A stretch of DNA of 59,054 nt from a bacterium (GTDB lineage: Bacteria > Patescibacteriota > Saccharimonadia > Saccharimonadales > UBA4665). Below, piece by piece: positions 1 through 59,054 of the stretch. Under the pieces are notes generated by a model. It had not been told where the DNA came from. It was given only the letters and a program-made list of their open reading frames with translations, and searched no databases. The stretch lies in NCBI GenBank assembly GCA_027448765.1, contig DAIDMV010000003.1, positions 1-59,054 on the forward strand, given 5' to 3'. The first letter of the stretch is position 1. The number at the start of each line of letters is the position of its first letter. The position numbers were made by a program, and so were the translations under genes.

Positions 1-164
1 AGTAGATCAAAATCTAAGTCAACAGAATTGCGTTCAAGACCATAGAATAGTACCGCCGCGGTACCACCTTTAAATCCGAGATTCGGCGACAATGTCGTAT
101 CTGTGTAGATGTCTTTTAGTATCTGTAGTAAGATGCTTTTGTGTTTTGAGTAGTCGAGTGTCAT
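1..164 (-). CDS. AbiEii-type nucleotidyltransferase toxin, partial (N-terminal 54 residues)
   Basis: Only the first 54 codons lie in the window; the gene continues past the left edge. The translation contains FKGGTAAVLFYGLERNSVDL, followed by DFD. This is the KGG(T)xxxxxxGLxRxSxDLDFD signature of the AbiEii/AbiGii family (nucleotidyltransferase-like toxins of type IV toxin-antitoxin and abortive-infection systems). The start ATG lies one base after the stop codon of the AbiEi-like gene upstream (TAA-g-ATG), so the two are translationally coupled, as is typical of abiE operons. Family members transfer nucleotides to tRNA and block growth, often during phage attack. That role is known for the family and is not visible here. 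Completeness cannot be judged. Confidence 0.85.
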   Translation of the reverse strand, partial: MTLDYSKHKSILLQILKDIYTDTTLSPNLGFKGGTAAVLFYGLERNSVDLDFDL

Positions 165-165
165 C

Positions 166-804
166 TTATCTGTACCCTTGTTGATACTCGTTAACTTTTT
201 TAACCAATCGTTTACTGTGGTAGATGGGCAATATGGTAGCAACCTTTATCCAGTCCAAGGAGTTTAAATTATCGAAATGATAGTCTTTGCTCACGTATAA
301 CCGATCTAAAAAGGCTCGTTCTTTGGTCGCAACTCCATAGCCGTCTGAATGTACAATGCCAGTAGTATCACGCAGGACATACTCCTTCATTCGGATAAAA
401 GAAATTTTCTGATCACTGATCTGAATCTCACGATTAATGTATGAAGCTACAAAGATATTGCTATAGTACTGAAAACTAATGCCTTCGCGTGTCAAAACTG
501 TTTCAAAACTAATGTATGATGGCGTATAAATACGCGTCGCAAGCTCAAGCTGACTGTAATTTTTGTCTTTAACGTAGAAGCCCCGACGAACTCGTAATAA
601 CTTACCAGAAGCGGCGTAACTGTTTAGCCTGCTAGTAATTATTTCTGCTCGCTCTTCACTCCACAATAAAGCTACGTCTTTAGTTGAAAAGACGGTTTGT
701 GGAGATCTGAGTAAAGCTTCTAAATAAGCACCTTTTGTAAGTTTATTGCCCATATTGTTACTGTAACCTAGTTTTAAAGTAGTTTCCAGTCCACATATTA
801 CCAT
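166..804 (-). CDS. AbiEi-like antitoxin / transcriptional regulator of a type IV toxin-antitoxin system
   Basis: A protein of about 212 residues with an N-terminal winged-helix-like region (residues about 20-80, including the RVRRGFY turn typical of AbiEi antitoxin domains) and a C-terminal domain with ATKERAFLDRLY, which matches the 'ATPEKALLDLLY' motif of these proteins. It precedes the AbiEii toxin gene with a one-base gap. AbiEi proteins neutralise the toxin and repress their own operon by binding inverted repeats. An AGAACGTTCT palindrome in the promoter spacer upstream is a candidate operator. The start is uncertain: the ATG at 804 adds 17 residues before a second ATG at 753 (MGNKLTKGAYLE), which better matches the usual family start. 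Neither start has a clear ribosome-binding site. Confidence 0.75.
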   Translation of the reverse strand: MVICGLETTLKLGYSNNMGNKLTKGAYLEALLRSPQTVFSTKDVALLWSEERAEIITSRLNSYAASGKLLRVRRGFYVKDKNYSQLELATRIYTPSYISFETVLTREGISFQYYSNIFVASYINREIQISDQKISFIRMKEYVLRDTTGIVHSDGYGVATKERAFLDRLYVSKDYHFDNLNSLDWIKVATILPIYHSKRLVKKVNEYQQGYR

Positions 805-826
805 AATGGTTGTGGTAAAGCAATAA

Positions 827-856
827 AAAATAGAAAATAGAACGTTCTCGTGTCAA
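827..856 (-). promoter_or_regulatory. Putative promoter and operator of the abiE operon
   Basis: On the minus strand a perfect TTGACA (851-856) is followed after 18 bases by TATTTT (827-832). The spacer holds the 10-base perfect palindrome AGAACGTTCT (839-848), well placed for autorepression by the AbiEi-like protein. The boxes and the palindrome are seen directly; binding is inferred. Confidence 0.45.
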
Positions 857-1050
857 TATATTAATTATGAAAATAGAATTCAAATCAATGCCAATATAAG
901 AAGGTGTACTACATGGTCCATATACTATTAAAAGGAACCAAACCAGTTTTTAATCAAGCTAATCAGCTAAGTCATGCACCCGTAGACTCCTATGATAAAT
1001 AACATGGGAAGCTAAAAACAAACTCGGTAAGGGAGTTGGAAAGTTATACG

Positions 1051-1236
1051 ATGAAAGGAATTTTCAATAGATCTGAAGCTGAAATTGCTGAACAAGATGA
1101 TGAAAACGTAGAAGCAAGTGATAGTGATATTGAATTATTTTTGCAAGCTCAGGGTATTGTCAAGACCCCGAAATATGGAGCACTTTGTCTCCGACTACTG
1201 TTAGGTCTCTATTGTTTAATTCACAGTTTTATCTGA
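1051..1236 (+). CDS. Hypothetical small acidic protein, doubtful
   Basis: An ORF of 61 codons from the ATG at 1051, preceded by GGAGTTGGAAAG as a weak ribosome-binding site; a TTG at 1036 would add five residues. The first 40 residues are acidic (SEAEIAEQDDENVEASDSDIE) and the end is hydrophobic and rich in leucine. No family is recognised. It stands alone on the plus strand in a gene-poor stretch, so it could be chance or a decayed gene. Confidence 0.25.
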   Translation: MKGIFNRSEAEIAEQDDENVEASDSDIELFLQAQGIVKTPKYGALCLRLLLGLYCLIHSFI

Positions 1237-1768
1237 ATTCGTTAGTATTCTAATAATCTATTAAGTCTAGTTCTGGTATAGCACTGTTGATTGATTCATC
1301 AACAGTGCTATTAACTGACTTGTACCAAACCTAAACTTATATAGAATCTTTAATACTTCAATTTGTTTATTATTTAGTTTTTTATAGGATTTAGTAGTCA
1401 TAGATTAGTAATATATAAATATAATAGAATAGTAGAAGAAAAAAATAAAATAACAGAGAAGAAAATTAATCTAAGCTTTCCTAACCTTAGGTAAGTAATT
1501 TTATTTCAATAAACAGAGTGTTTGGTTATAGAAAATACCATCCAAGTATTAATAACAGACGGCTATAACCAATATTTTTTGATTTTCAAACAAGTATTGC
1601 TGATTCAATTATGGCTTGTTGCTCTTCTATAAAGCCTTTGGTAGTTTTGCTAAACTTACATCTTTTCATTTAACCTAGTTCATCGACTAGACCATGGATT
1701 ATCTCTACTATAGAAAAAACGGGCTCGAACCAAGTTATTTAATTTCAAAAATATGTCTAAATCCTTGA
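1237..1768. other. Gene-free stretch with one strong hairpin (1279-1310)
   Basis: No convincing ORF lies between the small ORF and tRNA-Leu. It contains one perfect 13-base inverted repeat, TAGCACTGTTGAT, with a 6-base loop (TGATTC) at 1279-1310. There is no T-tract on either side, so it is not a standard intrinsic terminator. It may be the terminator of the plus-strand ORF, a regulatory hairpin or a relic. A GGTTCGAGCCC string on the minus strand near 1720-1733 resembles a tRNA T-loop but does not fold as a T-arm. The rest is AT-rich with nothing recognisable. Confidence 0.5.
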
Positions 1769-1854
1769 TGGTGCGGATAAGAGGACTTGAACCTCCACGA
1801 TCATATGATCACTAGTATCTGAAACTAGCGCGTCTACCATTTCGCCATATCCGC
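1769..1854 (-). tRNA. tRNA-Leu (anticodon CAG)
   Basis: The minus strand folds as a class II tRNA of 86 bases. The acceptor stem pairs GCGGATA with TATCCGC, the D-arm is GGCGAAATGGTAGACGC, and the anticodon stem CTAGT/ACTAG holds the loop TTCAGAT (CAG). A long variable arm (TGATCATATGATCG) follows, then a T-loop TTCAAGT in GAGG/CCTC. Discriminator A and an encoded CCA end it. It starts 8 bases after the stop of the peptide-binding protein gene and may be processed from the same transcript. Confidence 0.95.
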
Positions 1855-1862
1855 ATATATCA

Positions 1863-3623
1863 TCAATTTGTAACCATAGATCTTTTAACCTCCCATTGAT
1901 TGATATTATTAAATATATCACTAGTTGAATTAATATCTTTTTCTGACATGTTCTTGATTGGAAAATGAGCATCTAGAGTATAACCAGGCTGAAATAATCC
2001 AACTGCTGGCACATCTTTTTGCCAATTAGCTAAAAAATGAGCGTATTTAATAATACGAACAGCTTTGTTAAGCGTTATTCGAGCAGTTTCTAATGATCGA
2101 TCAACTGATGAATTATTATATTCTGAAAAATTAAGGCTATTTAAAAGCTGTGGATTTGCTTGAGAGCCATCCCAGTAAACAAATTCATCTGGATCAACAC
2201 CAATTGAAATAGAATTAATTAAACTCTGATATTGATGATATTGTAAAGTAATCGCAAATTCATTCAAATCTTCAAAATTAGGTACTATTTTAACACCAAT
2301 TAATCTATAGTCACTTTTTAATTGATCAAATATCAAATGATTTAAAGGCGTATTGATTAAATTAACACTAAAACTTAACAACTTACCATTAAGATAAAGT
2401 AAGTGTTTTGCCCCGAATTTATAACCTAGTGAAGTTAAAATCTTTATTGCTTCAGTAGGATTATAACTAGCTTGATTAAATTTAGGATTATAGGCCAATT
2501 GACCAACCAATAAAGGACCAAAAACTTGATGGGTTGGAAAACCAAGTCGATTAATTAAAGATTTAACATTAGTAGCTAATTCTAAGGCCTGTCTAATCTG
2601 AGGATTGTTAAAGGGTGCGACATTATTCTTAAAAAATAAATATGTACCAGCTGTAAAAAGAAAATTATACTGGTAAACTTGATTTAAATTTTTAATCCGA
2701 TCTGACTGTAAGTTAAGTGCCAGATTAACTTGATTACTATTAAAAGCAGTCGTTAATAAACTATTGCTCGGATAAGTTTTAATAATTAACTGCTTAACCT
2801 TGGGTTGACCTAAAAAATAATTCGGGTTAGCTACTAAGGAAATTTCGGCTTGACTATTAAGTGGATTACTACCATTAATATTAATAGTTTGCCATTTAAA
2901 AGGTCCTGACCCGACTGGTTGAAATGTACTAAAATTGTCTGACCGAAGGTCAACTGGTGGAACATTTTTTAGTAAGTTTTCGGGTACAATGCCATTGGTT
3001 AAAGAATAAATAAAAGAAGCTAGCTGGTTGGGTAAATTAAATTCAACCGTACTATTATTTAAAGCCTTGACGCTAACACCATTAAAACTATTACTTAAGG
3101 CTGATCCAACATCAGGATTTTCAATTAGATTATAGGTAAAAACAACATCTCGAGCCGTCAACGGTGAGCCATTTGACCACAATAAATTAGGTCTGAGTTT
3201 AACTATATATTGTTGGCCATGATTTTTAATCTGATAGCTACTAGCTAAATCACCAACCAATTGATTTTTTTGATTATAGGTAAATAAACTAGCATAAAGT
3301 AGTTTTGAAACAGAAGAATCAACACTAGAAGTCGAAAACAAAGGATTAGAGTTAGTGTAAGTACCACTTAAACCCAAACTTAAAACTCCCCCTGGAACAA
3401 ATTGAACAGTTTGAAAATAATTATTTAAGTTAATGAACTGGATGAATAACAAAACGAAAATTACAACAACTAACCCTGACCAAACTATCACAAATCGTAA
3501 AGATTTTTTTAAATTTTTAGTACGATTAAACAAATCATCTTCAATCAAAGAAGCCACGAAAACCAACAACTCATTAGACCATTTGGTTGGTCGCTCAACA
3601 AACCTTAAAAAGTTTTTTTTCAT
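1863..3623 (-). CDS. Peptide ABC transporter substrate-binding protein (SBP_bac_5 family), membrane-anchored
   Basis: 586 residues. A transmembrane helix (about residues 45-65) anchors it; there is no lipobox cysteine, so it is not a classical lipoprotein. The extracytoplasmic part follows the OppA/DppA pattern: GGxLxxGLSG near residue 79, the family signature KLRPNLLWSNGSPLTARDVVFTYN near residues 140-165, and PVGSGPFKW near residue 240. Family members bind oligopeptides outside the membrane and pass them to an ABC permease. No permease or ATPase subunit lies nearby, so the partner is elsewhere, or the protein has another role such as quality control. It is the last protein gene of the run pepP-yvlD-secG, 10 bases after secG. 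Confidence 0.85.
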   Translation of the reverse strand: MKKNFLRFVERPTKWSNELLVFVASLIEDDLFNRTKNLKKSLRFVIVWSGLVVVIFVLLFIQFINLNNYFQTVQFVPGGVLSLGLSGTYTNSNPLFSTSSVDSSVSKLLYASLFTYNQKNQLVGDLASSYQIKNHGQQYIVKLRPNLLWSNGSPLTARDVVFTYNLIENPDVGSALSNSFNGVSVKALNNSTVEFNLPNQLASFIYSLTNGIVPENLLKNVPPVDLRSDNFSTFQPVGSGPFKWQTININGSNPLNSQAEISLVANPNYFLGQPKVKQLIIKTYPSNSLLTTAFNSNQVNLALNLQSDRIKNLNQVYQYNFLFTAGTYLFFKNNVAPFNNPQIRQALELATNVKSLINRLGFPTHQVFGPLLVGQLAYNPKFNQASYNPTEAIKILTSLGYKFGAKHLLYLNGKLLSFSVNLINTPLNHLIFDQLKSDYRLIGVKIVPNFEDLNEFAITLQYHQYQSLINSISIGVDPDEFVYWDGSQANPQLLNSLNFSEYNNSSVDRSLETARITLNKAVRIIKYAHFLANWQKDVPAVGLFQPGYTLDAHFPIKNMSEKDINSTSDIFNNINQWEVKRSMVTN

Positions 3624-3633
3624 CTAAGTAAAA

Positions 3634-3852
3634 CTATTTTTTAATAGTAACGCTCAAAATTAAAGCTAAGCAAAAAACAACTGCTAAAAAAATCGTCAGC
3701 TGGAAGATGGTTTTTTCAACTCCTCTTCTTTTGGTGTTAACTTCGGCAGCCGAGCTAGTACCAGCTCCCAATGAAGCACCTCTGGTTTGGATTAAAATTA
3801 AAATAGCAATTAAAACGCTGGTTATAATTGAAATATAGTTATAAATTGTCAT
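3634..3852 (-). CDS. secG: SecG, preprotein translocase subunit
   Basis: 72 residues, two transmembrane helices (about 4-22 and 49-69) and the cytoplasmic loop QTRGASLGAGTSSA, which is the conserved SecG loop (Q..xGxGLG). SecG joins SecY and SecE in the translocon and assists SecA-driven export. Its start overlaps the upstream YvlD-like gene by four bases. Its length is normal for the family. The exported proteins encoded nearby are likely clients. Confidence 0.9.
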   Translation of the reverse strand: MTIYNYISIITSVLIAILILIQTRGASLGAGTSSAAEVNTKRRGVEKTIFQLTIFLAVVFCLALILSVTIKK

Positions 3853-4217
3853 TTTTGCCTTTCATCTAAAAAAGTACTTACTAAATAGTTTAGCAAACCA
3901 ATTACCATACCTGCAAATATTGCGCTTGTAAAATCTTTAATCTCTAAGCCCGGAAAAAATCGACATACTAGATAAATTAATAGTCCGTTAATAATAATCA
4001 TAAATAATCCTAAACTAATCATAATGGCTGGTAAAGACAAAATGACTAAAATTGGTTTTAAAACAATATTGATAATTGCCAATAAAAAGCCCGCTAAGAT
4101 CAATTCACCCAGATGGTTAGCTACGTTAAAGTTTTGGTTTAAAAATCTAACTGTAATTAATAAGCCTAGGCTAGCGATTAACCATCTTAAAATGAAACGA
4201 GCAATTTTATTTAACAT
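3849..4217 (-). CDS. YvlD-like four-helix membrane protein (phage holin 4 / PF04020 family)
   Basis: 122 residues with about four hydrophobic segments and little else. The motif GFLLAIINIVLKPILVILSL (residues about 40-60) is the hallmark NxxxxPxxxxLxxP segment of the YvlD/holin-4 superfamily. The function of cellular members is not established; some are stress-induced in Bacillus. It sits between pepP and secG, overlapping secG by four bases, so it is probably co-expressed with the export machinery. Confidence 0.8.
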   Translation of the reverse strand: MLNKIARFILRWLIASLGLLITVRFLNQNFNVANHLGELILAGFLLAIINIVLKPILVILSLPAIMISLGLFMIIINGLLIYLVCRFFPGLEIKDFTSAIFAGMVIGLLNYLVSTFLDERQK

Positions 4218-4221
4218 TTTC

Positions 4222-5433
4222 TTAACCTAAATTATAAGGATAGTGACTTAACAAACGATAGTCGTTGGCAGTAATTAAAACATCATCTTCAATTCTAACA
4301 CCAAAACCATTTTTTTCAAGATAAAAACCTGGTTCAATAGTGATAACCATGCCTGGCTTTAAGGTCTGATTATAATTTCCAACATCGTGAACATCTAGTC
4401 CTAAAAAATGACTAACAGCATGAGGATAATAATTTCTAACTAATGCTTTATCTCGTTTAGTTAAAATTTTTAATCTAATTAAAGCCTCAAAAATTAAATT
4501 AAAAACTTTTTGCTCTAAGTCTTTATAACTTAAACCTGGTTTTAAGATAGCTATGGCTTGATCATGAATTTCTAAAACAGATTCATAAACTGCTTTTTTT
4601 AAACCCTTGATTGGAACCATTGAAAAGGTTCTGGATAAATCAGCTGCATAGTGATTATATTCAGCCCCAATATCAACTACAATTAAATCATCAGGCTTAA
4701 TTGGGTGGTTATTAGCTGTGTAGTGTGGCAAAACAGCATTACCACCGCCAGCAACAATTGGGTTAAAAGCATGCCGACTAGCTTGTCGACAAAAAACATC
4801 ATTAATATCAGCTTGTAATTGATTTTCATTTTTATAATTTTGGAGATTATGATCAATCTTCAAAAAAGCTTCTTCTGTAATATCGATAGCTTTTTGAATA
4901 GCCAAAACTTCTTCATCGCTTTTAATTTGTCTTAATCCAGACAATAATTCATTAAGATTAAATTGAATTAATGGCAATTTAAGAGATCTAATGATTTCTT
5001 GTAAATGTAAATTTGCCGGATTCAACCAAAAGCCAGACTGTTGATCGTAAGATTGATTAGTTTTGATTAAACCAATTTTTTTTAATTTATGGCCTAAATC
5101 TTTTAACAACTCCAAACCTTGCTGATAATTTAAAATATGCTTAATTCCACTAACCTGACTAATTTGAGCAAAATCATATTGACCCTCAAACATGTCTTGG
5201 TAATGACTACGATCTGGTAAAATTAACCATTCGTTTTGATTATCCATGACTAGCCAAGCTTCAGGTAAATCTAACCCCACTAAATACCAAAAATTACTGT
5301 CTTGAGTGAACTCATAAGCTTCATCTGATTTTTTCTGCAACAAAGCATTAGCTGTTATAACTGTTAAACTCTCGTCTGGCAATAAGTTTCTTAATTCAGA
5401 GCGGCGTCTTGAAAAAAAACTTTGATTTAACAT
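4222..5433 (-). CDS. pepP: Xaa-Pro aminopeptidase (M24B)
   Basis: 403 residues. An N-terminal AMP_N domain (about 1-130, with SRRRxELRNLLP and FWYLVGLDLPEA) precedes an M24 'pita-bread' domain. The metal ligands are visible: the Asp pair in VVDIGAEYNHYAADLSRTF, the His in HAVSHFLGLDVHD, the Glu in IEPGFYLE and the Glu in VRIEDDVLI. It removes N-terminal residues in front of proline using two metal ions, in the cytoplasm. For an organism with few biosynthetic genes it would serve peptide salvage together with the peptide-binding protein downstream. The domain is complete and of normal length. Confidence 0.93.
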   Translation of the reverse strand: MLNQSFFSRRRSELRNLLPDESLTVITANALLQKKSDEAYEFTQDSNFWYLVGLDLPEAWLVMDNQNEWLILPDRSHYQDMFEGQYDFAQISQVSGIKHILNYQQGLELLKDLGHKLKKIGLIKTNQSYDQQSGFWLNPANLHLQEIIRSLKLPLIQFNLNELLSGLRQIKSDEEVLAIQKAIDITEEAFLKIDHNLQNYKNENQLQADINDVFCRQASRHAFNPIVAGGGNAVLPHYTANNHPIKPDDLIVVDIGAEYNHYAADLSRTFSMVPIKGLKKAVYESVLEIHDQAIAILKPGLSYKDLEQKVFNLIFEALIRLKILTKRDKALVRNYYPHAVSHFLGLDVHDVGNYNQTLKPGMVITIEPGFYLEKNGFGVRIEDDVLITANDYRLLSHYPYNLG

Positions 5434-5470
5434 AAATAAAAACCCATGACAATCAGTATAACAAAATATC

Positions 5471-6973
5471 TTACAAATATTTTTTTATAATTTTAGCTTT
5501 TTGCACACCAATAAATTGAACTAAATCTTCTTCGGTCGTTTTTTTAATCTGTTCAACTGAACCATATTTTTTAAGAAGCTTACGTTTAGTCACAGGTCCG
5601 ATACCGATAATATTATCTAAACTAGATTTTAATGAATTCTGTCTCTTTAAAACAGAATGATAACTAACTGCAAAGCGATGGCTCTCATCACGAACTCTTT
5701 GCAATAATTTAATTAAAGCTAAATTTTTATCTATATTTAAAACTAAAAAATTATCTGTCTCTTGAATGATAATATTGTATTTTTTAACAAACTCTTGATT
5801 TAGTTCGATCATACTAGCCGGTTGACCATCCAAAGAACTTTGTTGAATAATAATCTGTTCATTTTTCTTAGCTAAACCAATAAAGGGGACTTTAAAATTG
5901 TTTCTTAAATTTCTAGCTTCAATAGCCGCACTTAATTGACCTTTTCCACCATCAATTAAGACTAAATCTGGTTGACCCCAACTTGCTAAATTTTTATCTG
6001 AAAAACGACGAAAAATTGTTTCTTTCATATTATAAAAATCATTATTATGTTCAATTTTGGTTTTAAATTTACGGTAATCAACTTTTGAACTAACACCGTT
6101 AATAAAGACTACCATACTGGCTACAACGTTCGTTCCCGACATATGAGAGATATCATAACCTTCAATACGTTGAATAAGATTTTCTAAATTTAATAAAGTC
6201 TTTAATTGAGTGAGAGCTTCATCTTTTTTTAAATCAGAAAATTCATGTCTATGAAACATGACCTGATCATTTAACTGTTTTAAAGCTGTTAGTTGATTCC
6301 GAACCTTGGCGGCAGCTTCAAATTGCTGATGACTAGCTAACTGGTTCATGGTTTTAATTAAATCAGCTTCTATTTTTTGTTGTTTGCCTTCAATTACCAT
6401 TATTAATTTTCTCAAATTAGATCGATAAACGACTAAAGGTGTTTTATTTTTTCCTAAACCAGGATCAAGCCCCAAGTAATAATCTAAAGTAACTTTATTT
6501 TGATTTTTACTGATAGCATAAGGAAAGATTTTTCTTAAAAATTTTAAAGCTAACTTAATCTGTAGTCCATTAATATAAGGACCAAAATATTTTGCCCCAT
6601 CATCTAAGGGTCGACGAGTCAGGGCAACAGTCGGATATAAACTATCATAATCTATTCGAATATAATTTAAAGATTTATCATCTCTAAGTAAAATATTATA
6701 CTTTGGCAAATAGCGTCGGATCATTTCAGCTTCTAAGAAAAAAGCTTCTAATTCACTGTCGACTTCCATATAGTCTAAATCTACAATCTCATTGATTAAA
6801 GCTTTAGTTTTTGCATCTTTTTGATTAATATTTTGAAAATACTGCCTGACCCTATTCTTTAATTTTTTAGCCTTGCCAACATAAATAATTATTTCGTTTT
6901 GATCTTTATATAAATAAATTCCAGGCGATAAAGGCAAACTATCGATCTTATTTTTTAAACTTAAATTAGGCAT
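5471..6973 (-). CDS. uvrC: UvrC, excinuclease ABC subunit C, short and cysteine-free
   Basis: 500 residues against about 600 in E. coli. An N-terminal GIY-YIG nuclease (SPGIYLYKD, IYVGKAKKLKNRVRQYF, about 15-100) is followed by a UVR motif (about 205-235), the RNase-H-like 5' nuclease domain (GYDISHMSGTNVVASMVVF, PDLVLIDGGKGQLSAA) and a helix-hairpin-helix end (IIGIGPVTKRKLLKKYG). It cuts damaged DNA on both sides of a lesion after UvrA and UvrB. The segment that usually carries four Fe-S cysteines is reduced to LDYYLGLDPGLGKNKTPLVV, and the whole protein has no cysteine. It overlaps trhO by 8 bases. Confidence 0.95.
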   Translation of the reverse strand: MPNLSLKNKIDSLPLSPGIYLYKDQNEIIIYVGKAKKLKNRVRQYFQNINQKDAKTKALINEIVDLDYMEVDSELEAFFLEAEMIRRYLPKYNILLRDDKSLNYIRIDYDSLYPTVALTRRPLDDGAKYFGPYINGLQIKLALKFLRKIFPYAISKNQNKVTLDYYLGLDPGLGKNKTPLVVYRSNLRKLIMVIEGKQQKIEADLIKTMNQLASHQQFEAAAKVRNQLTALKQLNDQVMFHRHEFSDLKKDEALTQLKTLLNLENLIQRIEGYDISHMSGTNVVASMVVFINGVSSKVDYRKFKTKIEHNNDFYNMKETIFRRFSDKNLASWGQPDLVLIDGGKGQLSAAIEARNLRNNFKVPFIGLAKKNEQIIIQQSSLDGQPASMIELNQEFVKKYNIIIQETDNFLVLNIDKNLALIKLLQRVRDESHRFAVSYHSVLKRQNSLKSSLDNIIGIGPVTKRKLLKKYGSVEQIKKTTEEDLVQFIGVQKAKIIKKYL

Positions 6974-7862
6974 TAGTTGGTAGTGAAGATTTGCTCTGAC
7001 ATTGTAAAGAGCAAAAAAGACTTTTGTCCTGACAATCAGGACAAATAATTAATAATTTATTACATTTTTTATTAGAGCAATTGGCATAATTAGAGGTTTT
7101 TTTCTGACAATGACAACATTTAGCAATATCTTTAGCTGTAGAACTAAACTTAAGACCCATTCGACCATCAAAAGTATACATAGAACCCTGCCAATAACCA
7201 TCATCACCATAAACAGAACCATATTTTTCAATTCCACCATCAATCTGATAAACGTCTTTAAAACCATATTTTTTCATCAAAACAGTCAAAACCTCACATC
7301 TAATGCCACCAGTACAGTACGTCACGACAGTTTTATCTTTTAAATGATTATATTTTGTTTTTTTTAACTCATCCTTAAATTCTCTAGTATAATTTATTTC
7401 TGGCACTACGGCATTTTTAAAACGACCAGTCTCAGCTTCATATTGATTTCGACCATCAAAAAAAACTACGTCAGATTTTTTATTCTTAACAAGATCATGG
7501 ACTTGTTGAGGGCTTAAATGCTGACCACCACCAACAAGTCCACGATCATTAACTTTCAATACATCTTTTAAGCCAAAAGTAACAATTTCATCTCTAACTT
7601 TAACACTCAAACGAGGAAAATCTTGGTCAGTGCCATCACTCCATTTATAACTTATGTCACGAAATTGATCATAGGTTTTATTATTTTTAACATATTGTTT
7701 CAAATTAACTTCTTGACCACCTAAAATACCGTTAATGCCATGTTCAGCAATAATAATCCGACCTTTTAAATCTAAGGATTGAGCTAATGTCTGTTGCCAT
7801 AAACGAATCGCTTCAGGATCTTTAACAGGTCTAAAGATATAAAATAATATAATCTTATACAT
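6966..7862 (-). CDS. trhO: tRNA U34 hydroxylase TrhO (rhodanese family)
   Basis: 298 residues. An N-terminal ferredoxin-like domain contains GRIIIAEHGINGILGG, typical of TrhO/YceA. The rhodanese domain follows with catalytic Cys in VVTYCTGGIRCE (about residue 182). The C-terminal end is cysteine-rich (CCHC, CSNKKC, CPDC, CSLQC), like the metal-binding tail of many TrhO proteins. TrhO makes 5-hydroxyuridine at wobble position 34 of tRNAs. TATAAT at 7869-7874, six bases before the ATG and inside the end of the upstream gene, suggests a leaderless transcript. It overlaps uvrC by 8 bases. Confidence 0.88.
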   Translation of the reverse strand: MYKIILFYIFRPVKDPEAIRLWQQTLAQSLDLKGRIIIAEHGINGILGGQEVNLKQYVKNNKTYDQFRDISYKWSDGTDQDFPRLSVKVRDEIVTFGLKDVLKVNDRGLVGGGQHLSPQQVHDLVKNKKSDVVFFDGRNQYEAETGRFKNAVVPEINYTREFKDELKKTKYNHLKDKTVVTYCTGGIRCEVLTVLMKKYGFKDVYQIDGGIEKYGSVYGDDGYWQGSMYTFDGRMGLKFSSTAKDIAKCCHCQKKTSNYANCSNKKCNKLLIICPDCQDKSLFCSLQCQSKSSLPTNA

Positions 7863-7868
7863 AATAAA

Positions 7869-7874
7869 ATTATA
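7869..7874 (-). promoter_or_regulatory. -10 box of trhO, leaderless arrangement
   Basis: A perfect TATAAT on the minus strand ends six bases before the trhO ATG, so transcription would begin at or next to the start codon. No clear -35 box was identified. AT-richness makes chance possible. Confidence 0.35.
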
Positions 7875-9213
7875 TCTTAAAAATTAATAATATTAAGATT
7901 AAAACTACTAGTAACGCAATAACAATCAATAAACTAACGTCAAGACTAGTCCATGATTTAAGTGAAAGATCTGATCGTTGAACATTCTTTTCTTTTAAGT
8001 TATTTGAAGACTGACTTGTCACATCTTTACTTTTAATCCGAACTTTCTCTTCAATTAACTGGTCGAATTGTTGGATACCAGATTGATCAATTTGATGAAT
8101 TTGATCTCTTAAATCTTTTAAATACGGGTCTTTTTCAAAATCTTTTTGATGTTCCAGTAATTCATATTTTAAATATTCCTCAATCGTACCAGTTCGTAAA
8201 TATTCTTCAACTACTCTTTTCAAGCCATTTAACGAAATTTCACGATTAAGATAAATAGTTCTAAGACTGACTCCTTCTACTCTAATATTGCTGGCTAAAT
8301 TTAAATATTCCCGTTCATTAAGATGAATCTTAGAGGATTCAGTAGGTTGAGCTATTTTTTGCTTTGATTCAAAATTATTTTTTATCGGATTAGCCAAATT
8401 TTCTTTTTTGACAGCTATTTTTTTCTCTATCTTATCGGGTTGATTCGTTCGTATTGATAAAGATTTTTCTAAATCCTCTACCATAATAGTTTTCTCGTAT
8501 ACAGCTTGCTCTAAAACTGCAATATTATTTACTAATATTTTATCACTATTTTCTAATTTAGCTAATTGGGGTTGTGTCTCAAATATTTGATGAGACAAAT
8601 CATCAATAAAACTTTTATTTGAATTACTGTGATGAGGTTTCAAAACATGACTAATTGACTTAGTATTTATCTGTGGTTTTGCTAAGTCATCGGTTTGATC
8701 GATGATGACTGTCATTGGTTCTTCTTCTAAATCATTGACTTGACTAGCTTGATTTAAATTAATTCTATTAACAGTCTCTTCAAAAACTGGTATTAATTCA
8801 CCACTATTAGATAAATCTTCTAGGAACTTAAAACTATATGGAAAATCCAAACGAATATCTTCGTTTAATTGACCTAGCTGATGTCGAGCAATTTGAGAAA
8901 TAACGATTTTAGACTGATTGTCATCAAGTTCTTCGACCATTAAGGTCTCAGCTATATCCGGTTCAAATTCTAAATTATCTTGATCGACTGTCGACTGATT
9001 ACTATCGTTTTCTTCGGTTTCAAAAAATTCAGATAAATCTTGATCAGCTAATTCACTATCTTCTTGATCATCTTCTAATAATTTTTTTTTATTAAAAAAA
9101 TTCCGCCAATTAAAATTCTTTTTTGTTTTAACTGCTTGATTTTCTAAATCGTCATCTTCTTCTTCATCGTCTTCATCAACTTCAATATCTAATCGACCGG
9201 ACCTATATTCCAT
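7870..9213 (-). CDS. Hypothetical acidic, tail-anchored protein
   Basis: 447 residues, no recognised family. The first 90 residues are very acidic (EVDEDDEEEDDDLENQ and similar). Residues about 90-280 look disordered. Around 290-385 there is a more ordered helical part (EREYLNLASNIRVEGVSLRT, then VVEEYLRTGTIEEYLKYELLE). The protein ends in a single hydrophobic helix (about 425-446, LLIVIALLVVLILILLIF), so the bulk should face the cytoplasm. It lies between the bL25 gene and trhO on the same strand. No function is proposed. Confidence 0.7.
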   Translation of the reverse strand: MEYRSGRLDIEVDEDDEEEDDDLENQAVKTKKNFNWRNFFNKKKLLEDDQEDSELADQDLSEFFETEENDSNQSTVDQDNLEFEPDIAETLMVEELDDNQSKIVISQIARHQLGQLNEDIRLDFPYSFKFLEDLSNSGELIPVFEETVNRINLNQASQVNDLEEEPMTVIIDQTDDLAKPQINTKSISHVLKPHHSNSNKSFIDDLSHQIFETQPQLAKLENSDKILVNNIAVLEQAVYEKTIMVEDLEKSLSIRTNQPDKIEKKIAVKKENLANPIKNNFESKQKIAQPTESSKIHLNEREYLNLASNIRVEGVSLRTIYLNREISLNGLKRVVEEYLRTGTIEEYLKYELLEHQKDFEKDPYLKDLRDQIHQIDQSGIQQFDQLIEEKVRIKSKDVTSQSSNNLKEKNVQRSDLSLKSWTSLDVSLLIVIALLVVLILILLIFKI

Positions 9214-9255
9214 AATAGCCTAATTATAGACTGACAAATTAAAAAATAAAACTTC

Positions 9256-9936
9256 TTAAGCTTCTTCTGTTGGTGCTTCAGCTTCTGATGATTCTTCTGT
9301 TTGACTATCTTGAACTTCTTCTTCACTATCACCAGCCAAAGAATTATTAGCCGCTTCAACAGCACTAGGCTCATAAACAGAAACAACACTTTGACTAACA
9401 TCAGTCTTTATCGTCACCTTATCTGGCACAATCAACTCTTCAACTGTAATATGATCACCAACTAAAATTAATTTTTCAGCATCATAATATATTACATCCG
9501 GCAAATCTTTTGGCAAAGCTTCAACTTCAACAGTTTCCAAATGTTCAATTACCAATAAACCTGATCGTTCAGCTGGCGAAGATTCGTTACCATCTTGATA
9601 GAGTGGCTTTAATGGTATTTCAGCTTCAACGATTTGATTTTCTTCAATAGTACTAAAAACAACATGATTAATTCTTTGTTTAGTCGCTAAATAAGAAACT
9701 TCTTTGATCAAAGTTGTCAATTGCTTATCTTTATCGTCAATCACAACAACTGGATGATGTTTGCCAGCTGTTTGAACAACCTTAACAACATCCTTGAAAG
9801 ATGCTTGCGCAATGATAGATTGATGACCATGATCGTTAATAACAATTGGCACTATACCATCTAAATAAAGTTTTTTAACTTGTTTCCCCACAATTTTTCG
9901 ATTCTGATATTTTAACTGAACTTGATCACTGGACAT
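9256..9936 (-). CDS. rplY: 50S ribosomal protein bL25 (CTC type)
   Basis: 226 residues: an N-terminal 5S-rRNA-binding L25 domain (about 1-90, with VKKLYLDGIVPIVI near the start) followed by a TL5/CTC beta domain (about 95-185, with VEVEALPKDLPDVIYYD, the family's VxxLPxxIPxxIxVD motif) and an acidic tail of about 35 residues. It binds 5S rRNA in the large subunit. The ribosome-binding site AAGGAGAG lies 9 bases before the ATG, stronger than most in this window. The promoter overlaps that of the divergent dedA gene. Confidence 0.93.
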   Translation of the reverse strand: MSSDQVQLKYQNRKIVGKQVKKLYLDGIVPIVINDHGHQSIIAQASFKDVVKVVQTAGKHHPVVVIDDKDKQLTTLIKEVSYLATKQRINHVVFSTIEENQIVEAEIPLKPLYQDGNESSPAERSGLLVIEHLETVEVEALPKDLPDVIYYDAEKLILVGDHITVEELIVPDKVTIKTDVSQSVVSVYEPSAVEAANNSLAGDSEEEVQDSQTEESSEAEAPTEEA

Positions 9937-9960
9937 ATTAATTTGCTCTCCTTAATTTAT

Positions 9961-9989
9961 ATTATATCAAATTTTAAATGGACATATAA
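9961..9989 (-). promoter_or_regulatory. Promoter of rplY
   Basis: The minus strand has TTATAT (9984-9989), a 17-base spacer and TATAAT (9961-9966) preceded by TGA, giving an extended -10 (TGATATAAT). The expected transcript carries a short leader with the AAGGAGAG ribosome-binding site. It overlaps the divergent dedA promoter, so the two may compete. Confidence 0.55.
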
Positions 9990-10007
9990 ATCTTTTCTTA
10001 ATACAAT
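9979..10007 (+). promoter_or_regulatory. Promoter of dedA, leaderless arrangement
   Basis: TGGACA (9979-9984), 17 bases, TACAAT (10002-10007). The ATG of dedA starts seven bases after the -10 box, so the transcript should begin at the start codon itself. Confidence 0.6.
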
Positions 10008-10013
10008 AGTAAG

Positions 10014-10628
10014 ATGTTTAATGTAACACACGTATTAGAAATTGGTGGCTTGTGGCTTCTAGCTACTTTTATCTTTACTGAAGTTGGATTATTTTTAGGT
10101 TTTATTCTACCTGGTGATACTTTAGTCTTGACAGCCGGCGTTTTAGCCAAAGAAGGTAAATTCGCTTTATCTTCAACTATTATCGTCATTGCCATAGCTG
10201 CTATTGCTGGTGATAATTTAGCTTATTGGATTGGCCATCATTTGGGACCCAAAGTCTTTACTAAGCCAGATAGCTTATTACTCAGAAAAAGTCATATTGA
10301 TCGAGCTGAAAAATTTTACGAAAAATATGGTTCTAAAACTGTTTTAATTGCTCATTTTTTCCCAGTCATTCGATCATTTTCTCCCCTGCTGGCCGGAGTT
10401 GGAAAAATGAATTATTTAAAATACTTCTTATTTGATGTTATAGGTGATATCGCCTGGTCAATTATTGTCACTTTACTTGGTTATTATGTTGCCTCCAGAA
10501 TACCTGGTATTAATAATTATATTAATATTGTACTAGCTGCTATTGTAGCTATTTCAATTATTCCAGTGGGCTGGCATCTTTATCAAAGATATCAAAAAAA
10601 TAAAGTAAATTCTCAAAAAAACAATTAA
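10014..10628 (+). CDS. DedA family membrane protein
   Basis: 204 residues with the DedA/VTT pattern: ETGLFLGFILPGDTL-like segment here read as EVGLFLGFILPGDTLVLTAG (about 23-42), GDNLAYWIGHHLG (about 65-77), and FFPVIRSFSPLLAGVGKMNYLKYFLFDVIGDIAWS (split over about 118-150). About five hydrophobic segments. DedA proteins act in membrane homeostasis and are related to phospholipid (undecaprenyl phosphate) flippases. It is one of two sizeable plus-strand genes before 55 kb. Its last four bases overlap the end of uvrA (convergent), leaving no room for a terminator. Confidence 0.92.
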   Translation: MFNVTHVLEIGGLWLLATFIFTEVGLFLGFILPGDTLVLTAGVLAKEGKFALSSTIIVIAIAAIAGDNLAYWIGHHLGPKVFTKPDSLLLRKSHIDRAEKFYEKYGSKTVLIAHFFPVIRSFSPLLAGVGKMNYLKYFLFDVIGDIAWSIIVTLLGYYVASRIPGINNYINIVLAAIVAISIIPVGWHLYQRYQKNKVNSQKNN

Positions 10629-13441
10629 ACTAGCATCTTAGCTAAATATTGACCAGTATAACTATCTTTAATTTTAGTTAATTGTTCCGGTGTTCCTTGA
10701 CCAATAATTTGTCCTCCAGCTTGACCACCATCTTGACCCATATCAATCAGCCAATCAGCATTTTTAATAATATCTAAATTATGCTCAATAACTAAAACAC
10801 TATTCTGATTATCAACTAAAAGATGCAAAATTTTTAACAGTTTTTTAACATCATCCATGTGTAATCCGGTAGTTGGTTCATCTAAAATATAAAGAGTTTT
10901 ACCAGTTGATCTTCTGGATAATTCACTAGCTAATTTTATTCTTTGGGCTTCACCACCACTCAGCGTAGTAGCCGGCTGACCTAGTTTAATATAACCAACA
11001 CCAACATTAACCAAAGTCTGTAATTTAACAGCAATATTAGGTACATTTTGGAAAAAATCTAAAGCTTGCTCGCATGTCATATCTAAAATTTCACTAATAT
11101 TTTTATTTTTATAATGAATCTCTAGGGCTTCTTTATTGTATCGACGACCATGACAAACTTCACATTCAACATAAACATCTGGCAAAAAATGCATCTCAAT
11201 TTTTATAATGCCATCTCCAGAACAATTTTCACAACGACCACCTTTAACATTAAAACTAAATCGGCCAGCCATATAACCTCTAACTTTAGAATCAGGTAAA
11301 TTAGCAAATAATTCTCTTATTGGCGTAAATAAACCGGTATACGTAGCCGGATTAGAGCGAGGGGTTCGACCAATTGGTGACTGATCAATCACAATAGCTT
11401 TATCTAAATTCTCTAAACCTAAAATTTCTTGATGATAACCAGGAACAGTATTAGCTCGATGCAAACGAGCTAATAATTCTTTAGCTAAAATATCATTGAT
11501 TAAGCTTGATTTACCCGATCCTGATACTCCGGTTACTACACACAACAATCCAAGTGGAATTTTAACCGTAACATCTTTTAGATTATTCTCTTTAGCGCCA
11601 ACAATAGTTAAAAATTTCTTATTACCAAGACGTCGTTTTTTGGGAATTTCAATTTTTTTCAAACCACTTAAATATTGACCAGTTAAGCTAGCTTGATTAT
11701 GTTTAACTTCCTCTGGGGAACCAACTGCAATAATCTCCCCACCATGAATACCGGCACCCGGACCAACATCAATAAGATAATCAGCAGCTAAAATTGTTTC
11801 TTCATCGTGTTCAACAACAATAACGGTATTACCTAAATCTCTTAAATGTTGAAGAGTTTGAATTAATCGACTATTATCGCGTTGATGAAGACCAATACTT
11901 GGTTCGTCTAAGACATATAAAACTCCTGTTAAACCAGAACCTATTTGAGTTGCCAATCGAATTCGTTGTGATTCACCACCACTAAGCGTATTAGCACTTC
12001 GTAAAAGTGTTAAATAATTTAGACCAACATCATTTAAAAAAGTTAATCGACTGATAATTTCTTTTAAAATTAATTTTGCAATTTTTTGTTCCTGGTCATT
12101 TAATTTTAAAGAATTAATCCAAATTTTAACTTGATCAATCGACTGGGAACAAACATCCATAATTGATTTTTGATTAATTTTAATTGCCAAAACTTCTGGT
12201 CGTAATCTTAAACCATGACAAGCATGACATGATTTTTCTTGCATAAATTTTTGAATATCTCGGCGAATAAATTCACTGTCTGTTTCTCTAAATCTTCGTT
12301 CTAAATTAGCTACAACACCTTCATAAACTGTTGTAAAAGAACGTCCATTACCTAAGGATATTTGATAAGTTTCTGAACCGGTTCCATACATAATAATTTT
12401 CATCTGCTCAGAGTTCAATTCAGCGGTCGGTACTTGTAAAGAAAAATTATAACGATCAGCTACCGCTTGAAGTTTTTTCATATACCAATTATCAACATTA
12501 ATCCTGTTATATGGTCTGATCGCTCCTTCACGAATAGTTAAATGACCATTAGGTATGACTAACTCCGGATCAACTTCTAATTTTGAACCTAAGCCAGTAC
12601 AAACCGGACAAGCACCTTGAGGATTATTAAAACTAAAAGTTCGTGGTTCTAAATCTGGTATCGTTATATCTGGATGATCGGAACAAGCATATAAAACTGA
12701 ATAATCAGCTAAGTATTGATTGTTTTGATCTAATAATAAAATACGTTCTCCACCAATTTCTAGAGATTGCTCAATCGATTGAACTAAACGAGTCCGATTA
12801 TCATCATTAATAACCAACCGATCAACTAAAATTTCAATTTTGTGACGAATATTTTTATCAAGAGTTGGGAATTCATCTAGTTCATAAATAATGCCATCAA
12901 CTCTAGCTCGACCGAAACCAGCTTTAAGATATTGGGCTGAAATATGCTCAAAAGCACCTTTTTTATCATTAACAATTGGGGCTAAAATCATAATCCGTTG
13001 ATCTTTAAAGTCTGATTCAATTTGCGAAATTATACCACTCGATGTTTGTTTAAAGACTGGCTGACCGTCAACCGGACAATGAGGTATACCAATACGGGCG
13101 TAAAGTAGTCTTAAATAATCATAAATTTCTGTCACGGTAGCAACTGTTGAGCGAGGATTTCTAGATGATGATTTTTGATCAATACTAATCGCTGGACTTA
13201 AACCATCAATTTGATCAACATCAGGCTTTTCCATAATACCTAAAAATTGTCGAGCATAGCTACTAAGCGACTCAACATAACGACGTTGACCTTCAGCATA
13301 AATAGTATCAAATGCTAGACTAGACTTTCCGGAACCCGATAAACCAGTTATAACAACTAATTTATCTCTAGGAATAGTTAAATCAACATTTTTTAAATTA
13401 TGCTCTCGAGCTCCCTTGATATTGATTTGATTATTATTCAT
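10625..13441 (-). CDS. uvrA: UvrA, excinuclease ABC subunit A
   Basis: 938 residues, full length. Two ABC ATPase modules: Walker A GLSGSGKSSLAFDTIYAEGQ near residue 33 and GVSGSGKSSLIND near 640, with signatures TLSGGESQRIRLATQIG and TLSGGEAQRIKLASELS. The zinc-binding cysteine pairs are present (CPVC/CHAC and CENC/CEVC). It recognises bulky DNA damage and loads UvrB; uvrC and a UvrD-type helicase are also in this window. TATAAT lies about 24 bases before the ATG, with a weak TAAGG ribosome-binding site. It follows obgE after 54 bases. Confidence 0.97.
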   Translation of the reverse strand: MNNNQINIKGAREHNLKNVDLTIPRDKLVVITGLSGSGKSSLAFDTIYAEGQRRYVESLSSYARQFLGIMEKPDVDQIDGLSPAISIDQKSSSRNPRSTVATVTEIYDYLRLLYARIGIPHCPVDGQPVFKQTSSGIISQIESDFKDQRIMILAPIVNDKKGAFEHISAQYLKAGFGRARVDGIIYELDEFPTLDKNIRHKIEILVDRLVINDDNRTRLVQSIEQSLEIGGERILLLDQNNQYLADYSVLYACSDHPDITIPDLEPRTFSFNNPQGACPVCTGLGSKLEVDPELVIPNGHLTIREGAIRPYNRINVDNWYMKKLQAVADRYNFSLQVPTAELNSEQMKIIMYGTGSETYQISLGNGRSFTTVYEGVVANLERRFRETDSEFIRRDIQKFMQEKSCHACHGLRLRPEVLAIKINQKSIMDVCSQSIDQVKIWINSLKLNDQEQKIAKLILKEIISRLTFLNDVGLNYLTLLRSANTLSGGESQRIRLATQIGSGLTGVLYVLDEPSIGLHQRDNSRLIQTLQHLRDLGNTVIVVEHDEETILAADYLIDVGPGAGIHGGEIIAVGSPEEVKHNQASLTGQYLSGLKKIEIPKKRRLGNKKFLTIVGAKENNLKDVTVKIPLGLLCVVTGVSGSGKSSLINDILAKELLARLHRANTVPGYHQEILGLENLDKAIVIDQSPIGRTPRSNPATYTGLFTPIRELFANLPDSKVRGYMAGRFSFNVKGGRCENCSGDGIIKIEMHFLPDVYVECEVCHGRRYNKEALEIHYKNKNISEILDMTCEQALDFFQNVPNIAVKLQTLVNVGVGYIKLGQPATTLSGGEAQRIKLASELSRRSTGKTLYILDEPTTGLHMDDVKKLLKILHLLVDNQNSVLVIEHNLDIIKNADWLIDMGQDGGQAGGQIIGQGTPEQLTKIKDSYTGQYLAKMLV

Positions 13442-13495
13442 AAAACCTTAATTTTAGTCAAACTATTATACTAAAAAAACCACTCTATTAGAAGT

Positions 13496-14785
13496 CTAAA
13501 ATAAAAAATCAATTTTATGATCAGCTAAATAAACTAAACAATCGTCTTTAGCGCCTTGTTTTTTCAGTTCATTAACTAAACCTCGTTTGATCAATAAATT
13601 ATGTAATCTATTGACGGCTTCACTGTTATTGAAGTCAGTTTTGTTGACTAAATTTTCTAAATCTTGACCAGTCACTTTAAATTTATTGTTAGCAATCTTA
13701 CTAACCGTAAATTTCCGACTGGTTTGAGGATTTAAATGATCAAAATTAATAATCTTAACAGTTTCTGGGCTTATTTCATCTTTAGGTTGAAGTTGATTAA
13801 TCTTATCAACTTCTCGATAAATTAAATCTTTCAAATCATCCAAACCAAATAAACTTTGAGTCGAAATTTTTAAAATTGATGTTTTAGTTTTTAATTTCTT
13901 TTTAAAACTATTAATGATACGATCGGCTTCTGTTTGACTCAAAAGATCAACTTTATTAAAAACAATAATCTCTGGTTTAACTTTTAAATCAATTTGATAA
14001 GTTTCTAATTCGTGTCTAATAGTTAGATAATCATTAATTGGATCAGATGATGAAATATCTACCACATGAACTAATATTTTAGTTCTTTCTATGTGACGCA
14101 AAAAGTCAAAACCCAAACCCTTACCACTAGAAGCACCGGCTATTAAACCAGGAATATCAGCAATTAAAATAGCTTGACCTCTGAAATCAAGCATTCCTAA
14201 AGATGGTTTAAGCGTCGTAAAAGAATAATCTGCTATCTTCGGTCGTGCTTGACTAATTCGACTAATCAAACTAGACTTACCTACGTTTGGAAGACCAATT
14301 AAACCAACATCAGCTATCATTTTTAATTCTAATTGAAGTTCGATTTTTTGACCCTTTAAACCCTTTTCAGCAAATTTTGGTGCTTGACGAGTTGAGGAAA
14401 TAAAATGAGCATTACCAAAACCACCTTGACCACCTTTAGCAATAATCTCCCTTTGATGATTTTGAACTAAATCAACTAATAATTGGTCTTGGTCATAAAT
14501 TAGAGTACCTATAGGCACTAACACAACCTGGTCCTTACCTCTTTTGCCATGTCTATTGTTAAAGCTGCCTCGGTCACCGTTTTCAGCTTTAATTATTTTT
14601 TTATATCTGAAATTAGCTAACGTATCTTGATTAGCACTTGCTTCAAAAATAATGTCACCACCATCACCACCATCACCACCATCTGGACCACCTTTAGCAA
14701 TAAATTTTTCATGACGAAAACTAATACTACCATCACCACCATCACCGGCTTCAACTGCAATTTTAACTTGATCGACAAAATTCAT
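13496..14785 (-). CDS. obgE: GTPase Obg
   Basis: 429 residues with all three parts. The glycine-rich Obg fold (about 1-157, AGDGGDGSISFRHEKFIAKG and the repeated GGDGGDGGD) is followed by the G domain (G1 GLPNVGKSSLIS, G3 DIPGLIAGASSGKGLG, G4 NKVD). The C-terminal OCT domain (about 335-425, KFTVSKIANNKFKVTG) is retained. Obg acts in late assembly of the 50S subunit and in stress signalling. Its ATG touches the stop of the LysM-CHAP gene (one-base overlap), so the two are co-translated. Confidence 0.96.
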   Translation of the reverse strand: MNFVDQVKIAVEAGDGGDGSISFRHEKFIAKGGPDGGDGGDGGDIIFEASANQDTLANFRYKKIIKAENGDRGSFNNRHGKRGKDQVVLVPIGTLIYDQDQLLVDLVQNHQREIIAKGGQGGFGNAHFISSTRQAPKFAEKGLKGQKIELQLELKMIADVGLIGLPNVGKSSLISRISQARPKIADYSFTTLKPSLGMLDFRGQAILIADIPGLIAGASSGKGLGFDFLRHIERTKILVHVVDISSSDPINDYLTIRHELETYQIDLKVKPEIIVFNKVDLLSQTEADRIINSFKKKLKTKTSILKISTQSLFGLDDLKDLIYREVDKINQLQPKDEISPETVKIINFDHLNPQTSRKFTVSKIANNKFKVTGQDLENLVNKTDFNNSEAVNRLHNLLIKRGLVNELKKQGAKDDCLVYLADHKIDFLF

Positions 14786-15912
14786 TATCTATAAATATAA
14801 TTAGGAAATAAAGAAATCGGGGCTTTTTGCCAATCAACTACATCCCAACCACCTGTTGGAGTTGAATTAGTCGATGAAACTTGACCATAGGAATTCATTT
14901 CAGAAATCCAAATAGTTCCATTAGGATTGATAGCTCGAACAATAGCCACATGTCCTTCACCACCGGCAGCATACGGAGTTTGAGCAATGGCACCAACCAC
15001 TGGTGTTGAACTAACACGCCAACCATCTTGGGCAGCATAATAAGCCCAGGTTGCAGCATTACCCCAATTAGGTGGAACCGCTATTTGAGTAGCAACATAC
15101 CAAGTGCAATAACCAAAATCATAGCCGTTATAACATGAAGCTGAATTACCATAAATATCACTACAAGTCGGCGTTAAATTAACAATTGGAGCAGCTACTG
15201 GTTCTTTACCACCAGGAATAATGATTTGTTCGCCTGGTGTTAAGCCACTAACTTCTGCGTCATTATATGAAATAATATTTTTAGCGCTAGATTGAAATTT
15301 TTGAGCTAAAGATTGTGGTGTATCACCAGCCTGTACCGTATAAACCAAACCGTTCATTGGAGGAATCAATAAAACCTGGCCGGTATTAATATTTTCAGTT
15401 AACAAATTATTAGAAGCCATAATACTACTAACAGACACCCCAAACAATTTTGAAATTTGAGCTAAGGTTTGATTATTTTTAACCGTATAACTAACGATAT
15501 CACTATTAGTTTTTAAGTTAGTTTGAACAATTTGAGGTTTAGACATAACGGCTTGATTAGCCCCAGCCATGGCAATTTCGGCCTGTTGACTTTGAGCCTG
15601 GTTGGCGATGGCAGTTGTCTCTGGTAAATTAGTCATTTTGGCAACCGTTAAAGCAATATCGGCAGAAGACTGTTGATCTAAAGGATCAACGACTGTGGTT
15701 GATGAATTTAGTTGGTTTGATCCACTAACTGCCAATAAATTAGTCTGGTTAGAACTAAAAATAATTAAAACAACCAAAAATATAATCAGAAAATTAATCG
15801 CCAAAATAAAAAACTTTATCTTATTCAGTTTAAAACGGAACCTAATCCTTAATTTCCTAATTGGCCAATCAATTTTACTAGCTTTTTTATTGATTAATGC
15901 TGAACTACTAAT
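14785..15912 (-). CDS. Membrane-anchored LysM-CHAP peptidoglycan hydrolase, probable ATT start
   Basis: Two LysM domains (VSYTVKNNQTLAQISKLFGV; VYTVQAGDTPQSLAQKF) and a C-terminal CHAP domain (YDFGYCTWYVATQ with catalytic Cys; EGHVAIVRAI with His; WISEMNSYG). It should cleave peptide bonds of the wall, the organism's own or a partner's. A reading from the TTG at 15804 gives 339 residues. No ATG or GTG exists upstream in frame. An ATT at 15912 has GGAG six bases before it and a TTGATT-17-TATAAT promoter, and it would add 36 mostly basic residues before the membrane helix, giving sensible N-in topology. I therefore prefer ATT. CHAP and LysM are certain; the start is not. Confidence 0.8.
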   Translation of the reverse strand: MSSSALINKKASKIDWPIRKLRIRFRFKLNKIKFFILAINFLIIFLVVLIIFSSNQTNLLAVSGSNQLNSSTTVVDPLDQQSSADIALTVAKMTNLPETTAIANQAQSQQAEIAMAGANQAVMSKPQIVQTNLKTNSDIVSYTVKNNQTLAQISKLFGVSVSSIMASNNLLTENINTGQVLLIPPMNGLVYTVQAGDTPQSLAQKFQSSAKNIISYNDAEVSGLTPGEQIIIPGGKEPVAAPIVNLTPTCSDIYGNSASCYNGYDFGYCTWYVATQIAVPPNWGNAATWAYYAAQDGWRVSSTPVVGAIAQTPYAAGGEGHVAIVRAINPNGTIWISEMNSYGQVSSTNSTPTGGWDVVDWQKAPISLFPNYIYR

Positions 15913-15947
15913 CTTTTACTCCGTTCAAACAAAACTTAATACCATCA

Positions 15948-15976
15948 ATTATAGCCTAAAATTAGCTAAAAATCAA
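15948..15976 (-). promoter_or_regulatory. Promoter of the LysM-CHAP hydrolase gene
   Basis: Minus strand: TTGATT (15971-15976), 17-base spacer, TATAAT (15948-15953). The predicted transcript start near 15941 leaves about 29 bases before the ATT start candidate and includes its GGAG site (15919-15922). Confidence 0.55.
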
Positions 15977-15982
15977 TCTGGA

Positions 15983-17029
15983 TCAAGAACATCTAACATG
16001 GCAATAAGTTGCAATGTTTTGATTTTGTTGACTTAAGGTCTTCGAGAAATAAGTATGACCGTTATCACCAGTGACAAAATATAACCAATTAGTCGACGCT
16101 GGGTGAGCCAATGCTTCTAAAGCCGATGGTGAAATTGTTGAAATTGGCGTTGGCGGTAGACCAGGATGCAAAAGCGTGTTATAAGCTGAATTATAGTTCA
16201 AATTTTGACCTTGGCCGGCTTGTTCTGAACCATACAAGGCCGTTACATCAGATCCTAAAGGCATATTCAAACTAAGTCGTGTCAGAAAAACTTGAGCCAC
16301 TTGAGGCTGAGCTCTTAAGGATGAAACTTCTTGACTGATAATAGAGGTTAGGGTTAAAGCCTGATAAATACTTAATTTTTCACTAGCAAACAGTGCTTGT
16401 AGTGATGGAGTAATTCTTTGACTCATTTCATTTAAAGATTCAGCCACTACAGTTTGAGGAGAAGAAGTATCGTTGATTTGAAAACTATCTGGCCACAATA
16501 AACCCTCTAAGGTACTCACATTAGCCGGTTTATCATTAACAATTGGAATAGCCGTATATAGGCTTGGATTAAAGGCAGCTAAAACCGCTGATTTTTGAAA
16601 ACCAGCCTTAATAAATGTCTGCTCAATTTGATTAATTGTTTTACCAGGTAAAATTGTTAATAACTTAGTAGCTACATTACCGCTACGAATAATATTAACA
16701 AGTTTTTGTAAACTATACGAAGGAGATAAACGATAACTACCAGCTTGTAAAACCTCATTACTAAGTGAATGAACATAAACTTTAAAAATCCAAGAACTTC
16801 GAATTAAATGATCCTTAGCTAAAAGAGAACCAATCATATCAACCGAATCACCTGAAGGAATTGTAACTTTAACGATTTGATGATCAGAAGCATTAATTGG
16901 TTTTAAATCTTGATTATAAATCTGTGAAGTTATTAGAGTTATAACCGATAAAACAACCACTATAACCAGTATAAAAAGCTTAGTTTTTCGAGGAATTTTA
17001 TGGCGTTTTTTTGAATAATCATACTTCAT
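15983..17029 (-). CDS. mltG: Endolytic transglycosylase MltG
   Basis: 348 residues: a short basic N-terminus, one membrane helix (about 17-37) and a YceG/MltG domain. LPGKTINQIEQTFIKAGF and the catalytic Glu context LTSIISQEVSSLRAQPQVAQ (about residue 233) are conserved, followed by MPLGSDVTALYG and the late LYFVTGDNGHTYFSKT signature. MltG cuts nascent glycan strands at the membrane. It overlaps ruvX by four bases, the same neighbours as in many Firmicutes (yqgF-mltG). Confidence 0.93.
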   Translation of the reverse strand: MKYDYSKKRHKIPRKTKLFILVIVVVLSVITLITSQIYNQDLKPINASDHQIVKVTIPSGDSVDMIGSLLAKDHLIRSSWIFKVYVHSLSNEVLQAGSYRLSPSYSLQKLVNIIRSGNVATKLLTILPGKTINQIEQTFIKAGFQKSAVLAAFNPSLYTAIPIVNDKPANVSTLEGLLWPDSFQINDTSSPQTVVAESLNEMSQRITPSLQALFASEKLSIYQALTLTSIISQEVSSLRAQPQVAQVFLTRLSLNMPLGSDVTALYGSEQAGQGQNLNYNSAYNTLLHPGLPPTPISTISPSALEALAHPASTNWLYFVTGDNGHTYFSKTLSQQNQNIATYCHVRCS

Positions 17030-17430
17030 AGACTGTTGATATAATCCTCTAAAATTAAACAGGCTGCCTCGCTATCAATCTGACCTTTTGAGTTAGTCTT
17101 AGAAGAAAGATTTTTTTCAGCTACAACACTAGTCAAAGATTCGTCTTGATAAACGATTTTTAAATTCAGCCCTTTTAAATGTTGGTTAACAAATTCTTGA
17201 ACCTTTTGAGTTTGCTTAGTTAGTTCTCCTGACATATTACGAGGTAAACCAACTACTAGAAGATCAATCTCATAATCGTCAATAATTTGTTTTAAACGAT
17301 CGTTGAAATTATTATCATTATCTAAATAATCTAACGGCTTAACGATAAAACTATTTTTTTTAACTACTGCCAAGCCAATTCTTTTCTCACCTACATCAAA
17401 AGCTAAAATATTATTTTTCAAATTTAACAT
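17026..17430 (-). CDS. ruvX: RuvX / YqgF putative Holliday junction resolvase
   Basis: 134 residues, RNase-H-like fold with ILAFDVGEKRIGLAVV (first Asp), LLVVGLPRNMSGELTKQ (the family VGLPxxxxG motif), VYQDESLTSVVAE (Glu) and KGQIDSEAACLILEDYI (last Asp). Family members process Holliday junctions or 16S rRNA ends; which applies here is not known. Complete and of normal size. It is followed directly by mltG and preceded by the baseplate-J-like gene after 6 bases. Confidence 0.92.
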   Translation of the reverse strand: MLNLKNNILAFDVGEKRIGLAVVKKNSFIVKPLDYLDNDNNFNDRLKQIIDDYEIDLLVVGLPRNMSGELTKQTQKVQEFVNQHLKGLNLKIVYQDESLTSVVAEKNLSSKTNSKGQIDSEAACLILEDYINSL

Positions 17431-17436
17431 AAAAAT

Positions 17437-19194
17437 TTAGGGTTTTAAAATATTAACTATAATTTTATTTTTATTACTAGGCAATGAACCAAGCCAAGAA
17501 GGCGTTACGTTAATGGTAACATGTTGGATATTTGGATTTTTCTTTAATTGAGAGATAACATAATTAGTAGAATGACCAGCGGCTAAAACTTGAACCTGAC
17601 TAACACTTAATTTAGGACCAACCTCAGCGGTGGTATTTATATTATAGTTAGTTGGTGAAGAACCACTAGAAAAAACTAAACTATTATATCCATTATTTAA
17701 AATTGCTTGGGTAGAATTTTTAATTTTACTTTGAATGATTTTATTTAAAAACGATTGGAGTTCTGAACTATCAACACCCGTCATGCTATAAGTCACTTTT
17801 TCAGTTGCTGTTAGAGTGGTAGCTGGCTGATTAAGTTGAGCACTATAGGTTATTTGAGGTTTGCTAGTAACAAAAGAACTTTTAATCGGGTCTAAACCAT
17901 CAGCTTGGAGTTGTTGTTCCAGAGCATTAATAGCACTTGTATTAGATGATAATTTTAATTTACCATCGACCGAAGTAATATCAGCCTGAGCAACAACTTT
18001 TTGAATATTATCAGTTCCACCACTAATACCATCAGAAACAACTGCAAAATCAGAACTAGAGTAACCATTAAAAGTTGACATTTGCATTGTCTGACCACTA
18101 GCTAAATTGTAACTACTGCCGTTATTTAAGGCCGTGACATTAACTGTTTGTCCTGAAGTAGAAGATTGACAAGTACCGTTCTTGTATGGAGCACTCAAGC
18201 TTAAGGGCGATTGAGTAGTATAAGTTAAATTATTGTAACTTAAACTAGTTCCAGCCGGAATATTAACGGTAGTGTTATTACAGTTAGTCAAACCAATCGT
18301 AACTTGACCACTGGCGGTTTGACCATTATTAACAGAGCCACTAGTTGGAACGGATGCGCTAATATTTTTAGAATAATTAACCACTTTAGTATAAAGAACG
18401 CCACTACTAGCTGAACTAGATGACTTAAAATTATCTAAGTTAATCGGGGTATTAATTTTAATATTTAAAGCATCAGTTTTTATTTTAATGTCGGCTTTAG
18501 GTAAAATAGCTAAAACATAATAAACCAGTAGTAATAATAAAATTACAAAACCAATAATCACCAATATTAACACTTTAAATCGACTAAACCTAGGCGCTTT
18601 AATATTTTTATCAGCCAAAGAATCTAAAACTTCTTCATTTTGATTAGTAGGATTGGAAGCCTGGCGGGTTGAAGTTTGATTATTGACCGGCTCATCTTCA
18701 TTTTTGCTTAAATCAACCACATTAGGATCATCGACCTGATTTTCAGTATCAAATTCTTCTGGACCTTCAACTGGAATACTACTAGCTATTTGATCAAGTT
18801 TTTGATCTGTCGGTAAATTAGCCGCACTTTGATATTGATTTAAGTCAATGGTGCTATTTTGCAGACCTTGCGCTATTTCGTCTTTTGGATCAGGAACAGC
18901 ATTCGGTAATACGGTTGGAATAGTCGGTTTAGAATTAAGATCACTGGCTACATAAATATTATTATTAGCGGCTAAAGTTTTTAAACTTTCATCACTAGTA
19001 ATTAAAACTAAATTTTTTTCAGCTTGATCGGCTGATCTTTTCATTAGTTTCATATTGACACTACTCTGTAAAACTGAAGTTTTTTTAGGTAAAACTAAAG
19101 CCACCAACTTAGATTCAGTTGACTGAATTTTATCAATAATGCCAGTAATTTCTTCTTCTGAATCAATATAAATTGTATCTTTAGTAACCGCCAA
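17437..19194 (-). CDS. Membrane protein with baseplate-J-like extracytoplasmic domain
   Basis: 585 residues. Residues 1-80 form a small cytoplasmic alpha/beta region (DTIYIDSEEEITGIIDKIQS). A linker of about 110 residues and one membrane helix (about 208-230, VLILVIIGFVILLLLLVYYV) follow, then about 350 residues outside. The outer part is Ser/Thr/Asn-rich with VNIPAGTSLSYNNLTYTTQS (about 310-330), which resembles the baseplate J / gp47 fold used in CPR surface proteins. The gene lies one base after ftsA and before ruvX-mltG. That placement suggests a link between the division apparatus and the wall, which is inference only. Confidence 0.65.
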   Translation of the reverse strand: MAVTKDTIYIDSEEEITGIIDKIQSTESKLVALVLPKKTSVLQSSVNMKLMKRSADQAEKNLVLITSDESLKTLAANNNIYVASDLNSKPTIPTVLPNAVPDPKDEIAQGLQNSTIDLNQYQSAANLPTDQKLDQIASSIPVEGPEEFDTENQVDDPNVVDLSKNEDEPVNNQTSTRQASNPTNQNEEVLDSLADKNIKAPRFSRFKVLILVIIGFVILLLLLVYYVLAILPKADIKIKTDALNIKINTPINLDNFKSSSSASSGVLYTKVVNYSKNISASVPTSGSVNNGQTASGQVTIGLTNCNNTTVNIPAGTSLSYNNLTYTTQSPLSLSAPYKNGTCQSSTSGQTVNVTALNNGSSYNLASGQTMQMSTFNGYSSSDFAVVSDGISGGTDNIQKVVAQADITSVDGKLKLSSNTSAINALEQQLQADGLDPIKSSFVTSKPQITYSAQLNQPATTLTATEKVTYSMTGVDSSELQSFLNKIIQSKIKNSTQAILNNGYNSLVFSSGSSPTNYNINTTAEVGPKLSVSQVQVLAAGHSTNYVISQLKKNPNIQHVTINVTPSWLGSLPSNKNKIIVNILKP

Positions 19195-19195
19195 T

Positions 19196-20542
19196 TTAAG
19201 CTCCCATCATCTTATCTATTCGGTCTTTTAGAGTAACCTTAGCTGGTTCTTCTTCGTCACCAGCAAATTCTAAGGTATCACTAGCAATTCTTAATAAGCC
19301 CATAGCGGTAATAAAAGTATGATCTTTAACCCTACCTGTCTTATCAATAATGCCATCAACTTGTTCTGGTCTAATGAGGTGAATAGTCGGTTTATGAGTA
19401 AATGGTAGATTTTTATACCAATCAGTACCTTCTAATTTATTGGCTAAAACCTCTAAAGACGATCCACCACCACACAAAAACATTCGATAAGGTAAATGGT
19501 CTAGCATATCAAATTCAGATAAAGCTAATTCAATACCACTTATCCAAGTTGTAGCCGTTTTATTAACAATCGTTTCAATAATTGGTCTTTTGGAAACAGG
19601 GATCTTTTGAGTCGATAAACCGACTTTTAAGGCTTCAGCCATTTCATAGCTAACACTTAAATCTTTTTCAATGCCTTTAGTAAAAGCACGACCACCAATA
19701 CCAAACATTTTTGTTCCCTGAACACCACCGTCATTAATAACAGCAATATCAGTAGTACCACCACCAACATCAACTAAAATAGCGCTAAAATTCTGACTTA
19801 TTTTATTGCCTAAAACTGCTCTTGAAACAGCAAACGGCTCAGCGGCAACTGTTAATAAATCTAAGTCTAACTCTAAAGCTGTTTTTTCTAAAGCGCCTAT
19901 ATGAACTAGTGGAGCAAAAGCGGTATAAAGCTGAATAACCACTTCTTTACCCTGAAAACCGAGTGGATTAGTAATTGGATAACCGTCAATTTCAATGCCA
20001 ACTAAAGCACTGTTAACCAACTTAACATCAACTTCACGGCCGCCAGTTTCAATTGACAGTTGTTTTTTAGCAATCTCTTTGGCCCGATCTTGAACCAAAA
20101 GAATAATCTTCTCCATTTCAACCGAGTCAATCAACTGTGAAGGGTCACGTCTTAAAACTTTTAAAGTATTGGTCGTGCCTTTGACGAGTTCACCTGCAAT
20201 ACCAATGACAGCTCGCCGACCACTAACGCCTGCTTGTTCTTCGGCCTGAGCTAAAGCTTGGTCACAATTATCTACCACAGCCGCAATATCAGATATAGCG
20301 CCGGCCTGCATATCACTTAAAGATTGTCTTTTACGACCCATGCCAATAATCTCAATCTCAGACGTTGACTGATCTAAACGACCAATTAAAGCTTTAACAA
20401 ACTCCGTACCAATATCTAGAGCTATAATTAAATTTTCCTCTTCGATTGGGTTCTTCTCAACTGATTTTTTTTTGTTTTTATTAACCTTTGAAACCACTTG
20501 TTTAGAAACAGTTTTTTTAACTTTTGAAATTTTATCTAACAT
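19196..20542 (-). CDS. ftsA: FtsA-like cell division protein
   Basis: 448 residues, actin-like ATPase fold: phosphate-1 IIALDIGTEFVKALIG (about 40), the FtsA-specific 1C subdomain with YPITNPLGFQGKEVVIQL, phosphate-2 ILVDVGGGTTDIAVI, and the adenosine motif MFLCGGGSSLEVLANKL. The NPLG loop favours FtsA over PilM. The first 35 residues are an unusual Lys-rich extension, and no obvious C-terminal amphipathic helix follows (the end is VTLKDRIDKMMGA), so membrane attachment may go through the next gene's product. A TGGTAAAAT box ends seven bases before the ATG, suggesting a leaderless transcript. ftsZ is not in the window. Confidence 0.85.
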   Translation of the reverse strand: MLDKISKVKKTVSKQVVSKVNKNKKKSVEKNPIEEENLIIALDIGTEFVKALIGRLDQSTSEIEIIGMGRKRQSLSDMQAGAISDIAAVVDNCDQALAQAEEQAGVSGRRAVIGIAGELVKGTTNTLKVLRRDPSQLIDSVEMEKIILLVQDRAKEIAKKQLSIETGGREVDVKLVNSALVGIEIDGYPITNPLGFQGKEVVIQLYTAFAPLVHIGALEKTALELDLDLLTVAAEPFAVSRAVLGNKISQNFSAILVDVGGGTTDIAVINDGGVQGTKMFGIGGRAFTKGIEKDLSVSYEMAEALKVGLSTQKIPVSKRPIIETIVNKTATTWISGIELALSEFDMLDHLPYRMFLCGGGSSLEVLANKLEGTDWYKNLPFTHKPTIHLIRPEQVDGIIDKTGRVKDHTFITAMGLLRIASDTLEFAGDEEEPAKVTLKDRIDKMMGA

Positions 20543-20549
20543 ACCAGAT

Positions 20550-20558
20550 ATTTTACCA
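20550..20558 (-). promoter_or_regulatory. Extended -10 promoter of ftsA, leaderless arrangement
   Basis: TGGTAAAAT on the minus strand, ending seven bases upstream of the ftsA ATG. There is no good -35 box, as expected when an extended -10 is used. Confidence 0.45.
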
Positions 20559-20661
20559 TAATTATTATGTTAATAAATACAACAAAAAAATAACATCATG
20601 AAAATTTCAGATTTTTTTGTTTGAAAATCCTATTAATAATTGTAGCACAAACATTACTTAG

Positions 20662-22557
20662 TTAAATTAAAACCGCTTTAATTCTTCGAATGCCAGCAGA
20701 TGAACTTTCTTCTTTAATAATTTTAAATTTTTGTCCATTTTCAGCCAATAGATTAGTGTGAGAAACATGAGGACCTCCACAAATTTCTCGACTAAATGGC
20801 TCAGTTTGGCCCTTAGGCGTCATGCTATAAACTTTAACGGTCGAATCATAACGATCATTAAAAGCACCCAAAGCTTTCAACTGATTAAGAGCAACTTTGA
20901 CTGGAACTTCTTGAAAACTAACTTCTAAATCAGCCTTAATTTGATCATTAACAATTTTTTCAATTTTTTCAATTTCTTCAGCTGTTAATTTATCAGGGTG
21001 AGAAAAATCAAATCGCAATCTTTCGTCTGTAATATTACTACCATGCTGGACAACATGTCCACCTAAAACCATTCTTAAAGCCTGATACATTAAATGAGTC
21101 GCTGTATGATATTTTTTATGAATATCTTCATGGCCAGCTAAACCACCTTTAAAAGTGCCCTTTGAAGCAGTACGAGAACGATTTTTCTGATCTAACATTA
21201 AAACATCGAAATTAGTCCGCCAATTTTGATCAACAGTAATATCTCTTTTAAAAGCTTCTTCAATCACTAGTTCATAAGGAAAACCATAGGTATCATAAAG
21301 CTTAAAGACATCTTCACCATCAATTTTTAGTTTAAGATTAATAATTTTATCAAATTCTCTCAAGCCTTTTCTGAGTGTTTGACGAAAAACTTTCTCTTCT
21401 TTAATTAAAACTTCTTCAATTTTTAATTGATTATCAATTAACTCTGGATAATCCTGTTGATAAATACCTTGAATAATATTGACGACTTGGTTTAAAAAAT
21501 TATTTTCAATCCCAAGATCAAAACCATAACGGATAGCTCGACGAATTAGACGTCTCATCACATAACCCTGGGTTTTATTACTTGGCACAACACCGTCATT
21601 GGCTAAAAAAACAGCCGCTTTTATGTGATCAGCGATAACTCTCATACTTTCTTGATGAGACGAGTATTTTTTTTGAGACAATACTTCTAACTGATTAATA
21701 ATTGGCCAGAATAAATCAATTTTAAAGATATCATTAGTATTAAGAGAAGCTGCGGTTAACCTTTCTAAACCACCACCAAAATCAACATTCTTTTTTGGCA
21801 ATAATTTAAATCCCTGCTCAGTCTTAAGGTATTCCATAAAAACCGAATTGCCTATTTCCACAAAACGACCACAATCGCAATTAGGATGACAATATTGACC
21901 ATAACTTAAATCATGTTCTATAAAATCAAACTCATAAAAAACTTCACTATCCGGTCCACCAGGCTCATTAACTGGCATTTCATTAATACTGCCCGATCGA
22001 CACCACCAATTTTTAGTATGATCATAATAAAAAATTCTACCTTGTTTCATGCCGATTTTGTAACCATCTTGAGTTGAACCAATTTCCACAATTTTGTGAT
22101 CAATATTTTTTGATTTAAATAATTTTTGCCAAATTTGAGCTGATTCTTGGTCTCGCGGTATTTTATTCTCTTCATCACCCATAAAACAAGTAACAAATAG
22201 TCTACTAGGGTCAAGGCCAATTTTATCAACTAAAAAACTAAAATACCAACTCAATTGTTCTGATTTAAAATAATCACCCAACGACCAGTTACCTAACATC
22301 TCAAAAAAAGTGGTGTGTCGACTATCACCAACTTCATCTATGTCTTGAGCTCGTAAACAGGTTTGAATATCAACTAGACGACTACCTTCAGGATGGGTTT
22401 CACCTAAAAGATAAGGTACTAACGGTTGCATGCCGGAACTAACAAAAAGAGTTGTGGCATCATTATTAGGTGGTATTAATAATGATCTTTGGATCGGTTG
22501 GTGTTGACTACTAATAAAATTTTCAAAATAAAGTCGTCTAATTTCTCTGGAAGTCAT
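20662..22557 (-). CDS. alaS: Alanyl-tRNA synthetase, short form without C-Ala domain
   Basis: 631 residues against about 875 in E. coli. The catalytic domain opens with SREIRRLYFENFISSQHQ and includes the class II motif 2 region (TTFFEMLGNWSLGDYFK). The editing domain is present with its zinc site (HTATHLM and REICGGPHVSHT). The protein ends right after the editing domain (SSAGIRRIKAVL), so the C-terminal oligomerisation domain is absent, a shortening seen in other reduced genomes. It charges tRNA-Ala. It lies 23 bases after mnmA. Confidence 0.96.
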   Translation of the reverse strand: MTSREIRRLYFENFISSQHQPIQRSLLIPPNNDATTLFVSSGMQPLVPYLLGETHPEGSRLVDIQTCLRAQDIDEVGDSRHTTFFEMLGNWSLGDYFKSEQLSWYFSFLVDKIGLDPSRLFVTCFMGDEENKIPRDQESAQIWQKLFKSKNIDHKIVEIGSTQDGYKIGMKQGRIFYYDHTKNWWCRSGSINEMPVNEPGGPDSEVFYEFDFIEHDLSYGQYCHPNCDCGRFVEIGNSVFMEYLKTEQGFKLLPKKNVDFGGGLERLTAASLNTNDIFKIDLFWPIINQLEVLSQKKYSSHQESMRVIADHIKAAVFLANDGVVPSNKTQGYVMRRLIRRAIRYGFDLGIENNFLNQVVNIIQGIYQQDYPELIDNQLKIEEVLIKEEKVFRQTLRKGLREFDKIINLKLKIDGEDVFKLYDTYGFPYELVIEEAFKRDITVDQNWRTNFDVLMLDQKNRSRTASKGTFKGGLAGHEDIHKKYHTATHLMYQALRMVLGGHVVQHGSNITDERLRFDFSHPDKLTAEEIEKIEKIVNDQIKADLEVSFQEVPVKVALNQLKALGAFNDRYDSTVKVYSMTPKGQTEPFSREICGGPHVSHTNLLAENGQKFKIIKEESSSAGIRRIKAVLI

Positions 22558-22580
22558 AGCTTAAATTTTAACATTTTTTA

Positions 22581-23660
22581 CTATAAAAGCCGACTAATAA
22601 TTCCACCGCCAAGAACTGTTTGATCTTGATAAAAAACAACTGACTGACCGGGTGTCGGTGCTTTAACAGCTTCGCCTAGCTCTAAAGACCATTGATCCTG
22701 ACTGATTTGAATCAAGTTCTTAACAGCTACATTTGAAGCTCGATATCTTGGTTTAGCCATAACATTATCCTGAAAAGATATTTGCTTAAGCTTGTCGGTT
22801 AAAAAATAGACTTGAGACAAACTCAAATGATCTGACCATAAATTATTAAAATTTAAATCACGAGTGACATAAACAATATTCTTTTTAATATCCTTATCGA
22901 AAACATAATATGGTAATCCACCACCTAAATTTAAACCATGTCTTTGACCAATCGTATAAAAAATTACCCCATCATGTTGACCAACAATTTGTTGATGATT
23001 ATCAACGATTAGGCCTGGTTTTTGAGGACCCAATTGATTTAATAAAAAATCTTTAATCGGAACCTTACCAATAAAACATATACCCTGAGAATCTTTTTTA
23101 TCGGCTGTAAAAATATGACGTTTTTTAGCTTCTATTCTAACTTTAGTTTTAAGCATGGAACCAATTGGCATCAAACTATGCTCTAAAGCCTCATAACTCA
23201 TTCTATAAAGAAAATAAGTTTGATCTTTGTTTTGGTCAACTGCTGTTGTTAAATAAAATCGATGATTATGCTTTTTAATTTGAGCGTAATGACCGGTAGC
23301 AATATAATCTGCGCCATCTTTTAACGCTAAATCAAGAAATATTTTAAATTTAATTTCCTGGTTACACATAATATCTGGATTAGGAGTTATACCTTGTTGA
23401 TAACTTTTCAATAAATAATCGACCACTAAATCTTTATACTGAGCTTGAAAATCATATACTTTAAATGGTATTCCGAGATCAACTGCCACTCTTTTTGCGT
23501 CGTTAAAATCATCTTGCCACGGGCAATAATATCCAGCCACATCACTAATCCAGTTTTTCATATAAACACCAGTTACATCATAACCTTGTTCTTGTAACAA
23601 AGAAGCCGTCAAAGAACTATCAACTCCTCCACTCATGCCGACAAAGACTTTTTTAGACAT
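22581..23660 (-). CDS. mnmA: tRNA-specific 2-thiouridylase MnmA
   Basis: 359 residues. PP-loop GMSGGVDSSLTASLL at the N-terminus; catalytic cysteines in DIMCNQEIKF (about residue 102) and QGICFIG (about 199); signature GQRHGLNLGGGLPYYVF. The C-terminal beta-barrel is present to the end (TPGQSVVFYQDQTVLGGGII). It adds sulfur to U34 of Lys, Glu and Gln tRNAs. The cysteine desulfurase at 36040-37191 is a likely sulfur donor. With trhO it gives this window two wobble-uridine modification enzymes. Confidence 0.96.
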   Translation of the reverse strand: MSKKVFVGMSGGVDSSLTASLLQEQGYDVTGVYMKNWISDVAGYYCPWQDDFNDAKRVAVDLGIPFKVYDFQAQYKDLVVDYLLKSYQQGITPNPDIMCNQEIKFKIFLDLALKDGADYIATGHYAQIKKHNHRFYLTTAVDQNKDQTYFLYRMSYEALEHSLMPIGSMLKTKVRIEAKKRHIFTADKKDSQGICFIGKVPIKDFLLNQLGPQKPGLIVDNHQQIVGQHDGVIFYTIGQRHGLNLGGGLPYYVFDKDIKKNIVYVTRDLNFNNLWSDHLSLSQVYFLTDKLKQISFQDNVMAKPRYRASNVAVKNLIQISQDQWSLELGEAVKAPTPGQSVVFYQDQTVLGGGIISRLL

Positions 23661-23673
23661 TATTTAATTGTAG

Positions 23674-24594
23674 CTAATTTTTATTATTTTGTAACTCTTC
23701 TCGTTGTTTTTCAAGTTGGTGTCTTAAAACATACATCTGGTGTCGGCCACCAATCCAAAAAGTTATAAAAATTAACGGCACCAAAACAATAATCGGCCAC
23801 CAAATGATTTGTGGCTTTTGGGTGGCGGCTAATTGAGCACTTTGATTGGTTGATTTTTTTTGATTTAAGTTAATAACAGCCCCACTAACTACAGCTACAA
23901 CTTCTAAAAAAGCTTGCGTATGATTGGAATCGCTAGCCCTAACTATGACATTATAAACACCTGATTTTGAATAAACATGATTGACACTAAACTGACCAGC
24001 AAATTTTTCCGATAATAATTCAGTTGAAGAGCCATCACCCCAATTAACACTGACAGCATAAGGTCCAAGACCACCAGTAAGACTAAAAGGCCAAGTCAAA
24101 GTTGAACCAGGATTAGAGCCTCTTTCGGCATCATTACTTGTTAAGCTAACTACTGAACCAAATTTAGCTAATTGAATATTATTATAATTAACAATCACAC
24201 TATTGGAATCTGGACCAGCTTCATCTAAATTATTGTAATCTATGGCCACTAAATCGTTTTGACCAGAAAATAAATCAACTGGTATATTGTAACTACCGTT
24301 TTGACAATTAATAGCACCAACAAAAACATTATTAGAAAAAATTTTAATCAATAAATTACTCGGACATAATCCAGTTACATTGACTGGCATGGTAGTAAAA
24401 CTAGCCCCACTAACCGGAGTGGCTATAGTAGCGCTTCGAGAAGGTGGTGGACTAGGAATCGTACCCTGTAAACCAATTGATCCATTTGATGTTTGATGAG
24501 CTGGTATCGTTAAGGCCATGACCTGATATGAATTAAAAAAAACAAGCCCTAATATTAAACTAAAAGATATTAAACTAATTTTAAAATTCAACAT
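23674..24594 (-). CDS. Exported PKD-domain protein with C-terminal membrane anchor
   Basis: 306 residues. Signal peptide (about 1-27, ending VMALT), an Ig-like stretch, then a PKD-like domain (about 160-235: VSVNWGDGSSTELLSEKFAG and FSVNHVYSKSGVYNVIVRASD, matching the WGDGT and HxYxxxGxY motifs). One membrane helix (about 265-283) and a short charged cytoplasmic tail end it. PKD domains serve adhesion or protein contacts at the surface. It is the last gene of the exported cluster 23674-28902 and lies 13 bases upstream of mnmA. Confidence 0.78.
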   Translation of the reverse strand: MLNFKISLISFSLILGLVFFNSYQVMALTIPAHQTSNGSIGLQGTIPSPPPSRSATIATPVSGASFTTMPVNVTGLCPSNLLIKIFSNNVFVGAINCQNGSYNIPVDLFSGQNDLVAIDYNNLDEAGPDSNSVIVNYNNIQLAKFGSVVSLTSNDAERGSNPGSTLTWPFSLTGGLGPYAVSVNWGDGSSTELLSEKFAGQFSVNHVYSKSGVYNVIVRASDSNHTQAFLEVVAVVSGAVINLNQKKSTNQSAQLAATQKPQIIWWPIIVLVPLIFITFWIGGRHQMYVLRHQLEKQREELQNNKN

Positions 24595-24636
24595 TTGTAT
24601 TTAAGTATAAACGAAATAAAAATTTAAAACTATAAA

Positions 24637-25644
24637 CTATCGACGTCTAGACTGTCTAATAATTCGTTCTTTATATGCTTTTAATACTTTCGGAAAAACA
24701 AATATAAAAAATAGAACTAAAATAATAAAAATAATAATTATCATGATTAGAGTAAAGGGAATAACATAAAAGGTAGTTGAAGCTGATAAAGTTTGACCAG
24801 AAGAACCATAACCAAAATTACCTTCAACCGTATAAATACCAAATGAACTCATTTTTTTTAAAGGAATAAAGAATCGTCTAATACTGTTCGGTAAAACATT
24901 ACCTGGAGGAGTAACATTGTTGACGTTGTAGACCGATATAATTTTATTAGAACTAGTTTTTAAAAGTACCTTTCCGAAAGGAGCAACCTGAATATTGCCT
25001 TCATTTTGAAATCTAACCACGGCATTAATATGCTGATTTGATGTAAAGAAATTACTTGGTGTACCATTGCTAACATCAAAACTAGCAATTGATAATTGTT
25101 GTTTAATTTTTCCAGGAACTGTTAATAAAACAATTGATCCAACTGAACCAGATAGACTAACGGTAGTATTTTTACCACCTAAACTAGCCGGACCAAATCT
25201 AACCACTCCATAATAACCACCACCCGGAGTATTACTAGGAATTTTTAGAGTAACTGGAATTTCTTTTTGTTGACCTGCTCGCAAAGTAAAGTTAGGAATT
25301 GGTAAGGCGAACTTTTTTAATCCATGTTTTTCATGAATATTATTACCAATTAAAATTGATGGCTGACCGGTTTCGTTGGAATTAGCCACAAAGTCATTGA
25401 CTACACCAGATAAAGTTTCAGACACAGACGTAATATTAGTCACATATAGATCAATAATTTGCGATTGACCAGGTTTAATAGTCACATCACTCCTTAAAGG
25501 TGAAACTTGAACACCATCAGCCGAAGAAGCTGCATTAGCCGTAGTAATATTAGCTAAACTAAGCCCAATAATCGCACAAATTGACACTAATAAAATTAGC
25601 CAATTTGAATATTGTTTTAACTTGAAAGTTGTTATCCTTATCAC
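24637..25644 (-). CDS. DUF916 / WxL-interacting-protein-like surface protein
   Basis: 335 residues: signal peptide or anchor (about 13-38), two Ig-like beta domains, a C-terminal membrane helix (about 297-320) and a basic tail (RIIRQSRRR). The beta domains contain VSPLRSDVTIKPGQSQIIDL, then IPVTLKIPSNTPGGGYYGVV and NEGNIQVAPFGKVLLK. This order is that of Firmicutes DUF916/DUF3324 proteins, which hold WxL-domain proteins at the cell surface. Three related secreted proteins are encoded just upstream, as in WxL loci. The similarity is judged from motif order only. Confidence 0.65.
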   Translation of the reverse strand: MIRITTFKLKQYSNWLILLVSICAIIGLSLANITTANAASSADGVQVSPLRSDVTIKPGQSQIIDLYVTNITSVSETLSGVVNDFVANSNETGQPSILIGNNIHEKHGLKKFALPIPNFTLRAGQQKEIPVTLKIPSNTPGGGYYGVVRFGPASLGGKNTTVSLSGSVGSIVLLTVPGKIKQQLSIASFDVSNGTPSNFFTSNQHINAVVRFQNEGNIQVAPFGKVLLKTSSNKIISVYNVNNVTPPGNVLPNSIRRFFIPLKKMSSFGIYTVEGNFGYGSSGQTLSASTTFYVIPFTLIMIIIIFIILVLFFIFVFPKVLKAYKERIIRQSRRR

Positions 25645-25685
25645 AATTATTATTATCTTATCAAAAGATAGATGATTTACAAAAT

Positions 25686-26759
25686 TTAAAAATTAGCTAT
25701 ACAAACATAATTAACAGTTGTGACATATATACCCGGCGCCTGATTTTGTGCTACATTGACTAAATAGCTAACTGTATATAGTCGATAGTTTTCAGGCTGA
25801 TTAGAACCAGCAATATTAGAATCATTTTGAAAAGCATAGAAATTTGGCTCATTATAATTTAAAAAAGGTTGGCCGTGCCCTGGGCCGGTTGGGTTTTGGC
25901 CAACTGTTGGCGAGAGATTGGCCACTAAATTTAAGCCGAACTGTGAAACTCCTGGTCTAGACACATTAGCCGGATATAAATTCGGAATTTGATTAATACC
26001 CGAAACTAGTCCTTGACCATAAGTTGAAATAGTATAACCATTTTGACCGTTAGTTCCGACCAGTAACTGAGAAGTAGCTGTTTGCGAAACTTGAGATGAA
26101 AAATTACCAAAGTTAATATTATGTCCAGAACTATCCTGACAATTTAAATTACTAATCTTAACCGCACTGCAAAAATACAAAAAAGGTGGAACTTCAGCGT
26201 TCACAGCTAATTGATTATTCAAAGCATAGGCTAAACCACCATGATTAATAGTAGTTGTTGTCGATGGCGTAGAGCTTGAAAAAGTTTCAATTCTGACATA
26301 TTCAGTGCCTATAGATGAAGCATTGGTAATATTGTTAAAAGTATAACTGACAGATCCTGGTGTAGTTGGACTAGTAGTACGACTAATGACAATTAAATTC
26401 TGAGAGGTGGCTGGTAATAAATTAAAATTAGTTTGTCCAGTTTGAGCAATTAAATTTGCGTTCGCCATATTAATACCACCCGGAATCGTACAGTTATCGT
26501 TAAACAATGGTGAATTTGAGCAAAATTGAAATTCAATCGAGCCAACATTATTAGAAGACGTTAAATTAAAACCAATTTGAAATGTGACATTTGTAGCCGA
26601 AGTTTGACTAGAAGATAATTTAATATAACGATTATTAAGTTCAGCACCATATACCGTGGCAAAATTAAAATTATAGATCAAGACACTAATAAAAATAGCC
26701 AAAACATAAAATATCAATAAAAAAAGTGACTGTTTATGAAATAAATTAGTTAAATTCAT
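25686..26759 (-). CDS. Secreted surface protein, paralogue 1
   Basis: 357 residues with an N-terminal signal or anchor (about 12-35). The body is Ser/Thr/Asn-rich and beta-type with cysteine pairs (FCSNSPLFNDNC; FCSAVKISNLNC). Its end, with SQFGLNLVANLSP and YTVSYLVNVAQNQAPGIYVT, matches the ends of the two neighbouring exported proteins. No sortase motif and no C-terminal anchor, so it must be held by a partner, perhaps the DUF916-type protein 41 bases downstream. No enzymatic motif is visible. Confidence 0.7.
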   Translation of the reverse strand: MNLTNLFHKQSLFLLIFYVLAIFISVLIYNFNFATVYGAELNNRYIKLSSSQTSATNVTFQIGFNLTSSNNVGSIEFQFCSNSPLFNDNCTIPGGINMANANLIAQTGQTNFNLLPATSQNLIVISRTTSPTTPGSVSYTFNNITNASSIGTEYVRIETFSSSTPSTTTTINHGGLAYALNNQLAVNAEVPPFLYFCSAVKISNLNCQDSSGHNINFGNFSSQVSQTATSQLLVGTNGQNGYTISTYGQGLVSGINQIPNLYPANVSRPGVSQFGLNLVANLSPTVGQNPTGPGHGQPFLNYNEPNFYAFQNDSNIAGSNQPENYRLYTVSYLVNVAQNQAPGIYVTTVNYVCIANF

Positions 26760-26782
26760 TCATAATTGCCTAAATACCTAAT

Positions 26783-28072
26783 TTAAAAAGTACCAGTAGC
26801 AATTAAATCCATGTTAGCCGTATAAATACCAGCCGGTGTGGTTAAAGCAGCTGTGGCGGCAAAAGTATAAGCACTGTCGACTCGATAGCACGGTGAAGAT
26901 GTTGAAGCGACAGTATCACCATAAGTTGAATCAACGTTAGTGGCATTCATACCATAATAGACATCACTTGGAGTAGTAGCACCCTGTAAAGGAGTAGTAT
27001 CGTTGCTCGACGAACCACCCGTAAAAGTATAGTTAGATGAGCTATAATATGTTGAAGCTGGTGTTAAAGATCCAACACCATTTGTATCATCTACGCTTGG
27101 ACCAACTGCCATACCAAAATCAGCCGTACCAGCAACAATAGCCGATGCAGTCGAACCAATCGCAGGAATAGCACAAGACGTACCTCCATTAGCACTTAAG
27201 CCACCACAACCAGTACTATTACGCATAGCTATGACCGCTCCACTAGTAGCGTTGGTTGATAACTGAGAATAAACCGTTCCACTATCTACCTGAGTTTGAT
27301 CTAGGATTGGCGTTGGACTACCGTGACCTAGCGTCAGATCTGGTGAAACATTGGCATTAGGATCAGAACAATCATGAGTAGATGTCCAGCTGCTTGGAGC
27401 ATCACCTGAAACACAAAAACTTATTGTTTCTTGAACTCGAGCTGTAATTGATATGATGTTGTTAGTTGATAAAGCAATACCACCATAATCTAAGTAATCA
27501 CCTGGTAAAGTAGCGCTAGAATAAGTACCATAAGTCGTATTAGCAAAAGTATAAATACGAGCATAAAAAGCACCTAAAGTTGATGGATTAGTCACTCCAG
27601 CAATCGTGAAAGTTTGAGCACCTGCCGCTGCTGCAGTCGCATCATAAGCAGCAAATTGAGATGCACTTCCCATGGTTGCACCAGCAGTATTAGTACCGCC
27701 AACTGTCCAACCACTTGAACCAATACCACCAGTAACTGTAGACGAAACTGTTACACCGCTAACACTAAAGCCAGTCGGCGCCGTACAAGTATCAGCGATA
27801 ATTGGACTATTAGAACAAAAATCAATCACAACACTTTCTGCCGCCTGAGTAGTTGTAAAACCAACTTCATAGGAAACATTCGTTCCACTACCAACGCCGG
27901 TTGTAATCGTTCCAGCCGAAACACCCGAATCACTCATAGTAATACTTCGACTAGCCATTTGGGCCGCTAAAACCGGCTGACTACCGAGAAGTGGCATCAG
28001 TAAAGCTGCAACAAAAGCAACCGTTAAAGAAGTATAAAAAAACTTCCTAATTTTTTTAATATTATCTTGCAT
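26783..28072 (-). CDS. Secreted surface protein, paralogue 2, Ser/Thr/Gly/Ala-rich
   Basis: 429 residues. A clear signal peptide (about 1-37, LLMPLLGSQPVLAA) is followed by a long Ser/Thr/Ala/Gly-rich beta region. DFGMAVGPSV and the closing TTPAGIYTANMDLIATGTF align with the end of the other two paralogues. FCSNSPIIADTC parallels FCSNSPLFNDNC of paralogue 1, so these two are closest. A strong ribosome-binding site (AGGAGAGAAC-ATG) suggests high expression, and the composition suits an abundant surface-layer or pilus-like component. No anchor is seen. Confidence 0.72.
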   Translation of the reverse strand: MQDNIKKIRKFFYTSLTVAFVAALLMPLLGSQPVLAAQMASRSITMSDSGVSAGTITTGVGSGTNVSYEVGFTTTQAAESVVIDFCSNSPIIADTCTAPTGFSVSGVTVSSTVTGGIGSSGWTVGGTNTAGATMGSASQFAAYDATAAAAGAQTFTIAGVTNPSTLGAFYARIYTFANTTYGTYSSATLPGDYLDYGGIALSTNNIISITARVQETISFCVSGDAPSSWTSTHDCSDPNANVSPDLTLGHGSPTPILDQTQVDSGTVYSQLSTNATSGAVIAMRNSTGCGGLSANGGTSCAIPAIGSTASAIVAGTADFGMAVGPSVDDTNGVGSLTPASTYYSSSNYTFTGGSSSNDTTPLQGATTPSDVYYGMNATNVDSTYGDTVASTSSPCYRVDSAYTFAATAALTTPAGIYTANMDLIATGTF

Positions 28073-28158
28073 GTTCTCTCCTGTGTTTGTGATTTTTGTT
28101 TTTTACACTGAATTAAAGATATCATATTTTTTTTTTAAAACAAAGTAGTTATCCACAA

Positions 28159-28902
28159 CTAGTAAGTTGAAGTAGCTACTAAATCATCATTAAAAGTATA
28201 TACACCACCTGGCGTTATGTGTGAAATGTTAAAAATATAAGAAATAGTATAAAGTGTTTGGCCACTACTTTGATCTGAATATGCAATAGTTGAATTAGGC
28301 TGATACATAAAAAGATTAGGTGAATCGTAATTACTAGAAACTTGACCATAACTAAAAGCACTACTTGGTAATTGACTAGGATTAGCACCAAAACTAATTG
28401 GTGAGGTATTGGCAACTAAATTCATACCAAATTGTTCTAAACCCGGCTGAGCGGTAGTTGGCGATGTTAAAGGTGTTAAAGTAGCCGAATTATTAGACGG
28501 TGGCGGAGAAACTGTTTCCACCTGATAACCACTAGCTAAATAACTTGAAACACTAAACTGAGCGGTGGTAGTAGTAGTTGATTTAGTGCTTAAAGTGCCT
28601 AAATCAACACTAGTATTGTTGACATTAATAGAAATAAACGGCGATCGATTAGTGTTAAAACCCGCTTGAGCTTGATAATTAGAACTTTTAGTATTGCCGA
28701 CCGCTATTTCTCCAGCAGAAGTTTTAGCACAATAATTAGTTGAACATTGGTTTAAATTACCCCCAGCTCCAAAAAAAACATTATGTATCTGATAATTAGT
28801 CGATGAAGCCGACTCGGCTTGAACTAAATTTGGCAATAAAAAAAACAACAAAGAAATAACTAGGCAACTCAAAAAAACAAAAAATTTATTTTTTATAAAC
28901 AT
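28159..28902 (-). CDS. Secreted surface protein, paralogue 3
   Basis: 247 residues, signal peptide about 1-29 (LLPNLVQAES). Contains EQFGMNLVANTSP and the C-terminal YTISYIFNISHITPGGVYTF, shared with the other two paralogues. The N-terminal half differs: it has one cysteine pair (CSTNYC) and lacks the FCSNSP motif. It ends 86 bases upstream of paralogue 2 and starts opposite the plus-strand fibre-like gene, with a 68-base divergent gap. Confidence 0.7.
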   Translation of the reverse strand: MFIKNKFFVFLSCLVISLLFFLLPNLVQAESASSTNYQIHNVFFGAGGNLNQCSTNYCAKTSAGEIAVGNTKSSNYQAQAGFNTNRSPFISINVNNTSVDLGTLSTKSTTTTTAQFSVSSYLASGYQVETVSPPPSNNSATLTPLTSPTTAQPGLEQFGMNLVANTSPISFGANPSQLPSSAFSYGQVSSNYDSPNLFMYQPNSTIAYSDQSSGQTLYTISYIFNISHITPGGVYTFNDDLVATSTY

Positions 28903-28970
28903 AACTGTAATACTTATCTTTAATTCTCTTTTCTTGTATTATAGATATTATAAAACTAAATTAAAAAATA

Positions 28971-30001
28971 ATGCCAGACAATGAAACAAAACCAGAAGAA
29001 ATAGATTTAGAATCTAACAGTTCAAGTCTTGAAGATAATGTTATCGATGCTACGGGTGGTAATGATTTAGAAAGTTCAAGTCTTGAAGATAACAACAATC
29101 AAAACACTCCAGCTAACGACCCGTCAAAAAATCCGGCAACCTTAAACTCTAAAAATAAACCAAAATTAAAGGATAAATTAGCTAAATTTAATATTTATTT
29201 AATATTATTTGGTTTAGTAGTGGTTGTAACTATTGTAGTAGTTGTGATTACTTATTTACAGAGCCAAACTCCTGTTCAAAATTCAACTAGTCTTAAAAAT
29301 CAAAACCTGACTCAAAATAGTCTCAAACAGTTAGCCGCTAATGATTCAACAGTTGGAGCTCCTAAACAAGATTTAAACGTTGAAGCTAATGCTGTTTTTG
29401 CTGGTCGAGTTTTAATCAGCAATGGCCTTCAAGTAGCCGGAGGCGAACAAATTAATGGCGGACTGGGTTTAACAAGCTTAACCGTTAAAGGTACTGGTAA
29501 TTTTCAACAGTTAAACAATAGTGGTAATTTATCAGTTAATGGTACTACAGCCCTACAAGGTTCGACCACTATTTCAGCTAGTTTACAAGTTAATGGTAAT
29601 GCTAACTTTAACGGCAATGTTTCTTCTCCTCAAATAACTACTAACTCTCTACAACTCAGTGGCAATCTCAATATCTCACACCACATTAACGTAACTGGTC
29701 CTTCACCGAATTCCAAGACCTTGAGTGCTATTGGTTCTGGTGGCACATCCACAGTCAATGGTACTGATACGGCTGGTAATATTAATATTAATACCGGCAC
29801 TAATCCAAGTGCAGGTTGCTTAATTACAGTAAATTTTAATATACCCTATAGCTCAACACCGTACATCGTTGTTTCACCGATTGGATTAGCTAGTAGTTCA
29901 CTTCATTATTATCTGGAACGGAATCAAACTTCTTTCAACGTTTGTTCTGGTTCAACGCCACCGAGTCAAGCTAATATTAGTTTTGATTATTTTATTATCG
30001 G

Positions 30002-30005
<4 letters not shown>
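28971..30005 (+). CDS. Fibre-like exported protein with N-terminal membrane anchor
   Basis: 344 residues. The cytoplasmic N-terminus (about 75 residues) is acidic and carries a direct repeat of SSLEDN. A membrane helix follows (about 77-97). Outside, residues 140-240 hold repeats of the type LSVNGTTALQGSTTISASLQ and NGNANFNGNV, a beta-solenoid pattern like phage tail fibres and common in CPR proteins. A C-terminal globular part (about 245-344) has two cysteines. It may serve as an adhesin. It ends overlapping the epsilon gene by four bases on the opposite strand. Confidence 0.65.
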
Positions 30006-32492
<2,487 letters not shown>

Positions 32493-32509
<17 letters not shown>

Positions 32510-33965
32510 GACTCTCTTCCTCTTTACTTGACGAACCAGATGGTCCTGATTTCAGACATGTTTGCTTCAACTGATCACGAACAGATTCAAAATCTTTATC
32601 TTGATTAACCATTTTTGAAGATTTCTTAACTTCATCTTTCATTTTAGCAATATCAATCATTTCACCTTCTGCTAAATTAAGAATTATATCCATCATCATT
32701 TCTTGTTCCAAAAACGAAAAAGTCTGGTTTGGTGCTTGAGTTAATAATTCCATAATATTATGCCCAATATCTAATGCTTTTTTAGCTTCAACAGCTAACT
32801 CAGAACCAAAATGAGAAAATTCTTCAGCCTGTCTAAAATCTGCCAAAATTTTCAAAGTTTGAGAAGCTAATTTTTTTTGACGATCATCATGACCGACACC
32901 ACCGGCACGAGTTACACTTAAGCCAATATTAAGAGCTGGTCGAACACCACTTCTAAAAGTCTCCATATCCAATATCCATTGACCGTCAGTAATTGACATA
33001 ATGTTAGTTGGTAAATAGGCTGTAATATCTCCATTGGCGGCGTGAACAACCGGAATAGAAGTTAGGCTTTTACCTGTACTGTCTAATCGACCGGCTCTCT
33101 CCAACAAAGAAGAATGAGCATAAAACATATCACCTGGGTATGAATCGCGTCCAGGGCTAACCCCAGAAAGCAAGGCAATTTCTCGATATGCATGAGCGTG
33201 TGAAGTTAAATCGTCATAAATCACAATCGTATCTTGATCTAGTTTTTGCCAGAAATATTCAGCTATTGAAGACGCCACATAAGGTGCTAGATAATTTATA
33301 ATTAAAGATTCAAACATAGTAGACACTACTACTACCGCCTTTTTTAAACTGTCTGTTTCTTTTAAGCGCGATAAAAGAGTATCGACATCAGTTCGACGTT
33401 TAGCAATTAAACAATAAACTACTAATTGATCAGTGTTTTTTTGATTAATAGTTAACTGTGTCACCAATGTACTCTTACCTGACTTACTGTCACCTATTAA
33501 AGCCATTCTCTGACCTTTTACAATTGGAAACAAAGCATCAATAGCTGTCACACCAGATTCGACCTGATCTTCTACTAAACGACGGGTATAAAGTGGTGGT
33601 GCAGTATTAAAAATTGGCCAAGTTGCTTCTGAGGCAATAGGACCTAAGCCATCCAATGGTTCACCCATAACTGACACTACTCGACCAACAAATTCTTTGC
33701 CAACCTTAGCTGTTAATTGATTATCCTCTAAAACTACAATCATTCCAACATTTAGCTCTACGACACCTAGATGTAACACCATCACATCGTCGGGATTAAC
33801 TTGTTGAACAAAACCCTTTGACCCGTCACTAAATAAAACCAGGGAATGAACACTACAGGGCTGTAAACCCCTAACTGATATTAAAAATTTATTGACTGCA
33901 ATCACCTCTCCAACTGGATTATTGGCACTAACTAAACTATCAAAATATTTATTTCCAGTCGGCAT
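32493..33965 (-). CDS. atpA: F1-type ATPase alpha-like subunit
   Basis: 490 residues. Walker A variant GDSKSGKSTLVTQL (usual GDRQTGKT), GRDSYPGDMFYAHSSLLERAGRL, and the arginine-finger segment NIGLSVTRAGGVGHDDRQKK are all present. The N-terminal helix that docks delta in ordinary alpha subunits is much shortened: the beta-barrel begins by residue 18. The C-terminus ends in a charged, Ser-rich tail of about 45 residues. It is expected to alternate with beta in the head. It overlaps delta by one base and gamma by 17. Confidence 0.92.
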
Positions 33966-34450
33966 TAATTAACTTCCTTAATTAACTTAACTAAATCTGA
34001 CGTTAAATTATTAAAATGATTTTTTAAAGACAAATCAAAAAACTTATTAGGTGTTCTAAGGGTAATGCCGGCACCTATTATTGGTTGTAAGCCGACTGTT
34101 AACAATAAAGTACTGTCAATATTACGCCTAAACCAATCAACTAATTTTTCCAATAATAATAAATTAGGCTCAACGCTAAAACCAATATGGACAATTGGGG
34201 CTTTTGTAACTAAGGTTTCAGTCGATTTTTTAAGCCAATCAACCTGATTCATGTTAGTTAAATCTAAATTATTTAATTCCGTTAAATTATCCAACGATTT
34301 AGAAGTATGCGGTAATTTAATCTCACTATCTGAATTTTTAATTTTTATTTGCACCAAATATTCTTTTAAGTCATTAATTTCATTTAAAACTAAATCAATA
34401 TCTGTGGTTGTCACGATCGATAAAGGTAAAATCAATTTCTTAGGCTCCAT
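33965..34450 (-). CDS. atpH: F1-type ATPase delta-like subunit
   Basis: 161 residues and divergent. The C-terminal third, LLTVGLQPIIGAGITLRTPN, followed by FFDLSLKNHFNNL, matches the delta signature (xxVDPxLIGGxxxxxGxxxxDxSxxxxL). The N-terminal six-helix domain that caps alpha is not recognisable, in line with the shortened alpha N-terminus. The call therefore rests on the C-terminal motif and on position between b and alpha. It overlaps the b gene by 11 bases. Confidence 0.72.
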   Translation of the reverse strand: MEPKKLILPLSIVTTTDIDLVLNEINDLKEYLVQIKIKNSDSEIKLPHTSKSLDNLTELNNLDLTNMNQVDWLKKSTETLVTKAPIVHIGFSVEPNLLLLEKLVDWFRRNIDSTLLLTVGLQPIIGAGITLRTPNKFFDLSLKNHFNNLTSDLVKLIKEVN

Positions 34451-35066
34451 GATTAACGTCCTCTTTAATCGCCTCTTTGTTTTTTTCTAAATCAGCTACG
34501 ATAAACTGTAATTGATCATTAAGATCAATTTGATCACCGATTGCCATTAAAATATAATGATTAACGATGCTGGCCAGATGTTGCTCAAAATTATCTAAAA
34601 CTTGCTTTTTTTCTAAATCAATTTGTTTTTGAATTTCATTAGATAAAACTTCTCTTTCTTTGTCGATCGCTTGGTTAGTTTTTTCAATAGCACTAACAGC
34701 TAATTGTCGGGCATCTTCAAGTGATTGTTCATATTTTTTAAATTCAGTTTGTAAATTTTTAGTCACTTCATTTTTAAGCGATTCATTCAGTTGTGAAGTT
34801 GTTAATTGCAAGTCTTGTTGTAAAAACATAGCATTTTCAGAAATAATTTTTTCAAAATGAAGACGACCTCGATTTCTTAATTCTTCTCTAAAAGCATCAT
34901 TAAAAATTTGGGCTACATTTTCTTTAATAGCTTGCTCAGATAATTGATTGGTCGATGACCCTCGTTTTTTAGTATTTTTTTGAGATTTTAGAACAACCAC
35001 TAAAACTATAGCTAGGCCAAGTAAATCTACTAAAACAAATAAACTACTCTGTAACCAATTGTTCAT
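34440..35066 (-). CDS. atpF: F-type ATPase b-like (stator) subunit
   Basis: 208 residues, longer than the usual 155-170. One N-terminal membrane helix (about 7-28) is followed by a continuous charged helix (about 45-175, heptad-like) and a C-terminal part that can contact delta. This is the architecture of the peripheral stalk; sequence identity of b subunits is always low, so position in the operon carries weight. It overlaps delta by 11 bases and follows the c-like membrane protein after 61 bases. Confidence 0.78.
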   Translation of the reverse strand: MNNWLQSSLFVLVDLLGLAIVLVVVLKSQKNTKKRGSSTNQLSEQAIKENVAQIFNDAFREELRNRGRLHFEKIISENAMFLQQDLQLTTSQLNESLKNEVTKNLQTEFKKYEQSLEDARQLAVSAIEKTNQAIDKEREVLSNEIQKQIDLEKKQVLDNFEQHLASIVNHYILMAIGDQIDLNDQLQFIVADLEKNKEAIKEDVNHGA

Positions 35067-35127
35067 TTATAAGCCCACCGTGTTTTTCATTATCTTATAT
35101 ACTATTCTATGTGATTTTATTGTTTTT

Positions 35128-36030
35128 TTAAAGCTTAAGTAAAAGATAGACTGCAAAAATGCCAATTACAAATATGATTATGCCAGCGGCTACAGTTTGA
35201 ACTAAAGATCTGATAATAGATTTTCTAGATAGTGGATTACGGCCAATAGCTATCATACCCGCTCGAATGCCTGAGTAAAGTAAAACTGCCGTTAAAATCG
35301 TACTAACTAGTAAAACAAATAGACCTAAATAAATTCTAGCTGCATCAACTGGTTTAGCAGCGATAGTAATTGCGGCTTTAGCTAGAAAACTTGGTACATA
35401 ATCGACAGATTTATTAAGTAAAGGGTTCTTTTTAATGGCAAGTTGAACCGAAACAAGACCAATATTAACTTGCTCTTTTTTACCTGATAAAGTAGTTACA
35501 TTAACCGTCCCAACTACGTTAGACCTACCGCTAAAATTACTGGTAGCTTGACCTAAAATAATTGATTGATTTTGGTCGGCGACCATACCAATTCCGTTTA
35601 AAGACGAAATAGTAATATATTCTCCGGCGACAACTGGTCCATCTTGATTAGAAACTAAAACATTATATCTACCAGTCGATGCAACGTAAACTTGTTGTTT
35701 AGTCGAATTAACTGGACTAAGCGCAACCGGCGCAACATTAGCCGGCACAACCACACCTAACATACTAGCTATATTAGACTGACTTAAAGGAATAACTTGA
35801 TTAGAAATTTTTGCAGTTAACTGAACAATCATTCCAGTTTGAATTGATGAAGCCGCACCATAACTTTGAATAACAGCTTGAGAGATTGAACTACTACTGT
35901 TTGAATTATTAACAGCTGGGGCTGATTTAGTCTTACTAGAACTAATCGCTATAACTGGTGCTGATAATCCTAAAATAAAAATAATGACTATCGCAATAGA
36001 TATATATTTATTTTTTAATTGATTGAACAT
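35128..36030 (-). CDS. Membrane protein with extracytoplasmic beta domain and c-subunit-like C-terminal hairpin
   Basis: 300 residues at the place where subunits a and c are normally encoded. A signal anchor (about 8-29) leads to an outer domain (about 30-220) resembling phage-fibre/peptidase-G2-type beta domains (NQDGPVVAGEYITISSLNGI, QSIILGQATSNF). Residues 233-300 form a helical hairpin whose cytoplasmic loop is AGMIAIGRNPLSRKSIIRSL. The loop resembles the polar loop of ATP-synthase c subunits (A-R-(Q/N)-P), and the topology, both hairpin ends outside, is the same. The second helix has no Asp or Glu, so it cannot carry ions the usual way. It probably anchors or is driven by the F1-like head; homology to c is an inference. 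Confidence 0.6.
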   Translation of the reverse strand: MFNQLKNKYISIAIVIIFILGLSAPVIAISSSKTKSAPAVNNSNSSSSISQAVIQSYGAASSIQTGMIVQLTAKISNQVIPLSQSNIASMLGVVVPANVAPVALSPVNSTKQQVYVASTGRYNVLVSNQDGPVVAGEYITISSLNGIGMVADQNQSIILGQATSNFSGRSNVVGTVNVTTLSGKKEQVNIGLVSVQLAIKKNPLLNKSVDYVPSFLAKAAITIAAKPVDAARIYLGLFVLLVSTILTAVLLYSGIRAGMIAIGRNPLSRKSIIRSLVQTVAAGIIIFVIGIFAVYLLLKL

Positions 36031-36039
36031 TTTTAATTA

Positions 36040-37191
36040 TTATAACTGTTTTTTATAATTCACCAAGACGCTTATGGTCCGATCTAAATCTGCCTGAACG
36101 GTTTGTCGACCCATAGTTAAGCGTAAAGAAGAATAAATCGTCGGATCATCCAAACCAATAGCAGCTAAAACATGAGATGATTTATGATTGGAAGCTGAAC
36201 AAGCCGAACCAGCTGAAGCCATAATTTGATAGCGATCTAAAAAAAATAATAATCTTTCATTATCTTGCCCTTGAAAACTAAAATTTAAATTATTAGGTAA
36301 ACGATACTTAATTGATCCATTGAAACTAATTTCTGGTATAAGAGTAGCTACTTTATCAATAAAATATTTTTGTAATTTTTGTAATCGTTCAGCCTCTGTT
36401 TTTTTGATGTTTTGAGTCTTTTTTAAAGCTTCGGCTAGTCCAATTGAACTAGCTACATTTTCAGTACCAGATCTTAAGCCATACTCTTGACCACCACCAT
36501 CGATTAAAGGTTTTAAACTTAAACCATGCTTAAGATACAAAACTGCTGATTGTTTCGGTCCGTAAATTTTACTACCATTTAAGCTCATCATATCAACACC
36601 AAGACGATTAACCTTTAAATCCAAATAATTACCAGCCTGACAAGCATCACAAAAAATCTGAATTGGTTGATTGATACCTCTTTTTAAACGATCTAATCTA
36701 ATCTCTTTAACTAAATCGGCAATTTTTTTGATAGGCTGAATAGTGCCAATTTCATTATTAGCTAACATCACAACCACTAGATTGGTTTGATCGTTAATCA
36801 AATTTTTAAGACTATCAAAATCAATAATTCCATCCGTCTTAACTTTAGCCAAAGAATAATTAAAATCTTTCAAAGCCTCTAAAACCGAATCGTGTTCCAA
36901 ATGGCTAACAACAACATGGGACTTATCATAATTCTTTAAATAACCTTTTATAGCTAAATTATTAGCTTCACTGCCCCCGGCACAAAAAATAATCTCTTGA
37001 AAATGAACTCCAAGTACTTGAGCAATTTCTTGTCTGGCTCGCATCAGATCTGTCTTAACTGTTATAGCAGCCCGATAAATAGCTGATGGATTATAAAAAG
37101 AATGACTAAAATAAGGCTCCATCACCTTAAAAACAGCTTGATCTAGTGGTGTCGTAGCAGCATAATCTAAATATATTGATCGATCATTCAC
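36040..37191 (-). CDS. Cysteine desulfurase (NifS/IscS class)
   Basis: 383 residues, complete. YLDYAATTPLDQAV opens the fold; FCAGGSEANNLAIKG binds the PLP phosphate; SLNGSKIYGPKQSAVLYL carries the PLP lysine; and SAGSACSASNHKSSHVL carries the catalytic Cys loop. It moves sulfur from cysteine to acceptors for tRNA thiolation and Fe-S clusters. No IscU or SufB is in the window, so the clearest local acceptor is MnmA. It lies 9 bases upstream of the c-like membrane protein and may head the ATPase operon. Confidence 0.93.
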   Translation of the reverse strand: MNDRSIYLDYAATTPLDQAVFKVMEPYFSHSFYNPSAIYRAAITVKTDLMRARQEIAQVLGVHFQEIIFCAGGSEANNLAIKGYLKNYDKSHVVVSHLEHDSVLEALKDFNYSLAKVKTDGIIDFDSLKNLINDQTNLVVVMLANNEIGTIQPIKKIADLVKEIRLDRLKRGINQPIQIFCDACQAGNYLDLKVNRLGVDMMSLNGSKIYGPKQSAVLYLKHGLSLKPLIDGGGQEYGLRSGTENVASSIGLAEALKKTQNIKKTEAERLQKLQKYFIDKVATLIPEISFNGSIKYRLPNNLNFSFQGQDNERLLFFLDRYQIMASAGSACSASNHKSSHVLAAIGLDDPTIYSSLRLTMGRQTVQADLDRTISVLVNYKKQL

Positions 37192-37205
37192 TAATACATT
37201 ATAAC

Positions 37206-37556
37206 TTAACTAACAGCTAACTGAGAGATTTTTGATGGAATAACTCGACAATACAATTTAGTAGCTTGAATAAAGTTCTGATATTCTTGATCGTCTAAGA
37301 CATGATAAACTTGATCACCGAAAGATTTAACAACGGTGTTAGCTCTAATATGATAATAAGTTGTCTGAAGATGATTGACTTTACTAGAATCTTTCCATTC
37401 TTCATGCCAAACCCAAGTATATGGATTAAAACAAAAAAATTGCCTTTTATGACCCGTTGGAATAGGACCAAATAATTGACCACCTATATTAGATTCGTAT
37501 TCTATAATCTTATAATATTGGTTTTTAGGATTAAAAAAATTAGTTAGTTTGACCAT
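37206..37556 (-). CDS. Conserved hypothetical protein, 116 residues
   Basis: 116 residues without a signal peptide or membrane helix. Rich in aromatics (CFNPYTWVWHEEW, TTYYHIRANTVVKSFGDQVY), suggesting a compact beta-type fold that may bind a ligand or nucleic acid. No family is recognised. It overlaps the next small gene upstream by 17 bases, so the two are translationally coupled; it lies between tatD and the cysteine desulfurase. Confidence 0.65.
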   Translation of the reverse strand: MVKLTNFFNPKNQYYKIIEYESNIGGQLFGPIPTGHKRQFFCFNPYTWVWHEEWKDSSKVNHLQTTYYHIRANTVVKSFGDQVYHVLDDQEYQNFIQATKLYCRVIPSKISQLAVS

Positions 37557-37779
37557 AAATCTCCTCGACAGATCGACGAGTTGACTCTAAATTACTAATA
37601 ACTACGCCTTCATTTGTATTATTGGTTGGTTTTATGGGGTTATCTTTATCTAATGGAGGAACAACAATATCGCTTCCTAAACTATTAATAATGCCTTCAG
37701 CTTTTTGTAAAACCAATAAACGTTCAGTTAATGGTTCTTGTCTAGGATTAGATTCACGCCTACTTATTTCTGACTTCAT
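37540..37779 (-). CDS. Hypothetical small protein, 79 residues
   Basis: 79 residues, polar, with a proline/asparagine-rich middle (VVPPLDKDNPIKPTNNTN) and helical ends. No family is recognised. It lies 4 bases after tatD and overlaps the 116-residue gene by 17 bases. The tight packing supports it being real and acting with its neighbour. Confidence 0.55.
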   Translation of the reverse strand: MKSEISRRESNPRQEPLTERLLVLQKAEGIINSLGSDIVVPPLDKDNPIKPTNNTNEGVVISNLESTRRSVEEIYGQTN

Positions 37780-37783
37780 AATT

Positions 37784-38596
37784 TTAAACTCCCTTTAAAT
37801 TAAACAATTTAATAGTATTAAAACTAGTCTGATGTTTAATTAAATTAAAGTCTTCTTTTCTTAATTTACTCAAATATTCTGTGATATAGAATACATTTTT
37901 CGGTATATTTATTGTACCACGATAAGGTACTGGTGTCAAATAGGGACTATCAGTCTCTAAAATTAAATGGTCCAGAGGAATTGCCTTTAACATCTCGATT
38001 TCCTGATCACTCTTCATAAAAGTAGCAATTCCATTGACGCCAATCATAAAATCATTGTCTAGGGCTCGAAAAAGATTTTTTTGATTATCAGTAAAGCTAT
38101 GAAGTACCGCTTTCAGTGGTAAAAAATCTTGAATGATTGGCCAAAAATCATCAAAAGCTTGTCTAACATGGAAAATTAACGGTAAATTATATTTTTTAGC
38201 TAGTTGTAATTGCCAGATCAACAATTTTTGCTGTGAAACTGGATCAGAATGATGATAATAATAATCTAAGCCACACTCACCCATGGCTACAACCGAATCA
38301 CTAATCATGGCTTCGAATTGATCGAACTGCTTGAAAGACAAAAAATCCTTAGCTTCATGTGGGTGAATACCAATCGCTGGTACTACACAAGAATAATTCT
38401 TAGCTAACTTAATTGCCAATAAACTATCTTCTAAATTACAACCAACTGCTATCATTAACTTCACTTTCTTATCAAGTGATGCTGAAATAACAACTTCCTG
38501 AGTTAGAGGACCTTTTGAAGACCATAAACGACCAGTTGAATCATGACAGCCAATAGATTGAATATGACAATGACTATCAATAAAATAATCAATCAT
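37784..38596 (-). CDS. tatD: TatD family metal-dependent hydrolase
   Basis: 270 residues, TIM-barrel with all TatD ligands visible: IDSHCHIQ near the start, MGECGLDYYYH, LIFHVRQAFDDF, VLHSFTDN and LETDSPYLTPVPYRG. The family has 3'-5' DNase and D-aminoacyl-tRNA-editing type activities. Metal ions bind the His/Glu/Asp set. It overlaps the end of metG by one base, the common metG-tatD gene pair. Confidence 0.94.
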   Translation of the reverse strand: MIDYFIDSHCHIQSIGCHDSTGRLWSSKGPLTQEVVISASLDKKVKLMIAVGCNLEDSLLAIKLAKNYSCVVPAIGIHPHEAKDFLSFKQFDQFEAMISDSVVAMGECGLDYYYHHSDPVSQQKLLIWQLQLAKKYNLPLIFHVRQAFDDFWPIIQDFLPLKAVLHSFTDNQKNLFRALDNDFMIGVNGIATFMKSDQEIEMLKAIPLDHLILETDSPYLTPVPYRGTINIPKNVFYITEYLSKLRKEDFNLIKHQTSFNTIKLFNLKGV

Positions 38597-40023
38597 TAAT
38601 CAACTCTTGGAAATAAAATTTGTCTGTATTTGCTCTGACTAGTAAAAATCTTTTTAATCATTTGAGCTGTTTGAGGCATGAAACAATTAAGTAGATCCGC
38701 AATTTCTAATAAATTATTGGCTTGATAAACCAGTACTTCTTTTAAATGATCAAGATCATTTTCTTTGGCAATTAACCAAGGTTTAGTTTCGTCTATATAT
38801 TGATTAAGTCCCCTAACCTGATTCCAAACTAAATCTAAAGCTCGATCAAAACGAAATTCAGACATGAATTGATCATAATTGGCTCGATCATGAGTCGATA
38901 AATCAAATTCAAGAGCTTGATCAGTAAAATATTTATCAATTAAAACAATGGTTCTTTGAACAGCATTACCTAGTTCATTACCTAATTCGTTTTGATAAAC
39001 CTGTTTAAAATGGTCCCAATTGAAGTCACCATCTCCATAACTAGGAATATGACGTAAAAAATAATAACGAAAAGCATCAATGCCGTAACTTTCAGTTATT
39101 TCATCAGCTGAAATGACATTACCGAGTGTTTTTGAAATTTTTTGATTATTTAAAGTTACAAATCCATGAACATATAAATTTTCTGGTAGATCTAAGCCGA
39201 GCGACAATAACATAGCTGGCCAAATAGCTGCGTGAAAACGCAAGATGTCTTTACCTAAAACTTGAACTTTAGCTGGCCAATAATTTTTATAATTATCATC
39301 ATCAGGGTAGCCAATAACTGTTAAATAATTCAATAAAGCTTCAAACCAGACATACATCGTTTGAGAATCATCACCTGGAACATCAATACCCCACGAAATC
39401 TTATCTTTAGGTCGAGAAATCGAAATATCATCTAATCCTTGATCAATAAGAGATAAAATCTCATTAGCACGACTATCTGGAAAAATATTCATTTTATGAT
39501 TAATGATTTGTTGTTTAATTTGATCTTGGTATTTAGATAGTTTAAAAAAATAGTTTTCCTCTTCAAGTTTTTCAAACGGTCTATTATGGTTAGGACAAAT
39601 ACCATTATTAGCCTGAACCTCTGTTTCAGTAAAAAAAGCTTCATCACCGACACAATACCAACCAACATAAACTGATTTATAAATATCTGGTAACATCAAC
39701 TGCCAAATAGCTTGAGACCTTTTTTGATGAGTTTTATCAGTCGTTCGTATGAAAGCATCGTAATTAATATTTAAAGCTTTAGCTAAATCTTCAAATTCTT
39801 TAGAAATATTATCTGTAAACTGTTTTGGCTTAAGGCCTAAACTATGAGCTTTTTCAGATATTTTTAAACCGTGCTCATCAGTACCCGTTGATAAAAAAGT
39901 TGGTAGTTTTTTAGAATGAAAATAACGAGCTAGGCAATCGGCTTCAACTAATTCCATGCCATAGCCGATATGAGGACTAGAATTAGCGTACGGAATTGAA
40001 GTAGTTATAAAATATTTTTTCAT
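38596..40023 (-). CDS. metG: Methionyl-tRNA synthetase
   Basis: 475 residues. Class I motif PYANSSPHIGYGMELVEAD (HIGH as HIGY), a single visible zinc-type pair near GWYCVGDEAFF and GICPNHNRPFEKLEEENYFF, and KISKTLGNVI in place of KMSKS. The anticodon-binding helical domain is present, but the C-terminal tRNA-binding (EMAP-like) domain is absent. It starts 18 bases after tRNA-Val and is followed directly by tatD. Confidence 0.96.
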   Translation of the reverse strand: MKKYFITTSIPYANSSPHIGYGMELVEADCLARYFHSKKLPTFLSTGTDEHGLKISEKAHSLGLKPKQFTDNISKEFEDLAKALNINYDAFIRTTDKTHQKRSQAIWQLMLPDIYKSVYVGWYCVGDEAFFTETEVQANNGICPNHNRPFEKLEEENYFFKLSKYQDQIKQQIINHKMNIFPDSRANEILSLIDQGLDDISISRPKDKISWGIDVPGDDSQTMYVWFEALLNYLTVIGYPDDDNYKNYWPAKVQVLGKDILRFHAAIWPAMLLSLGLDLPENLYVHGFVTLNNQKISKTLGNVISADEITESYGIDAFRYYFLRHIPSYGDGDFNWDHFKQVYQNELGNELGNAVQRTIVLIDKYFTDQALEFDLSTHDRANYDQFMSEFRFDRALDLVWNQVRGLNQYIDETKPWLIAKENDLDHLKEVLVYQANNLLEIADLLNCFMPQTAQMIKKIFTSQSKYRQILFPRVD

Positions 40024-40041
40024 AAGTAATCCTTAGTTTAT

Positions 40042-40118
40042 TGGTGGGACTGAAGGGATTCGAACCCCTGACTTCAGCAATGTGAATGCTGCACTCTAGC
40101 CAACTGAGTTACAATCCC
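40042..40118 (-). tRNA. tRNA-Val (anticodon CAC)
   Basis: 77 bases on the minus strand. Acceptor GGGATTG pairs with CAGTCCC; D-arm ACTCAGTTGGCTAGAGT; anticodon stem CAGCA/TGCTG with loop TTCACAT (CAC); T-arm CAGGG-TTCGAAT-CCCTT with one mismatch at its base; discriminator A and encoded CCA. It lies between the RRM-gene terminator and metG and is probably transcribed with metG. Confidence 0.95.
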
Positions 40119-40138
40119 ATCCATTAATTATTATAACT

Positions 40139-40170
40139 AAAAAAGCGGATTATAAAAAAATCCGCTTTTA
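40139..40170. terminator. Intrinsic terminator after the RRM gene
   Basis: Perfect 10-base inverted repeat AAAAGCGGAT / ATCCGCTTTT with a 9-base loop at 40141-40169. On the minus strand the stem is followed by TTTTTT, so it should end the RRM transcript before tRNA-Val. The A/T-flanked stem could also work on the plus strand. Confidence 0.8.
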
Positions 40171-40190
40171 TTATAGAACCGATTAAACAA

Positions 40191-40466
40191 TTAACGACGT
40201 TCAAAACGTGGTCGATCAGTTTTAGGCTGAGCTAAACTGACATTGATTTTTCGTCCATCAAGTTCTTGATCATTTAATTGATCAATTGCTTTTTTAGCTT
40301 CATCATCTGATGAAAATTCAACAAAGCCAAAGCCTCTTGAACGATTAGTTGCTTTATCAAAAACAACTGATGCTGAAACGACTGTTCCAACTTTTGCAAA
40401 AAAATCTTGCAAACTTTGATCTGTTGTGTCCCACGAAAGTGAGCCAACGAACAACTTACTTGCCAT
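40191..40466 (-). CDS. RRM-domain RNA-binding protein
   Basis: 91 residues forming one RNA recognition motif: RNP2 KLFVGSLSW (residues 4-12) and RNP1 RGFGFVEF (about 44-51), with the aromatic residues in place. A short basic tail (RPRFERR) follows. Such small RRM proteins occur in cyanobacteria and CPR and are often cold-induced. It has its own promoter, a leader of about 105 bases with a hairpin, AAAGGAG before the ATG and a terminator, so it is a monocistronic, probably well-expressed gene. The long leader hints at post-transcriptional control. Confidence 0.94.
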   Translation of the reverse strand: MASKLFVGSLSWDTTDQSLQDFFAKVGTVVSASVVFDKATNRSRGFGFVEFSSDDEAKKAIDQLNDQELDGRKINVSLAQPKTDRPRFERR

Positions 40467-40546
40467 TACTATTCTCCTTTTATACTCTCGGAGTAATCTG
40501 GCATTCCAGTTAGCTGTTCTCCAAAGATCAATTTTTATACTATTTT

Positions 40547-40609
40547 CTAGATGTTAACACAGCCCATCTAGACAGTTTGATTATACACTAAAGTTTATTT
40601 TTTTACCAA
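40547..40609 (-). promoter_or_regulatory. Promoter and 5' leader hairpin of the RRM gene
   Basis: Minus strand: TTGGTA (40604-40609), 18 bases, TATAAT (40580-40585). Near the expected transcript start an 8-base inverted repeat, TCTAGATG / CATCTAGA (40546-40553 and 40565-40572), can form a 5'-terminal hairpin in a leader of about 105 bases. Confidence 0.6.
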
Positions 40610-40616
40610 TAAAAAA

Positions 40617-40645
40617 TTTACTTCATAAAAACAATAGACTACAAT
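40617..40645 (+). promoter_or_regulatory. Promoter of the 19-codon basic ORF
   Basis: TTTACT (40617-40622), 17 bases, TACAAT (40640-40645) on the plus strand, divergent from the RRM promoter. The leader of about 25 bases carries AAAAAGGGGG before the ATG at 40678. Confidence 0.5.
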
Positions 40646-40677
40646 AAAATAAAGTTATCACTAAAAAGGGGGTTAGC

Positions 40678-40737
40678 ATGTCGAAGTCACGCGATAAAGG
40701 TCGTAAAGAGATCAAAAAACCTAAAAAGAATAAATAA
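40678..40737 (+). CDS. Tiny basic protein, 19 residues
   Basis: ATG to TAA encodes MSKSRDKGRKEIKKPKKNK: 10 of 19 residues are Lys or Arg and there is no hydrophobic residue except one Ile. A G-rich ribosome-binding site (AAAAAGGGGG) lies seven bases upstream, better than for most genes here, and a promoter precedes it. Similar short 'KxRxKGxKExKKPKK' peptides are, from memory, encoded in other bacteria, but I could not check that. It could bind RNA or the ribosome. It is divergent from the RRM gene. Confidence 0.5.
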   Translation: MSKSRDKGRKEIKKPKKNK

Positions 40738-40762
40738 TTTTATTTTGTTATTTTCAAAAGTC

Positions 40763-41221
40763 TTAAGGCTTAGCAACGAAAAAGCCGGCTATTGCATTAC
40801 CATTAATCTGACCAGTTTTATCAGCGCTATAAAAATAAAGAGGCAGGCCTTTAAATGTATACTGATATTCACCAGTATCACTTCGTTTTATGTAGCCGAT
40901 ATTAGTTGGTAGTTTACTGGGTTGTTTAGCAACTTCATAGGGAGGCCAAATTGTTAAACAAGCTCCATAACAACTACTATAATTATTACGGTCACGATTA
41001 TATTCATAAAGAGTTTGGTTAGCTGGAGTAGCTAAATAATTACCAACTAAAGAGTTATATTTAGTCACGACAATTGAGTTATCAATAATACTTGTCTTGT
41101 TGTTATTGACAGAAGTAGTGGCGGTATTTTTTTTGTGTTGTCCTTCGATAATTAAAGTACCTGCTGCTACAACAAAGATTATCACTACAATGACGACAAA
41201 CCAGCGATTACTCCATTTCAT
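40763..41221 (-). CDS. COG4315-type secreted repeat protein (PF03640), membrane-anchored
   Basis: 152 residues. An N-terminal helix (about 6-26) anchors it; the outer part (about 55-152) has LYEYNRDRNNYSSCYGACLTIWPPY and YQYTFKGLPLYFYSADKTGQING. These are the two halves of the 'Lipoprotein_15 / secreted repeat' family (LYxFxxD...CxGxCaxxWPP; yTyxGxPLYyf..D). The two cysteines are conserved in the family. The function of the family is unknown; redox or metal roles have been suggested. No lipobox is seen. Confidence 0.82.
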   Translation of the reverse strand: MKWSNRWFVVIVVIIFVVAAGTLIIEGQHKKNTATTSVNNNKTSIIDNSIVVTKYNSLVGNYLATPANQTLYEYNRDRNNYSSCYGACLTIWPPYEVAKQPSKLPTNIGYIKRSDTGEYQYTFKGLPLYFYSADKTGQINGNAIAGFFVAKP

Positions 41222-41333
41222 ACTATTATTGTAGCATGAAATTAAAAAATAAAAATCTTAGAAAAATCTAATAAAATAAAAAAATACCAGCTAATGTAAT
41301 ATAAAAATCAAGCTAGCAATGATTTAGTTTTTC

Positions 41334-41729
41334 TGGTGGAGCTGGTGGGTACTACCCCCACGTCCGTCAATAATATCAAAAATTTTTCTACAGGTTTAGT
41401 TTATTTAAATTTTTAAATTAATAACATCAAAACAAACAAAAGATTATTAATCGAGTCTAAAAAAATCCATAATTAAAACTAGACAAATTTTAATTATTTA
41501 AACAGATGATATAAGGTACTTAACCTATATCTGTTGTCTAGGTTAGTACCGCTACCTGAAACTAGGCAGCTAAGACGGTTTGAGGAGCTAAGGCTTTAAC
41601 ACCAAAAACATCCATTAACCGACCAATTGTAGATTTTCTGTCTGCAATTATAATTTTTTTGCCTATAACGCTGACAAGCGACCTGCTAGATAATTGATAA
41701 TGATCAACGTCAAGCTTAAAATCAGCCCC
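41334..41729 (-). ncRNA. ssrA: tmRNA (ssrA), 396 nt, with a 27-residue tag
   Basis: The 5' end GGGGCTGA pairs with the 3' CAGCTCC-A-CCA, the tmRNA acceptor stem. The reading frame at 41645-41562 runs from GCA (A-D-R-K-S...) to ...T-V-L-A-A and a TAG stop, giving a tag of 27 residues instead of the usual 8-15. TAATT just before GCA fits the conserved UA upstream of the resume codon, and the resume codon lies at nucleotide 85, as expected. The T-stem GTGGG/CCCAC encloses GGTAGTA, not UUCRAUC. tmRNA with SmpB rescues stalled ribosomes and tags the peptide for proteolysis. Confidence 0.9.
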
Positions 41730-41738
41730 GTTATCAAT

Positions 41739-41767
41739 ATTATACCAGTTTAATTAAGTTTTATAAA
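41739..41767 (-). promoter_or_regulatory. Promoter of ssrA
   Basis: TTTATA (41762-41767), 17 bases, TATAAT (41739-41744) preceded by TGG (extended -10). It lies inside the last codons of rsmA and nine bases before the mature 5' end, so tmRNA can be made independently of rsmA. Confidence 0.6.
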
Positions 41768-42547
41768 TAAATCATGCCAGTTTTGGAGACTTAAATTTTG
41801 ACATCTTAAACTTTCCGATAAATCAAGTTGATCAAAAACTTCTAAGAGTAAAGTTTTAGAACGATAGACTGACATAGCATTAATAATTTTTTTTCTTTTT
41901 TGCTTAAAAGAAATTTTAATAAAATTTAAAAATTTTTGATGATCTATATCCTCAAACAATGGTTTATCTAATCTATACAAAACGACAGTGGCAGAATCAA
42001 TTTTTGGGCTTGGTTCAAAACTATTTTTATCAATTTTAAATCCATATTGTGCCCGATAATATAAACCAAGGCTAATCGATAAAATCGAATAATCACCCTG
42101 CTTAGCCGTTATCCTTCGAGCAACTTCTTCCTGAACTAATAAAACTGCTTGGATTGGTTTATTTTCAATTTCGGTTAAGTTTTTCAATAAATTAGAAGTT
42201 AAATAATACGGTATATTAGCAATAATCTTATAATTATTTTCTAGTGAAGAAAAATTAAACTTTCTAATATCTTGATTGATTAATTGCAACTGTTTCGATT
42301 GAATCTCTTGAGTAAATTTTTGTTTTAAAAGACGACCTAACTCTTGATCAATTTCAACTGTTATTAATCTATCGCTTTGTTTTAAAATTCTACGCGTTAA
42401 ATCACCCAGTCCTGGACCAATTTCTAACACTAACTGATCTTGAGTTAAAGAGGCTAAACCAACAGTTTGATCTAAGATTAACTCATCTTTCAGCCAGTGT
42501 TGACCTAAAGTTTTTTTAGCGATGGGATCAAGCTTACCAATTACCAT
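41750..42547 (-). CDS. rsmA: 16S rRNA dimethyladenosine transferase RsmA (KsgA)
   Basis: 265 residues. KKTLGQHWLKDELILDQTV at the start; SAM motif VLEIGPGLGDLTRRIL; IANIPYYLTSNLL (the NxPY catalytic motif); and FEPSPKIDSATVVLYRL. All are diagnostic of KsgA. It dimethylates the two adjacent adenines in the 16S 3' hairpin as a late 30S assembly step. It overlaps the RpfB-like gene upstream by 14 bases, and the ssrA promoter lies in its 3' end. Confidence 0.97.
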   Translation of the reverse strand: MVIGKLDPIAKKTLGQHWLKDELILDQTVGLASLTQDQLVLEIGPGLGDLTRRILKQSDRLITVEIDQELGRLLKQKFTQEIQSKQLQLINQDIRKFNFSSLENNYKIIANIPYYLTSNLLKNLTEIENKPIQAVLLVQEEVARRITAKQGDYSILSISLGLYYRAQYGFKIDKNSFEPSPKIDSATVVLYRLDKPLFEDIDHQKFLNFIKISFKQKRKKIINAMSVYRSKTLLLEVFDQLDLSESLRCQNLSLQNWHDLFIKLN

Positions 42548-43811
42548 GATTTATCCAATGATTATAGGCATTATACCAGCCACCATAAGTCCTGTAAGCA
42601 TAAGAATTACACCATTTAAGCTGAGTAATCGGGTTAAACGCCCAGTCACTACCTTCTGATGCCATCTTATAGCCAGGCGTAGCTTGACATAAACCATAGC
42701 CATTCGATGTCATATAGTCGGCCTGAGACGGCAATGGGCAATAATATTGACCCTGAGCAACCGTCGGACACCAACCAGACTCATGAGAAATGATATAACT
42801 GGCATAATAATAATCTTGTGGTGGAATACCAGCATAAGCCATATCAGCTTGAAGGCCAGTTAAATTCGTACCTTCAACTTCAATTTCTGGAACCGCCGGG
42901 ACAGTTACGACTGTTTGTAAAAGACTTTTTGAAGTCACGATTCCGTTAGTTAAATGCTCCTGATAAGTAATCACTTCTTGACCAGCCGAGCCTTGTTGTC
43001 TAATAGCCCCAGTACCAAAAGCTAAACTGTTATCATAGACAACTTGAACTGGCATCGAAATAGCTTGAGTTACTGAACTAATTTTAATACCATGTTTAAT
43101 AATAAATACTTGACTGCCTGAAACTAATGAAGAATTTAGTGATGGTTCAATTTTCTCCTGTGAATTAATCTTAATGTTTTCATCAGCTAATAATTGTTTA
43201 ACGGTATTAGCTTGAGTTCTAATTTGTAAGCTGTTGCCATATAAATTTAAATACACTAGTTTAGCTGGTTTAATCATTAATTGTTCACCAATAGAATAAG
43301 ATTGTAAAAAATTACTGACTGGTTTGACGCTAACAATATCTTCGGGATACAGCTGGTAACCTTTTTGTTCGGCAATAGCTCTAGCTGAAAAAGCGGCTGA
43401 AAAAACAAAACGTTTTTGACCGTTTTCAATAATTTCGATTGGTTTAGCTCGATAAATATTAATTCGAAAATCATCCTGATAAATATGAGTTTGCAAGGAT
43501 GGTTCCACTACATCACCATGATAAATTTTAATATGTAAACTTTTTAATAAAGCACCGACGGTTGGTTCTGAAGAAGGTACCTTTTGAACTACTCCATCGT
43601 GATTAATAATCACAATCTTATCGTTAATTGGTTGAATTAAAACTTTAGCGTTGTGGTGAAAAATAATAATCAGGCCAAAAATTAAAATCAGTAAACCAAT
43701 CACCATAGCACTAATCAGATAAATAGGTACCTTTAACTTTTTATATAACCTATTTCTAAATCGATGGGCTTTTTTGCGATATAAGCGATACTTAGAATGT
43801 TTAATTCTCAT
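42534..43811 (-). CDS. RpfB/YabE-like cell-wall protein: DUF348 repeats, G5 and lytic-type C-terminal domain
   Basis: 425 residues. Basic N-terminus and membrane helix (about 32-54), then three DUF348 ubiquitin-like repeats (about 60-225: VIINHDGVVQKVPSSEPTVG, INIYRAKPIEIIENGQKR, LYLNLYGNSLQIRTQANTV). A G5 domain follows (about 240-310, VIITYQEHLTNGIVTSKSLLQ-type pattern) and then a lysozyme-like end (about 330-425: YIISHESGWCPTVAQGQ, GYGLCQATPGYKM). This is the order of mycobacterial RpfB and Bacillus YabE, and as in those species rsmA follows directly. It probably cuts peptidoglycan at the surface. Confidence 0.85.
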   Translation of the reverse strand: MRIKHSKYRLYRKKAHRFRNRLYKKLKVPIYLISAMVIGLLILIFGLIIIFHHNAKVLIQPINDKIVIINHDGVVQKVPSSEPTVGALLKSLHIKIYHGDVVEPSLQTHIYQDDFRINIYRAKPIEIIENGQKRFVFSAAFSARAIAEQKGYQLYPEDIVSVKPVSNFLQSYSIGEQLMIKPAKLVYLNLYGNSLQIRTQANTVKQLLADENIKINSQEKIEPSLNSSLVSGSQVFIIKHGIKISSVTQAISMPVQVVYDNSLAFGTGAIRQQGSAGQEVITYQEHLTNGIVTSKSLLQTVVTVPAVPEIEVEGTNLTGLQADMAYAGIPPQDYYYASYIISHESGWCPTVAQGQYYCPLPSQADYMTSNGYGLCQATPGYKMASEGSDWAFNPITQLKWCNSYAYRTYGGWYNAYNHWINHGNW

Positions 43812-43934
43812 AAAAAACCAAACTTATTATAATCAAAAAACAACAATTAAATAGCCAATAAGTTGGATAACATCTATTGTAACAAATCTAATCTAAGTTT
43901 CCAATTTAAAGAGAGCTGATCAAAATAAAGCTCG

Positions 43935-44393
43935 TCAATGACCTACAGCTCGTTTAATCTCATCTGATAACCGATAATCATCAAGTTTATCTAAGTCAAT
44001 CATTAAAATTTGGCTAATTTCTAAAGGACGACGAGTTTTAAGATTTTTAAAATCTAAATCATCGATTTGAGCTATCCATAAATAATACTGATACTGAACA
44101 AATCGGCCATCAGTTATAAAATGACCTAAATATTTTAGTTTAACTTGATCAAGATCGAGATCAATCTCTTCTTTAACTTCTCGAATTAAAGCTTGAAGTG
44201 GTGTCTCATATTTTTTAATACCACCACCTGGCAAACTTAAGGAACCATCGCCGACATAATTAGTTACTACCATCAAACTTTTTTGATTAAAAATAGCTAG
44301 ACGAGTTGTTTGTCTTTTTTTAAAAAATAATTTTAAAAATGGAGAAATTAACCAAAAAACTAATCTACCAATTAAAAATAAAAAATTTTTCAT
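43935..44393 (-). CDS. Nudix hydrolase with N-terminal membrane segment
   Basis: 152 residues. Nudix box GGIKKYETPLQALIREVKEE (about residues 72-91), continuing IDLDL: the catalytic REVKEE core is intact, while the usual Gly after EEx is Asp. The first 25 residues (FLFLIGRLVFWLISPFLKLFF) are hydrophobic, so the enzyme is likely membrane-associated. The substrate, a nucleoside diphosphate linked to another group, cannot be told. It overlaps the helicase gene by four bases. Confidence 0.88.
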   Translation of the reverse strand: MKNFLFLIGRLVFWLISPFLKLFFKKRQTTRLAIFNQKSLMVVTNYVGDGSLSLPGGGIKKYETPLQALIREVKEEIDLDLDQVKLKYLGHFITDGRFVQYQYYLWIAQIDDLDFKNLKTRRPLEISQILMIDLDKLDDYRLSDEIKRAVGH

Positions 44394-46528
44394 ATTTTCT
44401 TCAATGGCGCTAAACTAATGTCTAGTGTTTTAAGTCCGACCAACTTAAACTTAATGGCCGCTAAATTATCTGATAAATCTATAATTTGACCTTCTTTAAA
44501 AATTGGATGAAAAATTTGATCACCAATTTCGAAATCTTCAATAACAAAACTATCCTGCGGATTTGGTATTTGATAACTATAAGTAATTTGATGGTCGAAA
44601 CTAGCGTCTTTATCTACATCTTCTAAATCAATGATTTCTTTAATAAAACGACTAATTAAATTATGAGATAAAGTCCCATAAATATTTCTCGAAGTAGTAT
44701 ATGTTAAGACTAATTGTTGTCTAGCTCTAGTCATAGCAACATAACAGAGACGCCTTTCTTCCTCTAATTCTTGAACTGAATTCAAAGCTCGACTGTGGGG
44801 AAAAATTGATTCTTCTAAACCAACTAAAAAAACTAGATTAAATTCTAAACCTTTAGCGGCATGAATTGTCATCAACGTAACCTGATCTACAGATAAATCA
44901 GCCCGATCAATGTCACTCATTAAACTAATTTCCTCTAAAAATAAATCAAAATCATGGCCATAGTTTTCGGCTACCGATAATAATTCTTGAACATTTTCAA
45001 CCCTAGACTGCCCTTTTAAACTACCATCATCTAAATAATGTAAATAATTAAGCTTTTTAATAATCTGGTCAATAAAATCTTTGACGGATAAACCACTATC
45101 TTTTAATGATTTTAATTCAACTATTTTTTCATGAAAATCTTGAAAACCAGTCAAAGCTTTCTTGGTAATTTTATGAAAATCAGACAAATTGGCTAAAGCT
45201 TGATCTAAGCTAAATTGATTAGAGTCTTTAAATTCAAAAAAGTTAGCTAAAGATTTTTTACCAATTCCACGGACAGGAATATTTATAATTCTTTCAAAAC
45301 TAATAAAATCATTCGGTTGAAAAATTAATCGAACGTAAGCTAAAATATCTTTAATTTCTTGGCGATCATAAAATTTTTGACCACCAACAATCTGATAAGG
45401 TAAACCATATCTTAGAAAAGCTTCCTCTAAAGCACGACTTTGAGCATTAGTCCGATACAAAATAGCACAATCAGACAATTTATAGATTGACTTATCTACC
45501 ATATCCTTAATAATTCGAACAATCATATCAGCTTCACTAACCTCATTGTTGAGTTGCATGACTTTAACTTTTAAGCCACCAATTAAATTAGTCCAAAGAT
45601 TTTTATCAGACCGATCTAAATTATGATGAATCAAATGATTAGCGACATTTAAAATATGGCTAGTTGATCGATAATTTTGTTCTAACTTGATAACTTTGGC
45701 GGATTTAAAATCTTTTTCAAATTTTAAAATATTTTTATAATTAGCACCCCTCCAGGAATAAATACTTTGCCAATCATCACCGACTACTGTAATGTGTTGT
45801 AAATCGTTGACTAATAGTTGGATTAAATTGTACTGAGCTAAGTTAGTATCCTGATATTCGTCAATTAAAATATATTGAAATTGTTGGCGCCATTTATCTC
45901 TAATCGAATCATTTTGAACTAACAAATCAACTAATTTTAAAATCAAATCATCAAAGTCTAAAGCTCCGGCTTCTTTTAAAGATCTTTCATAATCGGGTAA
46001 AATTTCTTGAGTTAATTCTTCTATTTTACTAAATGATTTTTCTCCAAAATAAGCTGGATCATTTTTTAAATTAGAGATTAACGTAGTAATCACACTTGGC
46101 TTAAAACTTTTATCGTCGATTTGTTTTTGCTTCAAAAGTCTTTTGACTAAACTTAATCGATCACTTTCATCAAAAATTATAAAATTTTTATCATAACCAA
46201 TTAAATAACCATCTTGTCTTAATATCTTAACACCAATGCCATGGAAGGTGCCCATATAAGGCATAAAGACCGACCGATTGACTGAATTTTGATTTAATAA
46301 AACACTAATCCGTTGACGCATTTCAGCGGCAGCTTTATTAGTAAACGTAACTGCTAAAATATTTTTTTGGTCAATATTGTTTTGGTTTAAAATATAAGCT
46401 ATTTTATGGGTTAAAGTTTTAGTTTTACCACTACCAGCTCCAGCTAAAATCAATAAAGGTCCATCATTATATAAAACAGCCTGTCGTTGTTGATCATTTA
46501 ACTCATCTAATAAATTATTGGCTGACAC
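44390..46528 (-). CDS. UvrD/PcrA-type superfamily 1 DNA helicase
   Basis: 712 residues. Motif Q/I LNDQQRQAVLYNDGPLLILA and GAGSGKTKTLTHKIA, Ia TFTNKAAAEMRQRI, II ILIDEYQDTN, III GDDWQSIYSWRGA, IV QNYRST, V TIHAAKGLEF, VI YVAMTRARQQL. This is a full UvrD/PcrA helicase, which unwinds DNA in repair and displaces UvrC and the cut strand. The start codon is GTG, with TGTTAGAAT ending six bases upstream (leaderless arrangement). The C-terminus keeps the Tudor-like end (IGDQIFHPIFKEGQI). Confidence 0.95.
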   Translation of the reverse strand: MSANNLLDELNDQQRQAVLYNDGPLLILAGAGSGKTKTLTHKIAYILNQNNIDQKNILAVTFTNKAAAEMRQRISVLLNQNSVNRSVFMPYMGTFHGIGVKILRQDGYLIGYDKNFIIFDESDRLSLVKRLLKQKQIDDKSFKPSVITTLISNLKNDPAYFGEKSFSKIEELTQEILPDYERSLKEAGALDFDDLILKLVDLLVQNDSIRDKWRQQFQYILIDEYQDTNLAQYNLIQLLVNDLQHITVVGDDWQSIYSWRGANYKNILKFEKDFKSAKVIKLEQNYRSTSHILNVANHLIHHNLDRSDKNLWTNLIGGLKVKVMQLNNEVSEADMIVRIIKDMVDKSIYKLSDCAILYRTNAQSRALEEAFLRYGLPYQIVGGQKFYDRQEIKDILAYVRLIFQPNDFISFERIINIPVRGIGKKSLANFFEFKDSNQFSLDQALANLSDFHKITKKALTGFQDFHEKIVELKSLKDSGLSVKDFIDQIIKKLNYLHYLDDGSLKGQSRVENVQELLSVAENYGHDFDLFLEEISLMSDIDRADLSVDQVTLMTIHAAKGLEFNLVFLVGLEESIFPHSRALNSVQELEEERRLCYVAMTRARQQLVLTYTTSRNIYGTLSHNLISRFIKEIIDLEDVDKDASFDHQITYSYQIPNPQDSFVIEDFEIGDQIFHPIFKEGQIIDLSDNLAAIKFKLVGLKTLDISLAPLKKI

Positions 46529-46534
46529 TTCTCT

Positions 46535-46543
46535 ATTCTAACA
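46535..46543 (-). promoter_or_regulatory. Extended -10 promoter of the UvrD-like gene, leaderless arrangement
   Basis: TGTTAGAAT on the minus strand ends six bases before the GTG start. No convincing -35. Confidence 0.45.
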
Positions 46544-46545
46544 GA

Positions 46546-47187
46546 TTAAAAAATAGATTTTAAATTTAAAAAAGTAATTAAATTATAATAAAGTGCAATT
46601 TCAAACCATAAAAATAAAATAATTATAATAGCCACTAAACTAATAATAAAAAACTGTTTATTTTTTTTTCTTGTTAAGGTTTTGATTGGTAAAAAATAAA
46701 CTTTAGAACTAATCAAATTAGCTACCACATCGATTGGAATATTTTTTTCAGTTAACTGATTTTTTATTTCATGATCAGTTTCGTCTGATTCAGCTTTTTT
46801 TTGTTCTGTTTTTTGTAATTCAGCTGACAAGTCCAATGAAGCAACCTGATTATTGCTAGTATTGCTGGAATTTTCTTGTTTTGTTTCTTCGACCTGAACA
46901 ACTATCTGATCATCTAAAGGTTGATTAACGTTATTAGGCTCAGCTAAATTATCTGAATCAAGTTTTAATGGTTGATCAATTTTTGATTCTTCTAAATCGT
47001 TAATTGGACTAATAACTAACTTATGACTAGGAGCTAAAGTTACTTCTTCTGGTTCTTGATCTTCTATAACGTCAGGATCTTTAACTATCGGTTGAGAACT
47101 CACAATAATATTTTTAGAATTCTTAGATGGAATATTTTTTTTAGGATGAGAAACATCTTCTTTTAAATTTATTTTACTGTTTGGCAT
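46546..47187 (-). CDS. Hypothetical acidic protein with C-terminal membrane helix
   Basis: 213 residues, no family recognised. Residues 1-165 are polar, acidic and low in complexity. A hydrophobic helix follows (about 180-200, FFIISLVAIIIILFLWFEIAL) and a short tail. The layout (acidic cytoplasmic region plus C-terminal anchor) resembles the protein at 7870-9213, without sequence identity that I can see. It overlaps tpiA by 14 bases. Confidence 0.6.
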   Translation of the reverse strand: MPNSKINLKEDVSHPKKNIPSKNSKNIIVSSQPIVKDPDVIEDQEPEEVTLAPSHKLVISPINDLEESKIDQPLKLDSDNLAEPNNVNQPLDDQIVVQVEETKQENSSNTSNNQVASLDLSAELQKTEQKKAESDETDHEIKNQLTEKNIPIDVVANLISSKVYFLPIKTLTRKKNKQFFIISLVAIIIILFLWFEIALYYNLITFLNLKSIF

Positions 47188-47962
47188 GTTTTAACTCATA
47201 AGCAATTTTTATCATTTTAGCAAACTTTTCATAATTTAAACTAGCGGCGCCAACCAATACTCCATCACAATCTTCTAAACTCAAAAAAGCTTTAACATCA
47301 TAATCATCAACACTACCACCATACAATAATGTTGCCTCATTAGCGGTTGTAATCCCATACAACTCTTCAATTTGATTTCTAATAAACTTTAAAGCCTTTT
47401 GCATATCGTCTGGCTTAGATGGTTCAGCGTCAAAACTTGAAATAGCCCAAATTGGTTCATAAGCAAAAATTACTTGACTGATTTCTTCAGCTGTTAAATG
47501 ATAAACGGCTGAAACTAATTGATCATGAATAACCTGATTAGTTTGACCATCTAGTTTTTCTGGTTTAGTTTCACCTATACATATAATTGGTCTAATTTTA
47601 TTCCGAATGGCAGCTTGAACCTTATCTCTTACTTCTTCAAGACTTTCATGAAAATAAATTCGTCGAGCTGAATGTCCAATAATTGCATAGTCTACCAGTC
47701 CTTTCATCATCGAAAAAGAAACTTCACCGGTATAAGCACCACTATCTTTAAAATAACCGTCTTGAGCGGCTAAAGAAAATTTATGATGATTTAATTCCTG
47801 AAATACTGAATAAAGTGTCAAAAAACTAGGCGCTAAAACAATTTGAATATCGCGATGAGCATTAACCAACTTATCAAGACGATTAATTAAAATTGACGCT
47901 TGATGAATATCTAAATTCATCTTCCAATTACCAATAATATATGTCTTTTTATTAATCATCAA
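47174..47962 (-). CDS. tpiA: Triosephosphate isomerase
   Basis: 262 residues, complete. Catalytic Lys in IIGNWKMN, His in AIIGHSARR, Glu in IFAYEPIWAISS (loop 6 follows), and LLYGGSVDDYDVK for phosphate binding. It interconverts dihydroxyacetone phosphate and glyceraldehyde 3-phosphate. It overlaps pgk by four bases; the pgk-tpiA pair is a common glycolytic operon and shows that lower glycolysis is kept. Confidence 0.97.
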   Translation of the reverse strand: MMINKKTYIIGNWKMNLDIHQASILINRLDKLVNAHRDIQIVLAPSFLTLYSVFQELNHHKFSLAAQDGYFKDSGAYTGEVSFSMMKGLVDYAIIGHSARRIYFHESLEEVRDKVQAAIRNKIRPIICIGETKPEKLDGQTNQVIHDQLVSAVYHLTAEEISQVIFAYEPIWAISSFDAEPSKPDDMQKALKFIRNQIEELYGITTANEATLLYGGSVDDYDVKAFLSLEDCDGVLVGAASLNYEKFAKMIKIAYELKHAKQ

Positions 47963-49251
47963 TTATCTCGATTCAATAAAGCTTCAACACCGGGTAACTT
48001 TCGACCGCCCATCAACTCTAAGCTAGCTCCACCACCAGTTGAGACATGATCAAAACATCTAATTAACTGCCTCTCAGATAAATAACCGACCGTATCTCCT
48101 CCACCAACTAGACTGTAAGGTGTATGATAAAAGTCGCCCGTCATAGCTTCAATTAATAATTCAGTTCCGTGCGCAAATGGTCCTACAGAACCAATTAAAC
48201 TATTGACTTCAGTTACACCCATAGTTCCATTCCAGATAACCGTCTGACAAGTTTGCATAACACCAGCCATAAACGATGCGCTAAAAGGACCAATATCTAA
48301 AATAATATCGTCCTTTAAAACTTTAACGTCGTGGATTGGTGGTCTTTTAGGATAATTAATGATCTGACTATAAGCGTGGGTCTTAAGGTCAATAATTCGA
48401 GTTGGTAATTTATTATCAATTGCTTTAGAAACTACTACATCAAAAGGTAAAATCAAAGCAAAATTACGTTTCTTAGATTGGGCGCCAGATTTGCGAATAA
48501 TATCTCTAGCAATCGATAATTCTTTTGGATCAAATAAGCTTTTACCAATCTCAACACCTTGTGCGGCTAGAAAAGTATTAGCCATGGCTCCACCAATAGC
48601 TACATAATCAGCTATTTCAATAAAACGATGCAAAATATCAATTTTATCAGTAATTTTTGCACCGCCAATAATTGCCATCAACGGCTTAGCTGGATTTAAC
48701 ATCACAGATTCGATTGTTTCAACTTCTTTTTCTAGCAACAATCCAGCATAACTAGGCAAATAATGAGTAATTGCTTCAGTTGAAGCATGAGCCCGATGAA
48801 CAACTCCAAAACCATCTTGAACGAAAATTTCCGCCAAAGAAGCTAAGTCTTTAGCAAAATCAAAATTATTTTGTTCTTCTTCAGGATGAAAACGTAAGTT
48901 TTCTAATAATAACACTTGTCCAAAATCAAGTTTATCAACTGCTTGATTCACTTCTTCACCAACACAATCAGCTACAAATCCTACCGAAACATTATTTAAT
49001 AGTGATTGTAATCTTTTGGCGACTGGAAACAAACTAAACCTAGTATCCCTTTTACCATTCGGACGACCTAAATGAGAACAAATAATTAATTTAACATTTT
49101 GTTTTAAAAGGTAATCAATGGTTGGTAATGAAGCTTGAATCCGAAAATCATCAGCAATTTTTTCACCATCAAGCGGTACATTATAATCAGCTCGCAATAA
49201 AACAACTTTTTGATTTAAATCAATATCTTTAATTGTTTGTTTTCTAAACAT
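47959..49251 (-). CDS. pgk: Phosphoglycerate kinase
   Basis: 430 residues. Substrate motifs VLLRADYNVPLDGEKIADD and ICSHLGRPNGKRD, hinge region LLEKEVETIESV, AIIGGAKITDKIDIL, and the nucleotide-binding VVWNGTMGV-type segment (TVIWNGTMGVTEV) with VGGGDTVGYL. It makes ATP from 1,3-bisphosphoglycerate. Slightly longer than usual (about 395-415), by small insertions. It starts the pgk-tpiA operon. Confidence 0.97.
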   Translation of the reverse strand: MFRKQTIKDIDLNQKVVLLRADYNVPLDGEKIADDFRIQASLPTIDYLLKQNVKLIICSHLGRPNGKRDTRFSLFPVAKRLQSLLNNVSVGFVADCVGEEVNQAVDKLDFGQVLLLENLRFHPEEEQNNFDFAKDLASLAEIFVQDGFGVVHRAHASTEAITHYLPSYAGLLLEKEVETIESVMLNPAKPLMAIIGGAKITDKIDILHRFIEIADYVAIGGAMANTFLAAQGVEIGKSLFDPKELSIARDIIRKSGAQSKKRNFALILPFDVVVSKAIDNKLPTRIIDLKTHAYSQIINYPKRPPIHDVKVLKDDIILDIGPFSASFMAGVMQTCQTVIWNGTMGVTEVNSLIGSVGPFAHGTELLIEAMTGDFYHTPYSLVGGGDTVGYLSERQLIRCFDHVSTGGGASLELMGGRKLPGVEALLNRDN

Positions 49252-49301
49252 AAACCCACCATGTTATTAAGTATACCTTTTAGTATTATAATAGATTATT
49301 A

Positions 49302-51383
49302 TTATTTTTTAAATGCTTTTGACGGCCACCAAACCTTATTGTCTAAGTCATAGGCCAATGAAGGCACTAATAATGATCTAACTATGATAGTATCAAGAAT
49401 TACTCCAACGGCCACTATGAAAGCAATCTGGGCTAAAAATAAAATAGGGATAACGGCTAAAGCTCCAAAAGTGGCCGCTAAAACAATCCCAGCAGAAGTA
49501 ATGACACTACCGGTAACTCTTAAGCCTCTTACAATACCTTTCCTAGTCCCAAACTTTAAGGATTCTTCTCGAATACGAGAAATCAAAAAGATATTATAAT
49601 CTATGCCCAAAGCCACTAAAAAGATAAAACCGAATAATGGAACCGATGGGTCAGAACCAGCAAAATGAAAAACATGATTAAAGAAAATAGCTGCTAAGCC
49701 CATTGTAGCTGAAAAACTTAAAATAACAGTCAAAATTAATAATATCGGCGCTAATATTGAACGAAGAAGAAGAATTAAAACAACCAAGATAACGACTAAC
49801 ACTATAGGAATAATGACCCGCAGATCTCTAGCAGCAGCCGTATTAGTATCAAGATTAACAGCCGTTTCCCCTCCTACCAAAGCCTTACTATCAACTTTAG
49901 CTAATTCTTTTCGAAGTGTAAGAACCAAGTTCTGAGCGGTCAATGAATCTGGTGAAGCATTAGAAATAGCATTAATCTGAGCTAAACCATTAACTACTTT
50001 GATTTGATGATTTTGATTTAAAGTAAAAGATGTGGCATAAACTCCGGCGGTATTTTTAATAATTTGATTATCCTGTTGGATTTTACTACTAGCTACATCA
50101 ATAATAATAGGATTACCTAAACCGGCTGGGAAATTTGCATCAATAATTTTTTGTCCAGTCACAGCTCCAGACGATTTTAATAAATTTTGAGTTTGGCTAA
50201 CTCCACTTGATTTAAAAGTAAAGATAAAACCACCCAGTAATATTAAGACAATTAAAATTAATGACCACATGAGTCGATACTTTTTAGATATAGTTTTAGC
50301 TACTTTATACCATAAAGACTTTGAAGGCATTAATTGATGCTCATCTAAGGCTTGATCGTTTTGAGTGTATTTAGGAACAAAAGGCCAAAAAGCCTTCCTA
50401 CCAATTAACACTAAGAGACTGGTCAAAAACGTCATAGCTGCCAAAAAAGAAAAGATAATACCGATTGCGCCAACTGGGCCAAGACTTTTATTAGAGTTTA
50501 AATCAGAAAATAGCAGACAAAGTAAGGCCAAAACAACAGTTGAAGCTGAAGCTGCAATTGGTTCAATTGCTCTTTTTAAAGCCCTTTTCATCGCTTGGCG
50601 AGTTGACTCTAAATCCATTAACCCTTCCTTAAACCTAGAAACTAATAACAAAGAATAGTCTGTTGTAGCCCCTAAAACTAAAATAGATAAAATACCCTGG
50701 CTTTCACCGTTAAGAGAAACAATATTATGTTCAGCCAATAAATAAACTACGAAAGTTGCCACTGTTAAGGCAAAAACGGAACCAAGAAGTACAATAAAAG
50801 GCAAAATAATAGAGCGATAAACTAATAACAAAATCACAAACACGACTGCTACAGCCACGTAAAGCAATATACCATCTATACCACTAAAAGCATTTTCTAA
50901 AGCAGCTAAAACACCACCAGGGCCACTAACATAAGCTTTCAGATTAGCTGATAAATTAGTCTTAACTTCTGAATTAATTTGAGCAATGGAATTATTGATA
51001 GTGGCAGAAGAATCATTGATCTGAACAATAATCTCAGCTGCCAGATGATTTTTTGAATAAATTGGCCCGATAATTGGATTCTTGATTTTAGCTAAGCCTG
51101 TCACGTTGGTTAAAAGTTGAGGTAATGTTTTTAACTGTTTAATTTGATCAAGATTTAAAACCTGTTTAGACTTAACTACAACTATAGCTGGTACTAAGTT
51201 AGAGGCCGCAAAAGAACTTTCTAGTTTTTGTACTTTAGTTGATTGAGCACTGTTAGGTAAAAAATTAACAGCGTTATTACTAACTACATTATTAATTTTC
51301 CCAAAGACAGGTCCACTAACACTAGCTAAAGCTAACCAAACAACTAATAAAATAATTGGTAGATATTGAAAAATTTTTTTCAT
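49302..51383 (-). CDS. MMPL/RND-family membrane transporter
   Basis: 693 residues. One N-terminal helix, a large outer loop (about 30-165), a bundle of five or six helices (about 170-350), a second helix at about 370-390, a second outer loop (about 390-510) and a final bundle (about 515-680). GESQGILSILVLGATTDYSLLLVSRF and LFGFIFLVALGIDYNIFLISRI are the MMPL membrane motifs with the proton-relay Asp-Tyr pairs. MMPL proteins export lipids and other hydrophobic molecules. It has TGTTATAAT eight bases before the ATG. Substrate unknown. Confidence 0.9.
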   Translation of the reverse strand: MKKIFQYLPIILLVVWLALASVSGPVFGKINNVVSNNAVNFLPNSAQSTKVQKLESSFAASNLVPAIVVVKSKQVLNLDQIKQLKTLPQLLTNVTGLAKIKNPIIGPIYSKNHLAAEIIVQINDSSATINNSIAQINSEVKTNLSANLKAYVSGPGGVLAALENAFSGIDGILLYVAVAVVFVILLLVYRSIILPFIVLLGSVFALTVATFVVYLLAEHNIVSLNGESQGILSILVLGATTDYSLLLVSRFKEGLMDLESTRQAMKRALKRAIEPIAASASTVVLALLCLLFSDLNSNKSLGPVGAIGIIFSFLAAMTFLTSLLVLIGRKAFWPFVPKYTQNDQALDEHQLMPSKSLWYKVAKTISKKYRLMWSLILIVLILLGGFIFTFKSSGVSQTQNLLKSSGAVTGQKIIDANFPAGLGNPIIIDVASSKIQQDNQIIKNTAGVYATSFTLNQNHQIKVVNGLAQINAISNASPDSLTAQNLVLTLRKELAKVDSKALVGGETAVNLDTNTAAARDLRVIIPIVLVVILVVLILLLRSILAPILLILTVILSFSATMGLAAIFFNHVFHFAGSDPSVPLFGFIFLVALGIDYNIFLISRIREESLKFGTRKGIVRGLRVTGSVITSAGIVLAATFGALAVIPILFLAQIAFIVAVGVILDTIIVRSLLVPSLAYDLDNKVWWPSKAFKK

Positions 51384-51391
51384 TAAAACTA

Positions 51392-51400
51392 ATTATAACA
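51392..51400 (-). promoter_or_regulatory. Extended -10 promoter of the MMPL gene, leaderless arrangement
   Basis: TGTTATAAT on the minus strand ends eight bases before the ATG. Confidence 0.45.
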
Positions 51401-51416
51401 TATAGCAAACAAATAT

Positions 51417-51641
51417 TTATTTAATTGAATTAATGTTATTTTCAACTTGGCTTGGTGACAAACCGTTTCTTGAATGGAGGGTTTGATTAATAGAATGACT
51501 AATGATTTGTGATTTTTTCTGATGATTATAAACCCAAATGAAAACTAAAACGCCAACTATTATAATAATTATAAATAATAATACTAATTTACCTAAAAGT
51601 AAGATACCTTTTTTGTTATTAATTTTTAATAATTTCATCAT
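51417..51641 (-). CDS. Hypothetical small single-helix membrane protein
   Basis: 74 residues: a basic start (LLKINNKKG), one long hydrophobic helix (about 14-41), then about 30 polar residues ending in a Ser/Asn-rich tail (LSPSQVENNINSIK). No family is recognised. It lies between the permease gene and the MMPL gene on the same strand and could be an accessory of either. Confidence 0.5.
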   Translation of the reverse strand: MMKLLKINNKKGILLLGKLVLLFIIIIIVGVLVFIWVYNHQKKSQIISHSINQTLHSRNGLSPSQVENNINSIK

Positions 51642-51678
51642 TGATAGTTTTAATTATAAATACTAAACTCATTATAAC

Positions 51679-52578
51679 TTAATTGCTTAGTTTAGTTTTA
51701 GTAATTTCTATTTTAGTTTGACGAACCAAAGTAATACCACCGACTAAAATAACACTAAAGATAACTAGTATAAAAGCGATACCTAGATTGTATAAATTAT
51801 GAACCTGTAAACCTGTCCGAAAACTTAAACTTGCAATATTAGGAAAAAATTGACCAAAAAGACCACCTAAAATAAAAGCTAAACCTCCGTAAGTTAAAGT
51901 ATTACCAGCTGTTTTTAAAGCTACACGACGAACAGCCTGAGGCGATAAACCACGTTTTGAAGCAATATAACCAAATAATAGACCGGCCATAGCTTGCATG
52001 ATCATGGTGCCTAGACCAAATAAAGCACCTGGCATCCAAGCCCAACTAGCCGAGTGGGTAGCTGGTGCTAAAATAGTATAAATAATGATCGCAAAGGCTC
52101 CAAAACCCCAACCAGCTAAAAAACCATGAACAGCCGGCATCCAAGGTCTAGGATCAGAAAAAATACCAGCTCCATCATCTTTTTGATCGTCAACATGATG
52201 ATTTTTAAAAAAAGGTAAGTCGTAATGAAAAATAGTTCTTTTTTTAACAATCATAAGACCTGCTAACAACATTACAAAACCAACTATAACGTAAACAATA
52301 TAATTAATATTAGTAAAAGTATACAGCCTGGAAAAACCTAAATAAGCTAACTCGCTAGCCAAAGCTCGTTGTAATGTAAAAGCTAAAGAAAAAATAACTC
52401 CAGCTTTCAAGCCTTTTTTACTCGAATAACTACCTATTGCATAACTAAAAGTTATCGGCCAAGTATGTTCGTCTGGTGTAAATCCATGCACCAAGCCAAG
52501 CAACAAAGCTGTAATTGCGATAGTTAATAAACCACCGACATGAGTCGGATCCCACAAATTAATAATAGCCAAAATCAT
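51679..52578 (-). CDS. NicO/UreH-type metal permease-like membrane protein
   Basis: 299 residues with about six or seven helices. The first cytoplasmic-side motif GLVHGFTPDEHTWPITFSYA (about 28-47) has the HxxxxDEH pattern of NicO/RcnA/UreH-type nickel-cobalt transporters (HALDxDH). A His/Asp-rich loop (HHVDDQKDDG, about 125-135) and a second-half repeat (FLAGWGFGAFA) support this. It is probably a metal exporter or importer, but the specificity is not readable and the family also contains redox carriers. Confidence 0.65.
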   Translation of the reverse strand: MILAIINLWDPTHVGGLLTIAITALLLGLVHGFTPDEHTWPITFSYAIGSYSSKKGLKAGVIFSLAFTLQRALASELAYLGFSRLYTFTNINYIVYVIVGFVMLLAGLMIVKKRTIFHYDLPFFKNHHVDDQKDDGAGIFSDPRPWMPAVHGFLAGWGFGAFAIIIYTILAPATHSASWAWMPGALFGLGTMIMQAMAGLLFGYIASKRGLSPQAVRRVALKTAGNTLTYGGLAFILGGLFGQFFPNIASLSFRTGLQVHNLYNLGIAFILVIFSVILVGGITLVRQTKIEITKTKLSN

Positions 52579-52719
52579 CTATTTAATATAAAGATAAAAA
52601 CTAACAAAAGCAAACCAACAAAATAATTAAAATCAAACTATTAAGTCTGTGATTTACAACTGATCATACACCACTAATAAACTCAATAAAATTTTAATGT
52701 TATCCAGTAAATTTAATAA

Positions 52720-53034
52720 CTAAAAATTACTGGCTTGGGTACTTAGTTGTGAGCTATCAACATTATTAGAGCTAACACTGGTTTGATTAAGAACACTGTA
52801 AGCTTCATTTAAACTAGTAGCACTAGTAATGGTTGGTGGAGCTTGAGTTGTAGTAGTTGGTGATTTATAGCCTAGATAAGCTGGGCTAGTAGTTTTAGTT
52901 GACTTAATAGGAACACTAACTTTACTTTTATAATTATTTTGATAGACATAATAACCTAACGCACCGATAACCACAACTACGACTATAACTATCACACCCT
53001 CGATCATTGAAAATCCTTTTTGATTTTTTTTCAT
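52720..53034 (-). CDS. Type IV prepilin-like protein (pseudopilin)
   Basis: 104 residues. MKKNQKGFSMIEGVIVIVVV is a class III prepilin leader: cleavage would fall between Gly7 and Phe8, with Glu at +5 of the mature protein. A single hydrophobic helix and about 75 Ser/Thr-rich residues follow, with no cysteine pair. Saccharibacteria use type IV pili for movement and host contact, so this could be a minor pilin. A GGAG lies 12 bases upstream of the ATG. The exported protein gene before it is 14 bases away. Confidence 0.85.
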   Translation of the reverse strand: MKKNQKGFSMIEGVIVIVVVVVIGALGYYVYQNNYKSKVSVPIKSTKTTSPAYLGYKSPTTTTQAPPTITSATSLNEAYSVLNQTSVSSNNVDSSQLSTQASNF

Positions 53035-53048
53035 CTCAATTACTCCTT

Positions 53049-53690
53049 CTATGATTTAGTCTTAGTATTGGCAGTCAAACTAACGTTATTAGCTTTAGCT
53101 ACGGCTACAATTAAATTTTTAACAGATGTTTTATAGGCTTGTAAATCTGAAATAACAACGTGTAAATCACCTAGAAAAGAATTAACAACTGCTTTTGGAT
53201 GACTAAAACTACAACTAAAGGTACTGTTAGTTTTTAATGTGGTGTACTCTGTTCTCAAGGCACCTGAAGTGGTCGATAAATTTGCTAAAAGTTGATTATA
53301 ATTAGTAACTTTATTACCATTTTTAGAATAAAAACTTTCGACTCTACCAGCAATAGCTGTGAACAAGCTAAGCTGATTGGATATTCTAGTGTCTAATCTA
53401 CTAATTATAGTTTTAACAGCATTTTGTCTATTTTGACAGGCTATTGCTTTGCCTTTGCTACTATTATTTTGACCATTTGCTTGTCCGGTTGAAGCATGAC
53501 TGTTGGCTCCTCCAGCTGATGAGCTACCATGAACTTGGCTGGTGGGTTGTCCAGATGAAGTGCTAGCTGAATTAACGTGACTAGAACTAGCTGCAGCAGC
53601 AGCTGGTAAGGCAAAAACTGTCGCCGACGATAATCCAATTATCAAAATAGATACTAAAGAAATTACCCATTTTATTTTTTTATGAACCAT
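53049..53690 (-). CDS. Hypothetical exported protein
   Basis: 213 residues. Signal peptide about 1-33 (SVSILIIGLSSATVFALPAAAAA-type, cut after the Ala run), then a Ser/His/Gly/Asn-rich linker (about 36-80) and a helical C-terminal region (about 85-213) with two cysteines (IACQNR and FSCSFS). No family is recognised. AAGGA precedes the ATG. It is co-directional with the prepilin gene and may be a surface or pilus-linked partner. Confidence 0.65.
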   Translation of the reverse strand: MVHKKIKWVISLVSILIIGLSSATVFALPAAAAASSSHVNSASTSSGQPTSQVHGSSSAGGANSHASTGQANGQNNSSKGKAIACQNRQNAVKTIISRLDTRISNQLSLFTAIAGRVESFYSKNGNKVTNYNQLLANLSTTSGALRTEYTTLKTNSTFSCSFSHPKAVVNSFLGDLHVVISDLQAYKTSVKNLIVAVAKANNVSLTANTKTKS

Positions 53691-53757
53691 TTTATAAATC
53701 CTTATTTAATGTTTATGTTTATAATATACAGCTAAAATACAAAAAACAATAGCTCAA

Positions 53758-54360
53758 CTATCTAATAGATTGCTCATATTGATTAGCCAGTGAATTAATG
53801 TCAGGTATACCAAACCTTTTAGACCATAATTCAAATTTATCTCCCTGTGTAGGTAAGTTTTGTCTCAAACCATTAAGATAGGTTTGATAAGAGTTAAATA
53901 CTGGATGTTTAGAATGAAAACAATCAGCATAACACAATAATTCTCCTTCAATAGTCTTTGGTTGATAATCATGTTCTGGTAAATACCAAGGCTTATCAAT
54001 AATTTCTTGTTTGCTCAAACCTAATAAAACATGAGTAGCAACAATAGAACTAATAGTTTGATTAACGCCTTCATCTTCTAAAATTTTAGCTCCTAATATA
54101 GCGTGTTGTGGATATAATCGACTATTAATATTTTGACCAGCTTCGTTAAAAAAAGCATAACTACCTACATCGTGTAATAAAGCGGCTGTTTCTAACAAAT
54201 TATTATCAATTTTAATGTTTAAATTTCCAGAACACCAAAGCGCAATCTCGGCTACTATTTGACAATGACCATAAACCAAATCAAAAACCTTTTGGTTGGG
54301 CGCATATTTTTTATGATAACGTTCAATATCTTTTCTAGATGGCCAAGTTGAGGTTGTCAT
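53758..54360 (-). CDS. HD-domain phosphohydrolase
   Basis: 200 residues. HD ligands: His in YGHCQIVAEIALW (about 31), LLHDVGSYAFF (about 66-67), and HAILGAKIL further on, with the closing Asp in LLCYADCFHSKH. This is the compact YedJ/TIGR00277-like HD fold. Such proteins hydrolyse phosphate esters of nucleotides or second messengers with a metal ion; the substrate is unknown. It stands at the end of the conserved block before the accessory tail. Confidence 0.88.
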   Translation of the reverse strand: MTTSTWPSRKDIERYHKKYAPNQKVFDLVYGHCQIVAEIALWCSGNLNIKIDNNLLETAALLHDVGSYAFFNEAGQNINSRLYPQHAILGAKILEDEGVNQTISSIVATHVLLGLSKQEIIDKPWYLPEHDYQPKTIEGELLCYADCFHSKHPVFNSYQTYLNGLRQNLPTQGDKFELWSKRFGIPDINSLANQYEQSIR

Positions 54361-54546
54361 ATATGTTTAATGTCCTAAATTTTTACTACTTTAAATATAT
54401 TTCAAGTATACCTATAAAAACATACCTACTGTCAAAGATTAATATATTATGCAGTAAAAATAAATTATTTTTTATTATTTCAAAGTGAATGAGTCGATAT
54501 TCTTGTATTATATACCCATTGGATATTATCCTTGTCCATCTATATA
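54361..54546. other. AT-rich spacer at the border of the accessory tail
   Basis: 186 bases without an ORF, RNA or repeat that I can recognise. The block of core genes ends here and nuclease and toxin-antitoxin genes begin. Confidence 0.4.
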
Positions 54547-55305
54547 CTACTCAAATTCCAAAACCAAAGCTTTATGGTCTGAAACAATATCATCTAAAGC
54601 CTTAAATTCTTTAACTTGCACTTCATCGTTAATAAAAATATAGTCACAAACTTCTGTTTTATGTGTTAAGGGAGTCCTCGTAGTAATAAGCTTTGCTTCA
54701 ATCGATAGATTTCTAAGTACTTTATTAATTTTTTCTAAGGATTCACTATATGGTTCAAGATTAAAATCCCCTGTCAATATCACTTCGCCCTGCAAACCCT
54801 TAATATATTCAGTGATTATTGCACATTGTCGCAATGTTTCTTCATCACCTCGTTTGTGACTAGGTACATGATGACCATGATGGGTTAATACATGGAGTTG
54901 CTGCCCATTATTATCAATAATTACGTGTAATAAGTTCCTAATATTGTAGTCATCACTTTCAAAATCAAAATCTTTCTTATATTCCAGACGAGTAAATACA
55001 CTGCTTACATCTACAATTTTAACTTTAGAGAAAATAGCATTACCAAATTCTGCCTTTCTCCTCATCAATGAAAAACTCATGACAGGTGAGTATGCAAGGT
55101 TCATGCCATAAAGCTGCTTAATTTCGTCTACAGTTAAAAACATACCGCCATTACTGCCTCCCTTTACTGACACAGCCTCTTGTAGGCAGATTACATCTGG
55201 TTTTTCCTGGACAATAAGGTTTTGGATTTGTTTTTCAAGCCTACCGGACCAGACATTTAATTGCAATAATTTCATATCAACAATTATACTAATGAACCTA
55301 AGCAA
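54547..55305 (-). CDS. Endonuclease/exonuclease/phosphatase (EEP) family hydrolase
   Basis: 252 residues from the ATG at 55305; the ATG at 55275 (MKLLQLNVWSG) is a better family start, giving 242. EEP motifs: LQLNVWSG, VICLQEA (metal Glu), THHGHHVPSHKRGDEETLRQ, ILTGDFNLEP (Asp and Asn) and VSDHKALVLEF (catalytic Asp-His). It cleaves phosphodiesters with Mg2+; the substrate is open (DNA, RNA or inositol phosphate-like). It lies just before the toxin-antitoxin region and could be part of the mobile gene pool. Confidence 0.85.
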   Translation of the reverse strand: MLRFISIIVDMKLLQLNVWSGRLEKQIQNLIVQEKPDVICLQEAVSVKGGSNGGMFLTVDEIKQLYGMNLAYSPVMSFSLMRRKAEFGNAIFSKVKIVDVSSVFTRLEYKKDFDFESDDYNIRNLLHVIIDNNGQQLHVLTHHGHHVPSHKRGDEETLRQCAIITEYIKGLQGEVILTGDFNLEPYSESLEKINKVLRNLSIEAKLITTRTPLTHKTEVCDYIFINDEVQVKEFKALDDIVSDHKALVLEFE

Positions 55306-55460
55306 AATCGAACTATTTAACAGATTAGATTTGACAAATAAATTTCAGGGATTTAACTTTATAATCAAATCTTAACTGTAAATTTCCTATGGTGACCCCA
55401 CTACACTCGAATTGGAAGATTATATGCTTCGAAATACTAAGGTAATACGAGGTATTGATT
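55306..55460 (+). repeat. Intergenic repeat R1 with an 18-codon micro-ORF
   Basis: Begins with AATCGAACTATTTAACA (55306-55322). At 55389-55445 it contains the ORF MVTPLHSNWKIICFEILR-stop. R2 at 56297 has the same start sequence, the same spacing (82-83 bases) and the ORF MVTPLHSNWKVIYTEILR-stop. Of the six differing codons, three are synonymous and one is Ile to Val, which favours a selected peptide. It lies just upstream of the Phd-ParE module. Confidence 0.75.
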
Positions 55461-55485
55461 AGCGTAAATTGGATAAGTCTTAACG

Positions 55486-55624
55486 CTATTGTTTGATTCT
55501 TTTACTTTCAAGCCAATCAGATATTGGGATGAAAGTAATCTCTTCCCATGCATCAATCTCGTCTTCTATTACGGGAATTGGTGACCCTAGACTAATCAGT
55601 TTATAAGATTTTGGCCAGAGAAAT
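55486..55624 (-). pseudogene. Fragment of an unknown gene
   Basis: On the minus strand an open frame of about 45 codons without a start reads ...LISLGSPIPVIEDEIDAWEE and ITFIPISDWLESKRIKQ, then a TAG stop. It looks like the last part of a protein whose front is lost. No family is recognised. It lies between R1 and the Phd-ParE promoter, so it may mark an insertion or deletion event. Confidence 0.3.
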
Positions 55625-55672
55625 TATTAGATGGAATAAGATATTAGGAAATAAACAAATCTTTAATTATAT

Positions 55673-55692
55673 GTTATCATAATTATGATAAC
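55673..55692. promoter_or_regulatory. Operator palindrome of the Phd-ParE module
   Basis: GTTATCATAATTATGATAAC is a perfect 20-base palindrome 18 bases before the Phd ATG, overlapping the likely -10 region. This is the expected place for autorepression by a Phd/YefM antitoxin. An AAAGGA ribosome-binding site follows at 55697-55702. Confidence 0.65.
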
Positions 55693-55710
55693 TATGAAAG
55701 GATATATACT

Positions 55711-55977
55711 ATGTTAACTATTAGACCCATATCTGATTTAAGAAATCACTTTACAGAAGTGGAGCAAGAAGTTAATGACAAGAATAAGCCTATTATCTTT
55801 ACTACGAACGGAAAAGCTTCTATGGTGACTATGAGTTTTGAGAAGTTTAGCAAACTATCTCATCTTGATTATATTGAGCGTGCTCTTGACGAAGCTGATA
55901 TTTACGCAAATAGTCACGCCGAAAACCTAACGCATGATGATGTATTCTCTAAAATTAATACAAAAATAAATGGCTAA
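55711..55977 (+). CDS. Phd/YefM-type antitoxin
   Basis: 88 residues. MLTIRPISDLRNHFTEVEQE and NKPIIFTTNGKASMVTMSFE are the Phd/YefM N-terminal DNA-binding fold; the C-terminal helix region (about 50-88) would wrap the toxin. It neutralises the ParE-type toxin encoded next (8-base overlap) and represses the operon at the upstream palindrome. Confidence 0.92.
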   Translation: MLTIRPISDLRNHFTEVEQEVNDKNKPIIFTTNGKASMVTMSFEKFSKLSHLDYIERALDEADIYANSHAENLTHDDVFSKINTKING

Positions 55978-56278
55978 CTTTGAACTTCGTTATTCTTCAC
56001 TTTTCTATGAAGATTTAGATAATATTACAGATTATCTATTGTTTGAGCTTAAAAACAATTTAGCAGCAAAAACACTAGTTAATAATGCTGAAGCTGCCAT
56101 TAAAAAACGTCTCACTAATCCACTGAGCGTAGCGCCCTACCAGTCACTAGGCAGCCGACCATACCCATACCGCAGAATTCTTGTAGGTAATTACTTAGTA
56201 TTCTATGTTGTCATAAATAATGTCATGATAATTAGGCGTATGCTATACGGGCGCAGAGACCTAGACAGAATCCTTTAG
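55970..56278 (+). CDS. RelE/ParE-type toxin
   Basis: 102 residues. FELRYSSLFYEDLDNITDYL opens the fold and PYPYRRILVGNYLVFYVVIN with IIRRMLYGRRDLDRIL closes it, the ParE/RelE pattern (Y-R-x-I..G.Y.v.Y.v....v.I.rvlhgrRD). Members either poison gyrase (ParE) or cut mRNA on the ribosome (RelE); the RRMLYGRRD ending is commoner in ParE-like proteins. It overlaps its antitoxin by 8 bases. Confidence 0.92.
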   Translation: MANFELRYSSLFYEDLDNITDYLLFELKNNLAAKTLVNNAEAAIKKRLTNPLSVAPYQSLGSRPYPYRRILVGNYLVFYVVINNVMIIRRMLYGRRDLDRIL

Positions 56279-56296
56279 CAACCTATCATTGAATAG

Positions 56297-56450
56297 AATC
56301 GAACTATTTAACAAATGAGGGTTAGCTACTAACATTTGAAACCAATATTTATAATCAATTCGTATCTATAATTATCCTATGGTGACCCCACTACACTCGA
56401 ACTGGAAGGTTATTTACACGGAAATACTCAGGTAATGAAGTATTAGTGCG
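56297..56450 (+). repeat. Intergenic repeat R2 with an 18-codon micro-ORF
   Basis: AATCGAACTATTTAACA (56297-56313) and the micro-ORF at 56379-56435 repeat R1. The stretch CCTATGGTGACCCCACTACA continues identically for seven bases and then differs by one base in the next eight. It lies between the Phd-ParE and PIN-RHH modules. Confidence 0.75.
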
Positions 56451-56476
56451 CGTTGGCTGGGTCTCCGACCTTGGCC

Positions 56477-56908
56477 TTAGGTAAACCAATACTGCAATAT
56501 TCTTGGATGGGCAATCTGTATATTGTTATATTGCTTAAGTACAAGTAAATCTTTGTCAAAAGTAATTACAAGTTCAGCTTTTGCTTCTAAAGCGCACTCC
56601 AAGATCATATTGTCAGAACTGTCACGTACAATATTAACTTGTGTACTGGGCCGAATATTTGTAAGTACTTGGTCTAGATCAGTAAGATACCGCGTTGTTT
56701 CGCTACGAGTAAACTTAAATCTGTTTTCTAGTTTTCTACTTACTTCACTTAGTATTGCCTCAGACACGAAAAGTTCATAATTTGCTTCTGGTTTAACTGC
56801 CCCAAAAAGCCAGTCGTGACAGTATCCCTTATTTAATGCTGCAGATATGTAGGTATTACTATCGGGAACGACTTTAATCTTTATCGGCGTATTCGGCAAT
56901 TTGTTCAT
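56477..56908 (-). CDS. PIN-domain toxin (PIN_3 type RNase)
   Basis: 143 residues. Acidic metal ligands: KVVPDSNTYISAAL (Asp), FVSEAILSEVSRKL (Glu), RDSSDNMILECAL (Asp) and LVITFDKDLLVL (Asp). This is the COG1569-type PIN toxin, which cuts RNA with Mg2+. It follows its ribbon-helix-helix antitoxin with a 35-base overlap, unusually large for such a pair. Confidence 0.92.
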   Translation of the reverse strand: MNKLPNTPIKIKVVPDSNTYISAALNKGYCHDWLFGAVKPEANYELFVSEAILSEVSRKLENRFKFTRSETTRYLTDLDQVLTNIRPSTQVNIVRDSSDNMILECALEAKAELVITFDKDLLVLKQYNNIQIAHPRILQYWFT

Positions 56909-57095
56909 CAGTTTCTAGTCCAAGTTTACGCAAAAGAGGTGTGGCTTTTTGCTGCATAGCATCAACCGTAACTTTTAGTTGGTACCAAGCCACCATATCG
57001 CGCACTACATCGCTTCTTGAGCGATTAGTTTCTTGCGCAATCATATCTAGTTGCTGCTTAGAGTGATCATCTAAAGAGAGGCTTATTGTTGTCAT
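56874..57095 (-). CDS. Ribbon-helix-helix antitoxin (CopG type)
   Basis: 73 residues. TTISLSLDDHSKQQLDMIAQ forms the beta-strand and first helix, NRSRSDVVRDMVAWYQ the second helix. The C-terminal half should bind the PIN toxin. Upstream (57103-57140) an imperfect inverted repeat around AATATTG/CAATA may be the operator. Confidence 0.88.
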   Translation of the reverse strand: MTTISLSLDDHSKQQLDMIAQETNRSRSDVVRDMVAWYQLKVTVDAMQQKATPLLRKLGLETDEQIAEYADKD

Positions 57096-57119
57096 ATGAT
57101 TATAGTAATAATATTGTCA

Positions 57120-57240
57120 TTAAATATCAATACTATTTACAATAATTATTATTTTTATATTCTTAACTTACAACTTATGGTGAACCACCTAACTTCGAAT
57201 TAGAACCATATACTTACAGAAATCAATGAGTGGTATGACT
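57120..57240 (+). repeat. Degenerate intergenic repeat R3
   Basis: TTATGGTGAACCACCTAACT, followed by TCGAATTAGAA, resembles the ATGGTGACCCCACTACACTC core of R1 and R2, but the micro-ORF has a stop after eight codons (MVNHLTSN). The AATCGAACTATTTAACA start is reduced to ATCAATACTATTTACAA. It lies between the PIN-RHH and YafQ-DinJ modules. Confidence 0.5.
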
Positions 57241-57293
57241 TGTTGAGAGGTATATATCCGTTAAATAGTATTCCCTTAAGGAATAAAATCTAG

Positions 57294-57560
57294 CTAATAG
57301 ACCTGATTATGAGAGCCAATGTCTAAAAATTCGTAATATTCTTCTGTTTCCCTATATACCACCCTGATATCCCCAGTGACAGACCACGCCCTAAATATTC
57401 TTTTTGTTCCCTTTAGACCATGATCATTAAGCGGATTTCCCCTCACTCCTTCTATAAACATCTGCAGTCTTAGTTCAAATTGTTTTACTAAATTTTCGTG
57501 GGGTAAAATACGAGTCTTAAAATGCTTATCAAAGTTTTTATCCCTTTGTATGGGCTTCAT
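57294..57560 (-). CDS. YafQ/RelE-type mRNA interferase toxin
   Basis: 88 residues. DKNFDKHFKTRILPHENLVK, LNDHGLKGTKRIFRAWSVTG and DIRVVYRETEEYYEFLDIGS-HNQVY follow the YafQ/RelE pattern (H-x-L-x-G...R...v..d.R.iY......l..iG.H..vY). It would cut mRNA at the ribosome. It starts on the last base of the antitoxin gene. Confidence 0.92.
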   Translation of the reverse strand: MKPIQRDKNFDKHFKTRILPHENLVKQFELRLQMFIEGVRGNPLNDHGLKGTKRIFRAWSVTGDIRVVYRETEEYYEFLDIGSHNQVY

Positions 57561-57841
57561 TACTTTAGGTCATCCATAAACTCATTAGCTGTAGAATAAG
57601 TTTTTAGCTTACCCTGCTTTCTAAGATTAGACATATCTGCAATAGCTTTCTCGTAACGATTATCTGATTTGGTACTAAGAGCAATTGTAGGCTCACCAAA
57701 ATAAATCTTTCTACCCTCAACCTCGGATTTAGCCCAAACTCGGATATATGCTTGTGCAGAATCAAAGCCAAGTTCTTTGGCTCGTAACTCGAGGCCATCT
57801 CTTACTTCACTATCAATAGGTACTTGTAATTTTGTATTCAT
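57560..57841 (-). CDS. RelB/DinJ-type antitoxin
   Basis: 93 residues. MNTKLQVPIDSEVRDGLELR and AKELGFDSAQAYIRVWAKSE are the RelB/DinJ ribbon-helix-helix N-terminus; the C-terminal part (NLRKQGKLKTYSTANEFMDDL) binds the toxin. TTGACA-17-TATCAT with an extended -10 ends six bases before the ATG, so the transcript is probably leaderless. Confidence 0.9.
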   Translation of the reverse strand: MNTKLQVPIDSEVRDGLELRAKELGFDSAQAYIRVWAKSEVEGRKIYFGEPTIALSTKSDNRYEKAIADMSNLRKQGKLKTYSTANEFMDDLK

Positions 57842-57847
57842 ACTTTT

Positions 57848-57876
57848 ATGATATCAAAGTGGTATAATTATGTCAA
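57848..57876 (-). promoter_or_regulatory. Promoter of the YafQ-DinJ module, leaderless arrangement
   Basis: Perfect TTGACA (57871-57876), 17 bases, TATCAT (57848-57853) preceded by TGA; the ATG follows six bases later. Confidence 0.6.
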
Positions 57877-57955
57877 TGGTAATCATGCACGCTTAATTTA
57901 TAGACCGGTTTTTAGAGAAATAACTAGACGAAATGGATTATCGGGCTACGGTTCT

Positions 57956-58315
57956 TTAGTTCTTGTTGATAACTTTTTGAAGTTGGCTAACAAATATCTC
58001 AGGGTTTTTAACTTCAACAACCAACTCATTGTAAATTTCATCTTTAAGCGAAATTATAACAGCCTGTTCAGGGTGATGAATATCCCAAAAGACTCTTTTC
58101 CTGTCTTGGTAAAAAGTACCTGCCGTAATAACATGAGGAATAGACGTTCCGGGCGATTTAAGGCCATGGTACCACTTTTTAACTATTTCGGAATCCACTC
58201 TGACACCAGTGATGTGCTGCAAAGATATTTCAAGGTGACTTTTCAGAGACCAGATTTTATCAGCACCTTCCATATTGAGTGACAGAATATTTGTAGTTAT
58301 AGTTGGCTTAACCAT
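57956..58315 (-). CDS. PH-like conserved protein of actinobacterial type
   Basis: 119 residues, no membrane helix. ILSLNMEGADKIWSLKSHLE, PGTSIPHVITAGTFYQDRKR and VFWDIHHPEQAVIISLKDEIY match, from memory, a small PH-like family widespread in Actinobacteria (GxDKLWALKSxLxIPLxHV; PGTxxPGVIxAGTFxxxGxxxFWDVHxPxxAVVIxLxDExY). The function is unknown. Members are common in possible hosts of Saccharibacteria, so transfer from a host is possible. The plus-strand ORF over the same region shows no family features. Confidence 0.75.
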   Translation of the reverse strand: MVKPTITTNILSLNMEGADKIWSLKSHLEISLQHITGVRVDSEIVKKWYHGLKSPGTSIPHVITAGTFYQDRKRVFWDIHHPEQAVIISLKDEIYNELVVEVKNPEIFVSQLQKVINKN

Positions 58316-58387
58316 GTTTTAATAATACTCCTGCTTGGCAGTTTTAATGACTAAAATGAATCGAATCTTAATATCCGGTGTCGTTTG

Positions 58388-58399
58388 TACAATATTGTA
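58388..58399. promoter_or_regulatory. Palindrome upstream of the GC-rich gene pair
   Basis: TACAATATTGTA is a perfect 12-base palindrome that includes a possible -10 box (TACAAT), about 60 bases before the 40-codon ORF. A candidate operator only. Confidence 0.35.
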
Positions 58400-58459
58400 A
58401 ATCACTATTCCAGGTGTCTATTTTTAGAATCTCAAATTTACAGATTACAGTTGAGAAAA

Positions 58460-58582
58460 ATGAGTAATACAACAAATTCTGTTATGGTGACCCATGTTGA
58501 CCAAACATGGAACTCTGTACTTAAGGGCTTGGAGCGGATTGACGCTGCATATGATGAGCTAGAACTGGGTGAGGAGGACTAG
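58460..58582 (+). CDS. Small acidic protein upstream of the Mrr-type nuclease
   Basis: 40 codons from the ATG at 58460 (an ATG at 58385 would add 25 residues of unrelated composition). TWNSVLKGLERIDAAYDELE is helical; the end is acidic. The segment VMVTHVDQTWN faintly recalls MVTPLHSNWK of R1 and R2. It lies two bases before the nuclease gene, whose ribosome-binding site (GAGGAGG) is inside its last codons, so the two are coupled. It could be an inhibitor or cofactor of the nuclease. Confidence 0.55.
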   Translation: MSNTTNSVMVTHVDQTWNSVLKGLERIDAAYDELELGEED

Positions 58583-58584
58583 CC

Positions 58585-59054
58585 ATGTCACAGCATACAC
58601 GATCTTTATCAGATGATGTTGCCTTTCCGGTCATTATTCTAGTCGGTGCCGCTGCATGGGCGCATCGGGCACAGATTATTCATATATCTTACCTCTCGCT
58701 TGGCGTGGTTGGTTGTCTAGTGTTACTGAAATTATCTTGGGTGTTCTGGCACTGCCGCAGTGTGCATCCTCGGAACATTGACACAATGGACGGCCTGGAT
58801 TTTGAACAATACGTAGCCGGACTTTTGAAGTCTAACGGCTTCCGGGATGTGGCCCTGACAGAAAGGTACGATTTCGGTGTTGATATTATTGCTGAAAAAG
58901 ACGGCGTCCGGTGGGGTGTCCAGACTAAACGTCACTCAGGTCCGGTCAAAGCCGATGCCGTTCGCCAAGTTGTGACCGGTTTAAATATCTATGACTGCGA
59001 CCGAGCGATGGTTATTACGAATAGCACCTATGGTTCGGTTGCGCGGCGGCTGGC
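58585..59054 (+). CDS. Mrr-type restriction endonuclease, partial, membrane-anchored
   Basis: 156 codons to the right edge. Two hydrophobic stretches (about 13-25 and 35-56) are followed by an Mrr catalytic domain: LDFEQYVAGLLKSNGFRDVA, then the metal Asp in YDFGVDIIAEKDG and QTK in WGVQTKRHSGPVKADAVRQV, which is the D-(x)n-(E/Q)xK core, and AMVITNSTYGSVARRLA. It would cut foreign or modified DNA. A 60-base sample here is about 50% G+C, against about 25% in a core-gene sample, so it looks recently acquired. The C-terminus is outside the window. Confidence 0.88.
   Translation, partial: MSQHTRSLSDDVAFPVIILVGAAAWAHRAQIIHISYLSLGVVGCLVLLKLSWVFWHCRSVHPRNIDTMDGLDFEQYVAGLLKSNGFRDVALTERYDFGVDIIAEKDGVRWGVQTKRHSGPVKADAVRQVVTGLNIYDCDRAMVITNSTYGSVARRL

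Follow-up and report, generated by a model that had tools for sequence, protein, structure and literature searches.

WxL-interacting proteins (WxLIP), which hold WxL proteins on the surface of Gram-positive cells, consist in Firmicutes of a DUF916 domain, a DUF3324 domain and a transmembrane (TM) helix. A hairpin of WxLIP that is otherwise unstructured has been predicted to become ordered and to complete the β-sandwich of a WxL protein in parallel (PMC10599100), and the PDB entry 9i25 is titled as a WxLIP bound to a long WxL protein. Such predicted completion of one protein's sandwich by a hairpin of another resembles donor-strand complementation. The pilins of chaperone-usher systems carry a glycine 14 residues from their ends, alternating hydrophobic residues and a near-terminal aromatic residue.

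Type IV pili aside, little is known of how host-dependent CPR bacteria assemble their surface fibres. NCBIfam release 20 (June 2026) already names a Pam pilus system, with the models NF058578 for PamR, NF058579 for PamT and NF058581 for the pilin C-terminal domain (Pam_pilin_C). A search of a limited literature collection on the Pam pilus listed no paper describing the system, and PMC12206443, searched by text, gave no mention of WxL, fimbriae, or non-type-IV or other pili.

A Pam locus in Saccharibacteria

The locus described here occupies positions 23674-28902 of the Saccharibacteria contig DAIDMV010000003.1. The whole stretch of this contig that was analysed, 59,054 nucleotides in length, is called the window. 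Five open reading frames on the minus strand were confirmed in this interval, and the locus belongs to the already named Pam pilus system of CPR bacteria. PamT (28159..28902, minus strand) joins an N-terminal domain of its own to a pilin C-terminal domain, matches its equivalog model NF058579 with 299.5 bits (cut-off 240) and is likely to be the tip or terminal subunit. Two pilin-type genes follow on the same strand. PilB (25686..26759), a Pam pilin with two β-sandwich domains, matches NF058581 with 143.3 bits, well above the cut-off of 55 and close to the 147 bits reached in PamT. PilA (26783..28072) is a divergent paralogue that reaches 34.3 bits with this model, below the cut-off, and has the same gene order in relatives and the same C-terminal motif as PilB. 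Next to PilB lies the gene of a WxLIP-like protein, labelled D916 (24637..25644, minus strand). The last gene encodes PamR (23674..24594, minus strand; NF058578, an equivalog model, 371.3 bits, cut-off 300), a secreted PKD/RbmA-like protein. It had been annotated at the outset as a PKD protein with an anchor, a description borne out by a TM helix at the C terminus, with its hydropathy maximum at residue 263, and by a PKD match just below the Pfam cut-off (22.5 versus 23.5).

A divergent gene on the plus strand (28971..30005) precedes PamT. Its product has an acidic N-terminal segment, a TM helix recognized by hydropathy, a bactofilin-like stretch (22.6 bits, below the Bactofilin cut-off of 27.9) and a C-terminal domain. 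Homologues lie divergently upstream of all 57 of 57 PamT genes in relatives, and they stay in place at loci where the ATP synthase/mnmA neighbours were undetected (L082, L083, L085, L088, L089, L096 and L117; L numbers denote loci in our scans). This gene is probably a partner of the Pam locus. Elsewhere in the window, the product of positions 14785-15804 combines LysM and CHAP and is likely to be a hydrolase of the cell wall. Its gene lies beside three others, of which one encodes a GTPase of the Obg type, one a protein of the UvrA type, and the third is YceG-like.

The pilins and their shared C-terminal domain

PamT, PilA and PilB each have one N-terminal hydrophobic segment and no second one, and none of the three contains an LPxTG motif, in agreement with the initial annotation, which had described these paralogues as secreted proteins lacking an anchor or sortase signal. 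Profile-profile comparison shows the C-terminal domain to be common to the PilB and PamT families (Prob 99.9, E 5.7e-34), and the Pam pilin domain is matched by 69 of the 69 homologues of the 25686-26759 protein. Judged by these Pam family matches, the three secreted paralogues are pilus subunits, and none of the sequence tests described below makes them WxL proteins. A C-terminal block common to all three had also been reported. The domain is indeed shared and its terminal pattern is present in every one, but the first motif is exact in only two of them (QFGLNLVAN and QFGMNLVAN, with DFGMAVGP in the third) and the domain match of PilA is below the cut-off.

All three paralogues end in F or Y and have a glycine 14 residues before the end. 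In PilB, the terminal strand motif with Gly at C-14, Tyr at C-12 and a terminal Phe is encoded at 25689..25733 on the minus strand. Among 234 pilin-type proteins from 80 related loci, from which proteins cut by a contig end had been removed, all 234 terminate in F or Y, 232 have Gly at C-14 and 233 have Y or F at C-12. Control proteins of the same 80 loci end mostly in R or K or in polar residues. The pattern is looser in 22 tails from across the phylum, picked by their match to the Saccharibacteria profile (F or Y last in 16, Gly at C-14 in 18, Y or F at C-12 in 19), and this was counted against the proposal made below.

The structure model of PilB consists of two β-sandwich domains joined by a low-confidence linker (pLDDT 92.5, pTM 0.51). 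Among the best 50 fold matches listed, the first domain resembles YcnI (Z 9.9), SpaD (8.7) and BslA (8.3). For the C-terminal domain, the TLP-1a filament (PDB 9ikj) ranks first, with Z 8.1 and 18% identity across 133 residues, a borderline value that was counted against the proposal made below; the CfaE adhesin has Z 7.0-7.1, in the range under 8 where a match may mean merely a common arrangement.

A membrane-anchored homologue of WxLIP

The WxLIP-like protein has a signal helix, two Ig domains (approximately residues 44-176 and 183-296), a C-terminal TM helix and a basic tail; its signal peptide, paired Ig domains and C-terminal helix are all present according to hydropathy, model and fold match. 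It is a homologue of WxLIP. Its family aligns with nine Firmicutes WxLIP proteins, taken from plasmids, over 297 columns that span both Ig domains and the TM helix (hhalign Prob 99.1, E 8.6e-19). The Pfam model WxLIP_PGBD is below threshold in the 24637-25644 protein itself (18.3 versus 27.3 bits), and it matches 77 of 78 homologues at E values up to 0.1, the best being 2.4e-11. The Pam models match none of these 78. The initial annotation had called this a DUF916-type protein with a C-terminal membrane helix, and had staked its reading in part on the protein grouping with DUF916; both the grouping and the helix are found.

Structure comparison agrees with this relationship. The closest folds to the AlphaFold2 model (pLDDT 89.6, pTM 0.79) are the solved WxLIP structures of E. 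faecium, 9i25 (Z 14.8, 230 residues) and 9i1y (Z 14.2, 229 residues), with an rmsd of about 7 that we put down to a differing or bending angle between the domains. Single-domain matches such as factor XIII come next at Z of about 12, and then CfaA, CsuC, CupB2, FimC and RbmA at Z 10-11. Foldseek agrees on the first three matches. The NQIDKxxxYFDLK segment conserved in WxLIP was sought as well: its YFDL is found in 0 of 78 homologues, and a loosened form in seven of the nine Firmicutes proteins.

The last 15 residues carry a net charge of at least +2 in 101 of 104 WxLIP-like proteins. This basic tail fits anchoring in the bacterium's own membrane, contrary to PMC10599100, where the helix of WxLIP is suggested to insert into the membrane of the host. 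Residues 162-171 (25132..25161, minus strand) alternate as V-x-L-x-A-S-V-x-S-L. Across the 78 homologues, hydrophobic residues are found at V162 in 100%, L164 in 99%, A166 in 72%, V168 in 92% and L171 in 100%, and the positions between them are mostly S, N or T. By fold, this candidate donor strand would correspond to strand G1 of the chaperones in chaperone-usher systems. Model confidence is low in the loop that leads to strand 169-176, with pLDDT blocks of 69 and 67 at 151-170. A counterpart was sought for the chaperone-usher lysine K112, and no lysine near 175-181 (179 and 181 included) is conserved in the 78 homologues, which was likewise counted against the proposal. R51 is conserved in 64 of 78 and, from the fold-aligned ranges 44..290 and 1..204, might match R8 of FimC.

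A plasmid record named Klebsiella pneumoniae (CP069367.1:102183-102471) holds a 73.5% match to a WxLIP stretch of Enterococcus faecium, probably through contamination or misassembly.

Gene order and co-occurrence

In a scan of named genomes, 80 loci were retained out of 98 relatives. Almost all are titled Saccharibacteria, complete genomes (L063, L103 and L129) are among them, and their gene order was read with home-made profiles. The assignment of the window to a CPR bacterium, made at the outset, agrees with the titles of the 80 relatives, which read Saccharibacteria, Saccharimonadia or Saccharimonadales, Nanosynbacter, Patescibacteria or simply bacterium in every case except one 'Chloroflexi' MAG. 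The Pam locus on that contig (L095, 'Chloroflexi bacterium PMG_070') is typical of Saccharibacteria, and the contig is probably mislabelled or from a mixed bin.

The commonest order is PamT, PilA, PilB, WxLIP-like gene, PamR, mnmA and alaS, with the divergent membrane gene before PamT. A large clade has a second pair of pilin and WxLIP-like genes after PamR, L088 and L096 have the order PilA, WxLIP-like gene, PilB and PamR, and up to five copies of PilA are found in L121. The adjacency of the DUF916-type gene to the secreted paralogues, which had been pointed out for the window, recurs in relatives: a pilin-type gene lies directly upstream of 99 of 104 WxLIP-like genes, the remainder standing at a contig end (3) or after another gene (2). 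PamR is the downstream neighbour of 71 of the 104.

PamT and the WxLIP-like protein occur in an identical set of 16 of 21 genomes, some matches being weak and from a second locus. PamR is also found in 16 of 21, in a slightly different set (a fragment at a contig edge in G002, none in G001). Sortase genes are present in 21 of 21 genomes, including those lacking PamT, and were counted against the proposal as an alternative route of anchoring; the sortase gene of the window genome is on another contig (G000:C2) than the Pam locus.

Of 116 genomes from across the phylum, 33 have the pilin domain and 57 the WxLIP-like family. Both are present in 31, the pilin domain only in 2, the WxLIP-like family only in 26 and neither in 57. 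The WxLIP-like family is found in 31 of the 33 pilin-bearing genomes versus 26 of the 83 others (Fisher p 2.5e-10, with genomes counted as independent and kinship ignored). Of the 72 pilin matches in these 33 genomes, 30 (in 25 genomes) are followed on the same strand by a WxLIP-like match within 500 bases; at this range, none has one upstream or on the opposite strand. Widening the range to 1500 bases gives 38 downstream and 3 upstream. The 26 of 57 WxLIP-like genomes that have no detectable Pam pilin domain were counted against a chaperone-pilus explanation.

A second type of locus was observed in L044:4747-9008, L045:3997-9715, L046:4123-8415, L047:4225-9136 and L049:3315-7435. It encodes a protein with a PamT-like N terminus, a second secreted protein, two or three tandem WxLIP-like proteins and, in many cases, a long protein. 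The two proteins that come first end in F or Y with a Tyr 12 residues before the end, and the locus probably encodes another pilus of the same kind. The 909-residue protein that follows it at L044:9098-11827 reaches 55.8 bits with Bdello_MAT_N, a model for the mosaic adhesive trimer fibre, slightly short of the cut-off of 60.

A proposed model for usher-less assembly

We consider it fairly probable that the Pam locus builds a pilus without an usher, in which a membrane-anchored chaperone of the WxLIP type captures the subunits by donor-strand complementation. PamT and the two pilin-type proteins are exported by their signal peptides, and in each of them the chain finishes with the last strand of a C-terminal β-sandwich. 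The WxLIP-like protein, held in the cell membrane by the helix at its C terminus and exposing its domains on the outside, probably assists in folding, assembling or holding the subunits. It is likely to bind the C-terminal domain of a pilin and to complete this domain with strand 162-171. The conserved alternation of this strand and the exactness of the pilin C-terminal motif support the donor-strand view. The captured subunit would then be passed to the growing fibre, or be held by the WxLIP-like protein as a base. A weak candidate for the strand donated to the next subunit is the segment between the two domains of PilB (residues 184-192; 26184..26210, minus strand), which has alternating hydrophobics, a pLDDT under 50 at 184-188 and unexceptional conservation (rank 138 of 311). 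PamR may form an anchored base and PamT the tip, and the fibre might serve attachment to the host. Gene content, homology to WxLIP, likeness of folds and the pairing of genes are observed and count in favour of this model, whose binding step, strand exchange, roles of base and tip, and attachment to the host are inferred. No usher would be needed because there is no outer membrane, and usher genes were found in 0 of 21 genomes with a search whose control was detected in E. coli.

Alternative explanations

The pilin C-terminal domain could instead be a true but remote WxL domain in which W is replaced by Y, so that the pair would be a CPR branch of WxL and WxLIP. In its favour, the partner is a WxLIP homologue. 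When sets of 10 and 16 WxL proteins were compared by hhalign with pilins from Saccharibacteria, from across the phylum or from both, the last pilin strand was found to align with the second WxL motif; the phylum-wide alignment, with a score of 24.5, is co-linear over both motifs. The alignment shrinks to the last strand when 16 WxL proteins are used, and the GxYxxx pattern of this strand is also common in Ig-like domains. The scores (23.6-24.5) are reached by block-permuted profiles, whose maxima were 27.0 and 24.8 in 120 permutations at each of two block sizes, and WxL homology of the domain is therefore not claimed. Pfam WxL (PF13731) is found in 0 of 21 genomes at E values up to 1, with its control detected in Lactococcus, and is not among the 19 families found in the 69 pilins. 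No window paralogue has two W-x-L motifs, and two or more occur in 8 of 235 relatives. By these sequence tests, the WxL-like reading of the paralogues in the initial annotation finds no support. No WxL chain is among the best 50 fold matches listed for the pilin model, a listing that carries no weight against a WxL fold. Its analogy with the WxL system survives for the partner, a WxLIP homologue, and fails for the paralogues, whose family is that of the Pam pilins. Of the two halves of the WxL system, profile comparison shows homology for the partner; for the WxL half, similarity does not rise significantly above permuted controls. We regard a remote WxL identity as unlikely.

Two other explanations accept the family assignments and question the mechanism. 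The WxLIP-like protein might be a static holder of secreted proteins with the C-terminal domain at the membrane or wall, as in WxL-like surface display; there would be no fibre, and the name 'pilus' would have been transferred from a relative. The homology to WxLIP speaks for this. Outside the class, moreover, the C-terminal domain often occurs in very long open frames (from about 960 to 5552 aa). In ten such loci from distant CPR (L140-L149), a WxLIP-like gene is directly next in L140, L141, L142, L143 and L146, comes after one small open reading frame in L145, and does not follow in L144 (contig end), L147, L148 and L149. It is possible that these frames are giant adhesins displayed by the same device, and large WxL adhesins are likewise found near WxLIP. 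However, NCBIfam names PamR, PamT and the pilin model as parts of a pilus, and small two-domain subunits in tandem, such as the PilA copies of L121, resemble the subunits of a polymer. A holder that makes no fibre seems rather doubtful, if a little less so than a remote WxL domain. It is more improbable still that co-inheritance alone joins the pilins to the WxLIP-like protein, without contact between them, and that PamR or a sortase is the true assembly partner. PamR is near, in the 71 cases above as the downstream neighbour, and every one of the 21 genomes has a sortase, but the order of pilin then WxLIP-like gene is kept where there is a second pair or where PamR has moved (the L087-L129 clade, L088, L096 and L048), and the window paralogues offer sortase no LPxTG.

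A broader reading is conceivable, although we hold it with some doubt. WxLIP-type proteins may be the monoderm counterpart of the chaperones of chaperone-usher systems: anchored donor-strand chaperones, often one per secreted partner, whose task would be to build pili without an usher in CPR bacteria and, elsewhere in the phylum, to hold giant adhesins with the C-terminal domain. If so, WxL display in Firmicutes and Pam pili in CPR bacteria would be two branches of one principle of surface assembly. The tie between Pam and WxLIP gives an unnamed gene a testable job, and one experiment could address both WxL display and Pam pili. TM7i (L129), a named strain with a complete genome, carries a Pam locus.

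Comparison with known systems

The TLP-1a filament (9ikj), which is presumably linked with the CryoSeek paper, is like the Pam pilins in being the best fold match of their C-terminal domain. It differs in sequence, since the pilin and PamT profiles match no PDB chain at E values up to 10. Chaperone-usher systems (CfaA, CsuC and FimC) share with the WxLIP-like protein a chaperone fold of two Ig domains, matched at Z 10-11 over both, and their pilins resemble the Pam pilins in the glycine and aromatic residues near the C terminus. Unlike them, the locus described here has a membrane-anchored WxLIP-like protein, two-domain pilins and no usher.

The WxLIP proteins of Firmicutes are homologous to the WxLIP-like protein and have an identical layout, and in function the likeness extends to the secreted partner, whose gene is mostly directly upstream in both (the partner follows in L132 and L136). 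In contrast, the partners here are Pam pilins free of WxL motifs, and the YFDL signature is missing from all 78 homologues. Within the Pam system itself, the locus departs from the curated models in that PilA (26783-28072) falls below its cut-off and the WxLIP-like gene has no Pam model, but three of the five proteins encoded here exceed curated cut-offs and the operon is conserved.

Follow-up and report, generated by a model that had tools for sequence, protein, structure and literature searches.

The stretch of DNA analysed here, referred to as the window (59,054 nucleotides, from a bacterium of the Saccharimonadales, Patescibacteriota), carries on its minus strand an operon with the gene order X-b-delta-alpha-gamma-beta-epsilon (36030–30002), the features of which are listed in Table 1. 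X is the name given here to the 300-aa product of the first gene, ORF 35128–36030 of the minus strand. The order is that of a canonical ATP synthase operon without subunit a and with c replaced, X lying directly before b. An earlier reading, made from the sequence alone, had put X in the place of both atpB and atpE. This held only in part, as X takes the place of c alone and a is simply missing: no subunit a was found in the operon, nor was a 12-TM membrane protein found between X and epsilon. That reading also has to be refined in that the genome does have normal a and c genes; they belong to a canonical operon that is complete (I-a-c-b-delta-alpha-gamma-beta-epsilon) and lies on another contig.

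Table 1. Features of the F1-like operon, of protein X and of the convergent neighbouring gene
Feature	Position	Strand	Basis or remark
X, c-derived subunit (signal peptide, outer domain, TM hairpin)	35128..36030	-	
Signal peptide or N-terminal membrane segment of X, residues 1–28, ending ...APVIA	35947..36030	-	hydropathy
Extracytoplasmic beta-rich domain of X, about residues 45–215 (~170 residues)	35386..35898	-	giant surface proteins contain related modules
c-subunit-like TM hairpin of X, residues 230–300	35131..35343	-	profile matches; two helices in AF2 model, pLDDT about 70
GRNP polar loop of X, residues 263–266	35233..35244	-	homologue alignment
Gly283 of X (P+17), position of the ion-binding Glu in related c subunits	35182..35184	-	
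b-like peripheral-stalk subunit, one N-terminal TM	34440..35066	-	hhalign to canonical b 85.7%; TM by hydropathy
delta (OSCP)-like subunit	33965..34450	-	hhalign to canonical delta 92.8%; PF00213 E=0.02
F1-like alpha	32493..33965	-	PF00006 7e-67
F1-like gamma	31649..32509	-	FEP foot motif conserved
F1-like beta	30346..31647	-	all catalytic residues present
epsilon, beta-sandwich domain only, C-terminal helices absent	30002..30349	-	PF02823 7e-14; residues 37–114 align to epsilon models
TM-anchored bactofilin-like/beta-solenoid protein, convergent neighbour of the operon	28971..30005	+	PF04519 1e-4 (below cut-off)

In 65 F1-like operons, the P-loop, the catalytic Glu, the Walker B Asp and the Arg finger of alpha are 100% conserved, and the FEP motif of gamma is conserved in 96–100%. 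The equivalent of FEP in E. coli gamma is YEPD, which forms the foot contacting the c loops. The window's alpha (380 bits) and beta (407 bits) do not reach the NCBIfam cut-offs for atpA (484 bits) and atpD (463 bits), which the canonical copies of the same genome pass with 715 and 791 bits, respectively. The b-like and delta-like proteins are diverged and were identified by profile comparison.

Within the order, a bactofilin-like gene adjoins the operon in many relatives, and one also lies beside a stand-alone X (L055). Beside the window's operon, also on the minus strand, are five consecutive ORFs with signal-peptide-like starts (23674–28902), possibly a surface cluster; one has a PKD-like stretch and one appears by eye to be of the DUF916 type. 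No type IV pilus genes were recognised by eye beside the operon.

Protein X and its polar loop

Hydropathy indicated three segments in X, at residues 10–28, 233–251 and 280–298, the last two flanking the sequence AIGRNPLSRKS. Three claims of the sequence-only reading thus held: that residues 233–300 are two helices joined by this stretch (also seen as helices in the AF2 model), that the stretch resembles the polar loop of c subunits, and that a signal anchor stands in front, residues 10–28 being either a signal peptide or an anchor. The AF2 model was built from only 4 sequences and is poor (pLDDT 42), usable solely for the two helices of the hairpin. The N-termini of the homologues vary in sequence and keep the same character.

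Four residues of the loop in a row, G263-R264-N265-P266, are invariant in the 39 order-level homologues, and in the phylum-wide set N and P show no variation, R being conserved in at least 90%. The loop reads GRNP in 93 of the 101 homologues and RNP in 100 of them, a conservation that exceeds chance.

The outer domain had been likened to phage-fibre or G2-type beta domains, and the resemblance is present but weak: PF23982 matches 11 of the 35 phylum-wide members (best E=0.001), and PF11962 matches a related surface protein, again weakly. Across the phylum, the same domain recurs as a module of giant surface proteins. Two examples, of about 2000 aa each, are encoded at 7006–12963 of L238 and 2992–9012 of L239, one of them also containing Laminin_G_3.

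A c-derived hairpin without the ion-binding carboxylate

Taken alone, X matched nothing in Pfam and, by phmmer, nothing in the PDB, and homologues were therefore gathered to build profiles. A profile of the hairpin only (49 homologues), searched against 177,635 distinct PDB sequences, gave 8 matches at E<=10, all 8 of them c subunits (best 1.6e-4), and a full-length profile of the 35 phylum-wide sequences reached PDB c subunits at E=5.2e-5 with the whole hairpin aligned. The NCBIfam subunit C models match 15 of these 35 members (best 3.2e-6) and 4 of the 39 order-level ones, while PF00137 matches three X loci weakly, below its cut-off (E=0.004–0.06). When the hairpin profile was run on whole genomes, canonical c came next after X, or came up where X was missing; in several genomes (G000, G011, G020 and G032 among them) it ranked first among the remaining matches. 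Comparison by hhalign of the order-level X hairpin alone with c gave 81.5%, but an unrelated KNPL stretch of the outer domain scored nearly as high; because this score is misleading, we did not rely on hhalign for the hairpin and used the wider profiles instead. A scan of viral contigs revealed no relatives. We conclude that the hairpin of X is homologous to F-type c subunits.

As the sequence-only reading had stated, the second helix of the window's X contains no Asp or Glu, and none occurs beyond P+12 in that helix in any of the 101 homologues, whereas in 30/30 c subunits of related genomes a carboxylate is found at P+16 to P+18. The ion-binding carboxylate has been lost in X. Also absent from all 101 homologues, and present in 30/30 canonical c subunits, is the packing motif GxGxGxG of helix 1, which makes a normal tight ring doubtful.

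X therefore shares with F-type c (PF00137) the two-helix hairpin, the cytoplasmic R-N-P loop, homology at the profile level and the place before b, but differs from it in lacking the ion-binding Asp/Glu and GxGxGxG, in carrying a signal peptide followed by an outer domain, and in having no subunit a beside it. Since X is homologous to c and fails two of its defining features, we call it c-derived and not a c subunit. Neither of the two refuting conditions given with the earlier reading was fulfilled: the profile comparison of the hairpin with c subunits found similarity, and the alignment of homologues showed a conserved loop and no conserved carboxylate in helix 2.

Distribution of X and of subunits a and c

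X is present in 151 of 199 related genomes. Full-length homologues were found in distant families of the phylum as well. The X operon recurs across Patescibacteria, and in distant families too X precedes b or delta. Over the 199 genomes, X and the F1-like beta are associated (136/15/15/33, counts tallied by hand; Fisher p=6e-15).

Many genomes also contain stand-alone paralogues of X, remote from any F1 genes. A tandem pair without F1 genes nearby was seen at 7073–9256 of L068, and in G089 (L055) a different contig holds both X and the bactofilin-like gene. In the f114 genomes (L148, L149, L150 and L151), each F1-like operon is flanked by two different X genes. In L064 (G198), a genome rated 99% complete, the operon has apparently decayed, with only X, b and an alpha fragment recognised.

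One alternative is that X works outside the ATPase, as a surface protein that adopted a c hairpin as its membrane anchor and stands first in the operon by chance. The stand-alone paralogues and the several operons without X speak for it. Against it are the location of X ahead of b or delta in families far apart in the phylum, the strong co-occurrence with the F1-like beta, and the invariant RNP loop, found in the stand-alone copies as well, which a mere anchor leaves unexplained. We regard this alternative as unlikely. That X belongs to the F1-like complex is inferred; its place in the operon and its co-occurrence with the F1-like beta suggest this strongly, and we consider it likely.

Among 28 genomes with an X operon, which mostly belong to other families of the phylum, no subunit a gene was detected in 14; in these 14, no normal Fo is borrowed. 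A c above cut-off is absent in 12 of the same 28. These figures bear on a second alternative, an ion pump in disguise, in which the complex would borrow a canonical a, or X would be mixed into a normal c-ring and modulate proton pumping. In its favour, canonical a and c genes are both present in the window's genome. Against it, X has no carboxylate, the operon has its own b and delta, and no a and no c scores above cut-off in at least 12 of the genomes with an X operon, on which account the sharing of canonical a and c was rejected. Such a pump is very improbable.

In about 14 of the 151 genomes with the F1-like beta no X was found anywhere, the operon being otherwise intact; a search of genomes without X with the hairpin profile found canonical c and no X-like hairpin. 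The beta tree requires the X label to change at least 5 times, meaning that X was lost or moved several times. It follows from both observations that X is not strictly required, or has been replaced, in those genomes. Loci with an F1-like operon intact from b to epsilon and no X found there or elsewhere in the genome are L141, L142, L143 and L166–L175.

A putative ion-blind ATPase and its nearest parallels

Our main reading, to which we assign a probability of about 0.58, is that of a second F1-like ATPase with an ion-blind, c-derived membrane part that would transmit force or rotation to an outer domain; its assembly, rotation and output are inferred. X would be a diverged paralogue of F-type c, having lost the carboxylate and acquired a signal peptide plus an outer domain ahead of helix 1. 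This second ATPase of Patescibacteria would be made up of X and the b-, delta-, alpha-, gamma-, beta- and epsilon-like subunits. In the absence of subunit a, no ion coupling through the c/a pathway would be expected. ATP would be hydrolysed by F1, gamma/epsilon would grip a group of X hairpins by their cytoplasmic GRNP loops, and the alpha3beta3 head would be held still by the b/delta stalk, so that torque or force would cross the membrane to the outer domains. These may in turn act on a surface partner, for which the bactofilin-like neighbour and adhesins or fibres are candidates. The earlier proposal of a rotor or anchor that cannot translocate ions but presents an outer domain is thus supported, although the ring and the rotor role remain inferred.

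The main reading rests on sequence, without structural, expression or biochemical data. The absence of GxGxGxG, the roughly 14 F1-like genomes without X, the stand-alone paralogues and the poor AF2 model all count against it. That the outer domains rotate is the most interesting interpretation compatible with the evidence; it is not a result. A bolder version, a phylum-wide rotary motor in which ATP turns an ion-blind, c-derived rotor bearing outer domains with no ion flow, appears to us by a small margin more likely wrong than right.

A static anchor remains possible, though less likely. Here the X hairpins would do no more than fasten gamma/epsilon and F1 to the membrane and to an outer structure, and ATP hydrolysis would drive a conformational or assembly cycle, the outer domains not rotating continuously. 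This is favoured by the lack of the ring motif, by the repeated loss of X while F1 was kept, and by an analogous proposal for the mycoplasma F1-like X0 ATPases, in which ATP use is thought to reset an outer protein (PMC12994834). It is disfavoured by the retention of the b and delta stalk, which a non-rotary tether would not need, and by the conservation of the gamma foot and of the loop as in rotary enzymes.

For the force-transmitting ATPase of the main reading, the nearest functional parallel is provided by these mycoplasma ATPases, namely Type 2 (the gliding G1-ATPase) and Type 3 (MIB-MIP), each an F1-like ATPase found beside the normal one, with a mechanical output proposed (PMC12994834; PMC11864180). 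In the proteins MMOB1650 and MMCAP2_0577, an N-terminal signal peptide is accompanied by a large outer part and a C-terminal pair of TM helices (PMC12994834), an architecture that X also meets, with no implication of homology to X or to c. The mycoplasma clusters include a 12-TM protein, and none of a, b, c and delta has been recognised in them (PMC3369863), whereas the window's X operon has no 12-TM protein but does have b, delta and a c-derived subunit. Against the NCBIfam families MSC_0618/0619 and MMOB1660/1670, the window's alpha and beta score 252–363 bits, and the cut-offs of 520–850 bits are not met.

Two further systems are comparable in part. The F-type ATPase found in Omnitrophota beside type IV pili is non-respiratory, and its beta was reported to cluster with that of 'Ca. 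Saccharimonadia' (PMC10066038); the F1 part in this group has therefore been glimpsed before. The Omnitrophota ATPase shares the F1-like character and the host-interaction context with the X system, but no c-derived membrane subunit is described in the relevant sections of that paper. The N-ATPase (alternate F1F0) is likewise a second F-type operon besides the normal one. N-ATPases have a and an ion-binding c, and alpha and beta of the X operon fall far below the NCBIfam cut-offs for the alternate (N-ATPase) subunits. Our search of the literature on Patescibacteria or Saccharibacteria and ATP synthase found no description of a c-derived membrane subunit. In one Saccharibacterium, the F-type ATP synthase was found by Tn-seq to be dispensable, and the reason for its retention has been asked (PMC10633639).

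If the main reading is true, it would show a route from an ion turbine to a mechanical drive, and it raises the question of whether the two-TM outer proteins of mycoplasmas are hidden c-type rotors too. Patescibacteria make up a large share of bacterial diversity, and the members in culture inhabit the surfaces of other cells. For them, an additional F1-like ATPase of wide occurrence, whose rotor subunit is unable to carry ions and exposes an outer domain, would be a candidate surface motor for contact with the host.
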